NCBI RefSeq assembly: GCF_019931275.1
Contig: NZ_JAIOTY010000001.1
Location: 930,001-994,000, forward strand
Length of the DNA stretch: 64,000 bases
Reading direction: 5' to 3'
Source of the DNA: Nitratidesulfovibrio sp. SRB-5
GTDB taxonomy: Bacteria; Desulfobacterota; Desulfovibrionia; Desulfovibrionales; Desulfovibrionaceae
In this document: positions 1-64,000 of the stretch, one piece after another
Numbering within the stretch: position 1 is the first letter of the stretch
Layout: each line of letters starts with the position of its first letter
Program-made: the position numbers and the translations under genes
Notes under the pieces: model-generated
Told to the model about the DNA's origin: nothing
Database searches by the model: none
Seen by the model: only the letters and a program-made list of their open reading frames with translations

Positions 1-1
1 A

Positions 2-868
2 CCGCTGAAATCCGGGCCGGGAATGCGCCTGACCCTGGCGCTGTTCCTGACCCCGGTGGTGCTGTGGCTGGGGCTGCTCATCGTGTTGCCCCACCTCGAC
101 CTGCTGATAATGTCCTTCCGCATGGACCCGGCCTTCGGCGACGAGGGCTGGAGCCTCGAGAACTACCACCAGTTCTTCGCGGAACCCATCTACTGGCTCA
201 CCTTCGTGCGCACCGCCGGGTATTCGGTGCTGGTCACCCTGCTGACCTTTCTGGTGTCCCTGCCCGTGGCTTTCTACGTGACCAAGGTGGTGGCGCGGAA
301 CACCTCGCGCTTTCTGCTGACCATGCTGCTGCTACCGTTCTGGGTCAGCGAACTGGTGCGGGTGTACGGCTGGATGATTTTGCTGCGCGAAAGCGGCGTG
401 CTGAACCACTGGCTGACGGCGCTGGGCATCACCGGCGCACCCGTGGAGATGCTGTACAACGACGCCACCATGATCATGGGGCTGGTGTACACCTCCATGC
501 TGTTCATGGTGGTGCCGCTGGTGTCGGTGCTGGAAAGCCTGGACGACAGCCTCATCGAGGCCGCCTGCGACCTTGGGGCCGGGCCGTGGACCATCATGCG
601 CACCATCGTGGTGCCGCACTGCATGCCGGGCATCATGTCCGGGGCCATCGTGGTGTTCATGCTCACCCTCGGCAACTACCTGACGCCCAACCTGATGGGC
701 GGCAAGAATTCGCTGTGGTTCACCGAGCAGATATACAACCAGTTCATCGCCAGCTTCAACTGGAACCAGGGCGCGGCCTTCGGCTTTCTGCTGCTGGCGC
801 TGTCGTCGTGCATCATCTGGCTGGGGCTGCGGCTGACCGGCCAGAAACTGAGCAGGGTAGTGCAATGA
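2..868 (+). CDS. potB: Polyamine-type ABC transporter permease PotB-like (5' end outside window)
   Basis: Inner-membrane permease of a spermidine/putrescine-type ABC importer. The reading frame is open to the first base of the window, so the gene probably starts upstream; the first in-frame ATG is at 23. From there it has about 281 residues and six hydrophobic segments. A binding-protein-dependent permease EAA loop (EAACDLGAGPW, near residue 178) contacts the ATPase subunit. It overlaps the next permease by an ATGA junction, so the pair is translationally coupled. The ATPase and the solute-binding protein would be expected upstream or elsewhere; they are not visible. Substrate is inferred from the family only; other organic cations or thiamine-like compounds are possible. 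Confidence 0.85.
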   Translation, partial: PLKSGPGMRLTLALFLTPVVLWLGLLIVLPHLDLLIMSFRMDPAFGDEGWSLENYHQFFAEPIYWLTFVRTAGYSVLVTLLTFLVSLPVAFYVTKVVARNTSRFLLTMLLLPFWVSELVRVYGWMILLRESGVLNHWLTALGITGAPVEMLYNDATMIMGLVYTSMLFMVVPLVSVLESLDDSLIEAACDLGAGPWTIMRTIVVPHCMPGIMSGAIVVFMLTLGNYLTPNLMGGKNSLWFTEQIYNQFIASFNWNQGAAFGFLLLALSSCIIWLGLRLTGQKLSRVVQ

Positions 869-1725
869 TCCGCTCGCTGCCGCGCTCGCGCGGCTACACC
901 ATGGGCTACGGCCTGTACGTCACGCTGTACTTCGTCTTTCTGTTCGCGCCGCTGGCTGTCACCTGCGTGCTGGCCTTCAACGATTCGCAATTTCCCTCGC
1001 TGCCGTGGAAGGGCTTCACGCTGGACTGGTTTCTGGCCGACCTGCCCGCGCGCACCGGCATCTTTCACGACCGGGGCAACCTTTCGTCCATCTTCACCAG
1101 CGCCCAGACCGCCATCCTGGTGTCCGCGCTGGCCACGCTGGTGGGCACCTGCGCCGCCTTCCTGTTCGAGCAGGAGGAGTTTCCGCTCAAGGGCGCGTTG
1201 TACTTCCTGATGCTGGCCCCGCTGGTGGTGCCGGGCGTCATCCTGGGCATTTCCATCCTGATTGCCGCCACCACCGCGGGCACCTTCATGGAAGACGTGC
1301 TGGGCATCGACGTGGGCATCCTGCGCCCCGGCTTCTGGCTGGTGGTGCTGGGGCAGTTTTCGTTCATCACCACCTTCGTCACCCTGGTGGTGTCCGCCCG
1401 GCTGAAAAAGTTCGACCGCACCCTGGAAGAGGCCGCGCTGAACCTTGGCGCCACCCGGCTGGAGGTGATCCGCTACATCACCCTGCCGTTCCTGCGCACG
1501 GCCATCATCGGCGCGGGCGCGGTGGCCTTCCTGATGTCGTTCGAGAACTTCAATACCACGCTGTTCCTGGTGGGGTCGGAACCCACCCTGCCCATCAACC
1601 TGTACCTGCAGGTGCGCGACGGCTCCACCCCGGTCATCAACGCCATCTCGTTCCTGCTCATCGTGGGCACCTCGCTGGTGGCGTGCGTGAATTTGTATGC
1701 TGGGCGGAAGACCGAAGCCAGTTAG
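865..1725 (+). CDS. potC: Polyamine-type ABC transporter permease PotC-like
   Basis: Second permease subunit, 286 residues, starting at the ATG that overlaps the stop of the preceding permease. Six hydrophobic segments are visible. The EAA loop (EEAALNLGATR) lies near residue 192 and is followed by the typical ITLPFLRTAI segment. With the upstream gene it should form the heterodimeric membrane channel. The loop between the first two membrane segments is longer than usual for PotC (FLADLPARTGIFHDRGNLSS). No terminator is evident in the 204 bases that follow. Confidence 0.87.
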   Translation: MIRSLPRSRGYTMGYGLYVTLYFVFLFAPLAVTCVLAFNDSQFPSLPWKGFTLDWFLADLPARTGIFHDRGNLSSIFTSAQTAILVSALATLVGTCAAFLFEQEEFPLKGALYFLMLAPLVVPGVILGISILIAATTAGTFMEDVLGIDVGILRPGFWLVVLGQFSFITTFVTLVVSARLKKFDRTLEEAALNLGATRLEVIRYITLPFLRTAIIGAGAVAFLMSFENFNTTLFLVGSEPTLPINLYLQVRDGSTPVINAISFLLIVGTSLVACVNLYAGRKTEAS

Positions 1726-1929
1726 CGCGCCTTGTCCTTTTGTCTTCAGACTTCGTCAGGCGTCGCTTTTTGCTCCGGTCACGGACGGAAGAGTCCGCTC
1801 CCTTCGCAAAAAGCTCGCCTTCCTTGCCTGAAGGCAAAAATCCTGCGGCGCGCGGGCGGAGTGGGTATGCTCAGCTGCATCGTTGTTTGTCGGTGAAAAC
1901 GTCTTGTTTCATTGATTCAGGAGGTCAGC

Positions 1930-2841
1930 ATGTCCGGCGCAACCACGCCCCGTGAAGGATACTATGCCCTGCGCGAAGGGCGGGTGCTGTGCATCGCCCA
2001 TCGCGGCGCGCGCTCCGTGGCGCCCGAAAACACCATCCTCGCCGCCCAGCGCGGGCTGGAGGAAGGCGCGGACCTGTGGGAACTGGACGTGCAGCTCACC
2101 GCCGACGGCCATCTGGTGGTGGTGCACGACGACACCCTGGACCGCACCACCGACGTGGCCTCCCGCCCGGAATACGCGGGCCGCGCCCCGTGGCGGGTGT
2201 GCGACTTCACCCTGGACGAATTGCGCGGGCTGGATGCGGGCAGCTGGTACCAGACCGCCGATCCGCACGGCCAGATCGCCTCGGGCGGGGTTACGGCGGA
2301 CGACCTGGCCCTGTTCCCCGGCCTGCGCATCCCCACGCTGGACGAGGCGCTGGCCTTCACGGCGGACCACGGCTGGCGCGTCAACGTGGAAATCAAGGAC
2401 ATGACCGTCAACGCCGACGGCAGCCCCGGCAGCCCCACGTATCCCGGTGACGAGGCGGTGGTCCGCGCCGTGCTGGAATGCATCCGCGCCCATGGCCTGA
2501 CAGAGCGGGTGCTGCTGTCTTCCTTCCGGCACGACTGCCTGCGCCACGCGGCCCGCATGGAACCCGCGCTGGCCCTTGCCGCGCTGGTGGAGGACGTACG
2601 CCCGGACGACCCCGTGGCCCTGTGTCGCGACCTTGGCGTGGTGGCCTACCACCCCGGCGACGACATAGTCACGGAAGCGGACGTGGCGGCGCTGCGGGCA
2701 ATGGGCGTGGCCGTCAACGTCTGGACCGTGAACGAAGAAGCGGACATGCGCCGGTTCATGGACTGGGGCGTGGCCGGGCTGATTACCGATGTTCCGCTGT
2801 TGTGCTGGGGGCTGCTGCGCGAGAGGGGCTTGAGCGCGTAA
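1930..2841 (+). CDS. Glycerophosphodiester phosphodiesterase (GDPD family)
   Basis: Hydrolyses glycerophosphodiesters to glycerol-3-phosphate and an alcohol. The start is the ATG at 1930, preceded by a strong AGGAGG-type ribosome site; a longer frame from 1912 lacks one. The 303-residue protein shows the TIM-barrel GDPD signature at its N-terminus: IAHRGARSVAPENT (metal/catalytic His-Arg and Glu-Asn), then ELDVQLT and VVVHDDTLDRTT carrying the second catalytic His. Late barrel strands (VNVEIKD, LLSSFRHDCL, VNVWTVN) are all present, so the active site looks complete. No signal peptide is seen, so it is probably cytoplasmic, using phospholipid-turnover products. Confidence 0.9.
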   Translation: MSGATTPREGYYALREGRVLCIAHRGARSVAPENTILAAQRGLEEGADLWELDVQLTADGHLVVVHDDTLDRTTDVASRPEYAGRAPWRVCDFTLDELRGLDAGSWYQTADPHGQIASGGVTADDLALFPGLRIPTLDEALAFTADHGWRVNVEIKDMTVNADGSPGSPTYPGDEAVVRAVLECIRAHGLTERVLLSSFRHDCLRHAARMEPALALAALVEDVRPDDPVALCRDLGVVAYHPGDDIVTEADVAALRAMGVAVNVWTVNEEADMRRFMDWGVAGLITDVPLLCWGLLRERGLSA

Positions 2842-3155
2842 GGGGTGTTCGGGCGCTGCCCTTGTCCGTCCCCCTGGGCTGGGGCGAGCAGGAAAGGGCG
2901 CCCACGGACCGCGTCCCCCTGTGCATTCCCGCACGGGGAACAGTCTGCATATCCGGATGGTTGACCCGGCGCGCCACAAGGGGTAGGCCGTGCGCTCGGG
3001 CATCCGCGCCTGCCGTTGCGGCGGTGCGCAGTGCCCCCACGCGACGTTCTCGCGATCCTCCGCGACCCCACGCGATTTCCACGCAACGGCACGCACCTGT
3101 CGCGCAACCCGTGCGCCGGTCTTTCCGGCCAGCTTCCGCCCTGCGGAGGAACCCC
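2842..3155. other. Intergenic region, 314 bp
   Basis: GC-rich spacer between the GDPD and EamA genes, both on the plus strand. I see no convincing coding frame, RNA fold or terminator. A TTGACC hexamer near 2961 could be a -35 element but has no good -10 partner. Confidence 0.4.
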
Positions 3156-4112
3156 ATGCCCGCCATCGGGACCGGCGAACTCGCCGCCCTGTCCACCGCC
3201 GCCCTCTGGGCGGTGTCGTGCCAGATTCACGCCATTCTTTCCCGGCGCCTTGGCGCCCACACCCTGATCCTGCTGCGCCTGCCCATCTGCATCGTGATGT
3301 TCGGCGCGTGGTGGGGCGCATCCGTGCTGTTTTTCGGCGGCGGGGTGATGGTGCCCGGTTCGTTCGGTTCGCCCAGCCCGCTGGCACTGGCCGCGCTGGC
3401 CCTGTCCGGGGTGTTCGGCGTGGCCCTGTGCGACCTGCTGTTCTATTCCGGCGTGGTGCTGGTGGGGGCGCGGGTGGCCCTGCTGGTGCAGTCGCTGTCC
3501 ACGGTTATCACCGCCGTGCTCGGGTACCTGTTTCTGGGCGAGGCCATAGGGCCGCTGGGCATCGCGGGCATTCTCATCGCCACGGGCGGGGTTGCCTGGG
3601 TGGTGGGCGACGGCGGCACGGTGCCCGAAGGGGCGGTGCCCCTGTCGCGCACGGTGCGGCTGCGTGGGGTGGGGCTGGCCTTTGCCTCTGCGCTGGCGCT
3701 GTCCGGCGGCATGGTGCTGTCCAAGCAGGGACTGGCCGAAGGAGTGGACCCGCTGTTCGCCGCGCTGCTGCGCATGGTGGTGGCCATGGGCGTGTTCTGG
3801 CCCACGGCCATGCTGACCGGCAGGCTGCGCCCGGCACTGGCCGTGGTGCGCGGCGACAGTCAGGACCGCCGCAATTTCCGCTGGCTGCTGGTGGCCTCGC
3901 TCATCGGCCCGGTGGTGGGGGTGTGGCTGTCGCTGGTGGCCATTGGCGCCACCCAGACCGGCATTGCCGCCACCCTCATCGGGCTGGAACCCATCTTCAT
4001 CATTCCCGTGGCAGCTCTGGTGGAGCGGCGCTGGCCCACGCCCCGCGCCATTGCCGGGGCGGGCATCGCCTTCGTTGGCACGGCGCTGCTGTGTCTGAGA
4101 AATGTATTGTAG
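3156..4112 (+). CDS. DMT-superfamily (EamA) transporter
   Basis: Inner-membrane protein of 318 residues with about ten hydrophobic segments arranged as two EamA repeats: first half roughly 5-145, second half roughly 165-315. Each half ends with the usual small-residue-rich helix (GIAGILIATGGVAWV and AIAGAGIAFVGTALL). The start at 3156 has a GGAGGA ribosome site seven bases upstream; the longer open frame before it has no plausible translation signal. EamA proteins export metabolites or amino acids; the substrate cannot be told from sequence. The gene ends 25 bases before a strong terminator. Confidence 0.88.
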   Translation: MPAIGTGELAALSTAALWAVSCQIHAILSRRLGAHTLILLRLPICIVMFGAWWGASVLFFGGGVMVPGSFGSPSPLALAALALSGVFGVALCDLLFYSGVVLVGARVALLVQSLSTVITAVLGYLFLGEAIGPLGIAGILIATGGVAWVVGDGGTVPEGAVPLSRTVRLRGVGLAFASALALSGGMVLSKQGLAEGVDPLFAALLRMVVAMGVFWPTAMLTGRLRPALAVVRGDSQDRRNFRWLLVASLIGPVVGVWLSLVAIGATQTGIAATLIGLEPIFIIPVAALVERRWPTPRAIAGAGIAFVGTALLCLRNVL

Positions 4113-4133
4113 GTACGGCCTGACACCGAAAGG

Positions 4134-4170
4134 AAAAAGCGCCCGGAGTTGCTCCGGGCGCTTTTTTTTC
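4134..4170. terminator. Bidirectional Rho-independent terminator
   Basis: Perfect 11-bp stem agcgcccggag/ctccgggcgct with a 3-base loop, preceded by a run of A and followed by eight or more T. It therefore works on both strands, serving the plus-strand EamA gene and the convergent minus-strand HxlR gene. Confidence 0.93.
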
Positions 4171-4196
4171 GATGGGCGAAATCGGGCGGCAGGCGG

Positions 4197-4679
4197 TTAT
4201 ACCTCGCCCACGGCCATGTCCAGATCATTGCCGGTGTCAGGGGCATCAGTGTCCGGGGCATTGGTGTCGGGGGCATCGGTGGCAGACGCGATGGCGCGCC
4301 CGGCGGTCCTGGTGCCCGTGGCGCCCACGGTACCATGATTGGCCTCGAAGGCATGGCCCCACTTGCACATTTCGGACAGTACAGGCAGCACGCTGCGGCC
4401 CAGTTCGGTCAGCGAATATTCCACGCGCGGCGGCACCTGCGGGTACACCTCGCGGTGCAGCACGCCGTCCGATTCCAGTTCGCGCAGCTGCTGGGTGAGC
4501 ATCTTCTGGGTGATGTTGGGCATGATGCGCCGCAGCTCGCTGAAGCGCAGCGTGCCGTCCTGGCCCAGCCGCCACAGGATGATGGGCTTCCACTTGCCGC
4601 CGATGACCTGAAGTGTCAGCTCCAGCGCGCAATAGTATTCCTTGCCCGCGCAGTGCTTGAGGGTGCATGCCGTGACCAT
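4197..4679 (-). CDS. HxlR-family winged-helix transcriptional regulator
   Basis: DNA-binding repressor/activator of the HxlR (MarR-like) class, 160 residues. The HxlR core runs from about residue 17 to 110, with the diagnostic IGGKWKPIILWRL segment and LRFSELRRIMPNITQKML as the wing helix-turn-helix. The ATG at 4679 is chosen because GGAGG sits six bases upstream. Cysteines at residues 5, 10 and 17 sit before the DNA-binding helix, where thiol-sensing relatives such as YodB have their switch cysteine; sensing here is inference. The C-terminal 40 residues are an unusual low-complexity tail with DAPDTNAPDTD repeats. It is divergent from a nitroreductase, its likely target. Confidence 0.88.
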   Translation of the reverse strand: MVTACTLKHCAGKEYYCALELTLQVIGGKWKPIILWRLGQDGTLRFSELRRIMPNITQKMLTQQLRELESDGVLHREVYPQVPPRVEYSLTELGRSVLPVLSEMCKWGHAFEANHGTVGATGTRTAGRAIASATDAPDTNAPDTDAPDTGNDLDMAVGEV

Positions 4680-4698
4680 CTGGTACCTCCGCGCGAAA

Positions 4699-4754
4699 CA
4701 TAGTATCATCTTCGGTATCTTTCAAGACCCTATGGTATGCTACAGGGTACTATG
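4699..4754. promoter_or_regulatory. Candidate HxlR operator in divergent promoter region
   Basis: The low-GC divergent region holds nested inverted repeats. The outer arms are catagtatc (4699-4707) and ggtactatg (4746-4754); the inner arms are accctat (4727-4733) and acagggt (4742-4748). TAGTAT-like half-sites are of the kind HxlR proteins bind. Assignment to the adjacent regulator is inference. Confidence 0.45.
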
Positions 4755-4968
4755 CCACAAAATGGTGCGTACTTGATGAAAAAACCGAAGCAGGTATTTT
4801 GAGCCGTAACGTTTCGCCCGCCTTGCCCGGCCTTGCCTGTCCCGGCCACCGCCCCCCTTGCCGCACGGAGTTCCGGCAGGCGCGGCGGTTGGCCGGGCAC
4901 GCGGCAAGCCGGGAAAATTCGCACCCACGCCGGGCAATGCAGCGCCACGCAAGGCGCAGGAGGAATTC

Positions 4969-5478
4969 ATGGACGTCTTTTCCGCCATTCACGGGCGCCG
5001 CTCCATCCGCAAGTACACCGAGGCCCCCGTTGCCGCGTCCGACGTGCGCGACATCCTGGCCGCCGCCATGTCCGCGCCCAGCGCGGGCAATGCCCAGCCG
5101 TGGCGCTTCGTGGTCGTGGACGACCGCGCGCTGCTGGAGGCCATCCCCGCGTTCAGCCAGTATGCCGCCATGGCCGCGAAGGCCCCGCTGGGCATTCTGG
5201 TATGCGCCGACCTTACGGCGGAAAAGTACCCCGGCTACTGGGTGCAGGACTGCTCCGCCGCCGTGCAGAACATCCTGCTGGCCGTGCACGGCAAGGGGCT
5301 GGGCGCGGTATGGACAGGCGTGCACCCCATGAAGGATCGCGAGGACGGCTTTCGCCGCCTGCTCGGCCTGCCGGACAGCGTGGTGCCGCTGGGCTTCATC
5401 GTCATCGGCCATCCGGCGCAGGAACTGGCCCCGCAGGACCGCTACGACGAAGCCAAAATCCATTGGAACGGGTGGTAG
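4969..5478 (+). CDS. Nitroreductase-family flavoprotein
   Basis: FMN-dependent NAD(P)H nitroreductase family, 169 residues, starting at the ATG at 4969 behind GGAGGA. Family landmarks are RRSIRKYTEAPV at residue 10 (FMN phosphate contact), the SAPSAGNAQPWRFVVV segment, the mid-protein GLGAVWTGV loop, and the C-terminal KIHWNGW. The short length is typical of the anaerobe single-domain subgroup. It opens a same-strand cluster with a tautomerase, an OYE-like enzyme, an isomerase-like protein and an iron-sulfur flavoprotein. Likely substrates are nitro compounds or quinones; this is inference. Confidence 0.9.
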   Translation: MDVFSAIHGRRSIRKYTEAPVAASDVRDILAAAMSAPSAGNAQPWRFVVVDDRALLEAIPAFSQYAAMAAKAPLGILVCADLTAEKYPGYWVQDCSAAVQNILLAVHGKGLGAVWTGVHPMKDREDGFRRLLGLPDSVVPLGFIVIGHPAQELAPQDRYDEAKIHWNGW

Positions 5479-5479
5479 C

Positions 5480-5668
5480 ATGCCCATCATCAGCGTTGTG
5501 GCCAATCACATGGAAACCGACGACAAGCGCGAACTGGTGCGCGAGCTGACCGCCACGGCGGCGCGGGTCATGAAGCTGCCGCCGGAAACCATCACCGTGC
5601 TCATCGACTGCCGCCAGCCGGAAGACATCGGCGTGGCCGGAGTGCTGCTGGCCGACAGGAAGAAATGA
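5480..5668 (+). CDS. 4-oxalocrotonate tautomerase family protein
   Basis: A 62-residue tautomerase-superfamily subunit. Proline directly follows the initiator Met (MPIISVV), giving the catalytic amino-terminal proline after Met removal. Residues KRELVRELTATAARVM form the helix, and PPETITVLIDCRQPEDIGVAG the second strand, as in 4-OT. It starts one base after the nitroreductase stop, so the two are translationally coupled. The role here is probably tautomerisation of an enol/keto or unsaturated intermediate handled by the neighbouring flavoenzymes. Confidence 0.88.
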   Translation: MPIISVVANHMETDDKRELVRELTATAARVMKLPPETITVLIDCRQPEDIGVAGVLLADRKK

Positions 5669-5781
5669 CGGGGGCGGCACCCGCCGCCCCTGCTCCATGA
5701 AATAATCCCCCGACACTTTCGCCAACATTTTCGCGCCGCCTCCCCACGTTTGCGGGAAGGTCGGCGCACCACGGAGACCTC

Positions 5782-6900
5782 ATGAGCGCATCCATCTTCG
5801 CGCCCGTGCGCATCGGCAATCTGGAATCTCCCAACCGCTTCGTCCGTTCCGCCACCTGGGAAGGGCTGGCCACCGACGAAGGCATGGCCACCCCGGCACT
5901 GGCAGACGTGCTGGGCGAACTGGCCAGGGGCGGCGTGGGCGTGGTCATTCCCGGCCATGCCTACGTGGAAAAGCGCGGGCAGGCTGGCCCCCGCCAACTC
6001 GGCATCCACGACGACGCCTGCATCCCCGGCCTGCGCATGCTGGCCGACGCCGTGCACGCGGGCGGCGGGCGCATCGTGGCCCAGCTGGCCCACGCGGGCG
6101 GCCTGGCCCACACCCCGGCCACGGGCGAACCCGGCATGACCGCCACCCCCTTCGAGCGGGAAGGCTTTCCGCCCATGCGGGAAATGACCGAGGCGGACCT
6201 CGACGAGGTGATGGCCGCCCTGGCCGCCGCCGCGCGCCGCGCCGTGCAGGCGGGCTTTGACGGGGTGCAGGTGCACGGGGCGCACGGCTACCTGCTGAGC
6301 CAGTTTCTGTCGCCCGCGCGCAACAGGCGCACCGACCGGTTCGGCGGCAGCCTGGAAAACCGCATGCGGCCCCTGCTGATGGCGGTGCGCGCCGTGCGCG
6401 AGGCCGTGGGGCCAAGCTTTCCCGTGTGGGTCAAGCTGAACAGTTCCGACTTCATGGACGGCGGCTTCGAAGTGGACGACATGCTGGAAGCGGCCCGCCA
6501 GGCCGTGGCTGCCGGGGTGGACGCCGTGGAAATGTCCGGCGGCACGGCCATGAACCCGCCCAATCGCATGCCCGCCCGGGTGACGCGCATCCGCAAGCCC
6601 GAGGACGAGGCCTGGTATCGCGAGGCCGCGCGCCGTTTCAAGGCCGAGGTGGGCGCGCCGCTGATTCTGGTGGGCGGCATCCGCACCCCGCAGGTGGCGC
6701 AGCAACTGGTGGACGCGGGCACGGTGGACATGCTTTCCCTGTGCCGCCCGCTGATCCGCGAACCCGGCCTGGTGCGCCGCTGGGCGGAAGGCGACGACGC
6801 CCGCGCCGCGTGCATCTCGTGCAACAAGTGCTACGCCCCCCTGCGCGAGAACCGGGGTTTCTACTGTCCCGTGGCGCGCGGCGAGGTGGCTGGCGAGTAG
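5782..6900 (+). CDS. Old Yellow Enzyme-family NADH:flavin oxidoreductase with C-terminal Fe-S motif
   Basis: TIM-barrel FMN oxidoreductase of 372 residues. Barrel signatures include PNRFVRSATWEG at residue 15, QLAHAGG near residue 95 and HGAHGYLLSQFLSPARNRRTD near residue 163. FMN-phosphate strands are LILVGGIRT and MLSLCRPLIREP. The tail carries C344, C347, C350 and C362, the CX2CX2CX11C arrangement that binds a [4Fe-4S] cluster in trimethylamine dehydrogenase and 2,4-dienoyl-CoA reductase. Those relatives also have an FAD/NAD(P) domain after the cluster; here the protein stops just after it. Electrons must therefore come from another protein. It follows the nitroreductase/tautomerase pair on the same strand after 113 bp. 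Confidence 0.9.
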   Translation: MSASIFAPVRIGNLESPNRFVRSATWEGLATDEGMATPALADVLGELARGGVGVVIPGHAYVEKRGQAGPRQLGIHDDACIPGLRMLADAVHAGGGRIVAQLAHAGGLAHTPATGEPGMTATPFEREGFPPMREMTEADLDEVMAALAAAARRAVQAGFDGVQVHGAHGYLLSQFLSPARNRRTDRFGGSLENRMRPLLMAVRAVREAVGPSFPVWVKLNSSDFMDGGFEVDDMLEAARQAVAAGVDAVEMSGGTAMNPPNRMPARVTRIRKPEDEAWYREAARRFKAEVGAPLILVGGIRTPQVAQQLVDAGTVDMLSLCRPLIREPGLVRRWAEGDDARAACISCNKCYAPLRENRGFYCPVARGEVAGE

Positions 6901-7077
6901 CGCGCCGTGCCCGATGGAAGGATGGCAGGCGGGCCGGTGGACAGGTAAGCCGGGGCCCGGGCCGGGGCTGGAACCCGGTTTTCTCCCCCTCGGCAGGCAC
7001 TTGGACCTTGAGGGGGACGGCGAAACCGCGTACCCGTCGTGGACCGGGTGCAACCCGAATTCCACCAGGAGCCGCGC

Positions 7078-7410
7078 ATGAAGATTCTCGCCATCGACAA
7101 GGTTCGCGAAGACGCCACCCCCGACGTCATCCGCGCCAACTTCCTGAAGGAAGTGGCCCATACCATCAAGATGTACCTCGCCGACGTGGTCCGCGAGGTG
7201 TACTTCCGGCAGGACCGTTCCGGTACCGTCATGGTGCTGGAGGCCCCCTCCATGGAAGAGGCGCAGTCGCTGATCAACACCCTGCCCCTGGTCAAGCAGG
7301 GGCAGATAGAGTTCGAACTGATTCCCCTTGGCCCGTACGTGCCGCTGGGCCTGCTTGTCGAAGAGGCCGACGGCCCGGCGGAAGAAACCGCCGCTGGCCC
7401 CGCGCAATAG
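7078..7410 (+). CDS. Muconolactone isomerase-like small protein
   Basis: Protein of 110 residues, probably a dimeric alpha/beta-barrel. The segment SLINTLPLVKQGQIEFELIP resembles the conserved C-terminal half of muconolactone delta-isomerase, where a LPL turn leads into the last strand. The N-terminal strand MKILAIDK and the following helix also fit. I cannot identify catalytic residues, so enzymatic activity is uncertain. The ATG at 7078 with AGGAG upstream is preferred to the GTG-like start 39 bases earlier. It lies within the redox cluster and may act on the same intermediate as the tautomerase. Confidence 0.65.
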   Translation: MKILAIDKVREDATPDVIRANFLKEVAHTIKMYLADVVREVYFRQDRSGTVMVLEAPSMEEAQSLINTLPLVKQGQIEFELIPLGPYVPLGLLVEEADGPAEETAAGPAQ

Positions 7411-7548
7411 CCCGGATACGGGCCGCGCGCCCCGTGCCCTGTTCCGCCTTCCCTGGCCGGAGCGGGCACGGCGCGCGGCCCCGCCTCCGGGTGCGGCGCG
7501 GGCCATGTGGCCACCCATCATGCCCCATCCCAACCGGAGGATATTTCC

Positions 7549-8163
7549 ATGCATGTCGTCGTTTTCAACGGCAGCCCCCGCAAGAACGGCAACACGTCCA
7601 TCCTGCTCGGCACCGTCCGGCGCGAGCTTGAGGCCGCAGGCGTCACCACCGAGGAATTTCGCGTGGGCGGCAAGGCCGTGCGCGGCTGCATCGCCTGCAT
7701 GAAGTGTTTCGAAAAGCAGGACGGCCAGTGCATTCAGACCGGCGACCCCATGAACGAATGGATCGCCGCCATGCACAAGGCCGACGGCGTCATTCTGGGG
7801 TCCCCCACCTATTTCGCCAACGTCTCCACCGAAATGAAGGCCCTCATCGACCGTGCGGGCATGGTGTCCATCGCCAACGGCGGCGCCCTGCGCATGAAGG
7901 TGGGCGCGCCCGTGGTGGCCGTGCGGCGCGGCGGCGCGCAGCAGGTGTACAACGGCCTGATGGCCTTCTTCGGCATCGCCGAGATGGTGGTGCCGTGCTC
8001 CAGCTACTGGAACGTGGGCATCGGCCTGGCCCCCGGCGACGTCAACGGCGACGAGGAAGGCATCCGCACCATGGTCAATCTGGGCCGCAACATGGCCCAC
8101 GTGCTGAAGTGCCTGAAGAGCGGGCCGGAGGCCCCTGCTTCCCTGAAGGGCGGCGAAGTGTAG
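7549..8163 (+). CDS. Iron-sulfur flavoprotein (flavodoxin-like NADPH-dependent FMN reductase family)
   Basis: Protein of 204 residues with a flavodoxin-like fold. The N-terminal loop NGSPRKNGNTS binds the FMN phosphate. A compact cysteine cluster C47, C50, C53, C61 (CX2CX2CX7C) is the hallmark of Isf proteins, which carry a [4Fe-4S] centre beside FMN and reduce oxygen, peroxide or quinones in anaerobes. SPTYFANVSTEMKALIDR is the second flavin loop. The ATG at 7549 has CGGAGG eight bases upstream. This is a plausible electron donor for the neighbouring OYE-like enzyme, which lacks its own NAD(P) domain; that link is inference. Confidence 0.88.
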   Translation: MHVVVFNGSPRKNGNTSILLGTVRRELEAAGVTTEEFRVGGKAVRGCIACMKCFEKQDGQCIQTGDPMNEWIAAMHKADGVILGSPTYFANVSTEMKALIDRAGMVSIANGGALRMKVGAPVVAVRRGGAQQVYNGLMAFFGIAEMVVPCSSYWNVGIGLAPGDVNGDEEGIRTMVNLGRNMAHVLKCLKSGPEAPASLKGGEV

Positions 8164-8332
8164 GGCCAAGCCCAGATTTGGAAACACCCCCTGGGATGAG
8201 AAGGGCGGGACGCAGTGCGCCCCGCCGAATCATGCGCATGCCACGCGGCGCGGTCGGGCTTTTCGTCCCGTCCGCGCCGTGTTACGTGGCGGACAGGGTG
8301 GAACCGTGCACGGGGGGGAAGGGGAACGGCGC

Positions 8333-8839
8333 ATGGGTGACGGCACGCGCGAATTTCCGGTCGGGCTGCAACGGCAGGCGGAGGCTGGCGGCTACGGCCT
8401 GCTGGCTCCGGACGAGGCGTGGCGGCGCGTCCGGGCGGGGGCCTTGAGCATGGTGGACGTGCGTGACGCCGCGCAGTACGAGGTCGGTCACGTGCCCGGC
8501 GCGCTGTGCTTTCCCCTGCCGCCCACCTGGATGGCCCGCCTTCTGCGGCGCTGGTGGCTGCACAAGGTGCTGTGCGCCGCCCGGTGTCCTTCCGTGGCTT
8601 TCGTATGTGACGGGGCCACATCCACCCGCAGCGATTCCGCCGCCCGCGCCGCCGTGGTGCAGGGCTTTGCCGTGGCCTACCGCATCGCGGGCGGCATGGA
8701 TGCCTGGCACGCCGCCGGGCTTCCCGTGGAGTTCGGCCCCTGCGGGCCGTGCGCGCCATCGGTTGATGCGGTTGGCGACGTTTCCGGCAGGGGAGGGCAG
8801 GGTGCCCCGCCCCGCACGACCTGCTCCGGCGGCGGCTGA
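8333..8839 (+). CDS. Rhodanese-like domain protein
   Basis: Single rhodanese domain of about 168 residues, a cytoplasmic sulfur-transfer or phosphatase-like fold. Visible are VDVRDAAQYEVGHVPGAL (CH2A motif with the Asp and the His-Val-Pro-Gly-Ala turn), the active-site loop opening VCDGATSTRS with its Cys, and GGMDAWHAAGLPV at the C-terminal end. The loop after the catalytic Cys is longer than the usual six residues, so activity is uncertain. The ATG at 8333 follows AAGGGGAA; an upstream GTG at 8279 is the alternative. The tail after residue 145 is low-complexity. Confidence 0.8.
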   Translation: MGDGTREFPVGLQRQAEAGGYGLLAPDEAWRRVRAGALSMVDVRDAAQYEVGHVPGALCFPLPPTWMARLLRRWWLHKVLCAARCPSVAFVCDGATSTRSDSAARAAVVQGFAVAYRIAGGMDAWHAAGLPVEFGPCGPCAPSVDAVGDVSGRGGQGAPPRTTCSGGG

Positions 8840-8949
8840 CGGCTGGGCTGATGGCGGTGCGGCGCGCCTGCCTTGATGCACGGTCCCGGGTCTTTTGCCG
8901 ACGACGTTTTTACCGGTGGCATGGCCGCCGGTTTCATGCAGGGTCTTTC

Positions 8950-9528
8950 ATGTCACCACTCGGGAACGGTACCCCGCGCACCCCGCGCCCCCTGAAGCCG
9001 CGGGCATTGCTGGCCCTGCTGGCCGGGCATCCGTGGCGGCTGGCCTGCACCCGCTGCGCGTGGGCGCTGGCGGTGGCCGTGGTGGTGTACCAGTCGCTGA
9101 TACCCCAGCCGGACATGCTGCTGGACGTGCCGAACATCGACAAGGTGTGGCACGCGCTGGCCTATCTGGTGCTGGCGGTGCTGGCGGCGGGGTCGCTGTG
9201 GGACAACCCGCCTGCTCCCGTCCTGTCCCGTGCGGCGCGCCGGGCGGCGTGGTCCATGGCCCTGCTGGGCGTGGCCATGGAGTTCGCTCAGGCGTATGTG
9301 CCGGGACGTGTGGCCTCTGCGGCGGACATGGCCGCCAACACGGCGGGCACCTGGGTGGGCGTGCTGCTGGCCGGGGTGCTGGTACGGCATCTGGCCCGCG
9401 GGCATGGTGCGATTGCCGGTGGTGCCGCGTCCGGGCAGAAGGCGGATTCCACAGCCGCGACAGCGTCCACCGTTTCCCCGACCTCCACGGATGGCGGCGC
9501 GGCACGGATTTCGGGCAGGCAAGACTAA
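8950..9528 (+). CDS. VanZ-like family membrane protein
   Basis: Integral membrane protein of 192 residues with four predicted helices. The VanZ signature pairs are present: DKVWHALAYLVLAVL in the second helix, and GVAMEFAQAYVPGRVASAADMAANTAG spanning the third helix and the following loop. The last 45 residues are a Ser/Thr/Ala-rich cytoplasmic tail. VanZ-like proteins are linked to glycopeptide or envelope stress only in some species; the function here is unknown. It lies on the same strand as the rhodanese gene, 110 bp downstream. Confidence 0.85.
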   Translation: MSPLGNGTPRTPRPLKPRALLALLAGHPWRLACTRCAWALAVAVVVYQSLIPQPDMLLDVPNIDKVWHALAYLVLAVLAAGSLWDNPPAPVLSRAARRAAWSMALLGVAMEFAQAYVPGRVASAADMAANTAGTWVGVLLAGVLVRHLARGHGAIAGGAASGQKADSTAATASTVSPTSTDGGAARISGRQD

Positions 9529-9534
9529 GTCGAT

Positions 9535-9604
9535 CCGGCGGGATGGGCTTCGGGCCGTCCGGTGGGATGGGCCTCGGGGCGTCCGGCGGGCTGCTCCTTC
9601 GGGC
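9535..9604. repeat. 24-bp tandem repeat, about 2.9 copies
   Basis: Non-coding tandem array directly after the VanZ-like gene. The unit begins ccggcgggatgggc. Copy 1 (9535-9558) and copy 2 (9559-9582) differ at three positions; copy 3 is degenerate. No function is evident. Confidence 0.75.
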
Positions 9605-9733
9605 AGCCTTTCGAAAACCCGCCCCGCAACGCAAACCGACGGACGGGTTGCCCCGACCGCCGGTGATGCGAACTGCGCCAGTCGTTCGAAGTGCGCCAGG
9701 CCGCGCCTAACGCCGCCAGTGGCGCGACGTGTC

Positions 9734-9955
9734 CTACAGGTAGTGCGGCGGCGGTCCGGTGTCTTCGCCGCCGTCGTCTTCCATGGCTCTTGTCAGCAGG
9801 CGCAGACGTTCGCGCGTGGCCTCCAGCAGCCGTTCCGCCTCGTCCAGTTGGGCCTGCTGGCGCACCAGCGCGTCGTTCAGTTCGCGCAGGGCCTGTTCCT
9901 GAAAATAGACGGTTTCTTCCAGCCGGGTCAGGCGGTCTTCCAGTTCCTTGGTCAT
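9734..9955 (-). CDS. slyX: SlyX-family coiled-coil protein
   Basis: Protein of 73 residues with the family's N-terminal heptads (LEDRLTRLEETVYFQEQALRELN) and a short PPPHYL C-terminus, both diagnostic of SlyX. It is predicted to be almost entirely a coiled coil. The biochemical role of SlyX is unknown. It stands alone between the VanZ-like gene and the convergent-side EVE gene. Confidence 0.9.
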   Translation of the reverse strand: MTKELEDRLTRLEETVYFQEQALRELNDALVRQQAQLDEAERLLEATRERLRLLTRAMEDDGGEDTGPPPHYL

Positions 9956-10065
9956 GGCGTGTATCCGTGATGTGGCGTTGGATGGTCCATGCCCGGCGCG
10001 CAGCCGTTTCCGGCCATGCGGCTGCCGGGCAGGGGGGGGCTAGGCCGGGGCGTCAGGCAGGGGCA

Positions 10066-10533
10066 TCAGGCCGGGGCATCGGCCAGGCGCAGCACCGTCG
10101 CGTATTCCTGCGGGCTTACCGGCTGTACCGAAAGGCGGCTGCCCTTGCGCAAGAGTTCCATGTCCGCCAGTTCCGGCAGGGTGCGCAGCAGGGCCAGCGG
10201 CACCGGCCGGGCAAAGGTGCGCACCAGCCGCACGTCCACCATGAACCAGCGCGGCTTGTCCGGCGTGGATGCCGGGTCGAAGTGGCGATCCTCCGGGTCC
10301 CACGCGGTGTGGTCGGGGTAGGCCTCGCGCACGATTTCAACCACCCCCGCCACCGAAGGGTTGGTGACGCTGTGGTAGAACAGCCCAAGGTCGCCCAGGC
10401 GCATCTCGCGCATGAAGTTGCGGGCCTGGTAGTTGCGCACGCCGTCCCAACTGCTGGTGGCGCCGGGCAGGGCGGCCAGATGGGCGATGGAGAAGCAGCC
10501 GGGCTCGGTCTTGAACAGCCAGTGGCGGGGCAT
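10066..10533 (-). CDS. EVE domain-containing protein
   Basis: Single EVE (PUA-like) domain of 155 residues, which binds modified bases in DNA or RNA. Conserved landmarks are the N-terminal HWLFKTEP, WDGVRNYQARNFM around residue 30, GDLGLFYHS around residue 47, and the later VVEIVREAYPD and WFMVDV strands. The ATG at 10533 is preceded by GGAGG. The domain is free-standing, as in the thymocyte nuclear protein 1 group. It could recognise methylated or otherwise modified cytosines; no restriction or methylase gene is adjacent. Confidence 0.9.
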   Translation of the reverse strand: MPRHWLFKTEPGCFSIAHLAALPGATSSWDGVRNYQARNFMREMRLGDLGLFYHSVTNPSVAGVVEIVREAYPDHTAWDPEDRHFDPASTPDKPRWFMVDVRLVRTFARPVPLALLRTLPELADMELLRKGSRLSVQPVSPQEYATVLRLADAPA

Positions 10534-10709
10534 GGAGCCTCCTTGCGGGGTTGCGTGGTCCATGCGCCGGACGATACCCGCGCCGCCCGCCGCCGTAAAG
10601 CCCGCGCCGCGCAGCGCGCGAGGGATGGGCGTTGCCGCGCGGCGTACTTGGCGGTGGCTGCGTTTTGGCGTAGGGGGGTGTCTAGGGCGGGAATTCCGCC
10701 GGAGGTGCC

Positions 10710-13517
10710 ATGAAGGAGCGCAGGCCACCCCACCGCAAGGTGCTTCCCTTCCGCCGCATCCGCCGTGGTGCCGGAACCGGCGGCGATGCGCCGTACGGTG
10801 CGCCGCGCCCGTCCGGCCAGCCTGGCCCGGGCTCGTCCGCGTTGTCCGGCGGCTTCGTGGCGCCGGGTGAAACCGCCAATCCTGCCAATGCTGCCAATCC
10901 TGCCGATGCCGCCGGTTTTGCCGATGCCGCCGGTTTTGCCGAAGCTGCCGGTCCTGCCGAAGCTGCCGAAGCTGGCAGGCTTGGCCGTCTTGGCAATTCG
11001 GGCAGTCCAGCCGATCCTGTCGCCCCTTCCGTCCCCGATCTCCCCAATGATGCAAGCAGGCCGGGCGGTTCCCGCGCCACGCGCGGCGGCAGCCCGCCGG
11101 AACTGGTGGTGGTGCCCGGTCGAAGGGACCGCAGCCGCACCCCCCGGTCACTGGGCGCCGTGGCCCCATCCGGTCCGCCCTTCCAGTGCATGGATGACCT
11201 TGCGGATCTGGGAGGCCTTTCGGGGTTCGCGACCCCGCTGGACCCCGCCGGGCCCGCGGGCATGTCGCGCCGCTCCGGCAGGCAGCCCACGCTGCGCCGC
11301 CTGCCCCTGCTCAAGCGCATCCTGCGCCGCTTCGCCGACGCCGCCGCCCGGCGCATCGGCACGTTGTGCGGCGTGGGGTGCGTGGTCACCCCGGACGAGA
11401 CGCAGCTGTGCGACATGGCCGGATGCGCCGGGCTGCTGACGCGGCCCGCCATGCACCGCTTCGGCGTGGTGCCGCTGGAGGGCATGGCCGCGCTGCTGTT
11501 CGACCATTCCCTGCGCGATGCGCTTGTGTGGCTGGGGCTGGGCGTGGACCCGCGTGCGGTCGTCAACTCTCCGGGGGGTGCTCCGGGGGGATGTCCGCCG
11601 CATGCATCGGCGGGCGGCCCGACCGGTGGCTCGCCGCAGGCTTCGATGAGCCACCGGTCCGGCGGCGTCCCCGTATCTTCGCTGCCGGGTGCGTGCAGCC
11701 GCAACGGCTGGCTGCCCGGCCATGCGGAGTCCGCGCTGTGCGTGCACCTTGGCCGCCAGTTGCAGTTGGACCTGGAATGGGCCTTCCTTCCCTATTTCGA
11801 AATCGAGACCTCCGGCTGCGATGCGCCCCCCGGCGAACCGGGCGGGCAGCCCGCCCATGCCCGCGAGGCCCTGCGCCCCGACTGGACGGCCCTTGGCGAG
11901 CCGCTGGTGGCCACGCCGTTCACGGTGGCGCTGCACTGGCTGTCGCCCGCTGCCGCGCCGCAGCCGGAAAGGCCCGCAGGCCCTTCCCTTCCCCGTGAAC
12001 TGGCCCCCACCGGAACCCCGGCGACCCTGGCGCCTTCCGCGACATCCTTCCCCAGCCAGCCCCCCGCTCCGTGGCTGGGTTGCGTGATGCTGGTGCTGCC
12101 CCTGTCCATGTTGCTGCCGCTGGCCGATCTGCTGTCCGACGATACGGCGCTGCTGGCCCCGGAGCAGACCGAATCCGCAGAATCGGTCCACGACCGCCTG
12201 CAGGTGCTGCCCGACGCGGAACTTGCCGCACGGCTGGCCGAGGGCCACCCGCAGGCGGCGGCGGTGGTGGCGGCCCGGCTGGCCCCGCAGCGACGCGATG
12301 CGGTGCTGGCGCTGCTGGGTCCGGAACAGGGCACCGAGGTGCGGCGGCGCATGGCCCGGCGGCGGCTGTTCCGGCAGGTGCTGTCGCCGGAACAGCGCTT
12401 CGTGGTGCGCACCCTGGCCCTTGGCGAGGTGCACGCCGCGCAGGCGCTGGCGGCCATGCGGCCCGAGGCGGCGGCCCGTTTCGTGCGGGTCATGCGCGGT
12501 CTGGGGCGCGGGCTGGGTTCGCTGTACGCGGAACAGGTGGAGGCCGTGCTGCGCGAAGACGGCGCGGGCGTGGCGGGCGCGGAGGATCTGGTGCTGGAAG
12601 GCGAGGCCCAGGTGCGCCGCCTGTTGATGCGGGCCCTGGGGCCGGACGACATGCGCACGGTGCGGGCCTGCCTGGAGGCGGAGGCGCGCCGTGCTCCGGT
12701 TGTGGCACCGGCATCGTCACGTGCGCCGGGCGCCGGTCCGGATGGCGTGCTCCGTGGGGACGACGGCGAAGGTGCGGCTGCCGCACGCGGAGATTTTGCG
12801 GCGGGCGATTTCGGTGACGGGGATGGGGGGAGCGATGCCGAACCGTTTGCCCCGTTGCTGGGGGTGCCCGCCGTGACTCTGGCCCGCCTGCTGACGGCGG
12901 AGGGGCTGGGCGTGACCGTGGCCGTGCTGCGCCACCTGGCCGCGCGCGACGCACGGCGGGCGGCGGCGGTGCTGGGCGCGCTGCCCACGGCCTGGGCCGG
13001 TCCGGTGGCGGTGGGCCTTTCGCCCGAGGTGGCGGAAAACGGCGGCTGGATGCCGGAAGCGGCGGGGGCTGAATTCCCGACCGGGCCCGACCGGCCAGAC
13101 AGGCCAGACAGGCCAGACAGGCCAGACAGGCCAGGCAGGCAGGCCACGCAGGACAGGGGGGACGGGCATGGGGCGCGTGCCGTGCGGTCCGGTTCGCTGG
13201 AGGCGCTGCTGGTGGCGGAAAACGCCCTGTGTCGCGCCCTGCCGGAGGAGCACGCCTGCCGGGTGCTGGCCCTGCCCGTGAGCCGGGAAGAGAGCGGGCG
13301 CAACGCTCCGCCCGCCACGGCGTTGGCCGCCCTGTTGCGCCATGGCGGCGATGCGGTGCGCGAGGCCGCGTTGCAGGCCCTGCGCCGTCACCGCCCGGGC
13401 GGCGGAAAGCACGGCGCCCGCATTCGCGAGGGCATCCGGCCCGACGGCGCGGAACGTCCCGCATCACCCCCGCCGGAAGGCGACCTTCCGTTCCCTTCCG
13501 ATGATGACGTAAGCTGA
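10710..13517 (+). CDS. FliM/FliG-like protein (flagellar switch-related, divergent)
   Basis: A 935-residue protein I can only partly assign. Residues 1-200 are low complexity, including a Pro-Ala-Asn/Asp repeat at about 54-93. Residues 245-480 resemble a diverged FliM middle domain: HRFGVVPLEGMAALLFD, then a strand around CVHLGRQLQLDLEWAF, then CVMLVLPLSMLLPLADLL matching the family's conserved strand-Pro-helix. From about 488 the sequence becomes FliG-type helical repeats (ARLAEGHPQAAAVVAARLAP, near the EHPQ motif of FliG), with another at about 713-775. A DRPDRP stretch at 792-812 comes from a 10-bp DNA repeat. No SpoA/FliN domain is seen. The start has GGAGG upstream. No flagellar neighbours are present. 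Confidence 0.55.
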   Translation: MKERRPPHRKVLPFRRIRRGAGTGGDAPYGAPRPSGQPGPGSSALSGGFVAPGETANPANAANPADAAGFADAAGFAEAAGPAEAAEAGRLGRLGNSGSPADPVAPSVPDLPNDASRPGGSRATRGGSPPELVVVPGRRDRSRTPRSLGAVAPSGPPFQCMDDLADLGGLSGFATPLDPAGPAGMSRRSGRQPTLRRLPLLKRILRRFADAAARRIGTLCGVGCVVTPDETQLCDMAGCAGLLTRPAMHRFGVVPLEGMAALLFDHSLRDALVWLGLGVDPRAVVNSPGGAPGGCPPHASAGGPTGGSPQASMSHRSGGVPVSSLPGACSRNGWLPGHAESALCVHLGRQLQLDLEWAFLPYFEIETSGCDAPPGEPGGQPAHAREALRPDWTALGEPLVATPFTVALHWLSPAAAPQPERPAGPSLPRELAPTGTPATLAPSATSFPSQPPAPWLGCVMLVLPLSMLLPLADLLSDDTALLAPEQTESAESVHDRLQVLPDAELAARLAEGHPQAAAVVAARLAPQRRDAVLALLGPEQGTEVRRRMARRRLFRQVLSPEQRFVVRTLALGEVHAAQALAAMRPEAAARFVRVMRGLGRGLGSLYAEQVEAVLREDGAGVAGAEDLVLEGEAQVRRLLMRALGPDDMRTVRACLEAEARRAPVVAPASSRAPGAGPDGVLRGDDGEGAAAARGDFAAGDFGDGDGGSDAEPFAPLLGVPAVTLARLLTAEGLGVTVAVLRHLAARDARRAAAVLGALPTAWAGPVAVGLSPEVAENGGWMPEAAGAEFPTGPDRPDRPDRPDRPDRPGRQATQDRGDGHGARAVRSGSLEALLVAENALCRALPEEHACRVLALPVSREESGRNAPPATALAALLRHGGDAVREAALQALRRHRPGGGKHGARIREGIRPDGAERPASPPPEGDLPFPSDDDVS
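13095..13137. repeat. 10-bp coding tandem repeat (ggccagacag)
   Basis: Four consecutive near-perfect copies of ggccagacag inside the FliM/FliG-like gene. The frame stays open because the unit plus drift encodes alternating Asp-Arg-Pro; a copy-number change not divisible by three would shift the frame. Confidence 0.85.
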
Positions 13518-13619
13518 CGCCCTGCCCATGCGGGGCGGCCCGGCGGTCACGGGGCAGCCTGCCGCACCCGGCCTGATGTTCGCATTGTGGTGCCGGACGT
13601 CCCGTCAGGCAGGGCGCCG

Positions 13620-15953
13620 TCAGCGGCTTCTGCCGCCCCCGCCCTTGCCCCCGCGCCTGTCATTATGCGAGCCGGGGCGCGAGCCGGGACGGGAATCGGG
13701 GCGCTTGTCGTTGCGCGTCTCATTCCGGTTGGCATTGCGATCGCCATTGCCCGGTCCGCCAGGCGTGCCACCCGGCCTGCCGTCAGGTCTGCCGCCCGAT
13801 CTTTCTCCGTGGCCGCGCCGATCCCGGTCTGCTTCACTTCCCCGTTCCTGCCGGTCCCCCCGTCCCTGATGACTCCGATGATCCTGCCCGCCAGACCTCT
13901 CGTTGGGCCTGCTCCCGGATTTTCCGCCCGGCCTGTTCCCCGGTGCGCCCGGCGCACGCCCACCCGCAGCGGGCGGCAGGCCGAAATCGGGAATCAGGAT
14001 GCGGTGCTGGCGCAGCCGCGTGGCGTCGGTGCGGGCCACGGGCACGGGGTTGCCCTCAGGGTCGATGCCCGCGAAGAACATGGCCGTGGCCACGGTGCCG
14101 GGGGTGGGAATGAAGCACTGCACCTGCCGGGGCGACCAGCCGCGCGCCGCCAGCCAGCGGGACAGGGTGCGCATGTCGTCGTCGGTGCAGCCGGGAAAGG
14201 CGCTGAGCAGGTAGGGCACCACGTACTGTTCCTTGCCCGCCGCCGTGGAATGGTCGGCGAAGGCGGCCAGGAACCGCTCGAACACGGCCAGGCCGGGCTT
14301 GCGCATCAGGTCCAGCACGCCGTCGCAGATGTGTTCCGGGGCCACCTTCAACTGGCCGCCGGTGAATTCCATGGTGTAGGCGCGCAGGGCGTCCGCATCG
14401 CGCAGGGCAAGGTCGAAGCGCACCCCGCTGGCCACGCGCACGTGGCGCACGCCGGGGGTGGCGCGCACCGCGCGCAGCAGTTCCACTGCCTCGGACTGGT
14501 CCACGGCGAATCCGGGGCACACGCGCGGGTGCATGCAGCTTGCGCGGCGGCAGCGGGCCGGGTCCAGGGTGCAGCGGGCCTGCCACATGTTGGCGCTGGG
14601 GCCGCCCACGTCGCTGACCGAACCGTTGAAGCGCTCCATGTCGTTCAGGCGGCGCGCCTCGTCCAGCACGGAATCGCGGCTGCGCGAGGCGATGCGACGC
14701 CCCTGGTGCAGGGCCAGCGAACAGAACGAGCAGCCGCCCCCGCACCCCCGGTGGGTGGTGATGCTGGTGCGGATCATTTCCTCTGCGGGGACAGGTTCGC
14801 GGTGCGAGGGGTGCGCCCGCCGGGCAAAGGGCAGGGCGTACAGCGCGTCCATCTCGTCCGGCGACAGGGGCGGCGCGGGCGGGGCCAGCAGCACGGCGCG
14901 CGCCGTGGGGGTGTCGTCCACGGGCTGGATGGCCCGTGCATCGCCCCGGTGCACGTGGCGCTCCAGCAGCAGGGTGGCGCGCATGAGCAGGCGGGGGTCC
15001 GCCATGATGGCCGCGTGCGAGGGCAGGCGCATCAGTGAAATGGGGGGAATGGCGGGGATGGCGCGGGGGGCGGTGTGCCCCTCGTCCTGACCGTCATTGC
15101 TCAGGTCGTCGGTGTCCGGGGTGTCGCCCGCCCCCCGTGCGGCATCGTCCGCCGGGGCCGCATCCCATTCGGTCACCCGCCCCATGCGGGCCGTGCCGGG
15201 GATGCCATCGAAAATTTCCGCAAGGGGCGGCAGCAGGGCGGCGTCGTAGGCGTCCGCTCCCACGGTCTCCACGGCGGCGTCCAGCGCGCAGGTCGCGTCC
15301 AGCAGGGCGCGTTCGCCCATGCCCCACACCAGCAGGTCGGCCTTGGCATCCATGAGGATGGGCCGCCGCAGGGCGTCGGTCCAGAAATCGTAGTGGCTGA
15401 TGCGCCGCAGCGAGGCTTCTATGCCGCCCAGCACCACGGGCAGGCCGGGAAAGGCCTGGCGCGCCAGGTTGGCGTAGACGATGGCCGCCCGGTTGGGGCG
15501 CGCCCCGGCGTGGCCACCGGGGGTAAAGGCATCGTCGTGGCGCTTTTTCCTGAAGGCGGTGTAGTGGGCCAGCATGGAATCGAGCGAACCCGCGGAAATG
15601 CCGGTGAACAGGCGGGGGCGGCCCATGCGGGCCACATCGTCCGGAATGTCCCAGCGGGGCTGGGCGACGATGCCGGTGCGAAAGCCGTGCGCCACCAGCC
15701 AGCGGCCCAGCAGGGCCATGGCGAAGGTGGGGTGGTCCACGTAGGCGTCGCCGGAGACGAGCAGCACGTCCAGCCTGTCCCAGCCAAGGTCGCGCATCTC
15801 TCGCGCGGTGGTGGGCAGAAAGGCGGGCTGGGGCAGGGGCGTGCGCCCGCGTTGCGGGATGTACGCCCGGGGGCATGCCCCGGATGGGGCCGCGTGGCGC
15901 GGCAGGGTGCCGCCGGGCTTGGCGCGGCGGTGGTCGTGGCTGGAATGTCGCAT
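13620..15953 (-). CDS. YgiQ-family radical SAM protein
   Basis: Radical SAM protein of about 777 residues. The N-terminal UPF0313 domain has [31 protein letters not shown] in the expected place. The radical SAM cysteine motif is [12 protein letters not shown] (CX3CX2C). [13 protein letters not shown] and GQLKVAPEH follow, typical of this family. The last 110 residues are an Arg/Gly/Asn/Asp-rich disordered tail, also seen in other family members and possibly RNA-binding. The ATG at 15953 lacks a clear ribosome site, so the start is uncertain; the frame extends open to 16316. The reaction catalysed by YgiQ is not known. Confidence 0.88.
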
Positions 15954-16080
15954 GCGCGGATTATAGTGGCGGGCAGGGGGGCAGGCAAGGACAAGGGTTC
16001 GATTACCGGCAGCGGGATGGCCGTGGCGTATGTTTTGTGCAGGCGACGCGTGGCGGATGGTTCGGACTGCCAGTCTGATT

Positions 16081-16110
16081 CGGATGGGGCCGGATGGGGC
16101 CGGATGGGGC
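16081..16110. repeat. 10-bp tandem repeat, three perfect copies
   Basis: cggatggggc occurs three times without change, between the divergent YgiQ and sensor-kinase genes. It could affect promoter spacing; nothing else supports a function. Confidence 0.8.
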
Positions 16111-16219
16111 AGAACGAGGCGGGATGGAAGCCGGTCGACCTTGGAGCGGTTGCCTTCGCCCCCGGTTTCGCGCAGTATGCCCAATGCCCCCGATACGGGG
16201 GGAACCCCGCGAGGATGCC

Positions 16220-19200
16220 ATGCGCAAGGATGATGCCGACGGGGCCGTTCAGCCCTGCCCCAATTCCCCGGATCATGCTCCGGAACATGCACCGGATTGT
16301 GCACCGGGGCATGCATCGGACCGCACCTCCGTCACGTGGTGCGGCCAGGCGGTGCCATGCGCCTCCACCGGCAAGCCTGCCGGAGTGCCCGGCAGCGTGC
16401 CGGGCAACGTGTCTGGCAGCGTGCCGGGCGCGGCGCCCCTGCCTGACGCCGGGCAGGACCGCCTGCGCCAGTTGGAGGAGGAGAACCGCCGCCTGCGCAA
16501 GGCCCTGGGGCTTCGCCCCGATGATCCCGTGCCGTGCGGCGCGCCCGACCACCCCGGCATCTCCGGCCCGTCTGGCATCTCTGGCCCGTCCGGCCCGGCT
16601 GGCCCGTCTGGCCTGTCTGGCTTCAACTTTTTTCCCGCTTCCACCCCGCCCGCCGATGGCGGTACCCGTTTCCCACCTCTGGCGCCTGGCATTTGGACAG
16701 GCAACCCCCTTGCCCCGCGCAACGTGGCCGAGCCTTTTGTGGAAATGGCCGCCCCGGCTGCGGATGGCCTGGTCTGCGCCTACGTGTCCGACATCGACAC
16801 CCACGAGGTCCTGCACGTCAACGCCGCCCTGCGCCGCCTTGTGGGCGACTGCGAGGGCCGCCGCTGCCACGAGGCGTTGCAGGGCCGCGATGCCCCCTGT
16901 CCCTTCTGCAACAATGGCCGCCTGCGCGACGAGCCGGAAAAGGCCCACGTCTGGGAATTCCGCAACCCGGCCCTGAACCGCTGGTTCCGCTGCATCGACA
17001 GGCTGGTGCCGCTGGGCAACGGGCGTTTGGCCCGGTACGAGCTGGCGGTGGACATCACCGACATGAAGGAGACGGAAGAGGCCATGCGCCGCTTCCGCGC
17101 CGCGCTGGACGCCACCGCCGAGGCCATCTTTCTCATCGATCCGGTGACCGGGCTGCACGTGGACGTCAACCGGGGGGCCTGCGCCCTGCTGGGGCTTGCG
17201 CGCCAGCAACTGCTGTCCATGGGCCCCTGCGACATCAACCCCACCCTTACCCGCGACCGCTGCCTGGAAATCTCGCGCACCGTGCTCAACGGCACGCCGC
17301 TGCTGAACCAGGAAACGCGCTATTGCCGGGGCGACGGCACCCTGGTGCCCGTGGAGCTCAGCACCAGCGCCTGGCATTCCGCGCGGGGCGACCTTATCGT
17401 TGCGGTGGCGCGCGACATTTCGGAACGGGTGCGCGCCCGCAACGAAATGCAGTTGCGCCTGCTGTACGACCGGGTGCTGTCCACCTGCGCGCGCGATCTG
17501 CTGGCGCGCCCCTGCGCCGACGACACGCTGCTCGTGGTGCTGGAAAGCCTGCGCGAGGCCGCCGGGGCCTGCCGGGTGTACATTTTCGAGAACCACGACG
17601 ACGCGCAAGGCAACCCGTGCTGTTCGCAGCGCTACGAGCGGTGCGCGCCGGGCGTGCCGCCCCAGATCGACAACCAGTTGTTGCGCAACGTGCCGTACGC
17701 CACCGTCATTCCCCGCTGGGGGCAGGAACTGGAGGCGGGCCGGGTGATCCGGGGGCCGGTGGCCACCTTCCCCGAGTCGGAGCGGGTGGTGCTGGAAGCG
17801 CAGGGCATCCGTTCGCTGCTGGTGCTGCCCATCGTGGCGCAGGGGCGGTGGTACGGGTTCATCGGCTTTGACGACACCCGCAGGCCCAGGGTGTGGGAAT
17901 CGGTGGACCACAAGTTCTTGCAGACGGCGGGCGAGATCATCGGTGCCGCGCTGGAGCGCCGCCGGACGGAACAGACCCTGGCCGAATCGGCGCGCGGGCT
18001 GGAGGAAGCCAGCCGGGCCAAAAGCGAATTTCTGGCCAACATGAGCCACGAAATACGCACCCCGCTCAACGCCATCATCGGCCTGACCGAACTTTCATTG
18101 CAAGAGCGCCTGCCCGGCGACGTGGCCGAAAACCTGCGCGCGGCGCTGGTTTCGGCAGAGGCGCTGCTGGGCATCGTCAACGATCTGCTGGACCTTTCGC
18201 GGGTGGAGGCGGGCAAGCTGCGCCTGGAGTGCATCGACTTTGCCCCGGCGCGGCTGGTGCGCGGGGTGATGCGCGTCATGGGACATACGGCGGAACGCAA
18301 GGGCCTGACCCTGACCCTGCACATCGACCGCGACGTGCCCCGCCATCTGCGCGGCGACCCCGGCAGGCTGCGCCAGGTGCTGGTGAACTTCATCAGCAAC
18401 GCCATCAAGTTCACCGACGAGGGTGGGGTGCATGTGGCGGTCTGCCGGGCGGACGGGGCCGATGCCGCCAGCGCGCCGGACGCGTCCGGCATGGGCGGCG
18501 GCGCCACCTGCGCCGAGCCCCTTGCCCCCGGCACGGTGCTGGCTGATGCGTCATCCGGGCTGCACACGGACGGCGACACGCAGTGGCTGTGCTTTTCCGT
18601 GCGCGATACGGGCATCGGCATTCCGGACGACAAGCACGAGCTGATCTTCGAGAATTTCCGGCAGGCCGACGCCTCAACGGCGCGACGCTACGGCGGTTCC
18701 GGCCTTGGTCTTGCCATCTGCCGCAAGTTCACGGACATGATGGGGGGACGCATCGTGCTGGACAGCACGCCGGGGCAGGGCAGCACCTTTCGCGTGCTGT
18801 TGCCATTCGGCACGTGCACGGCGGATGCTCCCTTCGTGGCGTCGAACGTGCGGCCTGATGCGGATGCCCACGGGGTGTTCCAGGTGAAGGAGCGCACCCG
18901 GGGTGGCGAGTGGCAGGGCGGCGCATCGGCAACGGCCCGCGTTGCCCCGGCAAGGTCGCCCCTGTCGGACACTCCGTCCGGGGCACCCGCATCGCCCGGA
19001 TTGTCGGAACTTCCCGTGCTGTCCAGTCCGTCTTCCCGCCTGCCAGCCCGCCCGCCTGTGGGGTCGGCATTCCGCCAGACGGCCCGCGACCCGTTGCGGG
19101 TGCTGCTGGTGGAATCGGACGATGTGAACCGCCATGCGGTCAGCCGTGCCCTGTCGCGCGGCGGGCACCATCCCGTGACGGCTGCCGCCGGGCGACAGGC

Positions 19201-19966
19201 GCTGGACGCCGCCCGCACGCAGCGCTTCGACCTGGTCATCACCGATGCGCACCCGCGTGACATGGACGGGGCCGACGTGGTGCGCGCGTTGCGCCGCCTG
19301 GCCGATGCGGCCACCCCCTCCGACGTGCCGGTGCTGCTCATGACCGGCGACCCCGCCGGAGTGGACCAGGGCGCCCTGGAGGCGGCGGGCGGGGTGTCCG
19401 TGGCGCTGAAGCCGGTACGGCTGAAGACGTTGCTGGCCGCCGTGGAAGGCATGGTGGGCGGTTCCGGAGAGGATACCCTGCGCCGGTCGTCGCCCGCTCC
19501 GGTGGACGAACCCCCGGTATTCAATGCCGCCACCCTGCTGGTGGGCGGCGACGAGGCCTCGCTGCGCTTCCTGCGCCAGTCGGGCACGCTGCGCGAAAGC
19601 CTGTGGTCGGCCATGGACCGGGGCAGCCGGGTGGAACTCATCGCCTTGTCGCACCTGTTGCGCCTGGAGGCAGAGGCCATCGGCGCCGAACGGGTGCGCC
19701 TGATGGCCGAGCGGATGGAACTGCGCACCCGGTCCGCCGGGGCGGAAGAAACGCGTCCGGTGTTCATGCTGCTGATGGATGCCCTGAACCAGCTGGAGCA
19801 TGAACTGCGCAAGATGCAGCGCGGCGCACCGCCGATGAGCGAAAGTCCGGGGGGCGGACAGGATGCCGGGCCTGATGCGGGACAGGATGCCGTGTCTGGC
19901 GCCGTGTCTGGCGAAGGACCGGGAGAAGGACCGGGGGAAGAACCGGGCACGGGCCAGATGGCGTAG
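16220..19966 (+). CDS. PAS-PAS-GAF hybrid sensor histidine kinase with receiver and HPt domains
   Basis: Multidomain phosphorelay kinase of 1248 residues. The order is: disordered N-terminus with Gly-Pro-Ser collagen-like triplets (115-140); PAS-like domain with CPFC cysteines (about 172-287); second PAS (289-410); GAF (420-590); HisKA with the phosphoacceptor H610 in [11 protein letters not shown]; HATPase (about 707-865) with [10 protein letters not shown] and DTGIGIP; receiver (960-1085) with acceptor D1009; C-terminal HPt-like helical domain (1100-1210) whose [14 protein letters not shown] places H1145 where the phosphorylated His of HPt domains sits. No transmembrane segment is seen, so sensing is probably cytoplasmic. 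The start at 16220 has GAGG upstream. No cognate response regulator is adjacent. Confidence 0.92.
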
Positions 19967-20090
19967 CCGCCTTGCCCCGGCGATTTTCGGGCCGGGGACA
20001 GGGCCGGTCTGTTCGGGCCCGCATGTTCGTTCCGATGTGTCCGGGAAGGTGCGTCCTGCCGATGGGCATTCACTCCATGCTGTTCCGATG

Positions 20091-20122
20091 CAAAAGAAAC
20101 GGGCCGGTGAATACCGGCCCGT
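20091..20122 (-). terminator. Terminator of EF-hand gene
   Basis: Perfect 10-bp stem acgggccggt/accggcccgt with loop gaat. Read on the minus strand it is followed by TTTCTTTTG. It lies 47 bases beyond the EF-hand stop codon. Confidence 0.85.
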
Positions 20123-20169
20123 ATCGCGTTTCAGGGGGGTGCCGTGGCGCCATGGCGACGCGGGTACGG

Positions 20170-20523
20170 CTACTTGGAGGGGGGCTGGATGAGCGGGGCG
20201 GAACCCATGCCGCCCATGCCCTTGGGCATGTCCTTGGGCATGGTGGCGCCTTGCCCGTCCTTGGGGCCCATGCCGCCGCCCATGCCCATGCCGCCCTGGC
20301 CGTGGTGGGCGCGGAAGGCGTCCCATTCCTCGTGGCTGAGGGCGCCGCTGCCGTCGGTGTCGATGGCGTCGAAGGCGGGCTTTTTCATCTGCGGGAACGC
20401 GGCGGAAAATTCCTCCCAGGTCACGCTGGCGTTGCCGTCCTTGTCCATGGCGGAGAACTTGTCGTCGGCCTGGGCCGTGGCGGCGCACAGCAGCATGATG
20501 GCTGCCGGGATGATGCGTTTCAT
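20170..20523 (-). CDS. Exported EF-hand calcium-binding protein
   Basis: Protein of 117 residues with a signal peptide (about 1-19, ending AQA) and two EF-hand loops: DKDGNASVTWEE at 27-38 and DTDGSGALSHEE at 55-66. Both loops keep the 1-3-5 and 12 ligands, so calcium binding is likely. The C-terminal third is Met/Gly/Pro-rich (MGMGGGMGP, MPKGMGGMG), encoded by repeated ggcat-type triplets. Localisation is probably periplasmic. The ATG at 20523 has GGAGG upstream. It is a single-gene unit with its own terminator; partner unknown. Confidence 0.85.
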   Translation of the reverse strand: MKRIIPAAIMLLCAATAQADDKFSAMDKDGNASVTWEEFSAAFPQMKKPAFDAIDTDGSGALSHEEWDAFRAHHGQGGMGMGGGMGPKDGQGATMPKDMPKGMGGMGSAPLIQPPSK

Positions 20524-20879
20524 GGTGCCTCCTGCGGGCTTCGGGTTGTGGTCGCGGGCGTGCGCCCGGTGCGCCCCCTGCCCCCGTGCCGTGGACGGGG
20601 GCGGCGCATGTTCCGTACCGCCATGTATAGGCCCGTGGCGGTATTGGTCAACAGTGCAACGCTGTGCAACGTTGTGCAAAACGGCGGGCAACGCGCGGCG
20701 GGCCGTCGGCCATCGTGCATGGCAGGCCGTGCATCCGGAAAGGATGGAAAGGGGCCGGAAGGCGTGCAGCGCCGCTCCGGCCCCGTGGTTGCACAGGCTG
20801 TTCAGCTGTGTCTGGCGGCATGGGCGGCATTCGCCCGACGTGCCGCATCCCGCATCCCGCGTGCAGCACGCGGCACGGC
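20524..20879. other. Intergenic region, 356 bp
   Basis: Lies between the EF-hand gene start and the chemoreceptor stop. It holds the probable chemoreceptor terminator (20746-20784) and, at about 20653-20678, three direct gtgcaac-type repeats (gtgcaac, gtgcaac, gtgcaaa) spaced about 10 bp apart. These could be activator half-sites for the EF-hand promoter. No coding frame is convincing. Confidence 0.45.
20744..20784 (-). terminator. Probable terminator of chemoreceptor gene
   Basis: Inverted repeat ggggccgga (20751-20759) / tccggcccc (20776-20784) with a 16-base loop. On the minus strand it is followed by TTTCC. It is about 95 bp beyond the stop codon, so only moderately supported. Confidence 0.5.
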
Positions 20880-22934
20880 TTACGCGGCCGTGGCCTCGCG
20901 CTTCATGCCGTCGATGACGGACTTCATTTCCTGCGACTGGCGGGCCAGTTCGGTGACGGCCACGGACGACTGGCGCATGGCGTCGGAGGTTTCCGCCGAA
21001 ATGCGGCTGATGTCCTCGATGGAATGATTGATCTCCTCGCTGGTGGCGGACTGCTGTTCCGCCGCCGTGGCGATGGAGCGCACCTGCTCCGAGGTCACGT
21101 CCACCAGTTGCACGATGGAGAGCAGCGCATCGCCCGACTTGTTGGCGAGGCCGGTGGCATTGTCGATGAGCTGCACCGCCTGCTCCACGTTGCCGATGTT
21201 GCGGCGGGTGCCGTGCTGGATGTTGCGGATGGCGTCGCCCACCTCGCGCGTGGCGTTCATGGTCTTTTCGGCCAGCTTGCGCACCTCGTCGGCGACGACG
21301 GCGAATCCGCGTCCGGCATCCCCGGCGCGGGCCGCCTCGATGGCCGCGTTCAGCGCCAGCAGGTTGGTCTGGTCGGCGATGTCGGTGATCACGTTCATGA
21401 CCTGGCCGATGCCTTCGGCCTGCGTGCCCAGGCTCTGCATGTCGGCCTTGAGGGACAGCGCCTGGGTCTGGGCTTCGGCGATGCTGCGCACCACGTCTGT
21501 GACCAGGGTGGCGCCGCTTTCGGCCCTGCCCTTGGCGTTTTCGGCAGATTCGGCTGCCTGCGAGGCGTTGCGGGCCACCTCCAGCACCGTGGCGTTCATT
21601 TCCTCCATGGCGGTGGCCGTTTCGCCCACGCGGGCGCTCTGGCTTTCCGCGCCCCTGCTGGACTGCTCCACCTGGGCGGACAGTTCCTCGGAGGCGGAGG
21701 TGACGATTTCCACCACGCTCTCCAGCTTGGCGGCGGCGTGCAGCATGCCTTCTGCGCGGGCGCGTTCGGCGGCGGCGCGGGCCTCTTCCGCCTCGCGTCC
21801 CGCCCTGGCGGCACGGGCCGATTCCTCGTGGGCCATGCGGGTTTTTTCGTCGGCCTCGGTGATCTTGCCCTTCAGACTCGTGACCATGGTGCGCAGGCTG
21901 TCGGCCAGCTTGCCGATCTCGTTGCGCTGCGCAAGCTCCAGGGTGTCGTCCAGGTTGCCCGCGGCCACGGTGGAGGCGTAACCTTCCAGCTTCTTGATGG
22001 GGCGCACGGCAATGCGGTCGAGGGCGAACAGGCAGACCCCGATCAGCGCCACGATGGCGGCGATGCCCATGGCGATCATGTAGTTGCGCTGGGCCACGGC
22101 GGGAGCGGCGATTTCTTCCATGTCCATGGAAATGCCCAGGATCCAGTTCCAGTTGGGCACGCGGGTCCAGGTGAGCATGATCTCTCGGCCATCACGGGTG
22201 ACGGCGTTCTGGCCGTTGGCTGCGACGATCATCCCGGCAACGCCGGGATTGGCGGAAATGTCCTTGAGGATCATGGAATCATCCGGGTGGCCGATGACGA
22301 TGCCCTTGGGCGAAAGGAAGAAGGGGCGACCGGTATCGCCGATCTTCACGGAGTCGATGTAGTTTTCCACCAGTCCGTCGATGGCGTAGGACATGCCCAC
22401 GCCGCCCAGCACCCGGCCCGAATCGTCGAAGATGGGGGCGGTGACGCTGATGATGAGCTTGCCGGTGGCCAGGCTCTTGGTGGGGGATGAACTGTAGCCT
22501 TCCTTTCCGGACAGCGCGGCCTTGATGTATTCGCGGTCTGCCAGGTTGTTCGGCTTGCCCGGCTTGCCCTGGGCACGCAGGATGACCTGGCTGCCCTGCG
22601 CGTTGAACAGGTAGTAGGTGTTCACGCCGGGGGCCGCCTGGGACATGGCCGTGATGACTTCTGCCGCCGCTCCTTCGAGCGATGCGTCGCCCTGCAGGAA
22701 CTGGCGAAGCACCGGTACTCTCGATGCCCCGCGCATCATGTCCACCTGGCGCAGGCCGAAATCGGACACCGACTTGGAAATGGTTTCGGCCATCAGGCGC
22801 ATTTCACGCTTCTTTTCCGCCAGTCCGTCATCGTAGCCGGTTTTCGCCACCACCACGACCAGCGCAGATTGTATCAGCAATACAACGCCGGCAATGATGA
22901 TGAGCATGGTCGTACGAATGCTCTGCGAGACCAT
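20880..22934 (-). CDS. Methyl-accepting chemotaxis protein with periplasmic Cache domain
   Basis: Transmembrane chemoreceptor of about 684 residues. TM1 is at about 7-30. A double-Cache-type ligand domain spans about 35-275, with the [19 protein letters not shown] and [17 protein letters not shown] motifs. TM2 is at about 282-305, HAMP at 305-360, and a long signalling coiled coil carries the CheA/CheW hairpin [18 protein letters not shown]. The sensing domain class commonly binds amino acids or small carboxylates; the ligand is unknown. The ATG at 22934 lies nine bases from GGGAG; an ATG three codons earlier sits too close to that site. No CheR-tether pentapeptide is present at the C-terminus. 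Confidence 0.93.
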
Positions 22935-23248
22935 TGCTGCCATCTCCCTTGTTCATCAGGTGAGTGTGTCTGGTAATGCAAAGTCTTGTATCTAGCATAA
23001 GACATTGAAGCGTGTCTATCGGCGGATGCGGTGCGTAACCGCTCGCGCGAATTGGCATGCCATGCCAACCTGGACATCGAAGGAGCTGTTTTTTCACGGG
23101 ATGCGCTGTTCGCATCCACTGGGGGATTACCCCCTGAAAAAAATATGGGAGCAGGGGGAAGGAGGGGCGGAAATAGGGGGGCGGGGCAAACGCCCGTCTG
23201 CGGACGCAAGAAAGGGCGCATGACCATGGTCATGCGCCCTGTGCATTC
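22935..23248. other. Intergenic region between chemoreceptor and tRNA-Asn
   Basis: Contains two adjacent hairpins: ggatgcg-ctgtt-cgcatcc (23099-23117) and ggggg-atta-ccccc (23121-23134), followed by an A-rich stretch. It also holds the palindromic tRNA terminator (23214-23239). No gene is seen. Confidence 0.4.
23214..23239 (-). terminator. Palindromic terminator downstream of tRNA-Asn copy 1
   Basis: A 26-bp perfect palindrome built on gggcgcatgacc and its complement around a central AT. On the minus strand it is followed by TTTCT. The same palindrome follows the second tRNA-Asn at 30591. Confidence 0.8.
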
Positions 23249-23324
23249 TGGCTCCCCGGGACGGACTTGAACCGCCAACCTAGTGATTAACAGTCACCCG
23301 CTCTGCCGATTGAGCCACCGGGGA
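23249..23324 (-). tRNA. tRNA-Asn (GTT), copy 1
   Basis: A 76-nt cloverleaf on the minus strand with encoded CCA. The acceptor TCCCCGG pairs with CCGGGGA, the D-stem is GCTC/GAGC, the anticodon stem GGTGA/TCACT encloses CTGTTAA (anticodon GTT), and the T-arm is GGCGG-TTCAAGT-CCGTC. It differs from copy 2 at one D-loop base (C here, T there). Confidence 0.97.
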
Positions 23325-23424
23325 ACGTGGCCGTCGTTGCGGCGAAAAAGGTGTGTATGGTGAAGCCGCTTCTTTGTCAAGCGCGAGGCGCAGGTTTTCG
23401 CTCCGGCGCGGTCCCGCCGCTGCA

Positions 23425-24807
23425 TCACGGCGTGCGCGCGTCCGTCCGGTCAGTATGGGACGGCGCGGTGCGCAGCACCAGCCAGCCGCATACCCCGGCC
23501 ACCAGCGAGGCGGCAAGGATGCCCACCTTGGCGTAGTCCAGGGTGCGCGCGTCGGCATAGGCCAGTTGGGCAACGAACAGGGCCATGGTGAAGCCGATGC
23601 CCGCCAGCAGGGCTATGCCGTACACGTGCCGCCAGGTCATGTCGCGGGGCAGCCGGGCAAGGCCCAGCTTCACCGGCAGCCACACGGCGGCCAGCACCCC
23701 CAGTTGCTTGCCGAAGAAGAGCCCTGCGGCCACGCCCATGGTCACCGGGTTGCCGAGGCCCCCCAGCAGGTCCGCGCTGATGGATACCCCGGCATTGGCC
23801 AGGGCGAACACCGGCATGATGCCCCAGGCCACCCACGGGGCCAGGGCGTGCTCCAGCCTGCGCAGGGGCGTTGCGGCGTGGCGGGCGGCGGTTTCCATGG
23901 CTTCGACGGCGGCGTGGCGGTGGCCGTCCGCCAGCAGGTGGGCGTCGGCGGCGCCGTTGCCCACGGTGTCCAGCAGGCGTCGCGCGGCGGAAACCAGGTC
24001 GCCGGGGGTGGCCCGTGCGCGGGTGGGAATGCAGAAGGCCAGCAGCACGCCCGCCACCGTGGCGTGCACGCCCGACTTCAGGAAGGCCACCCAGGTCACG
24101 GCGCCCGCCAGCACGTAGAACAGGGTGCGCACCACCCCCAGCCAGTTGCCCAGCGCGGCCACGGCCAGCGCGGCAAAGCCGATGCCCAGCGCCACCAGAG
24201 AGATGTCCGCCGTGTAGAACAGGGCGATGGCCAGCACCGCGCCGATGTCGTCGGCAATGGCCAGGGCGGTCAGGAACACCTTGACCGAAAGGGGCACCCG
24301 GTCCCCGGCCAGCGAAAGCACGCCGAGGGCGAAGGCGATGTCGGTGGCCATGGGCACGGCCCAGCCCTGCGCGATGCCGGAAGGGTGGCCCAGGTTGAAG
24401 GCAAGGTAGACCAGCGCCGGGGCCGCCATGCCGCCCGCCGCCGCCAGCACGGGGGGCAGGGCCTGGGCGGGGGTGGCCAGTTCTCCGGCCAGCATCTCGC
24501 GTTTGATTTCCAGGCCCACCAGAAAGAAGAAGATGGCCATCAGGCCGTCGTTCACCCAGAGGATCAGCGGCTTGCGCAGTTCGTAGCCTTCCGGTCCCAT
24601 GGCGAAGGGGTGTTGCCAGTAGGCATTCCAGGCTGGGGCCAGGGACGAATTGGCCGCGCACAGCGCAAGTGCGGTGCAGGCAAGCAACAGGATACCGCTT
24701 GCTGCCTCCATGCGCATGAAGGACAGGAAGGGGTCGAGCAGGCGATCGGCAGGGGTCGCAGGCCGTGCGTAAGAGGATCGCAGGTCGTGACCGGTGTCGT
24801 GCGTCAT
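23425..24807 (-). CDS. nhaA: Na+/H+ antiporter NhaA
   Basis: Secondary sodium/proton antiporter of the inner membrane, 460 residues and about twelve helices. The ion-binding signature ALAIADDIGAVLAIALFY carries the paired Asp that binds Na+ or H+. VPMATDIAFALGVLSL and the unwound-helix segment GIMPVFALANAGV are also intact. An insertion of about 45 residues between the two halves (ADAHLLADGHRHAAVE) makes it longer than the E. coli protein (388). The ATG at 24807 has GGAG seven bases upstream, and a sigma-70-like promoter lies 38 bp before it. It is the first gene inside the tRNA-Asn direct repeats. Confidence 0.93.
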   Translation of the reverse strand: MTHDTGHDLRSSYARPATPADRLLDPFLSFMRMEAASGILLLACTALALCAANSSLAPAWNAYWQHPFAMGPEGYELRKPLILWVNDGLMAIFFFLVGLEIKREMLAGELATPAQALPPVLAAAGGMAAPALVYLAFNLGHPSGIAQGWAVPMATDIAFALGVLSLAGDRVPLSVKVFLTALAIADDIGAVLAIALFYTADISLVALGIGFAALAVAALGNWLGVVRTLFYVLAGAVTWVAFLKSGVHATVAGVLLAFCIPTRARATPGDLVSAARRLLDTVGNGAADAHLLADGHRHAAVEAMETAARHAATPLRRLEHALAPWVAWGIMPVFALANAGVSISADLLGGLGNPVTMGVAAGLFFGKQLGVLAAVWLPVKLGLARLPRDMTWRHVYGIALLAGIGFTMALFVAQLAYADARTLDYAKVGILAASLVAGVCGWLVLRTAPSHTDRTDARTP

Positions 24808-24844
24808 ATGGACTCCAGAAGATGATTTGAAGAGTTAACTATGT

Positions 24845-24872
24845 ATAATATGCATGCGTTGCGGACAGTCAA
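24845..24872 (-). promoter_or_regulatory. Candidate sigma-70 promoter of nhaA
   Basis: On the minus strand: TTGACT, 16-bp spacer, TATTAT, in an AT-rich patch 38 bp upstream of the nhaA ATG. Both hexamers are close to consensus, although the spacer is one base short. Confidence 0.6.
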
Positions 24873-24975
24873 GAAAATAAGGCCGCAATTGTTGTGCGTG
24901 CAGCAATCCGGATGGATGTTTCGCATATGCATATGACCGGCATGATTGTCGCCATGCCGGTGGGGGTATGGCAAC

Positions 24976-25077
24976 CGGCATGGTTCGCGCGTGCGCGCGA
25001 CGGGGTGACGGGATCGCCCCGACAGGTTCACGATGCAGGAAAACGGCATGGTTCGCGCATGTGCGCGACGGGGTGAC
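24976..25077. repeat. Pair of 34-bp direct repeats
   Basis: cggcatggttcgcgc followed by a variable codon-like stretch and gcgcgacggggtgac occurs at 24976-25009 and 25044-25077, with 32 of 34 bases identical and a 68-bp period. It lies upstream of the methyltransferase-like gene. Confidence 0.8.
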
Positions 25078-25282
25078 AGGGTGACAGGTGGGGCAGGGGG
25101 ATATGGGGACATGCCGGACGACGACGCGCCGGGGCAGGGCGCGCGGGAATCGGACCGGCGGCGGCATCGGGTGATCGGGGCGCCGGCACGCGCGGGGTGG
25201 TGTGGCGGGGGGGGCTTCCCTGCTGGCTGGTGATTCGGGTATGATGCAGGCGTGGAAAACCCTTCGGCATGGAGGTTCCGCC

Positions 25283-25963
25283 ATGAAGCACGATCATCTG
25301 GACATCGCGCGGGAATACTCCGCGCTGCTGCGGACCGACGAGGCCGACGACCGGCAGCCGGGGTCCTTCCGGTTGCCGCACGGCGAGGGCGATCATTTCG
25401 GCGAACCGGGCATGGGCGGCGAAGGCGCGGCCATCCCCCGCGTGGTTCCGTCGCACGAGGACGAACGCGCCGGGGGCGTGACGCCGGAAGAACTTTCGCT
25501 GTGGGGCGCGGGGCCGCGCATCGTGGTGCCCGCCCTGCTGGCGCAGCTTGGCGGGGCGGCGCTTACCCTGGCCCTGCCGGGGCCCTTCGGCATGGGAATG
25601 CTGCCCCATTGGGCTTGGGTACTCATGGGGTTGTGCGCCCTGCTGCCGGGCACGCTGGCCGTGCGCCGCGCCTGGGCGGAGCTGAAACCGGGCCGTCAGG
25701 AGGGGCGGCTGGTCACCGGCGGCCCGTACCGGATAACCCGCAACCCCATCTACGCGGCATGGATTCTGGGCATTTTGCCGGGCATCGCGCTGTGTTTCGC
25801 CTCGTGGCCCATGCTGGCCGGGCCGGTGGTGGCCTGGGCGCTGTTCCGCGAGACGGTGGTGGTGGAGGAATCGTTCCTGGCCGCCCGCTTCGGTGAAGCA
25901 TGGGATCGCTACGCCGCCCGGGTGAACCGGTTGTGGCCCAACCCGTTCCGCATGCAGGACTGA
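25283..25963 (+). CDS. Isoprenylcysteine carboxyl methyltransferase-family membrane protein
   Basis: Membrane protein of 226 residues of the ICMT/PEMT family. A hydrophilic N-terminal 75 residues is followed by about four helices. The S-adenosylmethionine-binding signature is GRLVTGGPYRITRNPIYAAW, with the conserved RNP, followed by ALFRETVVVEESFLAARFGEAWDRYAARV, where the Glu-Glu and Tyr of the family fall. In bacteria these proteins methylate lipids or unidentified small substrates; the target here is unknown. The ATG at 25283 has GGAGG seven bases upstream. Confidence 0.85.
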   Translation: MKHDHLDIAREYSALLRTDEADDRQPGSFRLPHGEGDHFGEPGMGGEGAAIPRVVPSHEDERAGGVTPEELSLWGAGPRIVVPALLAQLGGAALTLALPGPFGMGMLPHWAWVLMGLCALLPGTLAVRRAWAELKPGRQEGRLVTGGPYRITRNPIYAAWILGILPGIALCFASWPMLAGPVVAWALFRETVVVEESFLAARFGEAWDRYAARVNRLWPNPFRMQD

Positions 25964-26047
25964 CCGGGGGCCGCATCAGGCTCCATGGGCCGCACCCGTG
26001 GAGGGTTCCGCAGGATGGCCCGCAGGCCGTTCGGGACCGGAGGGAAC

Positions 26048-26719
26048 ATGTTCCCGGCGTTGCGCGCTTTGTTCCGCCCCCGCCGCCCCCGGTGGGACTG
26101 GATGCAGGTGGAGGTGACCACCCGCTGCGACGCGGCGTGCGTCTATTGCCCCCGCACCGCCTGCGGGGGAGGATGGCGCGACGAGGACATGTCCATGGCG
26201 CTGTTCCGGCGGGTGCTGGCCGCCAGCCGGGGGGCGCGCCATCTGCACTTGCAGGGATGGGGCGAGCCGCTGCTGCACCCCCGGTATCCGGACATGCTGG
26301 CAGAAGCCGTGCAGGCGGGGTACGTGGTGGGGCTGACCACCAACGGCGTGCATCTGGATGCAGGCATGGACGGTGTACTGGTGGATGCCGGGGTGGACCT
26401 GGTGGCCCTGTCGCTGGCGGGCGTCGGTGCCCGCAACGACGCGGTGCGGCGTGGCGCTCCGACCGCACGGGTGCTGGCCGCTCTGGATGCCCTGCGCGAG
26501 GCCAAGGCCCGGGCGGGCAAAGCGTTGCCCCTGTGCGGTGGCCGTCCGCGTGACGACAATCGCACGGTGGCGGCCGGGCGCATGCTGTTCGGCAGCGTGG
26601 AGGACGCCCCCCTGGCCGAGCTGTGGCGCCGCCCGGCCTATGCGGCGTTTCGGGCCGCCCATGCGCGGGGCACGCCCCCACCGCCCTGCGAGGGGTGCAT
26701 CAAGCTGCGGGTGCACTGA
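26048..26719 (+). CDS. Radical SAM/SPASM-type protein with internal deletion
   Basis: Starts as a normal radical SAM protein: the TTRCDAACVYCPR cysteine motif (CX3CX2C), LHLQGWGEPLLHPRYPDM and GLTTNGVHLD. After about residue 160 it passes abruptly into a C-terminal SPASM-like end: FGSVEDAPLAELWRRPAYAAF, then PPPCEGCIKLR. Family members carry roughly 100 or more residues between these parts, including further barrel strands and cluster cysteines. The frame is unbroken, so this is an in-frame deletion. A complete barrel is unlikely, so the protein may be non-functional. The start at 26048 has GGAGG nearby. Confidence 0.7.
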   Translation: MFPALRALFRPRRPRWDWMQVEVTTRCDAACVYCPRTACGGGWRDEDMSMALFRRVLAASRGARHLHLQGWGEPLLHPRYPDMLAEAVQAGYVVGLTTNGVHLDAGMDGVLVDAGVDLVALSLAGVGARNDAVRRGAPTARVLAALDALREAKARAGKALPLCGGRPRDDNRTVAAGRMLFGSVEDAPLAELWRRPAYAAFRAAHARGTPPPPCEGCIKLRVH

Positions 26720-26860
26720 GCGCATCCCCCTGCGTGCCCGCGCTTCTCCTCCGGGTCGCTTCGCGTGGCCCGGCGTGTTCCGGCATTCCCGGCTTGCCGT
26801 AATGCCAATCCCAGCCAGCTTTGCCGACGTTGCCAATCCCCGCCGGTTCTGCCGCTCTGT

Positions 26861-29755
26861 TCAGGCCGACTGCGGGGGGGCTGCCGCCAACCGCCTGCGA
26901 ATGAACACCTTGGCCACCTCCATGGAGGCGAACACCACCGCACCGAAGGCAGTGATGATGCCCAGTGTGCGCCCGTCGGGGATGTGGATGCCGAAGGCCT
27001 CGCGCACCGGGGCAAACTGCACCAGCACGGCCACCAGCGCCACTTCCCAGACGATGGACAGCAGCAGCCAGCCGTGCGGCGGGGCCTGCATGATGCCGAA
27101 GCGCATGGACCGGAAGTTCAGCGCGATGATCATCTCCACGATGATGAACAGGAAGAACATTTCGGTGCGCGCGGTGCCGATGTCCGCCAGATCGTGCAGG
27201 AACAGGGCGAAGAACAGCGGAATCTCCAGGCACACCGCCAGCAGCACGAAGGCCTTCACGTCCCAGGTGAACACGCTTTCGCGCGGGTCGCGCGGGGGGC
27301 GGTCCATGATGTCCGGGTCCGGCGGGGCCACGCCCAAGGCCAGTGCGGGCAGGCCGTCGGTGGCAAGGTTGATGTACAGGATGGCGGCGGGCAGCAGGGG
27401 CAGGTATTCCGGACCCAGCAGCAGCACCATGCCGCCGATGACGGCCACCTCCGTGATGTTGCAACGCAGAAGGAAGGTAAGGTATTTCTTGATGTTGTCG
27501 TAAATCCACCGTCCGAGTTCAATGGCGTTCACGATGGAGGCGAAATTGTCGTCGGTCAGCACCATGTCTGCCGCCTCGCGCGCGACCTCGGTTCCGGCGA
27601 TGCCCATGGCCACGCCGATGTCGGCCTGCTTCAGCGCCGGGGCGTCGTTCACCCCGTCGCCGGTCATGGCCACCACGTCGCCGCGCGCCTTCCACGCCTT
27701 GACGATGCGCAGCTTGTCCATGGGCGAGACGCGGGCATACACGCTGACCCGGTCCACCATGCCCGCGAAGGTGGCGTCGTCCAGCGCGGCCAGCCCGTCG
27801 CCGGTCAGCACCACGTCGCCCTCGCGGTGGATGCCGATCTCGCGGGCCACGGCCTCTGCGGTCAGGCGGTGGTCGCCGGTGATCATCACCGGGCGGATGC
27901 CCACCCGGCGGCAGGTGGCCACGGCCTGCGCCGCCTCGTCGCGGGGCGGGTCCATCATGCCCGCAAGGCCCAGCAGCACGTGGCCGTGCTCGGCCTCGTC
28001 TTCAGCAGGCGGGGTGGGCGGGGCCGGATTCGCGCCGCTTTCCAGCGGCAGCATGGACAGGGCCAGCACGCGCAGGGCACGCCCGGCCATGCGTTCCGCC
28101 GCCGCCTGTACGGCAGCGCGGTCGGCGTAGGTCAGGGGGCGTATCTCTCCGCCCGCCAGCACCCGGTCGCACCGGGCCAGCACCACCTCCGGCGCGCCCT
28201 TCATGAAGGCCGCGCGGTCCGCCCCTGCCACCGGGGCGGCCTGGGGCGACAGGTCGTGCACGGTGGTCATGCGTTTGCGCTCGGAACTGAACGGAAACTC
28301 TTCCACGCGCGGGTTGGCCGCGCGCAGGTGCAGGGCGCAGCCCGTATCGGGTGTGTGCGGCAGCGCGGCCAGCCAGGCCGGGCAGGATTCTGCGGCGTTG
28401 CCGGAATCGGGTGCGCGCAGCTTCAGCCCGGCCACCACCAGCGCGGCCTCGGTAGGGTCGCCGCGAATGGTCCATTGCCCGGAATCGCCGGGGGGCAGCA
28501 ATTCGGCGTCGTTGCACAGCACGCCCGCCAGCAGCAGGGCCTGCACCTCGCGCGGGGGCGGGCCGGCGAATGCCGCGCTGCCCTGTCCGGCAGGACGCAG
28601 GCCGCCCTTGGGCTCGTAGCCCGATCCGGTGACCTCGGTTTCCGCGCCCGTGGCCTCTCCGGCTTTTTCCGCTGTTTCCGGTGGGGCGGGCGAGAAGGTG
28701 AACAGCGCGCGCACCGTCATTTCGCCGCGCGTCAGGGTGCCGGTCTTGTCGGTGCAGATCACGGTGGTGCAGCCCAGCGTCTCCACGGCGGGCATGCGCC
28801 GCACCAGCGCCCCGCGCCGGGCCATCTGGCGCATGCCTATGGCCAGCGCCCCGGTGACGATGGCGGCCAGTGCTTCCGGCACGGCGGCCACGGCCAGCGA
28901 CACGGCGAACATGATCATGGACACGATGAACGCGAAATCCACGCTGCCGTGCATGGCCTCGCGGGCAATGCTGAAACCGGCCACCAGTACGCAGATGGTC
29001 AGGGCGATGATGCCCAGCCACTTGCCGATTTCCTCGGTGCGCTTTTCCAGCGGGGTCTTTACCGTTTCCACGGTGGCCACCTCTCGGGCGATTTGCCCGA
29101 AGGCCGTTTCCATGCCCGTGGCGGTAACCACGGCGCGTCCGCGCCCGTAGGTGACGGTGGTGCCGGTGAAGGCCATGTTGCGCCGGTCTGCCGTGCCCGC
29201 GTCCTCGGGCACGGGATCCGTGCCCTTGCCCACGGGCACCGATTCGCCGGTCAGCGGGGCCTCGTCGCAGCGCATGGCGTGGGCCTCGACGATGCGCGCG
29301 TCGGCGGGCACGCGGTCGCCCGCCTCCAGCAGCACCACGTCGCCGGGCACCACCTGGGCCGAAGGTATGCGCGCCTCCGCGCCGTCGCGCAGCACGCTGG
29401 TGGTGGGCGAGAGCATCTTCTTCAGGGCATCCAGGGCCTGTTCCGCCCGGTACTCCTGCACGAAACCCAGCACCGCGCAGAACAGCACGATGACCAGAAT
29501 GATGGCCGCGTCCATTACCTCGCCCACGGCGGCGGAAAGAACCACCGCCGCCAGCAGGATGACGATGAGCACGTTGGCGAACTGCCCCAGGAACATGCGC
29601 AGGGGCGAGGCACGCTCCTCGTGGGTCAGTTCGTTGGGGCCGTGCCGGGACAGGCGTTCCTCTGCCTGGCTGGCGGAAAGGCCGCGCGTCGGGTCCGTGT
29701 CCAGGGTGCGGGCCACATCGTCCGTGGTCATGGCGTGCCATGCGGGATGGGTCAT
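26861..29755 (-). CDS. Cation-translocating P-type ATPase (P2 family)
   Basis: ATP-driven cation pump of the plasma membrane, 964 residues. The N-terminal cation-ATPase domain is followed by the actuator loop (LTGESVPVGKG), the phosphorylation site CTDKTGTLTRGEMTV, nucleotide-domain KGAPE, hinge MTGDGVNDAPALKQADIGVAMG, and six C-terminal helices. The transport-helix motif is AVPEALAAIVTGALAIG, placing it with PacL/Ca2+ or monovalent-cation pumps rather than heavy-metal CPx pumps. Ion choice (Ca2+, Na+, K+ or Mn2+) is open. The ATG at 29755 has GGGAG upstream. It is 13 bp behind a small membrane protein and in the same tRNA-bracketed segment as NhaA. Confidence 0.92.
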   Translation of the reverse strand: MTHPAWHAMTTDDVARTLDTDPTRGLSASQAEERLSRHGPNELTHEERASPLRMFLGQFANVLIVILLAAVVLSAAVGEVMDAAIILVIVLFCAVLGFVQEYRAEQALDALKKMLSPTTSVLRDGAEARIPSAQVVPGDVVLLEAGDRVPADARIVEAHAMRCDEAPLTGESVPVGKGTDPVPEDAGTADRRNMAFTGTTVTYGRGRAVVTATGMETAFGQIAREVATVETVKTPLEKRTEEIGKWLGIIALTICVLVAGFSIAREAMHGSVDFAFIVSMIMFAVSLAVAAVPEALAAIVTGALAIGMRQMARRGALVRRMPAVETLGCTTVICTDKTGTLTRGEMTVRALFTFSPAPPETAEKAGEATGAETEVTGSGYEPKGGLRPAGQGSAAFAGPPPREVQALLLAGVLCNDAELLPPGDSGQWTIRGDPTEAALVVAGLKLRAPDSGNAAESCPAWLAALPHTPDTGCALHLRAANPRVEEFPFSSERKRMTTVHDLSPQAAPVAGADRAAFMKGAPEVVLARCDRVLAGGEIRPLTYADRAAVQAAAERMAGRALRVLALSMLPLESGANPAPPTPPAEDEAEHGHVLLGLAGMMDPPRDEAAQAVATCRRVGIRPVMITGDHRLTAEAVAREIGIHREGDVVLTGDGLAALDDATFAGMVDRVSVYARVSPMDKLRIVKAWKARGDVVAMTGDGVNDAPALKQADIGVAMGIAGTEVAREAADMVLTDDNFASIVNAIELGRWIYDNIKKYLTFLLRCNITEVAVIGGMVLLLGPEYLPLLPAAILYINLATDGLPALALGVAPPDPDIMDRPPRDPRESVFTWDVKAFVLLAVCLEIPLFFALFLHDLADIGTARTEMFFLFIIVEMIIALNFRSMRFGIMQAPPHGWLLLSIVWEVALVAVLVQFAPVREAFGIHIPDGRTLGIITAFGAVVFASMEVAKVFIRRRLAAAPPQSA

Positions 29756-29768
29756 GGAGTGCTCCCGT

Positions 29769-30119
29769 TCATGTGTGGAGGGAGTGATGGTGCGCCGGGG
29801 CGGGCAGCCCCCGGCGCGCTGCTGCAAGGTCTGTTGTCTTTGGGGCCGGCTGCATGGGCGACCGGGTTGCATGGGGAGCGGCGGATGCGGCAACGCCCGC
29901 CTCGCCCCTGGCGGCGGCCTGGGCGGCAAATGCGGTCACCTCTGGCGTCTTGCTCTCTGCCAGTTGGGCGAATTCGCCGTCGGTGGTCCTTTTGAATTTG
30001 GGCAGGCTGACGATGAGACCGCCAAGAATCAGGATGATGATCAGAAAGCCCCGCCAGACTGCCAGCCAGTCTCCGGTCTTCCAGAGTGCGGAAATCCCCA
30101 GCTGGTTTCCCCCAGCCAT
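29769..30119 (-). CDS. Small single-span membrane protein (YeiH N-terminus-like)
   Basis: Protein of 116 residues. A short N-terminus leads into one helix, LAVWRGFLIIILILGGLIV (about 20-38), then a basic-polar stretch (PKFKRTTDGEF) and an Ala-rich tail. The WKTGDWLAVWRGF opening resembles the N-terminal extension of the YeiH/UPF0324 putative sulfate-exporter proteins, whose nine or more further helices are absent here. It may be a remnant of such a gene or a free-standing accessory peptide. The ATG at 30119 has GGAGG eight bases upstream, so it is probably translated, and it leads the P-type ATPase in the same transcript. Confidence 0.6.
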   Translation of the reverse strand: MAGGNQLGISALWKTGDWLAVWRGFLIIILILGGLIVSLPKFKRTTDGEFAQLAESKTPEVTAFAAQAAARGEAGVAASAAPHATRSPMQPAPKTTDLAAARRGLPAPAHHHSLHT

Positions 30120-30624
30120 ACGAAGCCTCCTCCGTGTCTTGCAGTGGGTGGGTGAAGCATGCGGATCCAAAGGCAGCCCCTTCGTGCGCGCTCACGCGCC
30201 AGCGGCAATGGCGCGAAGCAGCGTGTCTGACGGGGGCTGTGCGGGATGGGGGGCGTTCCTCCTTGTCCGGTTGCGCGCGGCATGGAGCATGGGGGGCCAT
30301 GCGGGCGGACGGCATGCGGCACGCGGCACGCATGATGGGGAGCGGCCGCACCGAACGGAGACAAGGGGCGCGAATTGGGCGCGGGGAGGGAAAGGCGCCA
30401 AGGGGGAAGGTGCGGCGCTGCGCGGCAGGGTGGCAAGGCCCCGCCGAAACTTTGCCTATTGGTATGTTGCTATTAAATATGCTGCACGATGTCCAGCGTG
30501 CGCCCGGCCCGCGCACAGCCTGAAGTCGGTCCGCAGCCAGCCCGCAGTCGGCCCATATCCGGTCACGCGGCGGCGGCACGCAATGCAAAAGGGCGCATGA
30601 CCATGGTCATGCGCCCTTGCATTC
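30120..30624. other. Intergenic region, 505 bp
   Basis: GC-rich except for a short AT-rich patch near 30462-30485 (ttgctattaaatatg), which could be the promoter region of the minus-strand membrane protein/ATPase pair. The tRNA-Asn copy 2 terminator occupies 30591-30616. No convincing gene is present on either strand. Confidence 0.4.
30591..30616 (-). terminator. Palindromic terminator downstream of tRNA-Asn copy 2
   Basis: The same 26-bp palindrome as at 23214. It is followed on the minus strand by TTTTGC, a better U-tract than in copy 1. Confidence 0.85.
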
Positions 30625-30700
30625 TGGCTCCCCGGGACGGACTTGAACCGCCAACCTAGTGATTAACAGTCACCCGCTCTGCCAATTGAGCCACCGGGGA
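30625..30700 (-). tRNA. tRNA-Asn (GTT), copy 2
   Basis: A 76-nt cloverleaf with encoded CCA and anticodon GTT. It is identical to copy 1 except for one D-loop base. The surrounding 120 bp, including the terminator, is also duplicated at 23211-23331. Confidence 0.97.
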
Positions 30701-30896
30701 ACGTGGCGCGCCGGGCGTTTACCGGCGCGGAGGGTGAAGTACCCGCAACGGGCCGGACGGTCAAGCAAAAAATCGCGCAGCGTGAAAAAACTGTTGACGA
30801 ACGGACGCCTTGGGCGTTTCTTGACTGCCGCACTCAATTGGCATACCCGTAGCAGTCCGGCATCCGGCAGAATCAACAGGTCCACGGAGAACGTCC

Positions 30897-32480
30897 TTGA
30901 GCAGTCAGGAACAGTCGAAGCGCAAGAAGATCAAGCTTGCCACCAAGTCCGAGCGGGCGGAATATTTCATGCCCATGCTCGAAAGCCTAGAAACCCGCGA
31001 CGAACTGAACGAAGTCGTCAAGAACCGGGTGGTCAAATCCTGTGAACTGCTGGACGACGGCGTAGCCCTGTACCCCAACGGTTTCGTGAAACAGCACGAC
31101 GTGGCGGCCATTTCGGCCGAATACGAGGGGCTGACCGCAGAGGAACTGGAAAACGTCGACACGCGCTTCACCTGCGCGGGGCGCATCGTCTCGCAGCGCT
31201 CGTTCGGCAAGGTGACCTTCTTCCATCTGATGGACAAGAGCGGTCGCCTGCAGTGCTACACCGCGCGCGAGGTGCTGGGCGAAGACCCGTACCGCAACTT
31301 CAAGAAGCTGGACATCGGCGACATCGTGGGTGTTTCCGGCACGCTGTTCCGCACCAAGACGGGTGAACTGACCCTGTCGTGCGACCAGTGCATCCTGCTC
31401 ACCAAGTCCATCCGGCCCCTGCCCGAAAAGTACCACGGCCTGAAGGACGTGGAGACCCGCTATCGCCAGCGTTACGTGGACCTCATCGTCACGCCGCGCA
31501 CGCGAGAGATTTTCCGCAAGCGCACCCTGATCGTGCGCGAGTTCCGCCGCTTCCTGGAGGACAAGGGCTTCATGGAGGTGGAAACCCCCATGATGCAGCC
31601 CATTCCCGGCGGCGCCACGGCCATGCCGTTCATCACCCACCACAATGCGCTGGACATGCAGCTGTACATGCGCATCGCGCCGGAATTGTACCTGAAGCGC
31701 CTGCTGGTGGGCGGGTTCGAGAAGGTGTTCGAGATCAACCGCAACTTCCGCAACGAAGGCATCTCGACCCGGCACAACCCGGAATTCACCATGTGCGAAT
31801 TCTACTGGGCCTACGCCACCTTCGAAGACCTGATGGACCTGACGGAGCAGCTGTTCGCCCACGTGGCGGAAAAGGTGTGCGGCTCGTACGTGGTGACCTA
31901 CCAGGGCCAGGAAGTGGACCTTACCCCGGGCCGCTGGACGCGCCTTTCGTTCCATGACTCGCTGGAGAAGATCGGCGGACACAAGCCGGAATTCTACAAC
32001 GATTACGAAGCGGTGCGCAAATACATCCGCGAACGGGGCGAAAAGGTGGTGGACGGCGAGAAGATGGCCAAGTTGCAGGCCAAGCTGTTCGACCTGGACG
32101 TGGAAGGCAAGCTGATCCAGCCCACCTTCATCTATCATTACCCCACCGACATCTCGCCGCTGTCGCGCCGCAACAACGAGCGGCCCGACGTGACGGACCG
32201 CTTCGAGCTGTTCATCACCGGGCGCGAACTGGGCAACGCCTTCTCCGAACTGAACGACCCCGTGGACCAGCGCATGCGCTTCATGGACCAGGTGGCCGAA
32301 AAGGAAGCGGGCGACGCCGAGGCGCACTTCATGGACGAGGACTACCTGCGCGCCCTGGAATACGGCATGCCGCCGGCGGCGGGAGAGGGTGTGGGCATCG
32401 ACCGCCTGGTCATGCTGCTGACCGACTCGCCCTCCATCCGCGAGGTCATCCTGTTCCCGCTGCTGAAGCCGGAAAGCTAG
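30897..32480 (+). CDS. lysS: Lysyl-tRNA synthetase, class II
   Basis: Charges tRNA-Lys in the cytoplasm. The protein has 527 residues. The OB-fold anticodon-binding domain is at about 75-165 (CAGRIVSQRSFGKVTFFHLMD). The class II catalytic core shows motif 1 (FMEVETPMMQPIPGGATAMP), motif 2 (FEINRNFRNEG) and motif 3 (GEGVGIDRLVMLLTD). The start is a TTG at 30897 with GGAGA upstream. A possible -35 TTGACT lies at 30821. It leads a tight run with lolC/E, lolD and bamA, 10 bp before the permease. Confidence 0.97.
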   Translation: MSSQEQSKRKKIKLATKSERAEYFMPMLESLETRDELNEVVKNRVVKSCELLDDGVALYPNGFVKQHDVAAISAEYEGLTAEELENVDTRFTCAGRIVSQRSFGKVTFFHLMDKSGRLQCYTAREVLGEDPYRNFKKLDIGDIVGVSGTLFRTKTGELTLSCDQCILLTKSIRPLPEKYHGLKDVETRYRQRYVDLIVTPRTREIFRKRTLIVREFRRFLEDKGFMEVETPMMQPIPGGATAMPFITHHNALDMQLYMRIAPELYLKRLLVGGFEKVFEINRNFRNEGISTRHNPEFTMCEFYWAYATFEDLMDLTEQLFAHVAEKVCGSYVVTYQGQEVDLTPGRWTRLSFHDSLEKIGGHKPEFYNDYEAVRKYIRERGEKVVDGEKMAKLQAKLFDLDVEGKLIQPTFIYHYPTDISPLSRRNNERPDVTDRFELFITGRELGNAFSELNDPVDQRMRFMDQVAEKEAGDAEAHFMDEDYLRALEYGMPPAAGEGVGIDRLVMLLTDSPSIREVILFPLLKPES

Positions 32481-32490
32481 GCTGCCCCGC

Positions 32491-33755
32491 ATGAGCTTCG
32501 AACTGTTCGTGGCCTTGCGCTACCTGTTCGCACGTCGCAGGCAGACCTTCATCTCCGTCATTTCCGTCACCTCCATTCTGGGGGTGGCGCTGGGGGTGGC
32601 GTCGCTGATCGTGGTGCTGGGCGTCATGAACGGCTTCACCACCGACCTGCGCGACAAGATCCTGGGCGCCAACGCCCACGGCATCGTCATGTCCGCCGAC
32701 CGTTCCGGCCTTGGCGACGCGCCGCAGCTCATCGACAAGATCCGGCAGGTGGACGGGGTGCGCGGCGCGACACCCTTCATCTATTCCGAAGTAATGCTTT
32801 CCACCCCCCACGGGGTGAAGGGCCTGGTGCTGCGCGGCATAGACCCGCAGTCCGCCCCGTCGGTGCTGGGCATCCTTTCCAACATGACCAAGGGCAGCGT
32901 GGCCGACCTTGCACCGCGCGCGCCCGCATCCGGCGCGAGTGAGGGCGGCATCCTTTCCGGCCCGCCCGGCGTGATCATCGGCGACGAACTGGCGCAGCGC
33001 CTGGGCGTGGTGGTGGGCAGCCGGGTAAACCTGCTGTCGCCCGCCGGGCAGAAGACCTCCGCCGGGTTTGCCCCGCGCATCCGTCCCTTCATGGTGGTGG
33101 GCGTGTTCTCCACCGGCATGTTCGAGTACGATTCCTCGCTGGGTTTCGTGTCGCTGGACGCCGCGCGCGACGTGCTGGGCCTGCCCGAAGGCGCCGTTTC
33201 GGGCGTGGAGCTTGCCGTCACCGACGTGTACAAGGCGGACCAGGTTGCCGAACGGGTCACCCGCGCCGTGGGCGGCTACCCGCTGTACACCCGCCACTGG
33301 ATGGAGATGAACGCCAACCTGTTCGCCGCGCTGAAGCTGGAAAAGACGGCCATGGCCGTGATTCTGGTACTCATCGTGCTGGTGGGCTCGTTTTCGATCA
33401 TCACCACGCTGGTCATGCTGGTCATGGAAAAGACGCGCGACATCGCCATACTCATGTCCATGGGGGCCACGCGGGGCATGATCCGGCGCATCTTCATGCT
33501 TCAGGGCACGGTCATCGGGGCCATCGGCACCGGTCTTGGCTATGTGCTGGGGCTGGGCGTGGCGGAACTTCTGAAGCGCTACCAGTTCATCAAGCTGCCG
33601 CACGGCGTCTATTCGCTGGACCACCTGCCGGTGCTGCTGCAATGGCCCGACATGCTGGCCATCGGCGCAAGTTCGATGCTGCTGTGCTTCGTCGCCACCA
33701 TCTACCCGGCGCGCCAGGCTGCCAGCCTGGAACCCGCCGAAGCGCTGCGCTACGA

Positions 33756-33759
<4 letters not shown>
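32491..33759 (+). CDS. lolC: Lipoprotein-releasing ABC transporter permease LolC/LolE
   Basis: Inner-membrane subunit that extracts lipoproteins for LolA, 422 residues. An N-terminal helix (FISVISVTSILGVALGVASL) is followed by a periplasmic MacB-type core of about 200 residues, then three C-terminal helices with the FtsX signature (VMEKTRDIAILMSMGATRGMIRRIF). Only one permease gene is present, so the complex is probably a homodimer of a combined LolC/E type, as in many non-enteric bacteria. Its stop overlaps the lolD start. Confidence 0.93.
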
Positions 33760-34503
<744 letters not shown>

Positions 34504-34520
<17 letters not shown>

Positions 34521-37191
34521 ATGGGGGCGCATCCTTGCGGTGGCCCTGCTTGTGCTCGCACACGCGGCAACCTCTCCGGCCCAGACGCCGAGGGATACCA
34601 CCGTCATTGTCCTGCCTTTCCAGGTGAATGCCGGACCGGACCTCGAATATCTCAACGACGACCTGCCGGAACTCATCTCGCAACGCCTGGTGGCGCGCGG
34701 GCTTACCGTCATTGCCCGGCAGGACACCCAGGCCCTGGTGCGCGACCAGCGCGTGACCAACCTGGACGTGTCCACCGCGCGCGACCTGTCGGTTCTGGCG
34801 GGCGCGGGCGTTGCCGTTTACGGCAGCTTCAACCAGGTGGGCGAAGGATTCAGCATCGACGTGCGCGTGGTGGACGCCCTGGGCATCCGCGCCGCGCGCC
34901 CCTTCTTCATCCAGAAGGAAGGGTTGATCAACGTGCTGCCCGCCGTGGACGAACTGGCCGAGCGCATCTCGTCCGACCTGCTGCGCCGCAACACCCTGGC
35001 CGACGTCAAGGTGCGCGGCACCAAGGTGCTGGACCCCGACGTGGTGCTGATGCGCCTGACCACCCGCAAGGGCGACCCGGTGGATCCGGCCGCCATCAAC
35101 CGCGAAGTGAAGCGCATCTGGGATCTCGGGTATTTCAGCGATGTGCAGGCCAACGTGGAGCAGGACGGCGAAGGCCTGATCCTCGTGTACACGGTGCAGG
35201 AAAAGCCGCGCATCGAAAACGTTGCCGTAGAGGGCTCGGACAAGGTGGACGTGGACGACATTCTTGCCGCCATGAGCACCAAGACCGGATCGGTCCTCAA
35301 CGAAAAGCTGCTTGCGCAGGACCTGCAAAAGGTTACCGAACTCTACCGCAAGGAAGGCTACTACCTGGCCAAGGTTTCGCACCGCGTCGATTCGCGCGCG
35401 GGCGGGGCGGGGGCCAGTCTGGTGCTGAAGGTGGAGGAAGGCAAGAAGCTGTACATCAAGAAGGTGGCCTTCGAAGGTGTCGAAAAGCTGGATGCCGACG
35501 ACCTGAGGAAGCAGCTGGCGCTGTCCGAGCGCGGCATGTTCTCGTGGATCACTGGCTCCGGCGTGCTCAAGGACGAACACCTCGAGCGCGATTCCGCCGC
35601 CATCACCGCCTACTGCATGAACCACGGCTACCTCGACGCCATGGTGGCCGCACCCAAGGTGGACTACGAAGAGGACGGCATCATCGTCACCTTCGCCATC
35701 AAGGAAGGCCCGCGCTACAAGCTGGGCGAAGTGACCTTTGCGGGCGACCTCATCGAGCCCGACACCCGCCTTGCCGAAATCATCAAGCTGGACGACGTGA
35801 AGAAGGAGGACGGGTTCTTCCGCTTCAACGTGATGCAGGAAGACAACAAGGCCCTTACCGATTTCTACGCGGACTACGGCTACGCCTTCGCCGAGGTGAA
35901 CCCCCGCACCAAGAAGCACGAGGACGAACCCGTTGTGGACGTAGCCTACGCTGTGAACAAGCGGCAGAAGGTGTACATCCGGCGCGCTTTGGTCGAAGGC
36001 AACGACAAGACCCGCGACAACGTCATCCTGCGTGAACTGCGCATCACCGACGGCGACATGTTCGAGGGCAAGAAGCTGCGCCGCAGCGCGGAACGCCTGA
36101 ACAAGCTGCAGTACTTCGACGCCGTGAGCACGGAACTGGTGCCCACCGAGCGCGAAGAGGAAGTGGACCTGAAGGTCAAGGTGAAGGAGAAGAACACCGG
36201 CGCGCTCATCGGCGGCATCGGGTACTCCACCTACTACGAGTTCGGCGTGTCCGGCACCATCATGGAACGCAACCTGTTCGGCAAGGGCTACCAGACCTCG
36301 CTGATGGCCATGTTCTCCGGTCGCCGCACGGCGTACCAGTGGTCCTTCACCAACCCGCGCTACGACGACACCAACCTGTCGGTGGGCTACGACGCGTACA
36401 ACATCCGCGACGAGTACACGGACTTCAGCAAGAACACCATCGGCAACACCATCCGCTTCGCCTACCCCATCGGCGAATACACCACCGTGGGCTGGGGGTA
36501 CCGGTTTGACTTCTACAAGCTGTACGACGTCAACGACGACGCGGCGAAGATCATCCGCGACCGTGAAGGCGACAACATATCCAGCGTCGCGCACGGCCGC
36601 ATCACCCGCGACACCACGGACAGCCGCGAAAACCCGACCCGGGGCAATATCACCAAGATATTCACCGAATACGGCGGCGGCATCCTGATGGGCGACGACA
36701 ACTTCTTCAAGCCCACGGTGCAGACCGAACAGTACTACCAGTGGCGTCCCAACCACGTGCTGCACGGTCGCGTGCGCGGCGGCGTGGTGCTGGAAACCAG
36801 CGACGAAGACGTGCCGGTGTTCGAACGCTTCTACATCGGCGGCATCGACTCCATCCGCGGTTACAGCTCCAAGGATATCTCCCCGCGCGACAAGGAATCC
36901 GGCGACCGCATCGGCGGCGACCGTATGGCCTTCGCCAACCTGGAATACATCTGGGTGTTCCATCCCGAACTGGGTCTTGCCCTGGTGCCGTTCTTCGACG
37001 TGGGCTTCAACGCCGACTCCAGCGAGAAGTTCACCTGGGACGACGAGATCAAGAAGTCCGTGGGCCTCGAATTCCGGTGGCGCTCGCCCATGGGCGACCT
37101 GCGCTTCGCCTACGGGATTCCGCTGGACGAAAACCGCGAGGGCGAGAAGACCAACGGGCGCTTCGAGTTCTCCATGGGTCAGTTCTTCTAG
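34504..37191 (+). CDS. bamA: Outer-membrane protein assembly factor BamA with extra N-terminal domain
   Basis: Inserts beta-barrel proteins into the outer membrane. 895 residues. The signal peptide ends near residue 26 (SPAQT). Residues 30-160 form an additional alpha/beta domain (VIVLPFQVNAGPDLEYL, then AGAGVAVYGSFNQVGEGFSI) like the TolB/CsgG-type N-domain, not found in E. coli BamA. Five POTRA modules then follow (about 165-560), and a 16-strand Omp85 barrel (about 570-895) with the conserved IRGY loop near 784 and a C-terminal aromatic beta-signal (FSMGQFF). It overlaps lolD by 17 bp, so lipoprotein release and barrel assembly are co-expressed. Confidence 0.95.
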
Positions 37192-37595
37192 CCGATGGGG
37201 CGGCCCCAAGGGGCTTCCGACATACGCAACAAGACAGGGGCGCGGCGCAGGCCGCGCCCCTTTTGCGCGTGCGGGGTGCCACGCATGGGGGTGCGCCGCG
37301 CGGATGCCTGTTTTCCTGTACGCCGCCGGGGGGGATGAGCACCGCGAATGGAGCAGCGTTGGCTCCGGCCCCGTCCGGCCATGCCCGGCATGCGCGTTTT
37401 GGCATGCGTATGCGGCATGCGCGTTTGGCCTCACGCTTGGCCCCAAGGCCGGGCCTGCCCGCCGGGCAGGCCCGTGCGCGGGTACGGGTTGCCAACGGGG
37501 CGCGGGTTGCGGTAGGGTTTGCCGCCGCCGCAGCCCGTCCGGGGTACTGCAGGCCGCACTGCGCCGTGGCCGCCCGGCGGAACCCAGGAACGGAC
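37192..37595. other. Intergenic region, 404 bp
   Basis: Contains the bamA terminator (37237-37264). The remaining 330 bp is GC-rich with several degenerate inverted repeats but no good coding frame. The amidase promoter must lie here; I see no clear -35/-10. Confidence 0.4.
37237..37264 (+). terminator. Rho-independent terminator after bamA
   Basis: Perfect 10-bp stem ggggcgcggc/gccgcgcccc, loop gcag, followed by TTTT. It closes the lysS-lol-bamA transcript. Confidence 0.85.
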
Positions 37596-39980
37596 ATGCA
37601 CAGGTTTTTCGCCCTCCTTCTGCTTTCCCTCACATTCGTTTGCTGCATTGGCCTTCCCGCACCGGCGAAGGCCGCCGATGCCGCGTCCGCATACGCCACC
37701 GCCAAGAAAGAGCTGGAGTCCCTGAAGCGGGACGCCGGGCGCGGCGCGCTGCGCGAACCGTGGGAACGCGTGGTGTCCCGCTTCGACGGCATGGTCCGCG
37801 AGCATCCGCGCTGGCCCAACGTGCCCGCCGCCATGTTTCACGGCGCGCTGGCCAAGAAGGAACTGGCCAGCCGTTCATTCCGCACGGCAGATTTCGAGGA
37901 TGCCGCCCGCCGCTTCGAGCGGGTGGCCGCCAAATACGGCTGGCACGTGCTGGCCGACGACGCGCTGCTGCACGCGGCGGACATCCGGGGCAACCGACTT
38001 GGCGATGTCGCCGCCTCCCGCAAGCTGCTGGACTCCATCCTGACCCGCTATCCCAGCGGGGACATGGCCGAACCCGCCCGCGAACTGCTGGCTGCGCTTT
38101 CCGGCGCGCCCGGCGGCGATGCGCCCAAGGCGCCGGTGGCCGTTGGCCGGTCTGGCCGTCTGGAGCAGGACGACGACGTGCCCGCCTCGGCGACGGGTGA
38201 TTCCGCACGGTCTGCGGGTGGCGGGGTGGCGGTGGCCTCTGCGTCCGACGGCGTTCCCGCTCCCAAAACGCCAGCCAAGGCAAAAAAAGGCGCGCGCAGC
38301 GACCCGGCCAAGGCCGCGAAGCTCTACGCAGAGGCCCGCAAGGAACTGGAGGCCGTGCGCGGCGACGCCAGGCGCGCCGCCCTGCGCGAACCGTGGCTGC
38401 GCGTGATGGCCCTGTACGATGGCGCGCGGGATGCCGCGCCGGAAGGAGATCTGGCCCCCAACGCCGCCTACGGCATGGCCGTGGCGCAAGAGGAACTGGC
38501 TGCGCGCTCGTGGCGCAAGGACGATTTTCTCGCGGCGGTGGCCCGCTACAATGACGCGGCGGCCGCCTACCCCGACGATTCGCTGGCCGACGACTGCCTG
38601 CTGCGCGCCGCGCGGCTGCGGGCCACCCGTCTGGACGACGCCGAGGGTGCGCACCAGTTGCTGGAAGCGCAGTTGCGCCGCTACCCCAAGGGAGACATGG
38701 CCGGAGAGGCCCGCGCCCTGCTGGCGGACCTGACCGCCGCGCGCACAACGGTATCTGCCCAGCCGGGGAAGGCGGCGGCTCCTGCCGTTTCCGCTTCGCC
38801 CGCGTCATCTTCGCCCGCGTCACCGGCGCCCGCGCGCGGCGGCAAGCCCGCCGTGCTGCGTCAGGTGTCGTGGCGGGCTGACAACGACCGGGCCACCATC
38901 ACCATCGAACTTTCGCGCGAGACGGAATGGCGCAGCCAGTATGCCGCGCCGGACAACGGCGCAGGCCGCCCGCCGCGCCTGTACATCGACTTTTCCGATG
39001 CCCTGCCCGACGACGCGGTGAAGCCCGGCGCCAAGGTGTCCGGCGCGTTGCTGACGCGGGTTCGTTCAGACCAGCCCTCGTCCGGCCACACCCGGGTCAT
39101 CCTGGATTTCAAGGCGCTCCGGCGGTACAAGGTGCAGGCCGTGCGCAACCCGTACCGGGTGGTCATAGAGGTGGGCGCCACGGATGCGGCCCTGCCCGAT
39201 GGCCAGCGCCCCGACGATTCGCGGGTGTCCGTGCCCGTGCGCGAGGCGGACAAGGCCACGCCCTCCGCCCCTCCCAAAGACCTGGTGGAGCAGTTGGGCC
39301 TGACCGTGCATACCGTGCTGATCGATGCGGGCCACGGCGGCAAGGACCCGGGCGCCATGGGCAACGGCATCGTCGAGCGCAACCTGACCCTGAAGATGGC
39401 CAGAATGGTGGGTGACCGCCTGCGCCGCATGGGTTTTTCGGTCATCTACACCCGCGACAGGGACGTGTTCGTGCCGCTGGACAAGCGCACGGCCTACGCC
39501 AACGACAAGAAGGCCGACCTGTTCCTGTCGTTGCACGTGAACGCCAACAACGACCCGCGCATCTGCGGCTTCGAGACGTACTACCTCGACCTTGCGCGAA
39601 CCGACAGCGCCACCCGCGTGGCCGCGCGCGAAAACGCCGTCAGCGAGAAAAGCCTCAGCGACCTGCAATTCATCCTCACCGACCTCATGCTCAACGCCAA
39701 GACCCAGGAATCGCGCGACGTGGCCAATTTCGTGCAGGATTCAGCCCTGGGCCGGCTGCGGCGCGGCGGCTTTCCCGCCCATGACAACGGCGTGCGCTCG
39801 GCCCCGTTCTACGTGCTGATGGGCGCGCGCATGCCCTCGGTGCTGGTGGAGCTTGGCTACTGCACGAACCCGGACGAGGCACGCCGCCTGAACTCGGAAC
39901 AGTACCTCTCCACCCTGGCCGACGGCATTGCCGAGGGCGTGGCCACGTACAAGCGCAAACTTGCCCGTTTTTCACAGTGA
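37596..39980 (+). CDS. Periplasmic N-acetylmuramoyl-L-alanine amidase with duplicated helical domain
   Basis: Cleaves the amide link between MurNAc and peptide during cell separation. 794 residues. Signal peptide at about 1-27. Two homologous helical (TPR-like) domains at about 30-178 and 238-388 share KKELESLKRDAGRGALREPW versus RKELEAVRGDARRAALREPW. AMIN domain at about 418-540 (septal or outer-envelope targeting). Amidase_3 domain at about 570-790 has zinc ligands in LIDAGHGGKDPGA (His) and NGIVERN (Glu), a later SLHVNANN His, and catalytic Glu in VLVELGYCTN. The duplicated N-terminal domain is uncommon for AmiC-type enzymes and may bind an activator. The ATG at 37596 has AGGAA upstream. 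Confidence 0.93.
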   Translation: MHRFFALLLLSLTFVCCIGLPAPAKAADAASAYATAKKELESLKRDAGRGALREPWERVVSRFDGMVREHPRWPNVPAAMFHGALAKKELASRSFRTADFEDAARRFERVAAKYGWHVLADDALLHAADIRGNRLGDVAASRKLLDSILTRYPSGDMAEPARELLAALSGAPGGDAPKAPVAVGRSGRLEQDDDVPASATGDSARSAGGGVAVASASDGVPAPKTPAKAKKGARSDPAKAAKLYAEARKELEAVRGDARRAALREPWLRVMALYDGARDAAPEGDLAPNAAYGMAVAQEELAARSWRKDDFLAAVARYNDAAAAYPDDSLADDCLLRAARLRATRLDDAEGAHQLLEAQLRRYPKGDMAGEARALLADLTAARTTVSAQPGKAAAPAVSASPASSSPASPAPARGGKPAVLRQVSWRADNDRATITIELSRETEWRSQYAAPDNGAGRPPRLYIDFSDALPDDAVKPGAKVSGALLTRVRSDQPSSGHTRVILDFKALRRYKVQAVRNPYRVVIEVGATDAALPDGQRPDDSRVSVPVREADKATPSAPPKDLVEQLGLTVHTVLIDAGHGGKDPGAMGNGIVERNLTLKMARMVGDRLRRMGFSVIYTRDRDVFVPLDKRTAYANDKKADLFLSLHVNANNDPRICGFETYYLDLARTDSATRVAARENAVSEKSLSDLQFILTDLMLNAKTQESRDVANFVQDSALGRLRRGGFPAHDNGVRSAPFYVLMGARMPSVLVELGYCTNPDEARRLNSEQYLSTLADGIAEGVATYKRKLARFSQ

Positions 39981-40218
39981 TGTCGCGCCCCTTGACGCCC
40001 CACCGACAAGGGGATAACTGACCGCGAACCCCTGCATATCGCGCCCCCCGGCGTGGCATGCGGCAGGCGCCGGGGAAACGGCGCCAGCCAGACGTCGGGC
40101 GGCGTCCGGCAATGTTCGGGGTATCCGCGAACCGGCATCCGCCGCATCGCATTCATTGCAAGCTACGCCGGTTTCCGGCTGCCACTCATCCAAGGTGTTT
40201 TCAAAGGAGTCGCTTCGC

Positions 40219-40746
40219 ATGCGTAGAGTTCTCATCCTGGCCGCGGCCTTCGTCCTTGCCTGGACCACCGTTGCCGTTGCCGCCGACATGAAGATCGCCA
40301 TCGTCAACATGCAGGCCATCGCCTCCCAGAGCGAAGCCGCGCAGGACGCCCAGAAGAAGATGAAGTCCACCTTCGGCGCCGAAAGGGACCAGCTGGAAAA
40401 GCAGGCCAACGACCTGAAGAAGAAGGCCGAGGACATGAAGGTCCAGTCCGCCGCCCTGTCCGCCGAAGCCAAGGAAGACAAGAAGGTGGAATTCATCCGC
40501 CTGAAGCGCGACCTTGAGGACAAGACCCGTGCCTTCGCCCGCAAGGTGGAATCCGCCGAAGTGCGCGTGCGTCAGGAAATGGCCGCCATCATCCTGAAGG
40601 CCGCCAAGGAATACGGCGAGAAGAAGGGCTACACCCTGATCCTCGACGGTGCTGCCGCCGGCGTTGTGCATGCCGACAAGACCATCGACGTGACCAAGGA
40701 ACTGCTGGACGAAGTGAACCGCGTGTACCGCGCGGGCAAGAAATAG
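40219..40746 (+). CDS. ompH: OmpH/Skp family periplasmic chaperone
   Basis: Trimeric jellyfish-like chaperone that carries unfolded outer-membrane proteins to BamA. 175 residues. Signal peptide at 1-21 (ending AVAA), a short beta segment ([16 protein letters not shown]), a long charged helical tentacle region (about 40-140) rich in Lys/Glu, and a C-terminal strand (GYTLILDG). The ATG at 40219 has AAAGGAG nine bases upstream. It is 10 bp before lpxD, an arrangement common in Gram-negatives. Confidence 0.93.
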
Positions 40747-40756
40747 CGGGGGGCTG

Positions 40757-41788
40757 ATGGCCAGACTGCTTTCCGAGTTGGCGGGGCTGCTGGGACTCGA
40801 ATTGCGCGGTGAAGACCGCGCGATCGAGGGAGTGAACACCCTCGAGGCGGCAGGCCCCGCCGAGGTGAGCTTTCTGGCGAACCCCAAGTACACCCATCTG
40901 CTGGCGAACACCCGCGCAGGCGCGGTGATCGTGGCGGCAGAGCATGCGGACGCGGTGCCGTGCGCCCTGGTCAGCGCCAATCCGTACTTCGACTTCGGGC
41001 GTACCCTGGCCCTGTTCTCCAGGCCGCAGGGCAGCCTTTCGGGCGTGAGCGACATGGCGTTCGTGCACCCCGAGGCGGAGCTGGGCGAAGGCTGCACCGT
41101 CTATCCCTTTGCATTCATCGGGCCCCGTGCGCGTATCGGCGCGGGGTCCGTTCTTTTTCCCGGCGTGTACGTGGGCGAGGACTGCCGCGTGGGGGCCGGG
41201 TGCCTGCTGTATCCCAACGCGGTGCTGATGGCCGGAACCGAAATCGGCAACGGCTGCATCCTGCACGCCGGAGTGGTGCTGGGGGCCGACGGCTTCGGCT
41301 TTGCCCGCACCGACTTCGGCATCCAGAAGATTCCGCAGGTGGGCACCGTGCGCCTTGGCAACGACGTGGAAGTGGGCGCCAACACCGCCATCGACCGCTC
41401 GGTGCTGGGCGTGACCACCGTGGGCGACTCCACCAAGATCGACAATCTGGTGCAGATCGGCCATAATGTCAAAATGGGGCGCAACTGTCTCATCGTCTCG
41501 CAGGTGGGCATTTCCGGTTCCACCAAGGTGGGCGACGATGTGACCATGGCCGGGCAGGTGGGCGTGGCCGGGCACCTTTCCATCGGCAACGGGGTGACAC
41601 TGGGGCCCAAGTCGGGCGTTGCCAAGAGCATCCCCGACGGTGAAACCATGGGCGGCGCCCCCGCCGTGGACAAGGCCACCTACATGCGCACCTTGACCGT
41701 GATGCCCAAGCTCCCCGACATGTACAAGCGCATCGGCAAGCTCGAGAAAGAGCTTGAGGAACTGAAAAAGCTCGCCGCCAAGGAATGA
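40757..41788 (+). CDS. lpxD: UDP-3-O-(3-hydroxyacyl)glucosamine N-acyltransferase LpxD
   Basis: Third step of lipid A synthesis. 343 residues. The N-terminal uridine-binding domain (about 1-100; [19 protein letters not shown]) is followed by a left-handed beta-helix of hexapeptide repeats (about 105-315). The catalytic His lies in [21 protein letters not shown]-terminal helix ([15 protein letters not shown]) forms the trimer cap. It is separated from fabZ by one base. Confidence 0.96.
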
Positions 41789-41789
41789 C

Positions 41790-42254
41790 ATGACCGACCC
41801 CGCACGGAACATCCTCGATATCCGCCAGATTCTGGGCCTTTTGCCCCATCGCTATCCCTTCCTGCTGGTGGACAGGGTGACGGAATACGTCCCCGGCGAG
41901 TACATCAAGGGATACAAGAACGTGACCATGAACGAGCCGTTCTTCGAGGGGCACTTTCCCGGCGTGCCCGTGATGCCGGGCGTGCTGATCATGGAAGCCC
42001 TGGCCCAGGCCGGTGGCATCCTGGTGGTCAAGAGCACCGACACCCCCGTGGAGGACAAGCTGTTCCTGTTCACCGGCATCGAATCGGTGCGCTTCCGCAA
42101 GCCGGTCTACCCCGGCGACAAGCTGGAACTGCACTGCCGCCTGCTGCGCCACAAGCTGAAGCTGTGGAAGATGGAAGGCTTCGCCTACGTGGACGGCAAG
42201 CTGGCCGCCGAAGCGGTGATGACCGCCGCCGTGACCAACAGGGAGGACATGTAG
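41790..42254 (+). CDS. fabZ: 3-hydroxyacyl-ACP dehydratase FabZ
   Basis: Hot-dog-fold dehydratase of fatty-acid elongation, 154 residues. The motif LLPHRYPFLLVDRV opens the fold. FFEGHFPGVPVMPGVLIMEALAQ carries the catalytic His and Glu. It competes with LpxA for 3-hydroxyacyl-ACP, which explains its position between lpxD and lpxA. The stop codon shares one base with the lpxA start. Confidence 0.96.
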   Translation: MTDPARNILDIRQILGLLPHRYPFLLVDRVTEYVPGEYIKGYKNVTMNEPFFEGHFPGVPVMPGVLIMEALAQAGGILVVKSTDTPVEDKLFLFTGIESVRFRKPVYPGDKLELHCRLLRHKLKLWKMEGFAYVDGKLAAEAVMTAAVTNREDM

Positions 42255-43054
42255 TGGCCGCGCAGGTGCATCCTTCCGCGTTCGTGCATGAAAGCGCACG
42301 GCTTGGCGACGACGTGGTGGTCGGCCCCTGCGCCGTCATCGAAGAGGACGTGGTCATCGGGGCAGAGTCGCGCATCGACGCCTTTGCCTCGGTCAAGAGC
42401 CACACCCGCATGGGGGCGCGCAACCACATCCATTCCTACGCCTGCGTGGGCGGCGAACCGCAGGACCTGAAATTTCACGGCGAAGTCACCACTCTGGAAA
42501 TGGGCGACGGCAACACCGTGCGCGAGTTCTCCACGCTGCACCGGGGCACCGAGGGCGGCGGCGGGGTTACCCGCATCGGCAGCAACAACCTGCTGATGGC
42601 GTACACCCACGTGGCGCACGACTGCATTCTGGGCAGCGGCATCGTCATGTCCAACGGGGCGACCCTGGCCGGGCACGTGCACGTGGGCGACCACGTGATA
42701 CTCAGCGGCCTTTCCGCCGTGCACCAGTTCGTGCGCATCGGCGACCACGCCTTCGTGGGCGGCATGAGCGGCATCGCGCAGGATCTGCCCCCGTTCATGC
42801 TGGCCGTGGGCCACCGCGCCGGGGTGCACAGCCCCAACCTGGTGGGACTGCGCCGCATGCAGGCCACGCGCGAAGTCATCGCCGCGCTGAAGAACGCCTA
42901 CCGGCTGGTCTGGAATTCCGAGGTGCCCCGCAAGGAGGCCCTGGAACAGCTGGAATACGAGCTTGGCAACTACCCCGAAGTTCTTCTATTTGTAGAATTC
43001 ATTCGCGCCAGCGAGCGCGGCATTCTGCCCGCATCGCAGGGGACGCCCGTATAG
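42254..43054 (+). CDS. lpxA: UDP-N-acetylglucosamine acyltransferase LpxA
   Basis: First step of lipid A synthesis, 266 residues. The hexapeptide beta-helix runs from residue 3 to about 190. The catalytic His is in MAYTHVAHDCILG, and GGMSGIAQDLPPF and GHRAGVHSPNLVGLRR are typical of the family. The C-terminal helical domain ends LLFVEFIRASERGI. The start is a GTG that overlaps the fabZ stop, with GGGAGG upstream; there is no earlier in-frame start with a ribosome site. Confidence 0.96.
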   Translation: MAAQVHPSAFVHESARLGDDVVVGPCAVIEEDVVIGAESRIDAFASVKSHTRMGARNHIHSYACVGGEPQDLKFHGEVTTLEMGDGNTVREFSTLHRGTEGGGGVTRIGSNNLLMAYTHVAHDCILGSGIVMSNGATLAGHVHVGDHVILSGLSAVHQFVRIGDHAFVGGMSGIAQDLPPFMLAVGHRAGVHSPNLVGLRRMQATREVIAALKNAYRLVWNSEVPRKEALEQLEYELGNYPEVLLFVEFIRASERGILPASQGTPV

Positions 43055-43080
43055 CCCGTACGGAATGCTCCGGCATTCCG

Positions 43081-43120
43081 CGAAGGGGGAAAGCGGGCCA
43101 AGGCCCCTTTCCCCCTTTCG
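43081..43120 (+). terminator. Long hairpin between lpxA and lpxI
   Basis: Imperfect 19-bp inverted repeat (cgaagggggaaag... / ...ctttccccctttcg) with a 2-base loop. It is followed by ccgtttt rather than a clean T-run, so it may attenuate or stabilise the upstream message rather than fully terminate it. Confidence 0.45.
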
Positions 43121-43241
43121 CCGTTTTCCGGGGGGGGCTGCGACGGGGACAGGCGCGGCACGAATGCGCCGCCATGCCCGGCTGCACGGCAAGCATACGC
43201 ACGAAACACACGCACACGGCACATACCCGCACGGGAGCAGC

Positions 43242-44087
43242 ATGAGCAACGAATCCATCGGCATCATCGCAGGCAAGGGACAGTTTCCGGCGCTGGTGGC
43301 GCGCGGCGCGCGCGCCGAAGGGCTATCCGTGGTCATGTGCGGCTTTCACGGCCACACCGACGAGGCGCTGGAGCACGAGGCGGACGCCTTCGCCATGCTG
43401 CATCTGGGGCAGCTCGGCAAGCTCATAGATTTCTTCCGCGACAACAACGTGCGCCGTCTGTGCCTGGCCGGGGCCATCAGCAAGCCGCGCGCGCTGGACC
43501 TGCGCCCCGACCTGCGGGCCGCCAAGGTGCTGTTCCGCCTGCGGGCCAAGGGCGATGACGCCATTCTGCGCGCGGTGATCGACGAACTGGAGTCGGAGGG
43601 CCTTGCCGTGGTGCAGCCCGCCTCGCTGGTGCCCGGCCTGCGCGCGCCCGAGGGCGTGCTGACCAGGCGCCCCCCCAGCGATGAGGAATGGGCCGACATC
43701 CGCTACGGCTGGCCCATCGCCCACGTGCTGGGGCGACTGGACATCGGCCAGTGCATCGTGGTCAAGCGCGGCATGACCGTGGCCGTGGAGGGCATGGAGG
43801 GCACCGACGCCACCCTGCGCCGTGGCGGCGAACTGGGCGGCGAAGGGTGCGTGGCGGTGAAGGTGGTCAAGCCGGGACAGGATGACCGCATCGACCTGCC
43901 CGCACTGGGCGCGGGCACCATCCGGGTGCTGGCCGACTACGGCTACACCTGCCTTGCGCTGGAAGCGGGTAAGACCCTGTTCTTCGACCGCGAGGAAAGC
44001 ATTGCCCTGGCCGACAAGCACGACATTTCGATCATTTCCATGCCGGAAGGGTTCATGGCGGGTGACGAGCCCGAGGTGAACAACTGA
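43242..44087 (+). CDS. lpxI: UDP-2,3-diacylglucosamine diphosphatase LpxI
   Basis: Hydrolyses UDP-2,3-diacylglucosamine to lipid X (DUF1009 family), replacing LpxH. 281 residues. The N-terminal domain contains GIIAGKGQFPALVARGAR. The C-terminal catalytic domain contains DIGQCIVVKRGMTVAVEGMEGTDATLRR, with the conserved EGTD, then VKVVKPGQDDRIDLPALG. The ATG at 43242 has GGGAG upstream. lpxB, which often follows, is absent here. Confidence 0.95.
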   Translation: MSNESIGIIAGKGQFPALVARGARAEGLSVVMCGFHGHTDEALEHEADAFAMLHLGQLGKLIDFFRDNNVRRLCLAGAISKPRALDLRPDLRAAKVLFRLRAKGDDAILRAVIDELESEGLAVVQPASLVPGLRAPEGVLTRRPPSDEEWADIRYGWPIAHVLGRLDIGQCIVVKRGMTVAVEGMEGTDATLRRGGELGGEGCVAVKVVKPGQDDRIDLPALGAGTIRVLADYGYTCLALEAGKTLFFDREESIALADKHDISIISMPEGFMAGDEPEVNN

Positions 44088-44206
44088 AATCCGGCACCGT
44101 GCGCATGAGAAATTCCCGCAGGTTTCACTGCGTAATCGGCAGACCCCACGCGGGCCGGTTGCCCGCATAGATAGATGCCGTCCCGAAGACGGCGGAGGAA
44201 ACTGTA

Positions 44207-45391
44207 ATGCGTCTTGCCCAGCGCATGGAAAGCGTGCCCCGTTCCTACATCCGCGAAATCCTGAAGGTGACGGCGCAACCGGACATCATTTCCTTTGCAG
44301 GGGGGCTGCCGCACCCGGCATCGTTCCCGGTAGACGCGGTGGCCAGCGCGGCGGCCAGCGTGCTGGAGGAAGCCGGGCCGGAAGCCCTGCAATATACCAC
44401 CACCGAGGGCTTTCCGCCTCTGCGCCAGTGGATTGCCGACCGCTACAAGCGGCAGGGCATCAATGTCTCGCCCGACGACATCCTGATCACCACCGGCTCG
44501 CAGCAGGCCCTGGACCTGGTGGCCAAGGCGTGCATCGACCGGGGCGGCAGGGTGGTCATGGAGCGTCCCGGCTACCTGGGGGCCATCCAGTGCTTCTCGG
44601 TGTTCGGCCCGGACTTCGTCACCGTGCCCCTGACCCCGCGCGGGGTGGATACGGATGCCTTGCGCAAGGCTGCCACGGGCGCGCAGGTGTTCTACGCCGT
44701 GCCCAGCTTCCAGAATCCGTCCGGCATCACCTATGACGAGCAGACCCGCCGCGAGGTGGCCGAGATCATGGCCGAAACCGGCTGCCTGATGGTGGAGGAC
44801 AACCCCTACGGCGAACTGCGCTTCATGGGGCAGCACCTGCCGCCGGTGCGGGCGTACATGCAGGCGCCCTCGGTGCTGCTGGGCTCGTTCTCCAAGGTGG
44901 TGTCGCCGGGCCTGCGCCTGGGCTGGGTGTGCGCCCCCCAGGAGTTGCTGAACCCCATGATCACCGCCAAGCAGGCCAGCGACCTGCACACCCCCGGCTT
45001 TACCCAGCGCATCCTGCACCGTTATCTCATGGACAACGACGTGGACAAGCACATCGCCTCCATCCGCGCCCGCTACGGTGCCCAGCGCGATGCCATGGTG
45101 CAGGCCATCCGCCAGCACTTTCCGGAAGACGTGGCCTGCACCGAGCCGGAAGGCGGCATGTTCCTGTGGTGTACCCTGCCCGGGGGCATTTCCGCCGAGG
45201 CGTTGTTCCACAAGGCCATCGACCGCAAGGTGGCCTTCGTGCCGGGGCGCCCGTTCTACGTGGACGAGACCGACGACACCTTCCGCCTCAACTTCTCCAA
45301 CTCCAGCCCGGAACTGATCGAAGAGGGCATCGCGCGCCTTGGGCAGTGCCTGCGCGAATACCTGGGCAAGGGGCAGGCAGGCGCGGCGTAG
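44207..45391 (+). CDS. PLP-dependent aminotransferase, class I/II (LysN/2-aminoadipate type)
   Basis: Fold-type I aminotransferase of 394 residues without an N-terminal DNA-binding domain. Visible are ISFAGGLPHPASFP near residue 29, TTGSQQALDLVAKAC (PLP phosphate contact), PSFQNPSGIT, MVEDNPYGELRF, and the Schiff-base Lys in GSFSKVVSPGLRLGW. This set matches the LysN/aminoadipate and broad-specificity transaminase group. The substrate is not determined. A small hairpin gccgtc-ccgaa-gacggc directly precedes the GGAGG ribosome site and might modulate translation. Confidence 0.9.
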   Translation: MRLAQRMESVPRSYIREILKVTAQPDIISFAGGLPHPASFPVDAVASAAASVLEEAGPEALQYTTTEGFPPLRQWIADRYKRQGINVSPDDILITTGSQQALDLVAKACIDRGGRVVMERPGYLGAIQCFSVFGPDFVTVPLTPRGVDTDALRKAATGAQVFYAVPSFQNPSGITYDEQTRREVAEIMAETGCLMVEDNPYGELRFMGQHLPPVRAYMQAPSVLLGSFSKVVSPGLRLGWVCAPQELLNPMITAKQASDLHTPGFTQRILHRYLMDNDVDKHIASIRARYGAQRDAMVQAIRQHFPEDVACTEPEGGMFLWCTLPGGISAEALFHKAIDRKVAFVPGRPFYVDETDDTFRLNFSNSSPELIEEGIARLGQCLREYLGKGQAGAA

Positions 45392-45415
45392 ACGCGTGCG
45401 TGCATCGTCACTGGA

Positions 45416-45493
45416 GAACCTCGCGTTCGCCTGCTTTGCCTGACGAACCTCGCGTTCGCCTGCCTTGCCTGACGAACCCCGCGTTCGCCCGCC
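45416..45493. repeat. 29-bp tandem repeat, about 2.7 copies
   Basis: Unit beginning gaacctcgcgttcgcctg at 45416-45444 and 45445-45473, then a partial copy to 45493. Copies 1 and 2 differ at one position. Each unit contains a small inverted repeat cgaac...gttcg. Non-coding, between convergent genes. Confidence 0.85.
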
Positions 45494-45525
45494 GACGCCG
45501 CAGTGATGATTGTCACAATGACGAT

Positions 45526-45559
45526 GGGCGCTCCACCATGACGGTGGGGCGCCCCTTTT
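45526..45559 (+). terminator. Rho-independent terminator after aminotransferase
   Basis: 12-bp stem gggcgctccacc/ggtggggcgccc with one G-T pair and loop atgac, followed by CTTTT. It serves the plus-strand aminotransferase and could also limit the convergent gene. Confidence 0.8.
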
Positions 45560-45599
45560 CGCGTGCTGCGTTGTGCCCGGATACCCGCGGGGGCTGCCC

Positions 45600-46073
45600 T
45601 CAGGCGGGGTAGAATTTGCCCGTGCACGAGGTGACGTGCACGGCAATGACGGCGGTCATCTTCAGCATGTTGGGCGGGTAGCCCTTGCCGGTGTGCTGCG
45701 GGGTGTACTTGGCCACGATGGCGTCAAGCACGCGGGTCACCGTGGCGGTGTCCTGCACCACCGACGCCCGGCCCCGGACGATCACGCTTTCGTACACGGT
45801 GTTGGTGTCGCAGGGCAGGTCGGGGTGGTGGATGAGCGAGAGCATCTTGTCCACCTCGAACCCGACCATGGGGTCGCGCCTGATGTTGTGCAGCTTTTCG
45901 CCCGCGGCCAGGCCGTGGATGTACACGGTGCCATCCATGACGGCGAAATGGACCGGCGTGACGTACGGGCAGCCGTCGGCGCCGTTGGTGGCCAGCCTGC
46001 CCACAAGTTCCGTATCCAGCAGGTGGGCGATCTTTTCCGGCGAGAGGGGGTGGTCTTTCATTCTTGCCTGCAC
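45600..46073 (-). CDS. Pyridoxamine 5'-phosphate oxidase-like flavin-binding protein (NimA type)
   Basis: Split-barrel FMN-binding protein of about 157 residues. The core contains LVGRLATNGADGCPYVTPVHFA, GTVYIHGLAAGEKLHNIRRDP and SVIVRGRASVVQD, typical of the NimA/PPOX-like group. The GTG at 46073 is chosen because GGAGG lies five bases upstream; the ATG four codons later (46061) is too far from it. It is divergent from a MocR-type PLP-dependent regulator, which commonly controls vitamin B6-related neighbours. Its reaction (nitroimidazole reduction or flavin storage) is not certain. Confidence 0.85.
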   Translation of the reverse strand: MQARMKDHPLSPEKIAHLLDTELVGRLATNGADGCPYVTPVHFAVMDGTVYIHGLAAGEKLHNIRRDPMVGFEVDKMLSLIHHPDLPCDTNTVYESVIVRGRASVVQDTATVTRVLDAIVAKYTPQHTGKGYPPNMLKMTAVIAVHVTSCTGKFYPA

Positions 46074-46220
46074 GGGAACCTCCGGGTAGATGTTTTCTGT
46101 CCCCATGCTTAGTGCAATTGTAAGGGGCATGGATAGGGACAGTTTGATTTTTCGGCAGCGGACAGCCTTCGCCCCCTGCCCCTCTTCAGTGTCGCGGGCC
46201 AAAGCCTCTGTCGGTGCCGA

Positions 46221-46290
46221 CTGGCAGTGTTGCCAGACAAGGGACGTCCCCACCGAAAGTCTTTCGTGCCGACATTCGCCACTGTCGGCA
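46221..46290. promoter_or_regulatory. Candidate operators of the divergent MocR regulator
   Basis: Two clean inverted repeats lie between the divergent genes: ctggca-gtgt-tgccag (46221-46236) and tgccgaca-N8-tgtcggca (46267-46290). Their position 32-100 bp upstream of the regulator start fits autoregulation. Binding is inference. Confidence 0.5.
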
Positions 46291-46321
46291 TCGTCGCCAC
46301 CGTGCCGCCCGGGAGTGTTCC

Positions 46322-47785
46322 ATGCTGCACCTGGATGCCGCCGCCGATGCGCCGCTCTACCGGCAGATCTACGACCAGTTGAAGCAGGACATCCTTTCCG
46401 GCGCACGGCCGCAGGGCATGCGCCTGCCGTCCATCCGTGCCCTGGCCCGCGATCTGCGCGTCGGAAGGAACACGGTGGAAAACGCCTACGCCCAACTGGT
46501 GCTGGAAGGGTACGTGTCGGTATTGCCGCGTTCCGGGTACCGGGTGAACGTGATCGAGCGCGACCTGCACGCAGCGGAAGGGCCTGCGGCGCAAGGATGC
46601 GAAAAGGCCGGGCACCGGGACGCGCCAGCCGCGCGACGCCCGGTGGACTATGATTTCCACTATGGCAATCTGGATGCCGCCACCTTTCCCTACGTCGTCT
46701 GGCGCAAGCTGCTGTTCGCGGTCATGGAGGAGGCGCGGACCGGGCGCATCGCCTCCGACGGCATGCACGTTTACGGCGATGCCCACGGCGACCTGCGCCT
46801 GCGGGCCGAACTGGCGGCCTACCTGTACCGCAGCCGGGGCGTGCGCTGCACCGCCGGACAGGTGGTCATGTGCAGCGGCCTGCAACCGTCGATCATGGCG
46901 GTGACGCGCCTGCTGCACCGCGAGTACGACGAAGTGGAGCAGGGGCCGCAGGTCGCCCTGGAAGACCCCGCCTACAACGGGGCCAGGCGGGCCTACGAGT
47001 GCTTCGGCTTTCGCACCGTTCCCATCCCCGTCAACGGCGACGGCATCGACGTGGCGGCGCTGCGCGCGTCGTCCGCGCGGGTGGTGCATATCGCCCCGTC
47101 GCACCAGTTTCCCACCGGCGCGGTAATGCCCATCTGCCGCCGCATGGAAGTCCTCAACTGGGCCACGGAGCACGGGGCGTGGATCGTGGAGGACGACTAC
47201 GACAGCGAGCTGCGCTACGACGGCAGGCCCATTCCCTCGTTGCAGTCCATCGACCGGCATGGTCGGGTCATCTACACGGGCACCTTTTCCAAAACCCTCT
47301 CGCCCGGCATGCGCATGTCGTACATGGTGCTGCCGGAACAACTGGCGGAAAGGTTCCGCACCGTATTCGCGGGGTTCCAGTGCACGGTGCCCTGGCTGGA
47401 GCAGGCCGTTCTGGCCCGCTTCATGGCCGAAGGCCACTGGGAGCGGCACCTGCGGCGCATCTGCCTGGCCAAGAAGCGCAAGCACGACGTCTTCGTGGGT
47501 ACGGCCACCCGCCTGATGGGCGATGGGGTGCGCATCCACGGGCACAACGCGGGACTGCACCTGCTGCTGGAGGTGCCCGGCGGGCCGGGCGAGGCCGCGC
47601 TGGTGGAACGGGCGGCGGCGCACGGGGTGCGGGTGTACCCGGCGTCACCGTTCTGGGCCGATGCGCGGCGGTATCCGGGCAACTGCCTGTTCATCGGGTA
47701 CGGCATGCTGTCCGAGGCGGACATTGCGGCGGCCCTGGAGCGGTTGCGGCAGGCGTGGTTTCCCGCCGCCGCATTGCGGGGTTGA
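46322..47785 (+). CDS. MocR/PdxR-family transcriptional regulator (GntR plus aminotransferase domain)
   Basis: Protein of 487 residues. The N-terminal GntR-type winged helix (residues 1-75: PLYRQIYDQLKQDILSG, LPSIRALARDLRVGRNTVENAY) is joined by a linker to a fold-type I aminotransferase-like domain (about 100-480). PLP-binding Lys is in YTGTFSKTLSPGMRMSYM, and EDDYDSELRYDGRP is the cofactor-ring contact. Such proteins sense PLP and regulate B6 or amino-acid genes. It is divergent from the PPOX-like gene. The ATG at 46322 has GGGAG upstream. Confidence 0.92.
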   Translation: MLHLDAAADAPLYRQIYDQLKQDILSGARPQGMRLPSIRALARDLRVGRNTVENAYAQLVLEGYVSVLPRSGYRVNVIERDLHAAEGPAAQGCEKAGHRDAPAARRPVDYDFHYGNLDAATFPYVVWRKLLFAVMEEARTGRIASDGMHVYGDAHGDLRLRAELAAYLYRSRGVRCTAGQVVMCSGLQPSIMAVTRLLHREYDEVEQGPQVALEDPAYNGARRAYECFGFRTVPIPVNGDGIDVAALRASSARVVHIAPSHQFPTGAVMPICRRMEVLNWATEHGAWIVEDDYDSELRYDGRPIPSLQSIDRHGRVIYTGTFSKTLSPGMRMSYMVLPEQLAERFRTVFAGFQCTVPWLEQAVLARFMAEGHWERHLRRICLAKKRKHDVFVGTATRLMGDGVRIHGHNAGLHLLLEVPGGPGEAALVERAAAHGVRVYPASPFWADARRYPGNCLFIGYGMLSEADIAAALERLRQAWFPAAALRG

Positions 47786-47893
47786 CGCGGCGTCCGCCGT
47801 TCGTAAGATGCGCAAGCGACTTCCTGACTTCTCCGGGGTGGCGGCATCCCGCCCGGCGGGCCCGCGCCACCCACGCTTACCCAAGGAGGGCAC

Positions 47894-48706
47894 ATGCCCC
47901 ATACCGAACATGTGCAGCAGATATGGCGCAACGTGGACGCCGTGCGGCGTCAGGCGCCGCTGGTACACAGCATCACCAACTTCGTGGTCATGAACGTTAC
48001 CGCCAACGCGCTGCTTGCCGCCGGGGCCTCGCCCATCATGGCCCACGCGCGCGAGGAGATGGCGGAACTGGTGAACATCGTCTCCGCGCTGGTGCTGAAC
48101 ATAGGCACCCTGAGCGCGCCGTGGATCGACAGCATGTTCCTGGCCGGGGTCGCCGCGCGCGATCGGGGCATACCCGTGGTGCTCGACCCGGTGGGGGCGG
48201 GCGCGTCCACCCTGCGCACCACCACCGCCGCGCAGCTCACGGAGCGGGTGCGCCCGGCCATCGTGCGCGGCAACGGCTCGGAAATCATGGCCCTGGCCGG
48301 TGCGGCGGGGGCCACGCGCGGGGTGGATTCCACCCGTGATGCGCACGCTGCCGCCGATTCCGCGCGGGCCTTGTCGCGTCGCCACCATTGCGTCACCGTG
48401 GTCAGCGGCCCGGTGGACCTGGTCACCGACGGCGACGAGGTGGTGCTGATCACCGGCGGGCATGAACTGATGCCCCGCGTCACCGGCATGGGCTGCACCG
48501 CCACGGTGCTGGTGGCCGCCCACGCCGCCGTGGCCGCCAGCCCGCTGGAAGGCGCGGTGAGCGGCATGGCCGCCATGGCCGCCGCCGGGAGCATGGCGGC
48601 GGAGCGTGCCGCCGGACCGGGCAGCTTTGCCATGCATTTCATCGACGCCCTGTACGCCCTGTCGGAAGCGGACATCCGCGCCCGCGTGCGGGTGGGCCGA
48701 CCGTGA
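47894..48706 (+). CDS. thiM: Hydroxyethylthiazole kinase ThiM
   Basis: Salvages the thiazole half of thiamine by phosphorylation. 270 residues. The N-terminal HSITNFVVMNVTANALLAAGASPIMA binds the substrate. VVLDPVGAGAS is the ribokinase-like phosphate loop, and the late motif GMGCTATVLVAA holds the conserved Gly-Cys/anion hole. The start has AAGGAGG upstream. The stop overlaps thiE. No TPP-riboswitch pattern (CTGAGA, then ACCTGAT) is seen in the 108 bases upstream. Confidence 0.95.
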   Translation: MPHTEHVQQIWRNVDAVRRQAPLVHSITNFVVMNVTANALLAAGASPIMAHAREEMAELVNIVSALVLNIGTLSAPWIDSMFLAGVAARDRGIPVVLDPVGAGASTLRTTTAAQLTERVRPAIVRGNGSEIMALAGAAGATRGVDSTRDAHAAADSARALSRRHHCVTVVSGPVDLVTDGDEVVLITGGHELMPRVTGMGCTATVLVAAHAAVAASPLEGAVSGMAAMAAAGSMAAERAAGPGSFAMHFIDALYALSEADIRARVRVGRP

Positions 48707-49353
48707 GCGCCATGCGGCGGAATGCGGATTACGGGGTGTATCTGGTGACCGACCGCACACTATGCCGGGGCCGCGCCCTGACCGACGTGGTGGCTGCGGC
48801 GGTGGCGGGTGGCGTGACCGTGGTGCAGTTGCGCGAAAAACACGTGGACACGCGCGAATTCGTGGAACTGGCCCGCGCGCTGAAGGCGCTGCTGGCCCCG
48901 CGCGGCGTGCCCCTGCTGATCAACGACAGGGTGGACGTGGCCCTGGCCTGCGTGGCCGACGGCGTGCACGTGGGGCAGGGCGACATGCATCCCGCCGACG
49001 TGCGTGCGTTGCTGGGGCATTCGGCCCTTGTGGGGCTTTCCGTGGAGACCATGGACCAGGTGCGCGAGGCGGAAACGCTGGATGTGGACTATCTGGGGGT
49101 GAGCCCGGTGTTTGCCACGGCCACCAAGACGGATACCGCGCCGCCGTGGGGGCTGGACGGGCTGGCCCGGTTGCGCGCCGCCACGGGGCGCACGCTGGTG
49201 GCAATCGGCGGCATCGGCCCGGCCAACGCGGCCTCGGTGCTGGCGGCAGGGGCCGACGGCCTGGCCGTGGTTTCCGCCCTGTGCGCGGCGGATGACCCGG
49301 GGCGGGCGGCGGAGGAACTGCGCGGATCGGTGCGCGCCGTGCGCGGCTGGTAG
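48703..49353 (+). CDS. thiE: Thiamine-phosphate synthase ThiE
   Basis: Joins HMP-PP and thiazole phosphate. TIM-barrel of 216 residues. Motifs are VYLVTDRTLC, VQLREKHVDTREF, LLINDRVDVALACVADGVHVGQGDM, YLGVSPVFATATKTD and IGGIGPANAASVLAAGADGLAVVSAL, covering both pyrophosphate and thiazole-phosphate sites. The GTG at 48703 overlaps the thiM stop; an ATG at 48712 is the alternative start. With thiM it forms a salvage pair. Confidence 0.95.
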   Translation: MSAMRRNADYGVYLVTDRTLCRGRALTDVVAAAVAGGVTVVQLREKHVDTREFVELARALKALLAPRGVPLLINDRVDVALACVADGVHVGQGDMHPADVRALLGHSALVGLSVETMDQVREAETLDVDYLGVSPVFATATKTDTAPPWGLDGLARLRAATGRTLVAIGGIGPANAASVLAAGADGLAVVSALCAADDPGRAAEELRGSVRAVRGW

Positions 49354-49579
49354 GCGGTCATCAGGTGTGTGGGCGACCGCTTCTGGAGATGCCCGCCGTT
49401 GCGTGTGGCAGTCGGGGGCGGTGCAGGCGGCGTGTGCCGCAACTCCGGTAATTGACCGGAGGATGGCGATTGTCCGGGCGTTGGCTGTCCCGGCTTTTGC
49501 CCATGGTGGGAATGGTGAGCGGGACGTGTCGTCCGGTTGGGCGACGCGGCCTTGGTGGCGGATAACGCAAGGAGGAGCC

Positions 49580-49915
49580 ATGCGCATTGCCGTGGCGGCG
49601 GACGGGCCCCGGCCCGACAGCAACGTGGAGCCGGTGTTTGGCCGGGCGGAATGGTTCGTGGTGACGGATACGGAAACCGAGGGCGTCATTGCCGTGCGCA
49701 ACGCGCACCGCGACGACCGCGAGGATGCCGGGCGCTCTGTGGCGCAGCTGCTTTCCGCCGCGCGGGCCACGGTGGTGCTGTGCGGCGAGTGCGGCCCCAA
49801 GGCGCGGCTGGCCCTGGCCGATGCGGGCATTGAGGTGCTGGCGGCCAGCAGCGGGCTGGTCAGCGATGCCGTGGCCCGGTATCGGGAACTTGTCGGTAGC
49901 GTCCCGCAGCAGTAA
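49580..49915 (+). CDS. NifX/NifB-associated domain protein (dinitrogenase iron-molybdenum cofactor type)
   Basis: Single NifX-like domain of 111 residues with an RNase H-like fold: MRIAVAADGPRPDSNVEPVFGRAEWFVV, VVLCGECGPKARLALADAGIEVL. Such small proteins bind iron-sulfur-molybdenum clusters or cluster precursors and are common in sulfate reducers without nitrogenase genes nearby. A single Cys pair (CGEC) could bind metal. The ATG at 49580 has AAGGAGGA upstream. It stands alone on the plus strand. Confidence 0.88.
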   Translation: MRIAVAADGPRPDSNVEPVFGRAEWFVVTDTETEGVIAVRNAHRDDREDAGRSVAQLLSAARATVVLCGECGPKARLALADAGIEVLAASSGLVSDAVARYRELVGSVPQQ

Positions 49916-50014
49916 GTGCGATAGTTACAAGGTTTTTCACCCTCGGAGCGTCGCGGCATCCCGCCATTGGCGACGTCATCCGGAAGGCTCCCGGTAAGCC
50001 CGGCACCGGGTCGT

Positions 50015-50779
50015 CTACGAGAAGACGAACTGCTCCGTCTCCACGCCGCCGGTATCCACCCCGAAGGCGCGCAGTTCATCCAGCACGTGCTGCTGCATGG
50101 GGCCGGGCCCGCACAGGTAGAACGAGGCCGTGGCCGACTGCACGTGGCGGGCCAGCATGTCGCGCGAGATGTGTCCTTTTTCGAAGAACACGGCGGGCAG
50201 TTTCTGGTCGGCGTAGTGGTGCGGGTTCGTCTCGCGCGTGAGCACGTGCACCACGGTCAGGTCCAGCCGCCGGGTCATGGCTTCCAGTTCCTCGGCGGCA
50301 AAGGCGTCGCCATAGGTCTTGTTGGACCAGAACAGCACCACCCGGTTGGCCGCCCCCGCCTGGTCGAAGCTGCGCAGCACGCTGAGAAACGGCGTGATGC
50401 CAACCCCGCCCGCGATGAGCACGATCTGCTCCTGCCGTTCGATGTCGCGGCAAAACACCCCGTAGGGCCCGGCGCAGTGCACCTCGTCGCCGTCGCGCAG
50501 GCCCGGCACCAGTTCCGACGTGAAGCGCCCCTTGCCCCGGATGGTCAGGCGCACGGTTTCGCCGGGCGCGGCGGCGATGGTGAAGGGGTGGGCATCGCTC
50601 CAGCCGTCCTCTTCCATCACCCGCAGGGTGGCGAACTGCCCCGGGCGAAAGGTGCGGAAGCGCTCGTCGTCGCCCGTGTCGATGTACACGGAGGTGGTGT
50701 TGTCGTCCTCGCGCACGGTGCGCAGGATGCGGGCCTTGCGGCCCTTGGGATCATTGGAGGTGCCGGAATCGTCGCTCAT
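50015..50779 (-). CDS. FAD/NAD(P)-binding oxidoreductase (ferredoxin-NADP reductase superfamily)
   Basis: Flavin reductase of 254 residues. The FAD-binding beta-barrel (about 15-105) contains FRPGQFATLRV and the flavin motif HPFTIAAAPGE. The NAD(P) domain (about 115-245) contains IAGGVGITPFLSVLRSF and the C-terminal FYLCGPGPMQQHVLDELRAFGV. It lacks a 2Fe-2S domain and membrane segments, so it is a soluble electron-transfer module, close to ferric-reductase C-terminal domains. Its partner is unknown. The ATG at 50779 has GGGAG upstream. Confidence 0.9.
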   Translation of the reverse strand: MSDDSGTSNDPKGRKARILRTVREDDNTTSVYIDTGDDERFRTFRPGQFATLRVMEEDGWSDAHPFTIAAAPGETVRLTIRGKGRFTSELVPGLRDGDEVHCAGPYGVFCRDIERQEQIVLIAGGVGITPFLSVLRSFDQAGAANRVVLFWSNKTYGDAFAAEELEAMTRRLDLTVVHVLTRETNPHHYADQKLPAVFFEKGHISRDMLARHVQSATASFYLCGPGPMQQHVLDELRAFGVDTGGVETEQFVFS

Positions 50780-51103
50780 GTGTCGCTCCCTGGGGGGTGC
50801 AGGCGGTGGGTGCAGACGGTGCGGTGGCCGACCGGATGGTCGGCAGCCTGCCCGCAGTTTCGCCCATGGCGGCGGGCATGACAAGCGGGATGCGCAAAGT
50901 GGGGCGTAAATATCACCGCCGGATGGTGCATTGCCCGGCAGCCTCCGTCTGGCAACCCTCGTTTGGCAGGCCCGACCGGCGAGCCCCGCTCGGCAGGCCA
51001 TGGCGGGTGCTTCCTGGGGGGCCCGGGGTGCGCCGGGACACGACGGGACACGACGAGACACGACGGGGTGCCCCGGCCGGTTCCGGTCACGTCCCGCACG
51101 GGT
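50780..51103. other. Intergenic region, 324 bp, with 10-bp tandem repeat
   Basis: Between two minus-strand genes. It contains three copies of a 10-bp unit (gggacacgac, at about 51035-51067) and GC-rich spacer. The promoter of the oxidoreductase should be here but is not recognisable. Confidence 0.5.
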
Positions 51104-52897
<1,794 letters not shown>

Positions 52898-52988
52898 GGG
52901 AGCCTCGGAGATTGGGCGGATTGCGGGCAGGCGATCATTCCGTGGCGTGCCTGCTGTTCAGTTGCCGCGTGGGGTACGAACGTCGTTT

Positions 52989-53030
52989 ACGATATATCGT
53001 TACGAAATTTCGTCAACAACGAAATTTCGT
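52989..53030. promoter_or_regulatory. Three tandem 12-bp palindromic operators
   Basis: acgatatatcgt (52989-53000), acgaaatttcgt (53002-53013) and acgaaatttcgt (53019-53030). Each is a perfect palindrome, the last two are identical, and they sit in an AT-rich island in GC-rich DNA. Start-to-start spacings are 13 and 17 bp. They lie about 92 bp upstream of the sigma-54 activator start. Confidence 0.85.
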
Positions 53031-53211
53031 TGAGGGGGCGCTGGACATTGCACTCGGCAAACCCTTGCCAGCCGTGGAACGCGGCCTTTTCACCCGTCTG
53101 GCACGGGTTGTGCTTTATAACGCCATGAAAGACGGTGCTGCCGTTCTTTTCGGTGCCGAGTCCGTGCATTCCCTCGTGCCCGGACTTATGATTCAGTCGC
53201 TTCATTCCGAC

Positions 53212-53242
53212 AAAGCCCCGGTGTTCCCCTCACCGGGGTTTT
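53212..53242 (+). terminator. Orphan Rho-independent terminator
   Basis: Stem ccccggtg/caccgggg extended by AAAG and TTTT flanks, with a 7-base loop and a T-run on the plus strand (the flanks also allow minus-strand use). There is no annotated gene upstream on the plus strand. Confidence 0.8.
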
Positions 53243-53518
53243 GGCATTTTCGGTATCCTGCAATTGTTTCAGGGGATAGCTGTTTGCGTCGGCAGGTGCG
53301 TGTGCCAATTGGCGTGCCAATCCGCCAGCCGGACCGCGCCAGACATGCTCCGGGCCAGTTTCGGGCCAGTTCCGGGGAGGTTCCGGGCCTGCTCCGGCGC
53401 AGACAGAGCTCCCTCGCTCCCCTGCGGTGACGCTTGATTGCGCGGACAGCCTCGCCCGCCGGGCTGCCGGGCGCGGGTATTTGCGTCCGGTGGCAATTGG
53501 CGTATGTGAAAGGCGTCA

Positions 53519-54652
53519 GTGGATGATCCCGTGTCCGATATCTTTTCGGGGGGTGCTGTGTCGCAGGCGATGGGATTGGAAACGCAGGGCGGTTGCGCCC
53601 GCGATGTGCAGGAGATAGCCGAGGAGGCCGTGGCGCGGCGGTTCCGGCTTTCCGGTACGGCGCACCCGCTGTTGGTGCTGCTGCGGCGCAGGGCGGTGGA
53701 GGCGCTGGCCCGGACACTGTGCGCCGGTGCTTCGTGCGAATTGCCCGCCCCGCGCATGCCCCTGCCGCCAGAGGTGATCCACGAGGCCCACAGCGGCCTG
53801 GCCCCCGGCGACCTGGACGGGTTGGCCGAGCGCGCCCGCCTGCCCGCCCTGCCGCAGGTGTTTCTGGAATTGCAGCACGCCATGGAGCGCGAGGAACCCT
53901 CGTACGAGGAACTTGCGGCCATCATTTCCAAGGATCCGCGTCTGGCCGCCTCGCTGCTGCGGCTGGTCAACGGGCCGCTGTTCGGCTTTCGGGCACCGGT
54001 GGAAACGGTGAGCCGGGCGGTGGCGGCGGCGGGCACCCGCCGGGTGACCTCGCTGGCCCTGGGTACCTTTGTGCTGGGGCTGTTTCGCGAGCGCCCTCCC
54101 CACGTGGTCAACCTGCACGATTTCTGGCTGCATTCGGTGGCCACCGCGCTCATGGCGCGGGCTCTGGCCACCCGCATGGGCCGCGACGATCCGGAACGCT
54201 ATTTCGTGGCGGGGCTGCTGCACGACATCGGCTGGCTGGCCATTTGCGCCGTGTGGCCCGCCGGGGCGGAACGGGTGCTGGACCGTTGCCGCGATCAGGG
54301 GGAAAGCCTGACCGTGGCGGAGCGGGCGGAACTGGGCATGACCCACGGCGAAATGGGCGCGGCGCTGCTGCGGCGCTGGAATCTGCCGCCCGTGCTGGTG
54401 AATGCGGTGCAGGCACATCATGATCCGTCCACGTTCCCGGCCAGTGACGAGGCCCTGCTGGTGCACCTGGCCGACGAGGCGGTGAAGGCCTTCGGCATTG
54501 GCGGCACCGGCGACGATTGCGTGCAGCCGCTGGATGCGGATGCCCTGGCCGCGCTGCCCATTTCGGCGCACGATCTGGACGCCGCCTGCGAGGTGCTGCT
54601 GGAAGGTGTGGACGAGATGTACGCCGTGCTGGGGGCCGGAGTCAGGAGCTGA
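53519..54652 (+). CDS. HDOD domain protein
   Basis: Protein of 377 residues carrying an HDOD signalling domain (about 95-300): ALPQVFLELQHAMEREEPSYEELAAIISKDP, LLRLVNGPLFGF, then FVAGLLHDIGWLAI with an HD pair typical of the degenerate phosphohydrolase fold. HDOD proteins act in regulation of chemotaxis, motility or stress, often without catalysis. The first 90 residues match no domain I know. The start is a GTG at 53519 with AAAGG upstream. It stands alone. Confidence 0.85.
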   Translation: MDDPVSDIFSGGAVSQAMGLETQGGCARDVQEIAEEAVARRFRLSGTAHPLLVLLRRRAVEALARTLCAGASCELPAPRMPLPPEVIHEAHSGLAPGDLDGLAERARLPALPQVFLELQHAMEREEPSYEELAAIISKDPRLAASLLRLVNGPLFGFRAPVETVSRAVAAAGTRRVTSLALGTFVLGLFRERPPHVVNLHDFWLHSVATALMARALATRMGRDDPERYFVAGLLHDIGWLAICAVWPAGAERVLDRCRDQGESLTVAERAELGMTHGEMGAALLRRWNLPPVLVNAVQAHHDPSTFPASDEALLVHLADEAVKAFGIGGTGDDCVQPLDADALAALPISAHDLDAACEVLLEGVDEMYAVLGAGVRS

Positions 54653-54797
54653 CCCGGCGCGGGGGTACATGCCCTCTGCGCGACAGGCACGGCACACGAT
54701 GAGCCGTCCGGTGCGCTGTCCGGTTCACTGCTTGGGGCGTGTCTGCCGGGATGCCCGCCTGTCCGTTTTTCGATGCCCGCCGATGTCCATCGGTGCC

Positions 54798-54833
54798 TGA
54801 TCCGCCCACTCCCGCACGGGGATGGGCGGATCA
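54798..54833. terminator. Hairpin overlapping the CotH-like stop codon
   Basis: Perfect 11-bp inverted repeat tgatccgccca/tgggcggatca with a 14-base loop, between the convergent HDOD and CotH-like genes. It lacks a T-run, so termination strength is uncertain. Confidence 0.4.
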
Positions 54834-56510
54834 GCCGTTTGCGCAGACGGCGCGGATGTGCAGGGGGGAGTGCACGCTTACGTCCAGTTGGCCCGCCTCG
54901 CGGGGGACACCGTCCACCTCCCAGTGCAGTAGTCTGGCACAGCCTTCCGCAGGCGGAGCCACGGTAATCCGCTGCCCCTCGAAGTAGCGCCCGGTGTAGT
55001 CGGTGTAGTCGGATTCACCGTCGATGCGCACCGGTCCGGGGGCGTTTACCCGCACCGTATGCCAGCGGGGCGCCTTCAGGTCGCGCACGGTTTCTTCCAG
55101 CACCTCGTCGGCCCGGTTGGCCAGCAGGCGGCGGGCCAGGTCAAGGTCGAACATGGTGTTCCCCGCCTGGCGGTCCAGGGCTTCGTACCGGGCGAACAGT
55201 CGCTCGCGGGCCGCTTCGTTCAGGGTGTGGTTCAGCGCGTGGGTGACGAAATGCAGGAAAAAGTCGCGGAATTCCGGCGATTCTTCCCACAGCCGCAGGA
55301 ACAGGCGCATGCGCACGGCCTTTTTTTCGTCCATGGCGTATTTCCAGCCGGGGCGCTGGTCCAGCGGCCCGCCGGGAACAAGACGCTGGAAGGCCTCGTC
55401 CAGATCCCAGGCGATGTTGATCCAGCGCGGCTTGGGCTGGTTCTTGTCCAGCAGGAAGGCCCCCTGGTCCCAGTCGTTTTCGCCCATGTACACCGCGCCA
55501 AAGATGACGGCGCACATGCTGCGCATGTCCATACGGCGCTCGGCCTGCTGCATGGTCAGGGGGGCGGGCATCAGGCGGATCCACAGGTACAGTTCGCGCA
55601 GAGCGGCGAATTCCGCCCGGTCGTTGCCCTTGCGGATGGAGTAGAGCAGGAAGTTGTCGTGCCCCAGCCTGCGCTTCCAGTGGGCGTCGGCAATGTGCTC
55701 GCTGACCAGCGAAAGGCCCATGTCCTTGCCGTTCATCGAAAAGACGGCAGGCATGAACCGGGGTGTTTCCGCGCCCAGCATGCCCATGATGTCCAGCCCC
55801 AGCATGTTGATGAAGCCGGGGCTGGTGGTCTTTTCCTTGCGCAGCACCAGCCGTTTCAGCGAGCCTTCGGCATCGGGAAAGAACAGGTCGGCGGGCTGTG
55901 CGGAGGCGCCGTACGAACTACGGAAATAGAGGCGGTAGCCGATGCCGAGATGGCGCGAACCACCGCCGTGCAGGCGCAGACCCACGCCCGAGGCCATTTG
56001 TTCCTTGCCGTCGCGGTAGTAGACCACTGCTGCGGGATGTTCCCATTCCCGGCCGCGTTCCTTGGAATTGGCGACAATGCCCGATTGCGGGGCGCTCAGG
56101 TTGGCTTCATCGGTGCGCACGGCGAACACAGGCCAGCCGCTGGCCACCATGGCCGGGTCTGCGTCGCGGCGGGCCTGTTCCAGCAATGCCGAGGTGTGGG
56201 CCGTGTTTTCCGGGGCCATCGCGTGCACATCGGGCAGGCCCAGTTCCGTCAACAGGTGCCGCTTGCGGGGAGAGCCCAGCGAATCCTTGCCGGTGGCGAT
56301 GTGCAGCGACACGGCGCGGTACTGCCGGATGAAGGCCGAACGCTCCAGCAGCAGCCCGGCGCACAGCAGGGCGGCAACGAACAGCGCCGCCGCCCACAGC
56401 GGGATGCGGGGAGCGCCGGGGCCGTGGGGCACGCGGGGTGGGCCGGATGGCGGCGCCGTGCCGTCTCCCTGCGGCGGGCTATTGGGCCGCGTGGTCGAAA
56501 TAGACATTGA
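54831..56510 (-). CDS. CotH kinase-like protein, membrane-anchored
   Basis: Protein of 559 residues. A proline-rich cytoplasmic N-terminus is followed by one signal-anchor helix (IPLWAAALFVAALLCAGLLL, about 38-57). The extracytoplasmic part has the CotH atypical-kinase landmarks: GVGLRLHGGGSR, RLVLRKEKTTSPGF with a candidate ATP-binding Lys, and the metal-binding WINIAWDLDEAFQ, followed by a helical lobe. A C-terminal beta domain (about 475-559) has VAPPAEGCARLLHWEVDG. The ATG at 56510 overlaps the DUF4956 gene by 32 bp, so the two are coupled. CotH homologues phosphorylate or glutamylate surface proteins; the substrate here is unknown. Confidence 0.85.
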   Translation of the reverse strand, partial: SMSISTTRPNSPPQGDGTAPPSGPPRVPHGPGAPRIPLWAAALFVAALLCAGLLLERSAFIRQYRAVSLHIATGKDSLGSPRKRHLLTELGLPDVHAMAPENTAHTSALLEQARRDADPAMVASGWPVFAVRTDEANLSAPQSGIVANSKERGREWEHPAAVVYYRDGKEQMASGVGLRLHGGGSRHLGIGYRLYFRSSYGASAQPADLFFPDAEGSLKRLVLRKEKTTSPGFINMLGLDIMGMLGAETPRFMPAVFSMNGKDMGLSLVSEHIADAHWKRRLGHDNFLLYSIRKGNDRAEFAALRELYLWIRLMPAPLTMQQAERRMDMRSMCAVIFGAVYMGENDWDQGAFLLDKNQPKPRWINIAWDLDEAFQRLVPGGPLDQRPGWKYAMDEKKAVRMRLFLRLWEESPEFRDFFLHFVTHALNHTLNEAARERLFARYEALDRQAGNTMFDLDLARRLLANRADEVLEETVRDLKAPRWHTVRVNAPGPVRIDGESDYTDYTGRYFEGQRITVAPPAEGCARLLHWEVDGVPREAGQLDVSVHSPLHIRAVCANG

Positions 56511-57201
56511 TTTCCGCGCTGGGGGCAACGCCGCTGGCCAGTGTGGTCAGGCGTTGCACCAGGGGCTCGTCGGAACGGGCGAAGGTGGCGATGATGGTGC
56601 GCCGTTCGCCGTCACCTGAAATGCTGGCCACGGTCAGTTCCGGCAGGCTGTCGCGCAGGGCGGGCAGCAGGGCCGCATCGGCCTCGCGCTCGGTGGACGG
56701 GTAGGCGATGACCGCCGTGCCGCTGCGCCGCGCCACGCGGCCCCGCCGAAAGCGGTGCGCCACCGCCAGCCCTGCCGTGATCACGCCCAGGAACAGCGCC
56801 AGGATGACGATGTTCAGGGTGGCGCAGCAGATGGCCGTGGCGATGTTGACCATGATGAAGCCCACCTCTTCCGGCTCCTTGATGGGGGTACGGAAGCGGA
56901 TGATGGACAGGGCGCCCAGAAGGCCCAGGGACAGCGGCAGCGAGAACTGCACGCAGATGAAGATGGCGGTGATGGACGGCCCCAGCAGCAGGAAGCTGCG
57001 GTGCACCAGGCTGCCCGTGCCCCGGCTTTCGTAGAATCGCGAATACAGCAGCGCGGTGTACTGAGAGGTGAGCAGGGAGATGAGCAGGGCCAGCAGGAAG
57101 GTGCCCGCGCCGATGTCCGCAGCCTGCTTGGAGCCGAAGCCGGTGACGGATACCAGCGCCTGGTAGGCGCCGCCAAGAACTTCGAAGAGTGATTCAACCA
57201 T
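56479..57201 (-). CDS. DUF4956 membrane protein
   Basis: Protein of 240 residues. The N-terminal 140 residues have four hydrophobic segments and the DUF4956 signature LLGALSIIRFRTPIKEPEEVGFIM. A soluble C-terminal domain (about 150-240) has a ferredoxin-like feel (LPELTVASISGDGERRTIIATF). No biochemical function is established for the family. It lies between a VTC-domain gene and a CotH gene, an association also seen in other bacteria and suggestive of one system. Overlap with the CotH start indicates co-translation. Confidence 0.88.
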   Translation of the reverse strand: MVESLFEVLGGAYQALVSVTGFGSKQAADIGAGTFLLALLISLLTSQYTALLYSRFYESRGTGSLVHRSFLLLGPSITAIFICVQFSLPLSLGLLGALSIIRFRTPIKEPEEVGFIMVNIATAICCATLNIVILALFLGVITAGLAVAHRFRRGRVARRSGTAVIAYPSTEREADAALLPALRDSLPELTVASISGDGERRTIIATFARSDEPLVQRLTTLASGVAPSAEINVYFDHAAQ

Positions 57202-57383
57202 GTGGGTGAGCCTTGTCCGTGTAGTGTCCGGGAACGTATGGTCCGGGTATGTGGTTGCCGTTGTGGTGGTGTCTGGCGGCAGCGTGTCCGGTAATGGGCT
57301 GCCCGGTGCGCGGTGGCGGGTGGAAGGGCAGCTGCGACATCAGGGCTGCCGGAACACCACGCCGGATGGCCGGAAGCGCGACA

Positions 57384-58115
57384 TCAGGCGTGGTCGCGGG
57401 GCGGCGCGGCAGGCGCGAAACAGGTGTAGCCGCCGGGTATGCCCGTGGAACAGAACAGCATGTCATGGCATGCGAGGTACTTGGAAAACGTTTCCCGCCG
57501 GAAGTGGAAGGTGCTTACGGCATGCAGCGAGCGCGGCATTTCGCGCAGGCTGCCCTTTACCTCCAGCACGGCCACGGGCAGGGGCGTGGGGTTGTGCCGG
57601 GCGATGAAGGCAGGGTTGGCGCGGGGCACGTGAATGCCCGTGTCCACGGCGATGCGTGCCCCGGTTGCCGGATCGATGAAACGGTGGCGGGTGTAGCGCA
57701 GGATGAACATGGGAAAGATGGGCCGGGGAAAGGGGATGCCCGCTTCGGCCAGGTGTTCCGGCAGGCGGCACAGCAAGGGATCGGTCAGCGGGGTGTTCCA
57801 CAGGGTGGCCCCGTCCAGGGGCAGCAGCACGCGGGCCTTGTCGCGCGCGGCGCCTTCCTTGCGCTTGGCCTCCAGGAACACCGCCCGCTCCATGGTCGTG
57901 CCCCGCACGGCGCCGTACCAGCGGCAGCGTATCTTGGTCTTCAGGTAGTCGCTGTTGCGCTTTTCTTCCAGCAGATCGCGCGCGGGCGTGTCGTAGTAGA
58001 GCGAAAAGACGTCCGCCGCAGGAAACGCGGGGTCGGGGCGGCATGCCGCGCCCAAAAGGTCCACGACCGCACGGGCGAAGGCCGGGGCGAAGGTGTATTT
58101 TATCTCGTTGCTCAC
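57384..58115 (-). CDS. VTC-domain protein (polyphosphate polymerase-type tunnel fold)
   Basis: Protein of about 243 residues with the triphosphate-tunnel motifs of the VTC catalytic domain: NEIKYTF at the N-terminus, FSLYYDTP, KTKIRCRWYG (basic Lys/Arg substrate contacts), FLEAKRKEG, and late VLEVKGS supplying the metal-binding Glu. Eukaryotic Vtc4 makes polyphosphate from ATP with this fold. The GTG at 58115 places EIKY at the usual distance from the start but lacks a good ribosome site; the frame stays open to a GTG at 58229. It precedes DUF4956 and CotH-like genes on the same strand. Confidence 0.85.
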   Translation of the reverse strand: MSNEIKYTFAPAFARAVVDLLGAACRPDPAFPAADVFSLYYDTPARDLLEEKRNSDYLKTKIRCRWYGAVRGTTMERAVFLEAKRKEGAARDKARVLLPLDGATLWNTPLTDPLLCRLPEHLAEAGIPFPRPIFPMFILRYTRHRFIDPATGARIAVDTGIHVPRANPAFIARHNPTPLPVAVLEVKGSLREMPRSLHAVSTFHFRRETFSKYLACHDMLFCSTGIPGGYTCFAPAAPPRDHA

Positions 58116-58342
58116 GATGGGAACCGCCGAGGATGCGAGAGGAAGTGGTTCTGGAGCGTGCTGTCGTGCCCGCGTGAAGGGGCGCGGCAGGCAGACCGAA
58201 AGGTTGCGCGGCTCCGGATGGTGACGCACCCGTGTTACGGGATATCGTGCGGAAAGTCCATTTCGATGCGCGGCGGGGCCGTGCGCGGTGCCCCATGCGC
58301 CGGGGAAAGCCGCAACGCAGGGTGCGTGCGCCGGGAGCGAAG

Positions 58343-59596
58343 CTATTGCGCCTCTTGCATCCCATCGGGCAGCGTTGTGGACAGTGCAGCGATCTGTCGC
58401 ACCAGCTGCTCGTTGTCGCCGTGGCGACGAACCTGCATCCTTATGTAGCCGCTGGGCATGCCGGGTATGTTGTCGCAGGATCGCACCAGCATGCCGTGGT
58501 GCAGGAGTTCGCGGCGCACCATGTCCGCCGTGACGCCGATCCGCAGCAGTTCTTCGGACAGGCGGCAGGTAGTGAAGCTGGGGCCCGCGTTGCAGGCGTG
58601 GGGATCGAACACGCCCAACCTGCGCAGTCCGTCAAGCAGCACGGCACGGTCGGCACGCAGGGCGGCAAGGTGCGCCCGGTAGTCGGGCAGGGCGTGCAGA
58701 AAGCGCCTGCCCATGGCCTCTGCAAAAGGGGATACCATCCACGGCGGGCGCCGGGACTGCAAGAGGTCCAGCAGTCTTTCGGGGCCGGTCAGGTAGCCCA
58801 GGCGTATCCCCGTGCAGTGGAAAAACTTGGTGAAGCTGTGCAGGCACAGCAGCGTGCCGCCAGTGGGGCTGGGCGGACGGGCCGGGGCGAGGGCCGCGTG
58901 GCGGTGGGCATCATGTTCCGGGGAGCCCCACAGGAAGTCGCGGTAGGTCAGGTCGGCCAGCACGGTGCGAAAGCCCGACCGGAACAGGGCGGCCACCAGG
59001 GCGGGCAGGTCGGGCGCGGTCACCGGGCAGGGGTTGCCCGGCGAGCAGAGGACCACCAGTTCGTCTTCCGCATCGGCCTCGGTGCCCGCCCGGAAGTCCG
59101 GCGGGGGGGCGTCCAGCGCGCGCATGGGATCGGCATGCAACACCCGCCAAGGTATGGCGTGGGCCTCGCAGGCGCGGGCGTATTCGGAAAAGGTGGGGCC
59201 CAGCAGGGTGACCCGGCGGGGTTGCAGCACGCGCAGGATCAACCAGATGAGTTCCGACGAGCCGTTGCCCACCATGATGTTGTCTGGGGCAAGTTCCTCG
59301 TGGGCGGCCAGTTCCTCGCGCAGGGCAGTGCTGGCACTGTCCGGATAGTGCTCGAAGGGGTGGGGCTGCGCCTCGACCAGGGCATGGGTCAATCCCCGCG
59401 CATGGGCGAAACCGTTGCTGCTGCAATCCAGGATGTGTTCCGGCTCCACGCCCAGTTCACGGGCCACACGGTAGATTTCGCCGCCGTGCGCGCCCTGAGG
59501 CGGTGTGGAATCCGGTGCGGAGTCAGGCGCGGAACCGCGGGGGGCGGCGGGCCGCGACGCGGGCGCGGCATGTGGGGGCGGCCCGGCATCAGGCAT
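58343..59596 (-). CDS. CobD/HisC-like PLP-dependent aminotransferase
   Basis: Fold-type I enzyme of 417 residues. After a low-complexity 30 residues, HGGEIYRVARELGVEPEHILDCSSN is the CobD (threonine-phosphate decarboxylase)-type opening. MVGNGSSELIWLILRVLQP contacts PLP phosphate, LCSPGNPCPVTA follows, and the Schiff-base Lys is in LHSFTKFFHCTGIRLGYL. HisC-type activity cannot be excluded. It overlaps the upstream glycosyltransferase by 8 bp and belongs to a surface-glycan gene run, not a cobalamin one. It might make an amino-alcohol phosphate or amino-sugar precursor for glycan decoration; this is inference. Confidence 0.85.
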   Translation of the reverse strand: MPDAGPPPHAAPASRPAAPRGSAPDSAPDSTPPQGAHGGEIYRVARELGVEPEHILDCSSNGFAHARGLTHALVEAQPHPFEHYPDSASTALREELAAHEELAPDNIMVGNGSSELIWLILRVLQPRRVTLLGPTFSEYARACEAHAIPWRVLHADPMRALDAPPPDFRAGTEADAEDELVVLCSPGNPCPVTAPDLPALVAALFRSGFRTVLADLTYRDFLWGSPEHDAHRHAALAPARPPSPTGGTLLCLHSFTKFFHCTGIRLGYLTGPERLLDLLQSRRPPWMVSPFAEAMGRRFLHALPDYRAHLAALRADRAVLLDGLRRLGVFDPHACNAGPSFTTCRLSEELLRIGVTADMVRRELLHHGMLVRSCDNIPGMPSGYIRMQVRRHGDNEQLVRQIAALSTTLPDGMQEAQ

Positions 59597-60737
59597 CGGA
59601 CAGTCCTCGGCGTTGCAGCAGGGTGCGGTACAATGCCTCGAAGCGGTTGATGCGCGTCTCGGTGGAGAAGTCCGGCGCGATGGCGCGGCTGGCCTCGGCC
59701 CAGGTGACGCGCAGGCTGGCATCGCCCATGGCCGTGGCCAGGGCGCGTGTCAGCGCGGGCACGTCGCCGGGCGGCACCAGCAGGCCGTTGCCCCGCACCA
59801 GTTCGGGCACGCCGCCCACCTGCGAGGCAATGACCGGCAGGCCGGAGCAGATGGCTTCCAGCAGGGTGTTGGGCATGGATTCGGACAGCGAGGGCAGCAC
59901 GAAGGCATCGAGCAGTTGCAGGTAGTCGGCCACGCAGTTGCTGTGTTCCACCAGCCGGACGCGGTCCGTGATGCCCAGTTCCGCGCACAGCGGCTGCCAC
60001 CGGCCAGGCGTGACGCCCACCACGACCAGATGCGGGTTGCCGCTGGCGGGGGCGCTGTCCTTGTGACCGCTGGCCGGGACGCTGTCTGGGCCGTCGGATG
60101 GGGCGCCATGCCGGGCGCAGGCCAGCGCAAAGGCCCGCAGCAGGGGTGCAACGCCCTTCACGTCGCCGTCGTGGGCAACGCAGCCGAACAGAAGGGCACC
60201 GGCGGGCAGCCCCAGTTCCGCGCGCATGGCGTCCGCCCCGCGACGCGGAACGAGCCGCGCGGCGGGAATGCCGTTGTGGATCACCGCAAGGCGCCGCTCG
60301 CCCAGGCCCATGCCGCGCAACACCTTGGCGCAGGCGTGCGAATTGGCCACGAAGGCGTCAATCCCCGGAGACCAGTAGGTCAGCGGGTTGCCGGGGCGGA
60401 AGACCACCCCCCGGTAGCCCACGCAGACGACGCCGCGCCGCCGCCAGAACAGCCCGTGCCAGGCCAGACGCTTGACGGCCTTGTTGTGGAAGGCCTGCAC
60501 GATGCAGGGGCCCTGTCCCGGCGCGGGCATGGCCGCCTCGAGCGCGCCCTTCCACTTGCCGGGCGATTCGGGCAGGTCGGCCCAGGACATGGTGTCCGAC
60601 AGGGGGCGCAGGGTGGATGAGCGCGGGGTGAAGAACGTGACGTGGTGGCCATGCTCGTGCAGGCCGTCGGCAAGGTACAGCGCCTGGCGGGCGCCGCCGC
60701 TGCTTGTGGTGGCCGAGGTCAGGAAGAGTATGCGCAT
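59589..60737 (-). CDS. Glycosyltransferase family 4 protein
   Basis: GT-B fold glycosyltransferase of 382 residues. The N-terminal domain starts MRILFLTSATTSSGGARQALYLADGLHEHGH. The C-terminal Rossmann lobe has LFGCVAHDGDVKG, RVRLVEHSN, and the donor-nucleotide EX7E region in LPSLSESMPNTLLEAICSGLPVIAS. An insertion of about 25 low-complexity residues (GPDSVPASGHKDSAPASG) interrupts the lobe. Likely cytoplasmic and involved in LPS or another surface glycan. The ATG at 60737 lacks a strong ribosome site. It is coupled to the CobD-like gene. Confidence 0.88.
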   Translation of the reverse strand: MRILFLTSATTSSGGARQALYLADGLHEHGHHVTFFTPRSSTLRPLSDTMSWADLPESPGKWKGALEAAMPAPGQGPCIVQAFHNKAVKRLAWHGLFWRRRGVVCVGYRGVVFRPGNPLTYWSPGIDAFVANSHACAKVLRGMGLGERRLAVIHNGIPAARLVPRRGADAMRAELGLPAGALLFGCVAHDGDVKGVAPLLRAFALACARHGAPSDGPDSVPASGHKDSAPASGNPHLVVVGVTPGRWQPLCAELGITDRVRLVEHSNCVADYLQLLDAFVLPSLSESMPNTLLEAICSGLPVIASQVGGVPELVRGNGLLVPPGDVPALTRALATAMGDASLRVTWAEASRAIAPDFSTETRINRFEALYRTLLQRRGLSDA

Positions 60738-60840
60738 GTGCTTTGGGGCGAAAGATGACGGTGGAAGGTGCACGCCGTACGACGGGCATCCGCCAGTGGC
60801 TGGTAGGCACGATCACGCGCGGGGGCCGCGTCGGTCGGCA

Positions 60841-61923
60841 TCAGGATTGCCGGTGGATGGTGCCGCACGCGGTCTTCTGCGTCAACGTGGCCAGCCATGT
60901 TTCCAGTTCTCGGGCCTTGCCGTCCAGTTCGCAGTGGGTGGCGCAGGCCTGGCGGGCGGCGCGCTTCATTTCCAGCAGTTCCTCATCCGGCAGGGTCAGC
61001 GCCTTGCGCAGCATTTCCGCGAATTCCGCGGGTCCGGCGGCATAGGGCAGCAGCCAGGGCAGCAGTTCCGGGGTGTACACCTCGCGCACGCCACCCACGT
61101 CGCGGGCCACGGGCAGCAGCCCCTGAGCCAGCGCCTCTTGCAGGGTGTTGGGCAGGCCCTCGCTCAGCGAGGCCAGCAGGAACACGTCGGCGCGTTCCAG
61201 CAGTTCCGGCACCCGGGTGGTGAAGCCGTGCCAGCGGATGCGCTCGGCAATGCCCAGCGAAACGGCAAGATCCTTCAGGAAGGTTTCGTGCGAGCCGGTG
61301 CCCGCCACGTCCAGTTCGAAGGGAATGTCCAGACTGGCCAGGGCGCGCAGCAGCGTCTCGTGCCCCTTGTCGGGGTTCAGTTGCTGCGTGGCCACCAGCC
61401 GCCGGGGCGTGGACACGGACAGCGGCCCGGTGGCCACCCGCTTGGCCGTGAGCACCACGTGCAGGTCCTCTGCCCGCAGGTACGGCAGGCTGGTCAGGAA
61501 TCCGTCGGCTATGTACCGGCACGAGCACAGGAACCTGGGGGCGATCCAGGCATGCAGCAGGCGGGTCTTGAGGCGGTGGGGGATGTCGCCGGGCAGGCCG
61601 ATCTGCTGGACCACGGGAATGCCCAGCAGGCGCGCGGCAACCCCGGCGGTGGCAAGATCCTTGCCGATGTTGAGGATCACCACGTCGGTGCGGTGCTCGC
61701 TGAACCGGCGGCGGAACCAGGCAATGGTGGCCGGATTCAGGTCGAATCCGAACGTGGCCGACTCTCCATGGCCCACACGGCGTTTGGCCTCGTCCACGAA
61801 GGCCTGCTGGCGCCCGTAGACGCGCACGTCATGCCCGTAGGCGGAAAGCCGTTCAGCGAAATCGAGTATCCAGGTCTTCACGCCGCCCCATTTGCGGGTG
61901 CTGTTGACGAAAGCGATGTTCAT
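60841..61923 (-). CDS. Glycosyltransferase family 4 protein
   Basis: GT-B enzyme of 360 residues: FVNSTRKWGGVKTWILDFAERLSAYGHDV at the N-terminus, GIPVVQQIGLPGD, RRLVATQQLNPDKGHETLLRAL and the donor-site LASLSEGLPNTLQEALAQGLLPVARDVGG with the paired Glu. The start overlaps the stop of the upstream O-antigen-ligase-type gene by four bases. The acceptor is unknown. The segment resembles enzymes that add inner- or outer-core sugars. Confidence 0.9.
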   Translation of the reverse strand: MNIAFVNSTRKWGGVKTWILDFAERLSAYGHDVRVYGRQQAFVDEAKRRVGHGESATFGFDLNPATIAWFRRRFSEHRTDVVILNIGKDLATAGVAARLLGIPVVQQIGLPGDIPHRLKTRLLHAWIAPRFLCSCRYIADGFLTSLPYLRAEDLHVVLTAKRVATGPLSVSTPRRLVATQQLNPDKGHETLLRALASLDIPFELDVAGTGSHETFLKDLAVSLGIAERIRWHGFTTRVPELLERADVFLLASLSEGLPNTLQEALAQGLLPVARDVGGVREVYTPELLPWLLPYAAGPAEFAEMLRKALTLPDEELLEMKRAARQACATHCELDGKARELETWLATLTQKTACGTIHRQS

Positions 61924-63260
61924 GGGATGTTCCGGGTTTCGCGGGATGGCGCTCCCACGGGTGAGGCAGGGGGAGTGTCTGCATTGATGATGGCGCCGAT
62001 CATCACGCCCAGATGGCCCATGGATACGGCCATCCACCACGAGCGCAGGAAGTCGTGCGCGAACAGCGCCTCCACCAGGTAGCACAGCCAGCCGGCCAGG
62101 AAGAACGCGGCCATGGTCCACATGTCGTACGGGGCGCCGGAGCGCGGGATGTTGCGGTGTATCCGCCGCAGTCCCCAGGCCAGCATGCCGAACAGGAAGA
62201 CCATGGCGATGACGAAGCCCACCACGCCGGTGTCCACCAGAAACTGGATGTATACCGAATGGGGGTGCTGGATGCTCGGCGGGTTGATGACCGGTTGCAG
62301 CCCCAGCGCCTTGAACGCCGGGCCGAACATGCCCATGCCCCACCCGGTCAGGGGGCGGGCCTGGATGACTTGCCACGCAAAGTCCCACAACTCGAGGCGC
62401 CCGTCGCGCATGGCGGTTTCCAGGGTGATGCGCTGCGGGCCGAACAGGGCGGCCAGAATGCCGATGCCCGTGGGCACCAGAAGGTATGCGGGCTTCGGGC
62501 GCGTGAACAGGTACCACAGCAGGAACAGGGCGGCGGCAACACCCAGGTAGCCGCTGCGGGCCTGGGCGAATATCCACAGGTGGATGCCCGGCGCCAGGAT
62601 CAGCGCGACCACGGCGGCCCTGCGCCATGCGGAGCGGATTTGGGGCAGCATGGTCCACAGGGCGAAGGCGGGCACCAGGATCAGCGCCATGTAGTCGCCC
62701 ACGCGGTAGGTGGTCATGGAGCCGGTGAGCCGACCATACATGATGGGTGTGCCCTTGATGAGGTCGTGCCCGGTGAGGTGCTGGTAGATGCCGTCCAGCC
62801 CCTGGAAGATGGCCGCCAGTGCGAAGGCCCGGACCAGGCGGCGCATGTCGCGCATGTCGCGCGCACACTCCATGGCCACGAAGGGCAGGGCGAAGCCCTT
62901 CCAGACGTTGGGAAGCACGTAGACCAGGCTCTGGCGCGGGTCCAGCGACAGGGCCGTCTTGACGCAGATGAGCCCGTAGAAGGCCACGAACAGCCACTTG
63001 AGCGGAAGACGGCGCAGGGTGGACTGCCGGTACCCCCAGTAATGATAGGCGAACAGGGCGATCAGGCAGAGGATGGGACCGACTTCGCGGAAGGCCTGGC
63101 CCAGCGAAAAGGTGACCACGGACAGCCAGAACAGCCAGAACAGCACCGTACGCGCCCATTCCGCCTTCTGCGGGTCCGGGGCGGCACGGAGGGTGCGCAG
63201 GGCCGTAGTCACGCGGGAGGGGGCGGTGTGGGGGCGGATGTCGGACATGTGGGGATCCAT
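61920..63260 (-). CDS. O-antigen ligase/polymerase family membrane protein
   Basis: Polytopic inner-membrane protein of 446 residues with about eleven helices. The Wzy_C/WaaL signature region is RPLTGWGMGMFGPAFKALGL followed by HPHSVYIQFLVDTGVVGFVIAM, where the conserved His of the large periplasmic loop falls. It links O-antigen or capsule chains to lipid A-core or polymerises them. The first ATG (63260) is used; a second at 63248 is possible. The neighbours are three GT4 enzymes. Confidence 0.9.
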   Translation of the reverse strand: MDPHMSDIRPHTAPSRVTTALRTLRAAPDPQKAEWARTVLFWLFWLSVVTFSLGQAFREVGPILCLIALFAYHYWGYRQSTLRRLPLKWLFVAFYGLICVKTALSLDPRQSLVYVLPNVWKGFALPFVAMECARDMRDMRRLVRAFALAAIFQGLDGIYQHLTGHDLIKGTPIMYGRLTGSMTTYRVGDYMALILVPAFALWTMLPQIRSAWRRAAVVALILAPGIHLWIFAQARSGYLGVAAALFLLWYLFTRPKPAYLLVPTGIGILAALFGPQRITLETAMRDGRLELWDFAWQVIQARPLTGWGMGMFGPAFKALGLQPVINPPSIQHPHSVYIQFLVDTGVVGFVIAMVFLFGMLAWGLRRIHRNIPRSGAPYDMWTMAAFFLAGWLCYLVEALFAHDFLRSWWMAVSMGHLGVMIGAIINADTPPASPVGAPSRETRNIP

Positions 63261-63328
63261 AGCCTAAACGGTGGATTGCGGAAAGTATTGCATGCGCATG
63301 GCGGCGAAGGCGTGCATCGGTGAGGGGG

Positions 63329-64000
63329 TCACCGGGCCTGCCCGCCATGGTTTTTGGCTGGCAGGCTTGCATAGAAGGCCAGCAGGCGCTCCGCGTAGCG
63401 CGGCATGGTGAGTGGTTCGATCACCCGGTGCGCGGCCTCGGAAAGCCGTGCCCGCAGCGTGCCGTCGCGCAGAATGGAAAGCAGCTTGGCCGCGATGTCG
63501 CCAGGTTCGGTTTCACACACCAGCGAGGCTTCGGCCGCCACCTCCAGCGAGGGAACATGGCGCGAGACCACGCACGGCAGGCCGCAGTACAAGGCTTCCA
63601 TCTGGGCGATGGGAAAGCCTTCGAAATCCGAGGGCATGGCGAAGATGTCCGCCGCCCGGAAAAAGGCCGCCACGTCCTGGCGGAATCCCGTCAGCACCAC
63701 GTGCCCGCCAAGGCCCAGACTGTCGCGCAACGCCTCCAGGCGGGGGCGTTCCACCCCTTCGCCCACCAGCACCAACGATGCGGGTATTTGCTGGTCGTGC
63801 AGGATGCGCACGGCCCGGATGAGCAGGTCCAGGTTCTTCTGCCGCACGTACCGGCCCACCGAAAGAATGACCGGGCCGGAGACGCCGTAGGCGGCCTTCA
63901 GGTCTAGCGGGGGCATGTCGCAACGTTTCGGGTCTATGGCGTTGTAGAAGACCTGCACCGGCCGGCCCGCCCGATTGTGGTCGGCGGCGACGACGTCGGC
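63329..64000 (-). CDS. Glycosyltransferase family 4 protein (N-terminus outside window)
   Basis: C-terminal lobe of a GT4 enzyme. The frame is open through the window edge, so the N-terminal part is missing. Visible are YNAIDPKRCD, ILSVGRYVRQKNLDLLIRAV, LVLVGEGVERPRLEAL, VVLTGFRQDVAAFFRAADIF and the donor-site MPSDFEGFPIAQMEALYCGLPCVVS with its paired Glu. It begins the minus-strand glycan run; the next gene starts 68 bp downstream. Confidence 0.9.
   Translation of the reverse strand, partial: ADVVAADHNRAGRPVQVFYNAIDPKRCDMPPLDLKAAYGVSGPVILSVGRYVRQKNLDLLIRAVRILHDQQIPASLVLVGEGVERPRLEALRDSLGLGGHVVLTGFRQDVAAFFRAADIFAMPSDFEGFPIAQMEALYCGLPCVVSRHVPSLEVAAEASLVCETEPGDIAAKLLSILRDGTLRARLSEAAHRVIEPLTMPRYAERLLAFYASLPAKNHGGQAR

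Follow-up and report, generated by a model that had tools for sequence, protein, structure and literature searches.

The window (the whole stretch of 64,000 nucleotides that was analysed) carries three adjacent minus-strand genes at the place where a sequence-only reading had put them, and all three products score above the Pfam curated cut-offs. They encode a VTC-domain protein (57384..58115, PF09359, 243 aa from a GTG start at 58115), a DUF4956 protein (56479..57201, PF16316, 240 aa) and a CotH kinase-family protein (54831..56528, PF08757, 565 aa from a TTG start at 56528, or 558 aa from an ATG at 56507). The outer coordinates given in that reading, 54831-58115, were right: the most likely VTC start is the GTG at 58115, where conservation within the genus begins (VSNEIKY), and the CotH gene ends at 54831. 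The 32-bp overlap it reported between the DUF4956 and CotH genes is actually 29 bp if the CotH gene begins at its conserved ATG (56507) and 50 bp if it begins at the more upstream TTG (56528). The gap between the VTC and DUF4956 genes is 182 bases, the interval 54500-58700 gave no match to a sigma-70-like promoter, and none of the three proteins had an NCBIfam match.

Upstream on the same strand, 227 bases from the VTC gene and outside the trio, lies an aminotransferase class I/II gene (58343..59722), whose best NCBIfam match, CobD-like, is below the cut-off. Glycan genes recognized by their Pfam families extend beyond it (59589..64000, minus strand): two group-1 glycosyltransferases (59589-60773 and 60841-61914), a Wzy_C O-antigen ligase protein (61920-63260) and a group-1 glycosyltransferase cut by the window end (63329-64000). 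By Pfam, the three trio families are adjacent on one strand in the window and in the genus genomes. The order aminotransferase, VTC, DUF4956, CotH is kept in all five further genomes of the genus that have DUF4956, so the arrangement is not due to chance. The glycan genes then follow in three of the five (L012, L014 and L015), and the contigs of the other two (L013 and L016) go no further than the aminotransferase.

The surface-glycan operon context claimed for the trio is a trait of this genus; elsewhere, glycan genes made up only a smaller share of the scanned flanking frames. The scan took 114 frames (150-700 aa, some possibly spurious) from 23 window-type loci of at least 15 kb among the best 80 of 536 confirmed DUF4956 relatives, and left out 118 frames of 22 other loci. 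With the commonest flanking family, Glycos_transf_2, accounting for 6/114 frames, a rule that the trio always lies in a glycan operon was not supported.

The three proteins

Computation is the basis for the family assignments, the key catalytic residues, the predicted topology, the gene linkage and the lack of PPK1/PPK2 matches reported here. The VTC protein matched PF09359 with 63.9 bits (cut-off 23, E 2.1e-17), and its family profile matched yeast Vtc4 (3g3q) at 5.9e-17. Tunnel residues R63 and R65 (RCRWYG, 57921..57929, minus strand, numbered from the GTG at 58115) are invariant in 64/64 sequences of the VTC alignment and align with Vtc4 R264 and R266 in a HMMER alignment to 8i6v chain E. 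Glutamate E185 (AVLEVKG, 57561..57563, minus strand), also present in 64/64, aligns with Vtc4 E426. Changes at R264, R266 and E426 impair yeast Vtc4 (PMC9911596). The window protein thus has the VTC domain, the tunnel basic residues and the glutamate of a VTC-type polymerase. As the sequence-only reading had proposed, and with the motifs it quoted present in the translations, the protein is likely a triphosphate tunnel enzyme of the polyphosphate-polymerase type and a maker of phosphate chains.

Tunnel enzymes catalyse diverse reactions (PMC4641920), and the VTC-like protein could have another activity, for example as a triphosphatase or a nucleotide-making enzyme, in which case the trio would handle a different phosphate compound. 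Our literature search found no assay of a trio member. We nevertheless consider this improbable, since the residues needed in Vtc4 are invariant in the VTC alignment and the family profile matched Vtc4, Vtc2 and Vtc3, with a triphosphatase (5a60) reaching just E 0.74.

The window protein shares its catalytic tunnel domain and key residues with the yeast VTC complex (Vtc1/Vtc3/Vtc4). In contrast to that complex, it has no SPX match, none of 83 VTC domains contained a hydrophobic membrane segment, and its membrane partner resembles MgtC and has no meaningful similarity to the membrane part of the solved VTC complex. By Pfam, neither an SPX nor a Vtc1-type domain was found in the three trio proteins. 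Neither PPK1 nor PPK2 was matched in the window's genome, which leaves the VTC protein as the only candidate polyphosphate synthase found there; within the genus, PPK1 was absent from 8/8 genomes and PPK2 from the 5/5 of these searched. Of 20 genomes, comprising 19 others with loci of this type and the window's own with no match, 13 had PPK1, and in those 13 the VTC enzyme is unnecessary for polyphosphate.

The DUF4956 protein, previously read as a four-helix protein of unknown function, is by profile comparison and modelling a distant relative of MgtC, with predicted membrane helices and a predicted cytosolic ACT-like domain. It matched PF16316 with 50.3 bits (cut-off 30.6, E 2.9e-13). Comparison of the DUF4956 and MgtC alignments by hhalign gave Prob 96.4 and E 1.3e-9 over 195 columns, which cover the membrane and C-terminal parts. 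PF02308 (MgtC) was matched by 21/68 DUF4956 relatives at E up to 1 (best 7.9e-6); the window protein had no match at E up to 1, and is therefore described as a distant relative and not counted as a member of the MgtC family. Across the whole genome of the window, a PF02308 search with an E limit of 0.001 found nothing. In an AlphaFold2 model, residues 157-240 (56482..56733, minus strand) form a C-terminal ferredoxin/ACT-like domain, for which Foldseek placed the MgtC C-terminal domain 2lqj at rank 2 (E 9.3e-4) and 7qa5 at rank 29, a match that would be weak as sole evidence for MgtC likeness because the ferredoxin fold is common. Two marks of an MgtC-like protein in the wide sense, profile similarity and a C-terminal ACT-like domain, were found.

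As in the MgtC family (Salmonella, M. tuberculosis, P. aeruginosa), predicted membrane helices are followed by the ACT-like domain, whereas the invariant IRFRT..K motif belongs to DUF4956. This motif (GALSIIRFRTPIKEPE, residues 96-111, 56869..56916, minus strand) includes R102, F103, R104 and K108, which are invariant in 68/68 sequences. The mean K+R content of the stretches at about residues 57-66, 102-109 and 151-163 was 2.2, 3.0 and 2.3, and by the positive-inside rule the motif and the ACT-like domain would both lie on the cytosolic side. When the membrane part was modelled alone, its best Foldseek match reached only E 2.5, so that none fell below 0.001, and its best Z against solved structures was 6.2. 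A Vtc1-like channel was not supported, as no solved channel relative was found and the VTC complex entry 9umg_D reached only Z 4.0 at rank 19, amid unrelated proteins.

The CotH protein matched PF08757 with 46.6 bits (cut-off 23.8, E 4.4e-12), and the CotH profile matched the solved CotH 5jd9 at 9.1e-19. Its catalytic aspartates D352 and D375 (565-aa numbering; 55404..55475, minus strand), present in 29/29 sequences of the CotH alignment, are 23 residues apart, as are D228 and D251, the catalytic aspartates of B. subtilis CotH (PMC7821199). The protein therefore has both the Pfam domain and the two aspartates of the CotH kinase family. Its single N-terminal hydrophobic segment (IPLWAAALFVAALLCAGLLL, 56346..56405, minus strand; Kyte-Doolittle 2.2-2.4 in seven copies from the genus) is a probable membrane anchor, and the kinase domain is probably outside the membrane. 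These features support the earlier description of a membrane-anchored kinase. They also set the protein apart from the B. subtilis spore-coat kinase, with which it shares the aspartates and their spacing but not the predicted anchor and outward placement of the kinase domain. A hydrophobic segment ahead of the kinase domain was seen in 39/63 CotH frames; 24/63 had no clear one at the threshold used.

Linkage across genomes

Among 145 genomes of one phylum, VTC was found in 24, DUF4956 in 23 of those 24, and DUF4956 alone in none; DUF4956 was within 1 kb of VTC in 25/26 matches. CotH was present in 23 of the 24 VTC genomes, with up to 14 matches per genome, and its matches numbered 88 in these 23 genomes compared to 8 in seven CotH-only genomes. 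Close to DUF4956 it was less frequent: only 13/26 DUF4956 matches in this survey had a Pfam CotH match nearby, whether the limit was set at 5 or at 10 kb. VTC and DUF4956 matched in the same 3/14 control genomes, two of which had CotH matches; the third, Bacteroides ihuae, had none by Pfam. The control genome of Corynebacterium glutamicum matched all three families and had a PPK2 match but none for PPK1. The B. subtilis control genome had a CotH match but none for VTC or DUF4956. A plasmid search found no DUF4956 relatives.

The linkage was also seen across phyla, in the loci of the best 80 of the 536 DUF4956 relatives, a sample biased to window-like proteins. VTC and DUF4956 were within 5 kb of each other in 74/80 loci, and in 44/45 of those with 5 kb on both sides. 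CotH was within 5 kb in 52/80 loci (33/45 with full flanks), as counted with an iterated profile that started from the window protein and missed at least one locus, L086. By this profile CotH was absent from 28/80 loci; if the fetched copy at L035 is the anchor, the counts become 53 with and 27 without, and L086 adds one more by Pfam. Two other loci among those lacking CotH have a CotH below the cut-off (L081) and a Cthe_2159 protein in its place (L065). The profile gave 56 matches in L019-L098, of which 24 were above E 1e-40 (weakest 5.6e-8). These 24 and six more were checked against Pfam, and 30/30 of these weaker or longer frames matched Pfam CotH at E up to 0.01.

Gene order varied among the best 80 loci while the members stayed together. 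Distance matrices correlated at r 0.89 for VTC-DUF4956 (76 loci), and at 0.71 for VTC-CotH and 0.62 for DUF4956-CotH (52 loci), with 0/2000 permutations, although the Mantel permutations, like the Fisher tests, are uncorrected for shared ancestry and some genomes are incomplete. The trio does recur in other bacteria, as had been claimed. The check for consistent linkage proposed with that claim was clearly positive for VTC-DUF4956 and weaker for CotH, which had a place close by in roughly one half to two thirds of the loci. VTC and DUF4956 are thus nearly inseparable, and CotH accompanies them at the genome level and is nearby in part. In two of the six genus genomes with DUF4956, a DUF4956-CotH pair is duplicated without VTC; the DUF4956 copies are near-identical and the CotH copies 64-71% identical.

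Loci with VTC and DUF4956 but no nearby CotH are what one would expect if these two proteins formed a storage or buffering module, making polyphosphate to keep phosphate, Mg2+ or ATP in balance, with CotH as a frequent neighbour in a separate surface-assembly role. That neither PPK1 nor PPK2 was matched in this genome points the same way, as does the tie of the MgtC family to phosphate and ATP balance (PMC12345266, PMC6658541). We think such a module quite unlikely, given the presence of CotH in nearly every VTC genome of the one-phylum survey, the overlap of the CotH frame with DUF4956 in the window, and CotH distances that follow VTC distances.

The same three families, adjacent and next to surface-polysaccharide genes, are known as the pel accessory set, or SIR_1592-1594 (PMC7112168, PMC12345266), and because these papers describe them neither the trio nor the link to MgtC is new. 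A 2020 paper presents CotH, a polyphosphate polymerase and DUF4956 as pel accessory proteins of streptococci, clostridia and bifidobacteria (PMC7112168). According to a 2025 paper, the S. intermedius protein at the DUF4956 position is MgtC plus ACT, CotH is secreted, and, in the available sections, no such synteny was found outside pel (PMC12345266). From the two papers together we infer that SIR_1592 is the DUF4956 protein. Our loci extend or contradict the statement on synteny, as worded in those sections. The window's genome has no PelG match and its trio adjoins a Wzy_C/glycosyltransferase cluster instead; PelG (PF16933) was matched in just 1/28 genomes with such loci, the window's own being among the 27 without. 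Confinement of the trio to pel clusters was therefore rejected, and the new finding is that the gene set is common outside them. A literature search found no paper combining 'triphosphate tunnel' and 'CotH'.

A possible route for phosphate to the cell surface

Bacteria phosphorylate molecules outside the membrane, where ATP is scarce, and the trio bears both on how they do this and on what MgtC proteins do at the molecular level. It brings together a likely enzyme for phosphate chains, a membrane protein of MgtC type and a kinase that probably lies outside the membrane, and its genome gave neither a PPK1 nor a PPK2 match, which makes both questions testable. The three may form one pathway that puts phosphate on the cell surface.

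Our proposal, tentative and somewhat doubtful, is that polyphosphate synthesis in the cytosol is coupled through DUF4956 to the extracytoplasmic CotH kinase, in one membrane module. The soluble VTC enzyme would convert ATP to polyphosphate, or a like phosphate chain, in the cytosol. DUF4956, with its invariant arginines and lysine toward the cytosol and its ACT-like domain, would bind the VTC enzyme or its product and couple VTC to CotH, either the chain or a signal being passed across the membrane. The CotH kinase domain would then phosphorylate surface proteins or glycans. The product, the coupling, the use of the donor and the surface target are what we infer here.

VTC and DUF4956 could work as a single machine, producing polyphosphate on the cytosolic side and carrying it across the membrane, with CotH kinases using it as a donor or attaching it to surface proteins or glycans. 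If so, the MgtC fold would gain a transport role, and the feeding of kinases outside the membrane, without ATP there, would be explained. We consider this unlikely. Against the proposed coupling, the DUF4956 membrane part resembles no solved channel, and MgtC proteins are not known as transporters.

The absence of a channel-like solved relative, the relation to MgtC and the ACT-like fold would all suit a DUF4956 protein that is a regulator and not a conduit. Its ACT-like domain would read a phosphate-state signal (polyphosphate or a nucleotide), and it would control the anchored CotH or VTC, as MgtC acts on PhoR and ATP synthase, while the phosphate donor of CotH would come from elsewhere. MgtC also promotes phosphate uptake in Salmonella (PMC6658541). 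S. intermedius aggregates less when either the DUF4956 gene or the CotH gene is deleted, with opposite effects on Pel amount, and the available sections report no defect for deletion of the VTC gene, SIR_1593 (PMC12345266). An aggregation phenotype common to DUF4956 and CotH, but not VTC, favours a regulator, as does their duplication as a pair, and the lack of a reported VTC-deletion defect makes a strict VTC-to-CotH chain less convincing. However, across genomes DUF4956 pairs most tightly with VTC and less so with CotH, and a kinase outside the membrane would still need a donor. Overall, we regard a purely regulatory DUF4956 as rather unlikely.

In the proposed coupling of polyphosphate synthesis to CotH, the kinase acts at the surface. 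Among the 30 CotH frames checked against Pfam, extra domains typical of surface proteins were found, with a beta-helix in 14 and Laminin_G_3 in 9.

The three gene products and their relatives

The three minus-strand genes of the trio all score above the curated Pfam cut-offs, for VTC, DUF4956 and CotH respectively; an NCBIfam scan of the three proteins gave zero matches. The VTC gene most likely starts at GTG 58115, since conservation at the genus level sets in there. The DUF4956 gene lies at 56479-57201. The CotH gene, with either ATG 56507 or TTG 56528 as its start codon, runs to 54831, so that the DUF4956 and CotH frames overlap by 29 or 50 bp. Aminotransferase, glycosyltransferase and Wzy_C genes sit upstream. 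The adjoining aminotransferase (58343-59722) scored highest as threonine-phosphate decarboxylase CobD, below the cut-off (191.7 vs 290.55 bits). Elsewhere in the window, two minus-strand tRNA genes (23252-23324 and 30628-30700) share an Rfam score of 65.9 bits.

A profile of 64 VTC relatives matched yeast Vtc4 (3g3q) at 5.9e-17, as well as other Vtc chains; the closest non-Vtc tunnel enzyme was an inorganic triphosphatase (E 0.74). By alignment, R63, R65 and E185 (numbered from GTG 58115) correspond to Vtc4 R264, R266 and E426, and they are unchanged in 64/64 relatives. A yeast complex impaired in catalysis carries changes at these Vtc4 residues, as described in a passage of PMC9911596. At the threshold applied, membrane segments were seen in none of 83 VTC domains.

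Neither PPK1 nor PPK2 was matched in the window's genome (99.98% complete), which leaves VTC as the one candidate polyphosphate synthase identified there. This is not general among genomes with such loci, as PPK1 was present in 13 of 20 (19 genomes carrying other trio-type loci, plus that of the window). Across the genus, PPK2 was matched in 0/5 genomes searched and PPK1 in 0/8 (G000, the window's own, and G148-G154), compared with 4/5 searched for PPK1 in a sister genus (G076, G109, G138, G191, G216).

The solved CotH structure (5jd9) was matched at 9.1e-19 by a profile of 29 CotH relatives. D352 and D375 (565-aa form, from TTG 56528), spaced 23 residues apart, correspond to D228 and D251 of B. 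subtilis CotH (from a section of PMC7821199) and are unchanged in 29/29 relatives. A single hydrophobic segment, close to the N-terminus of the window protein, predicts that its kinase domain lies outside the membrane. Among 30 CotH frames scanned at other loci, domains typical of surface proteins were frequent: beta-helix (14/30), Laminin_G_3 (9/30) and bacterial Ig-like (8/30).

Linkage across genomes

The trio is a real and widely kept module. DUF4956 was present in 6/8 genus genomes and in 3/148 genomes of the phylum sample (the window's own counted), and VTC in 6/198. Three VTC genomes lacked DUF4956 in the 148-genome sample or lay outside it: one locus (L130) has all three genes, with VTC on the opposite strand to DUF4956 and CotH; in another (L129), VTC and CotH sit where the contig stops; and the third (L128) is a 4.2-kb contig carrying only two VTC matches. 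Among the best 80 of 536 DUF4956 relatives, a set drawn from many phyla, VTC lay within 5 kb of DUF4956 at 74 loci and CotH at 52 (53 using the fetched copy of L035). Where these loci had 5 kb on both sides, the counts were 44/45 for VTC and 33/45 for CotH.

The phylum of locus L040 (145 genomes) gave VTC in 24 genomes, DUF4956 in 23 and CotH in 30. All 23 DUF4956 genomes fell within the 24 with VTC, and in the sole VTC genome without DUF4956, VTC was 217 bases from a contig end. VTC lay within 1 kb of 25/26 DUF4956 matches, and Pfam CotH within 5 kb of 13/26. CotH occurred in 23/24 VTC genomes, with 88 matches in those 23 compared to 8 in the 7 CotH-only genomes. Thus, from the close VTC-DUF4956 pairing and the looser CotH pairing, VTC and DUF4956 are the core; CotH usually accompanies them, frequently from another place in the genome and in some cases as many copies. 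Bacteroides ihuae, one of three control genomes having VTC and DUF4956, had no CotH by Pfam.

Where a nearby CotH is absent, different proteins may stand in its place, such as a beta-helix and Laminin_G protein (L056) or a lamin-tail domain protein (L058). In Marinomonas pontica, VTC-DUF4956 is followed not by CotH but by a gene (L065:10476-12224) for a Cthe_2159 carbohydrate-binding protein; the pair may therefore serve more than one type of partner. Bacteroidota-type loci have a gene of ~1000 aa between DUF4956 and VTC (L075:10670-13690, L087:10595-13615) or after DUF4956 (L085:4506-7505). Pfam gave no clear match for these three; by eye, the L075 protein could be a diverged CotH that ends in a beta-helix.

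DUF4956 and a possible coupling role

Pfam MgtC was matched at E up to 1 by 21/68 DUF4956 proteins (best 7.9e-6), the window protein itself giving no match at that threshold. Profile-profile comparison with 14 MgtC proteins from the phylum gave a probability of 96.4 (E 1.3e-9) over 195 columns, which take in the membrane region as well as the C-terminal domain. An AlphaFold2 model (pLDDT 86.1) predicts membrane helices followed by a ferredoxin-like C-terminal domain, and Foldseek placed the C-terminal domains of M. tuberculosis MgtC at rank 2 (E 9.3e-4) and P. aeruginosa MgtC at rank 29. This fold is widespread, and the Foldseek likeness is weak if taken alone; because the profile match adds to it, DUF4956 is likely to be a distant MgtC relative. 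Structure searches with the membrane part alone found no solved relative. Loop charges suggest a cytosolic position for the ACT-like domain and for the invariant residues R102, F103, R104 and K108.

The module connects what is likely cytosolic phosphate-chain chemistry to a kinase on the outside. We favour a coupling through DUF4956, which would link VTC to CotH either by passing the chain on or by signalling. The bolder form, in which polyphosphate is exported as the donor, we consider rather improbable. In 2020, CotH, a poly-phosphate polymerase and DUF4956 were named beside pel genes (in a portion of PMC7112168), and an excerpt of PMC2879425 lists a C. perfringens cluster of VTC, a neighbour annotated as tubulin-like, and CotH. 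Sections of a 2025 study (PMC12345266) read S. intermedius SIR_1592, very likely a DUF4956 homologue, as MgtC plus ACT, and report that aggregation fell by >50% in one medium in SIR_1592 and CotH mutants. For the polymerase mutant (the VTC gene, SIR_1593) the same sections report on aggregation and Pel and name no defect; this missing phenotype is the strongest evidence against coupling. They also state that the three genes show no synteny outside pel, whereas here PelG was found in just 1/28 genomes searched.

Two of the six genus genomes having DUF4956 carry one VTC gene followed by two tandem DUF4956-CotH pairs (L012:7897-12983 and L013:5384-10377). Identity between the two DUF4956 copies of a genome is 100% in one case and 99.2% in the other, and for the two CotH copies it is 70.8% and 63.8%. 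Comparison of the two species gives 92.8% identity for the first CotH and 78.2% for the second. At the DNA level, near-identity of the pairs spans DUF4956 at both loci and at L013 extends into the first part of CotH, hydrophobic segment included. Past this stretch, identity in 100-base steps drops to 54%-81% (L013) and 47%-90% (L012). From these sequence comparisons, the membrane part looks to have been homogenised, with the outside kinase diverging more freely.
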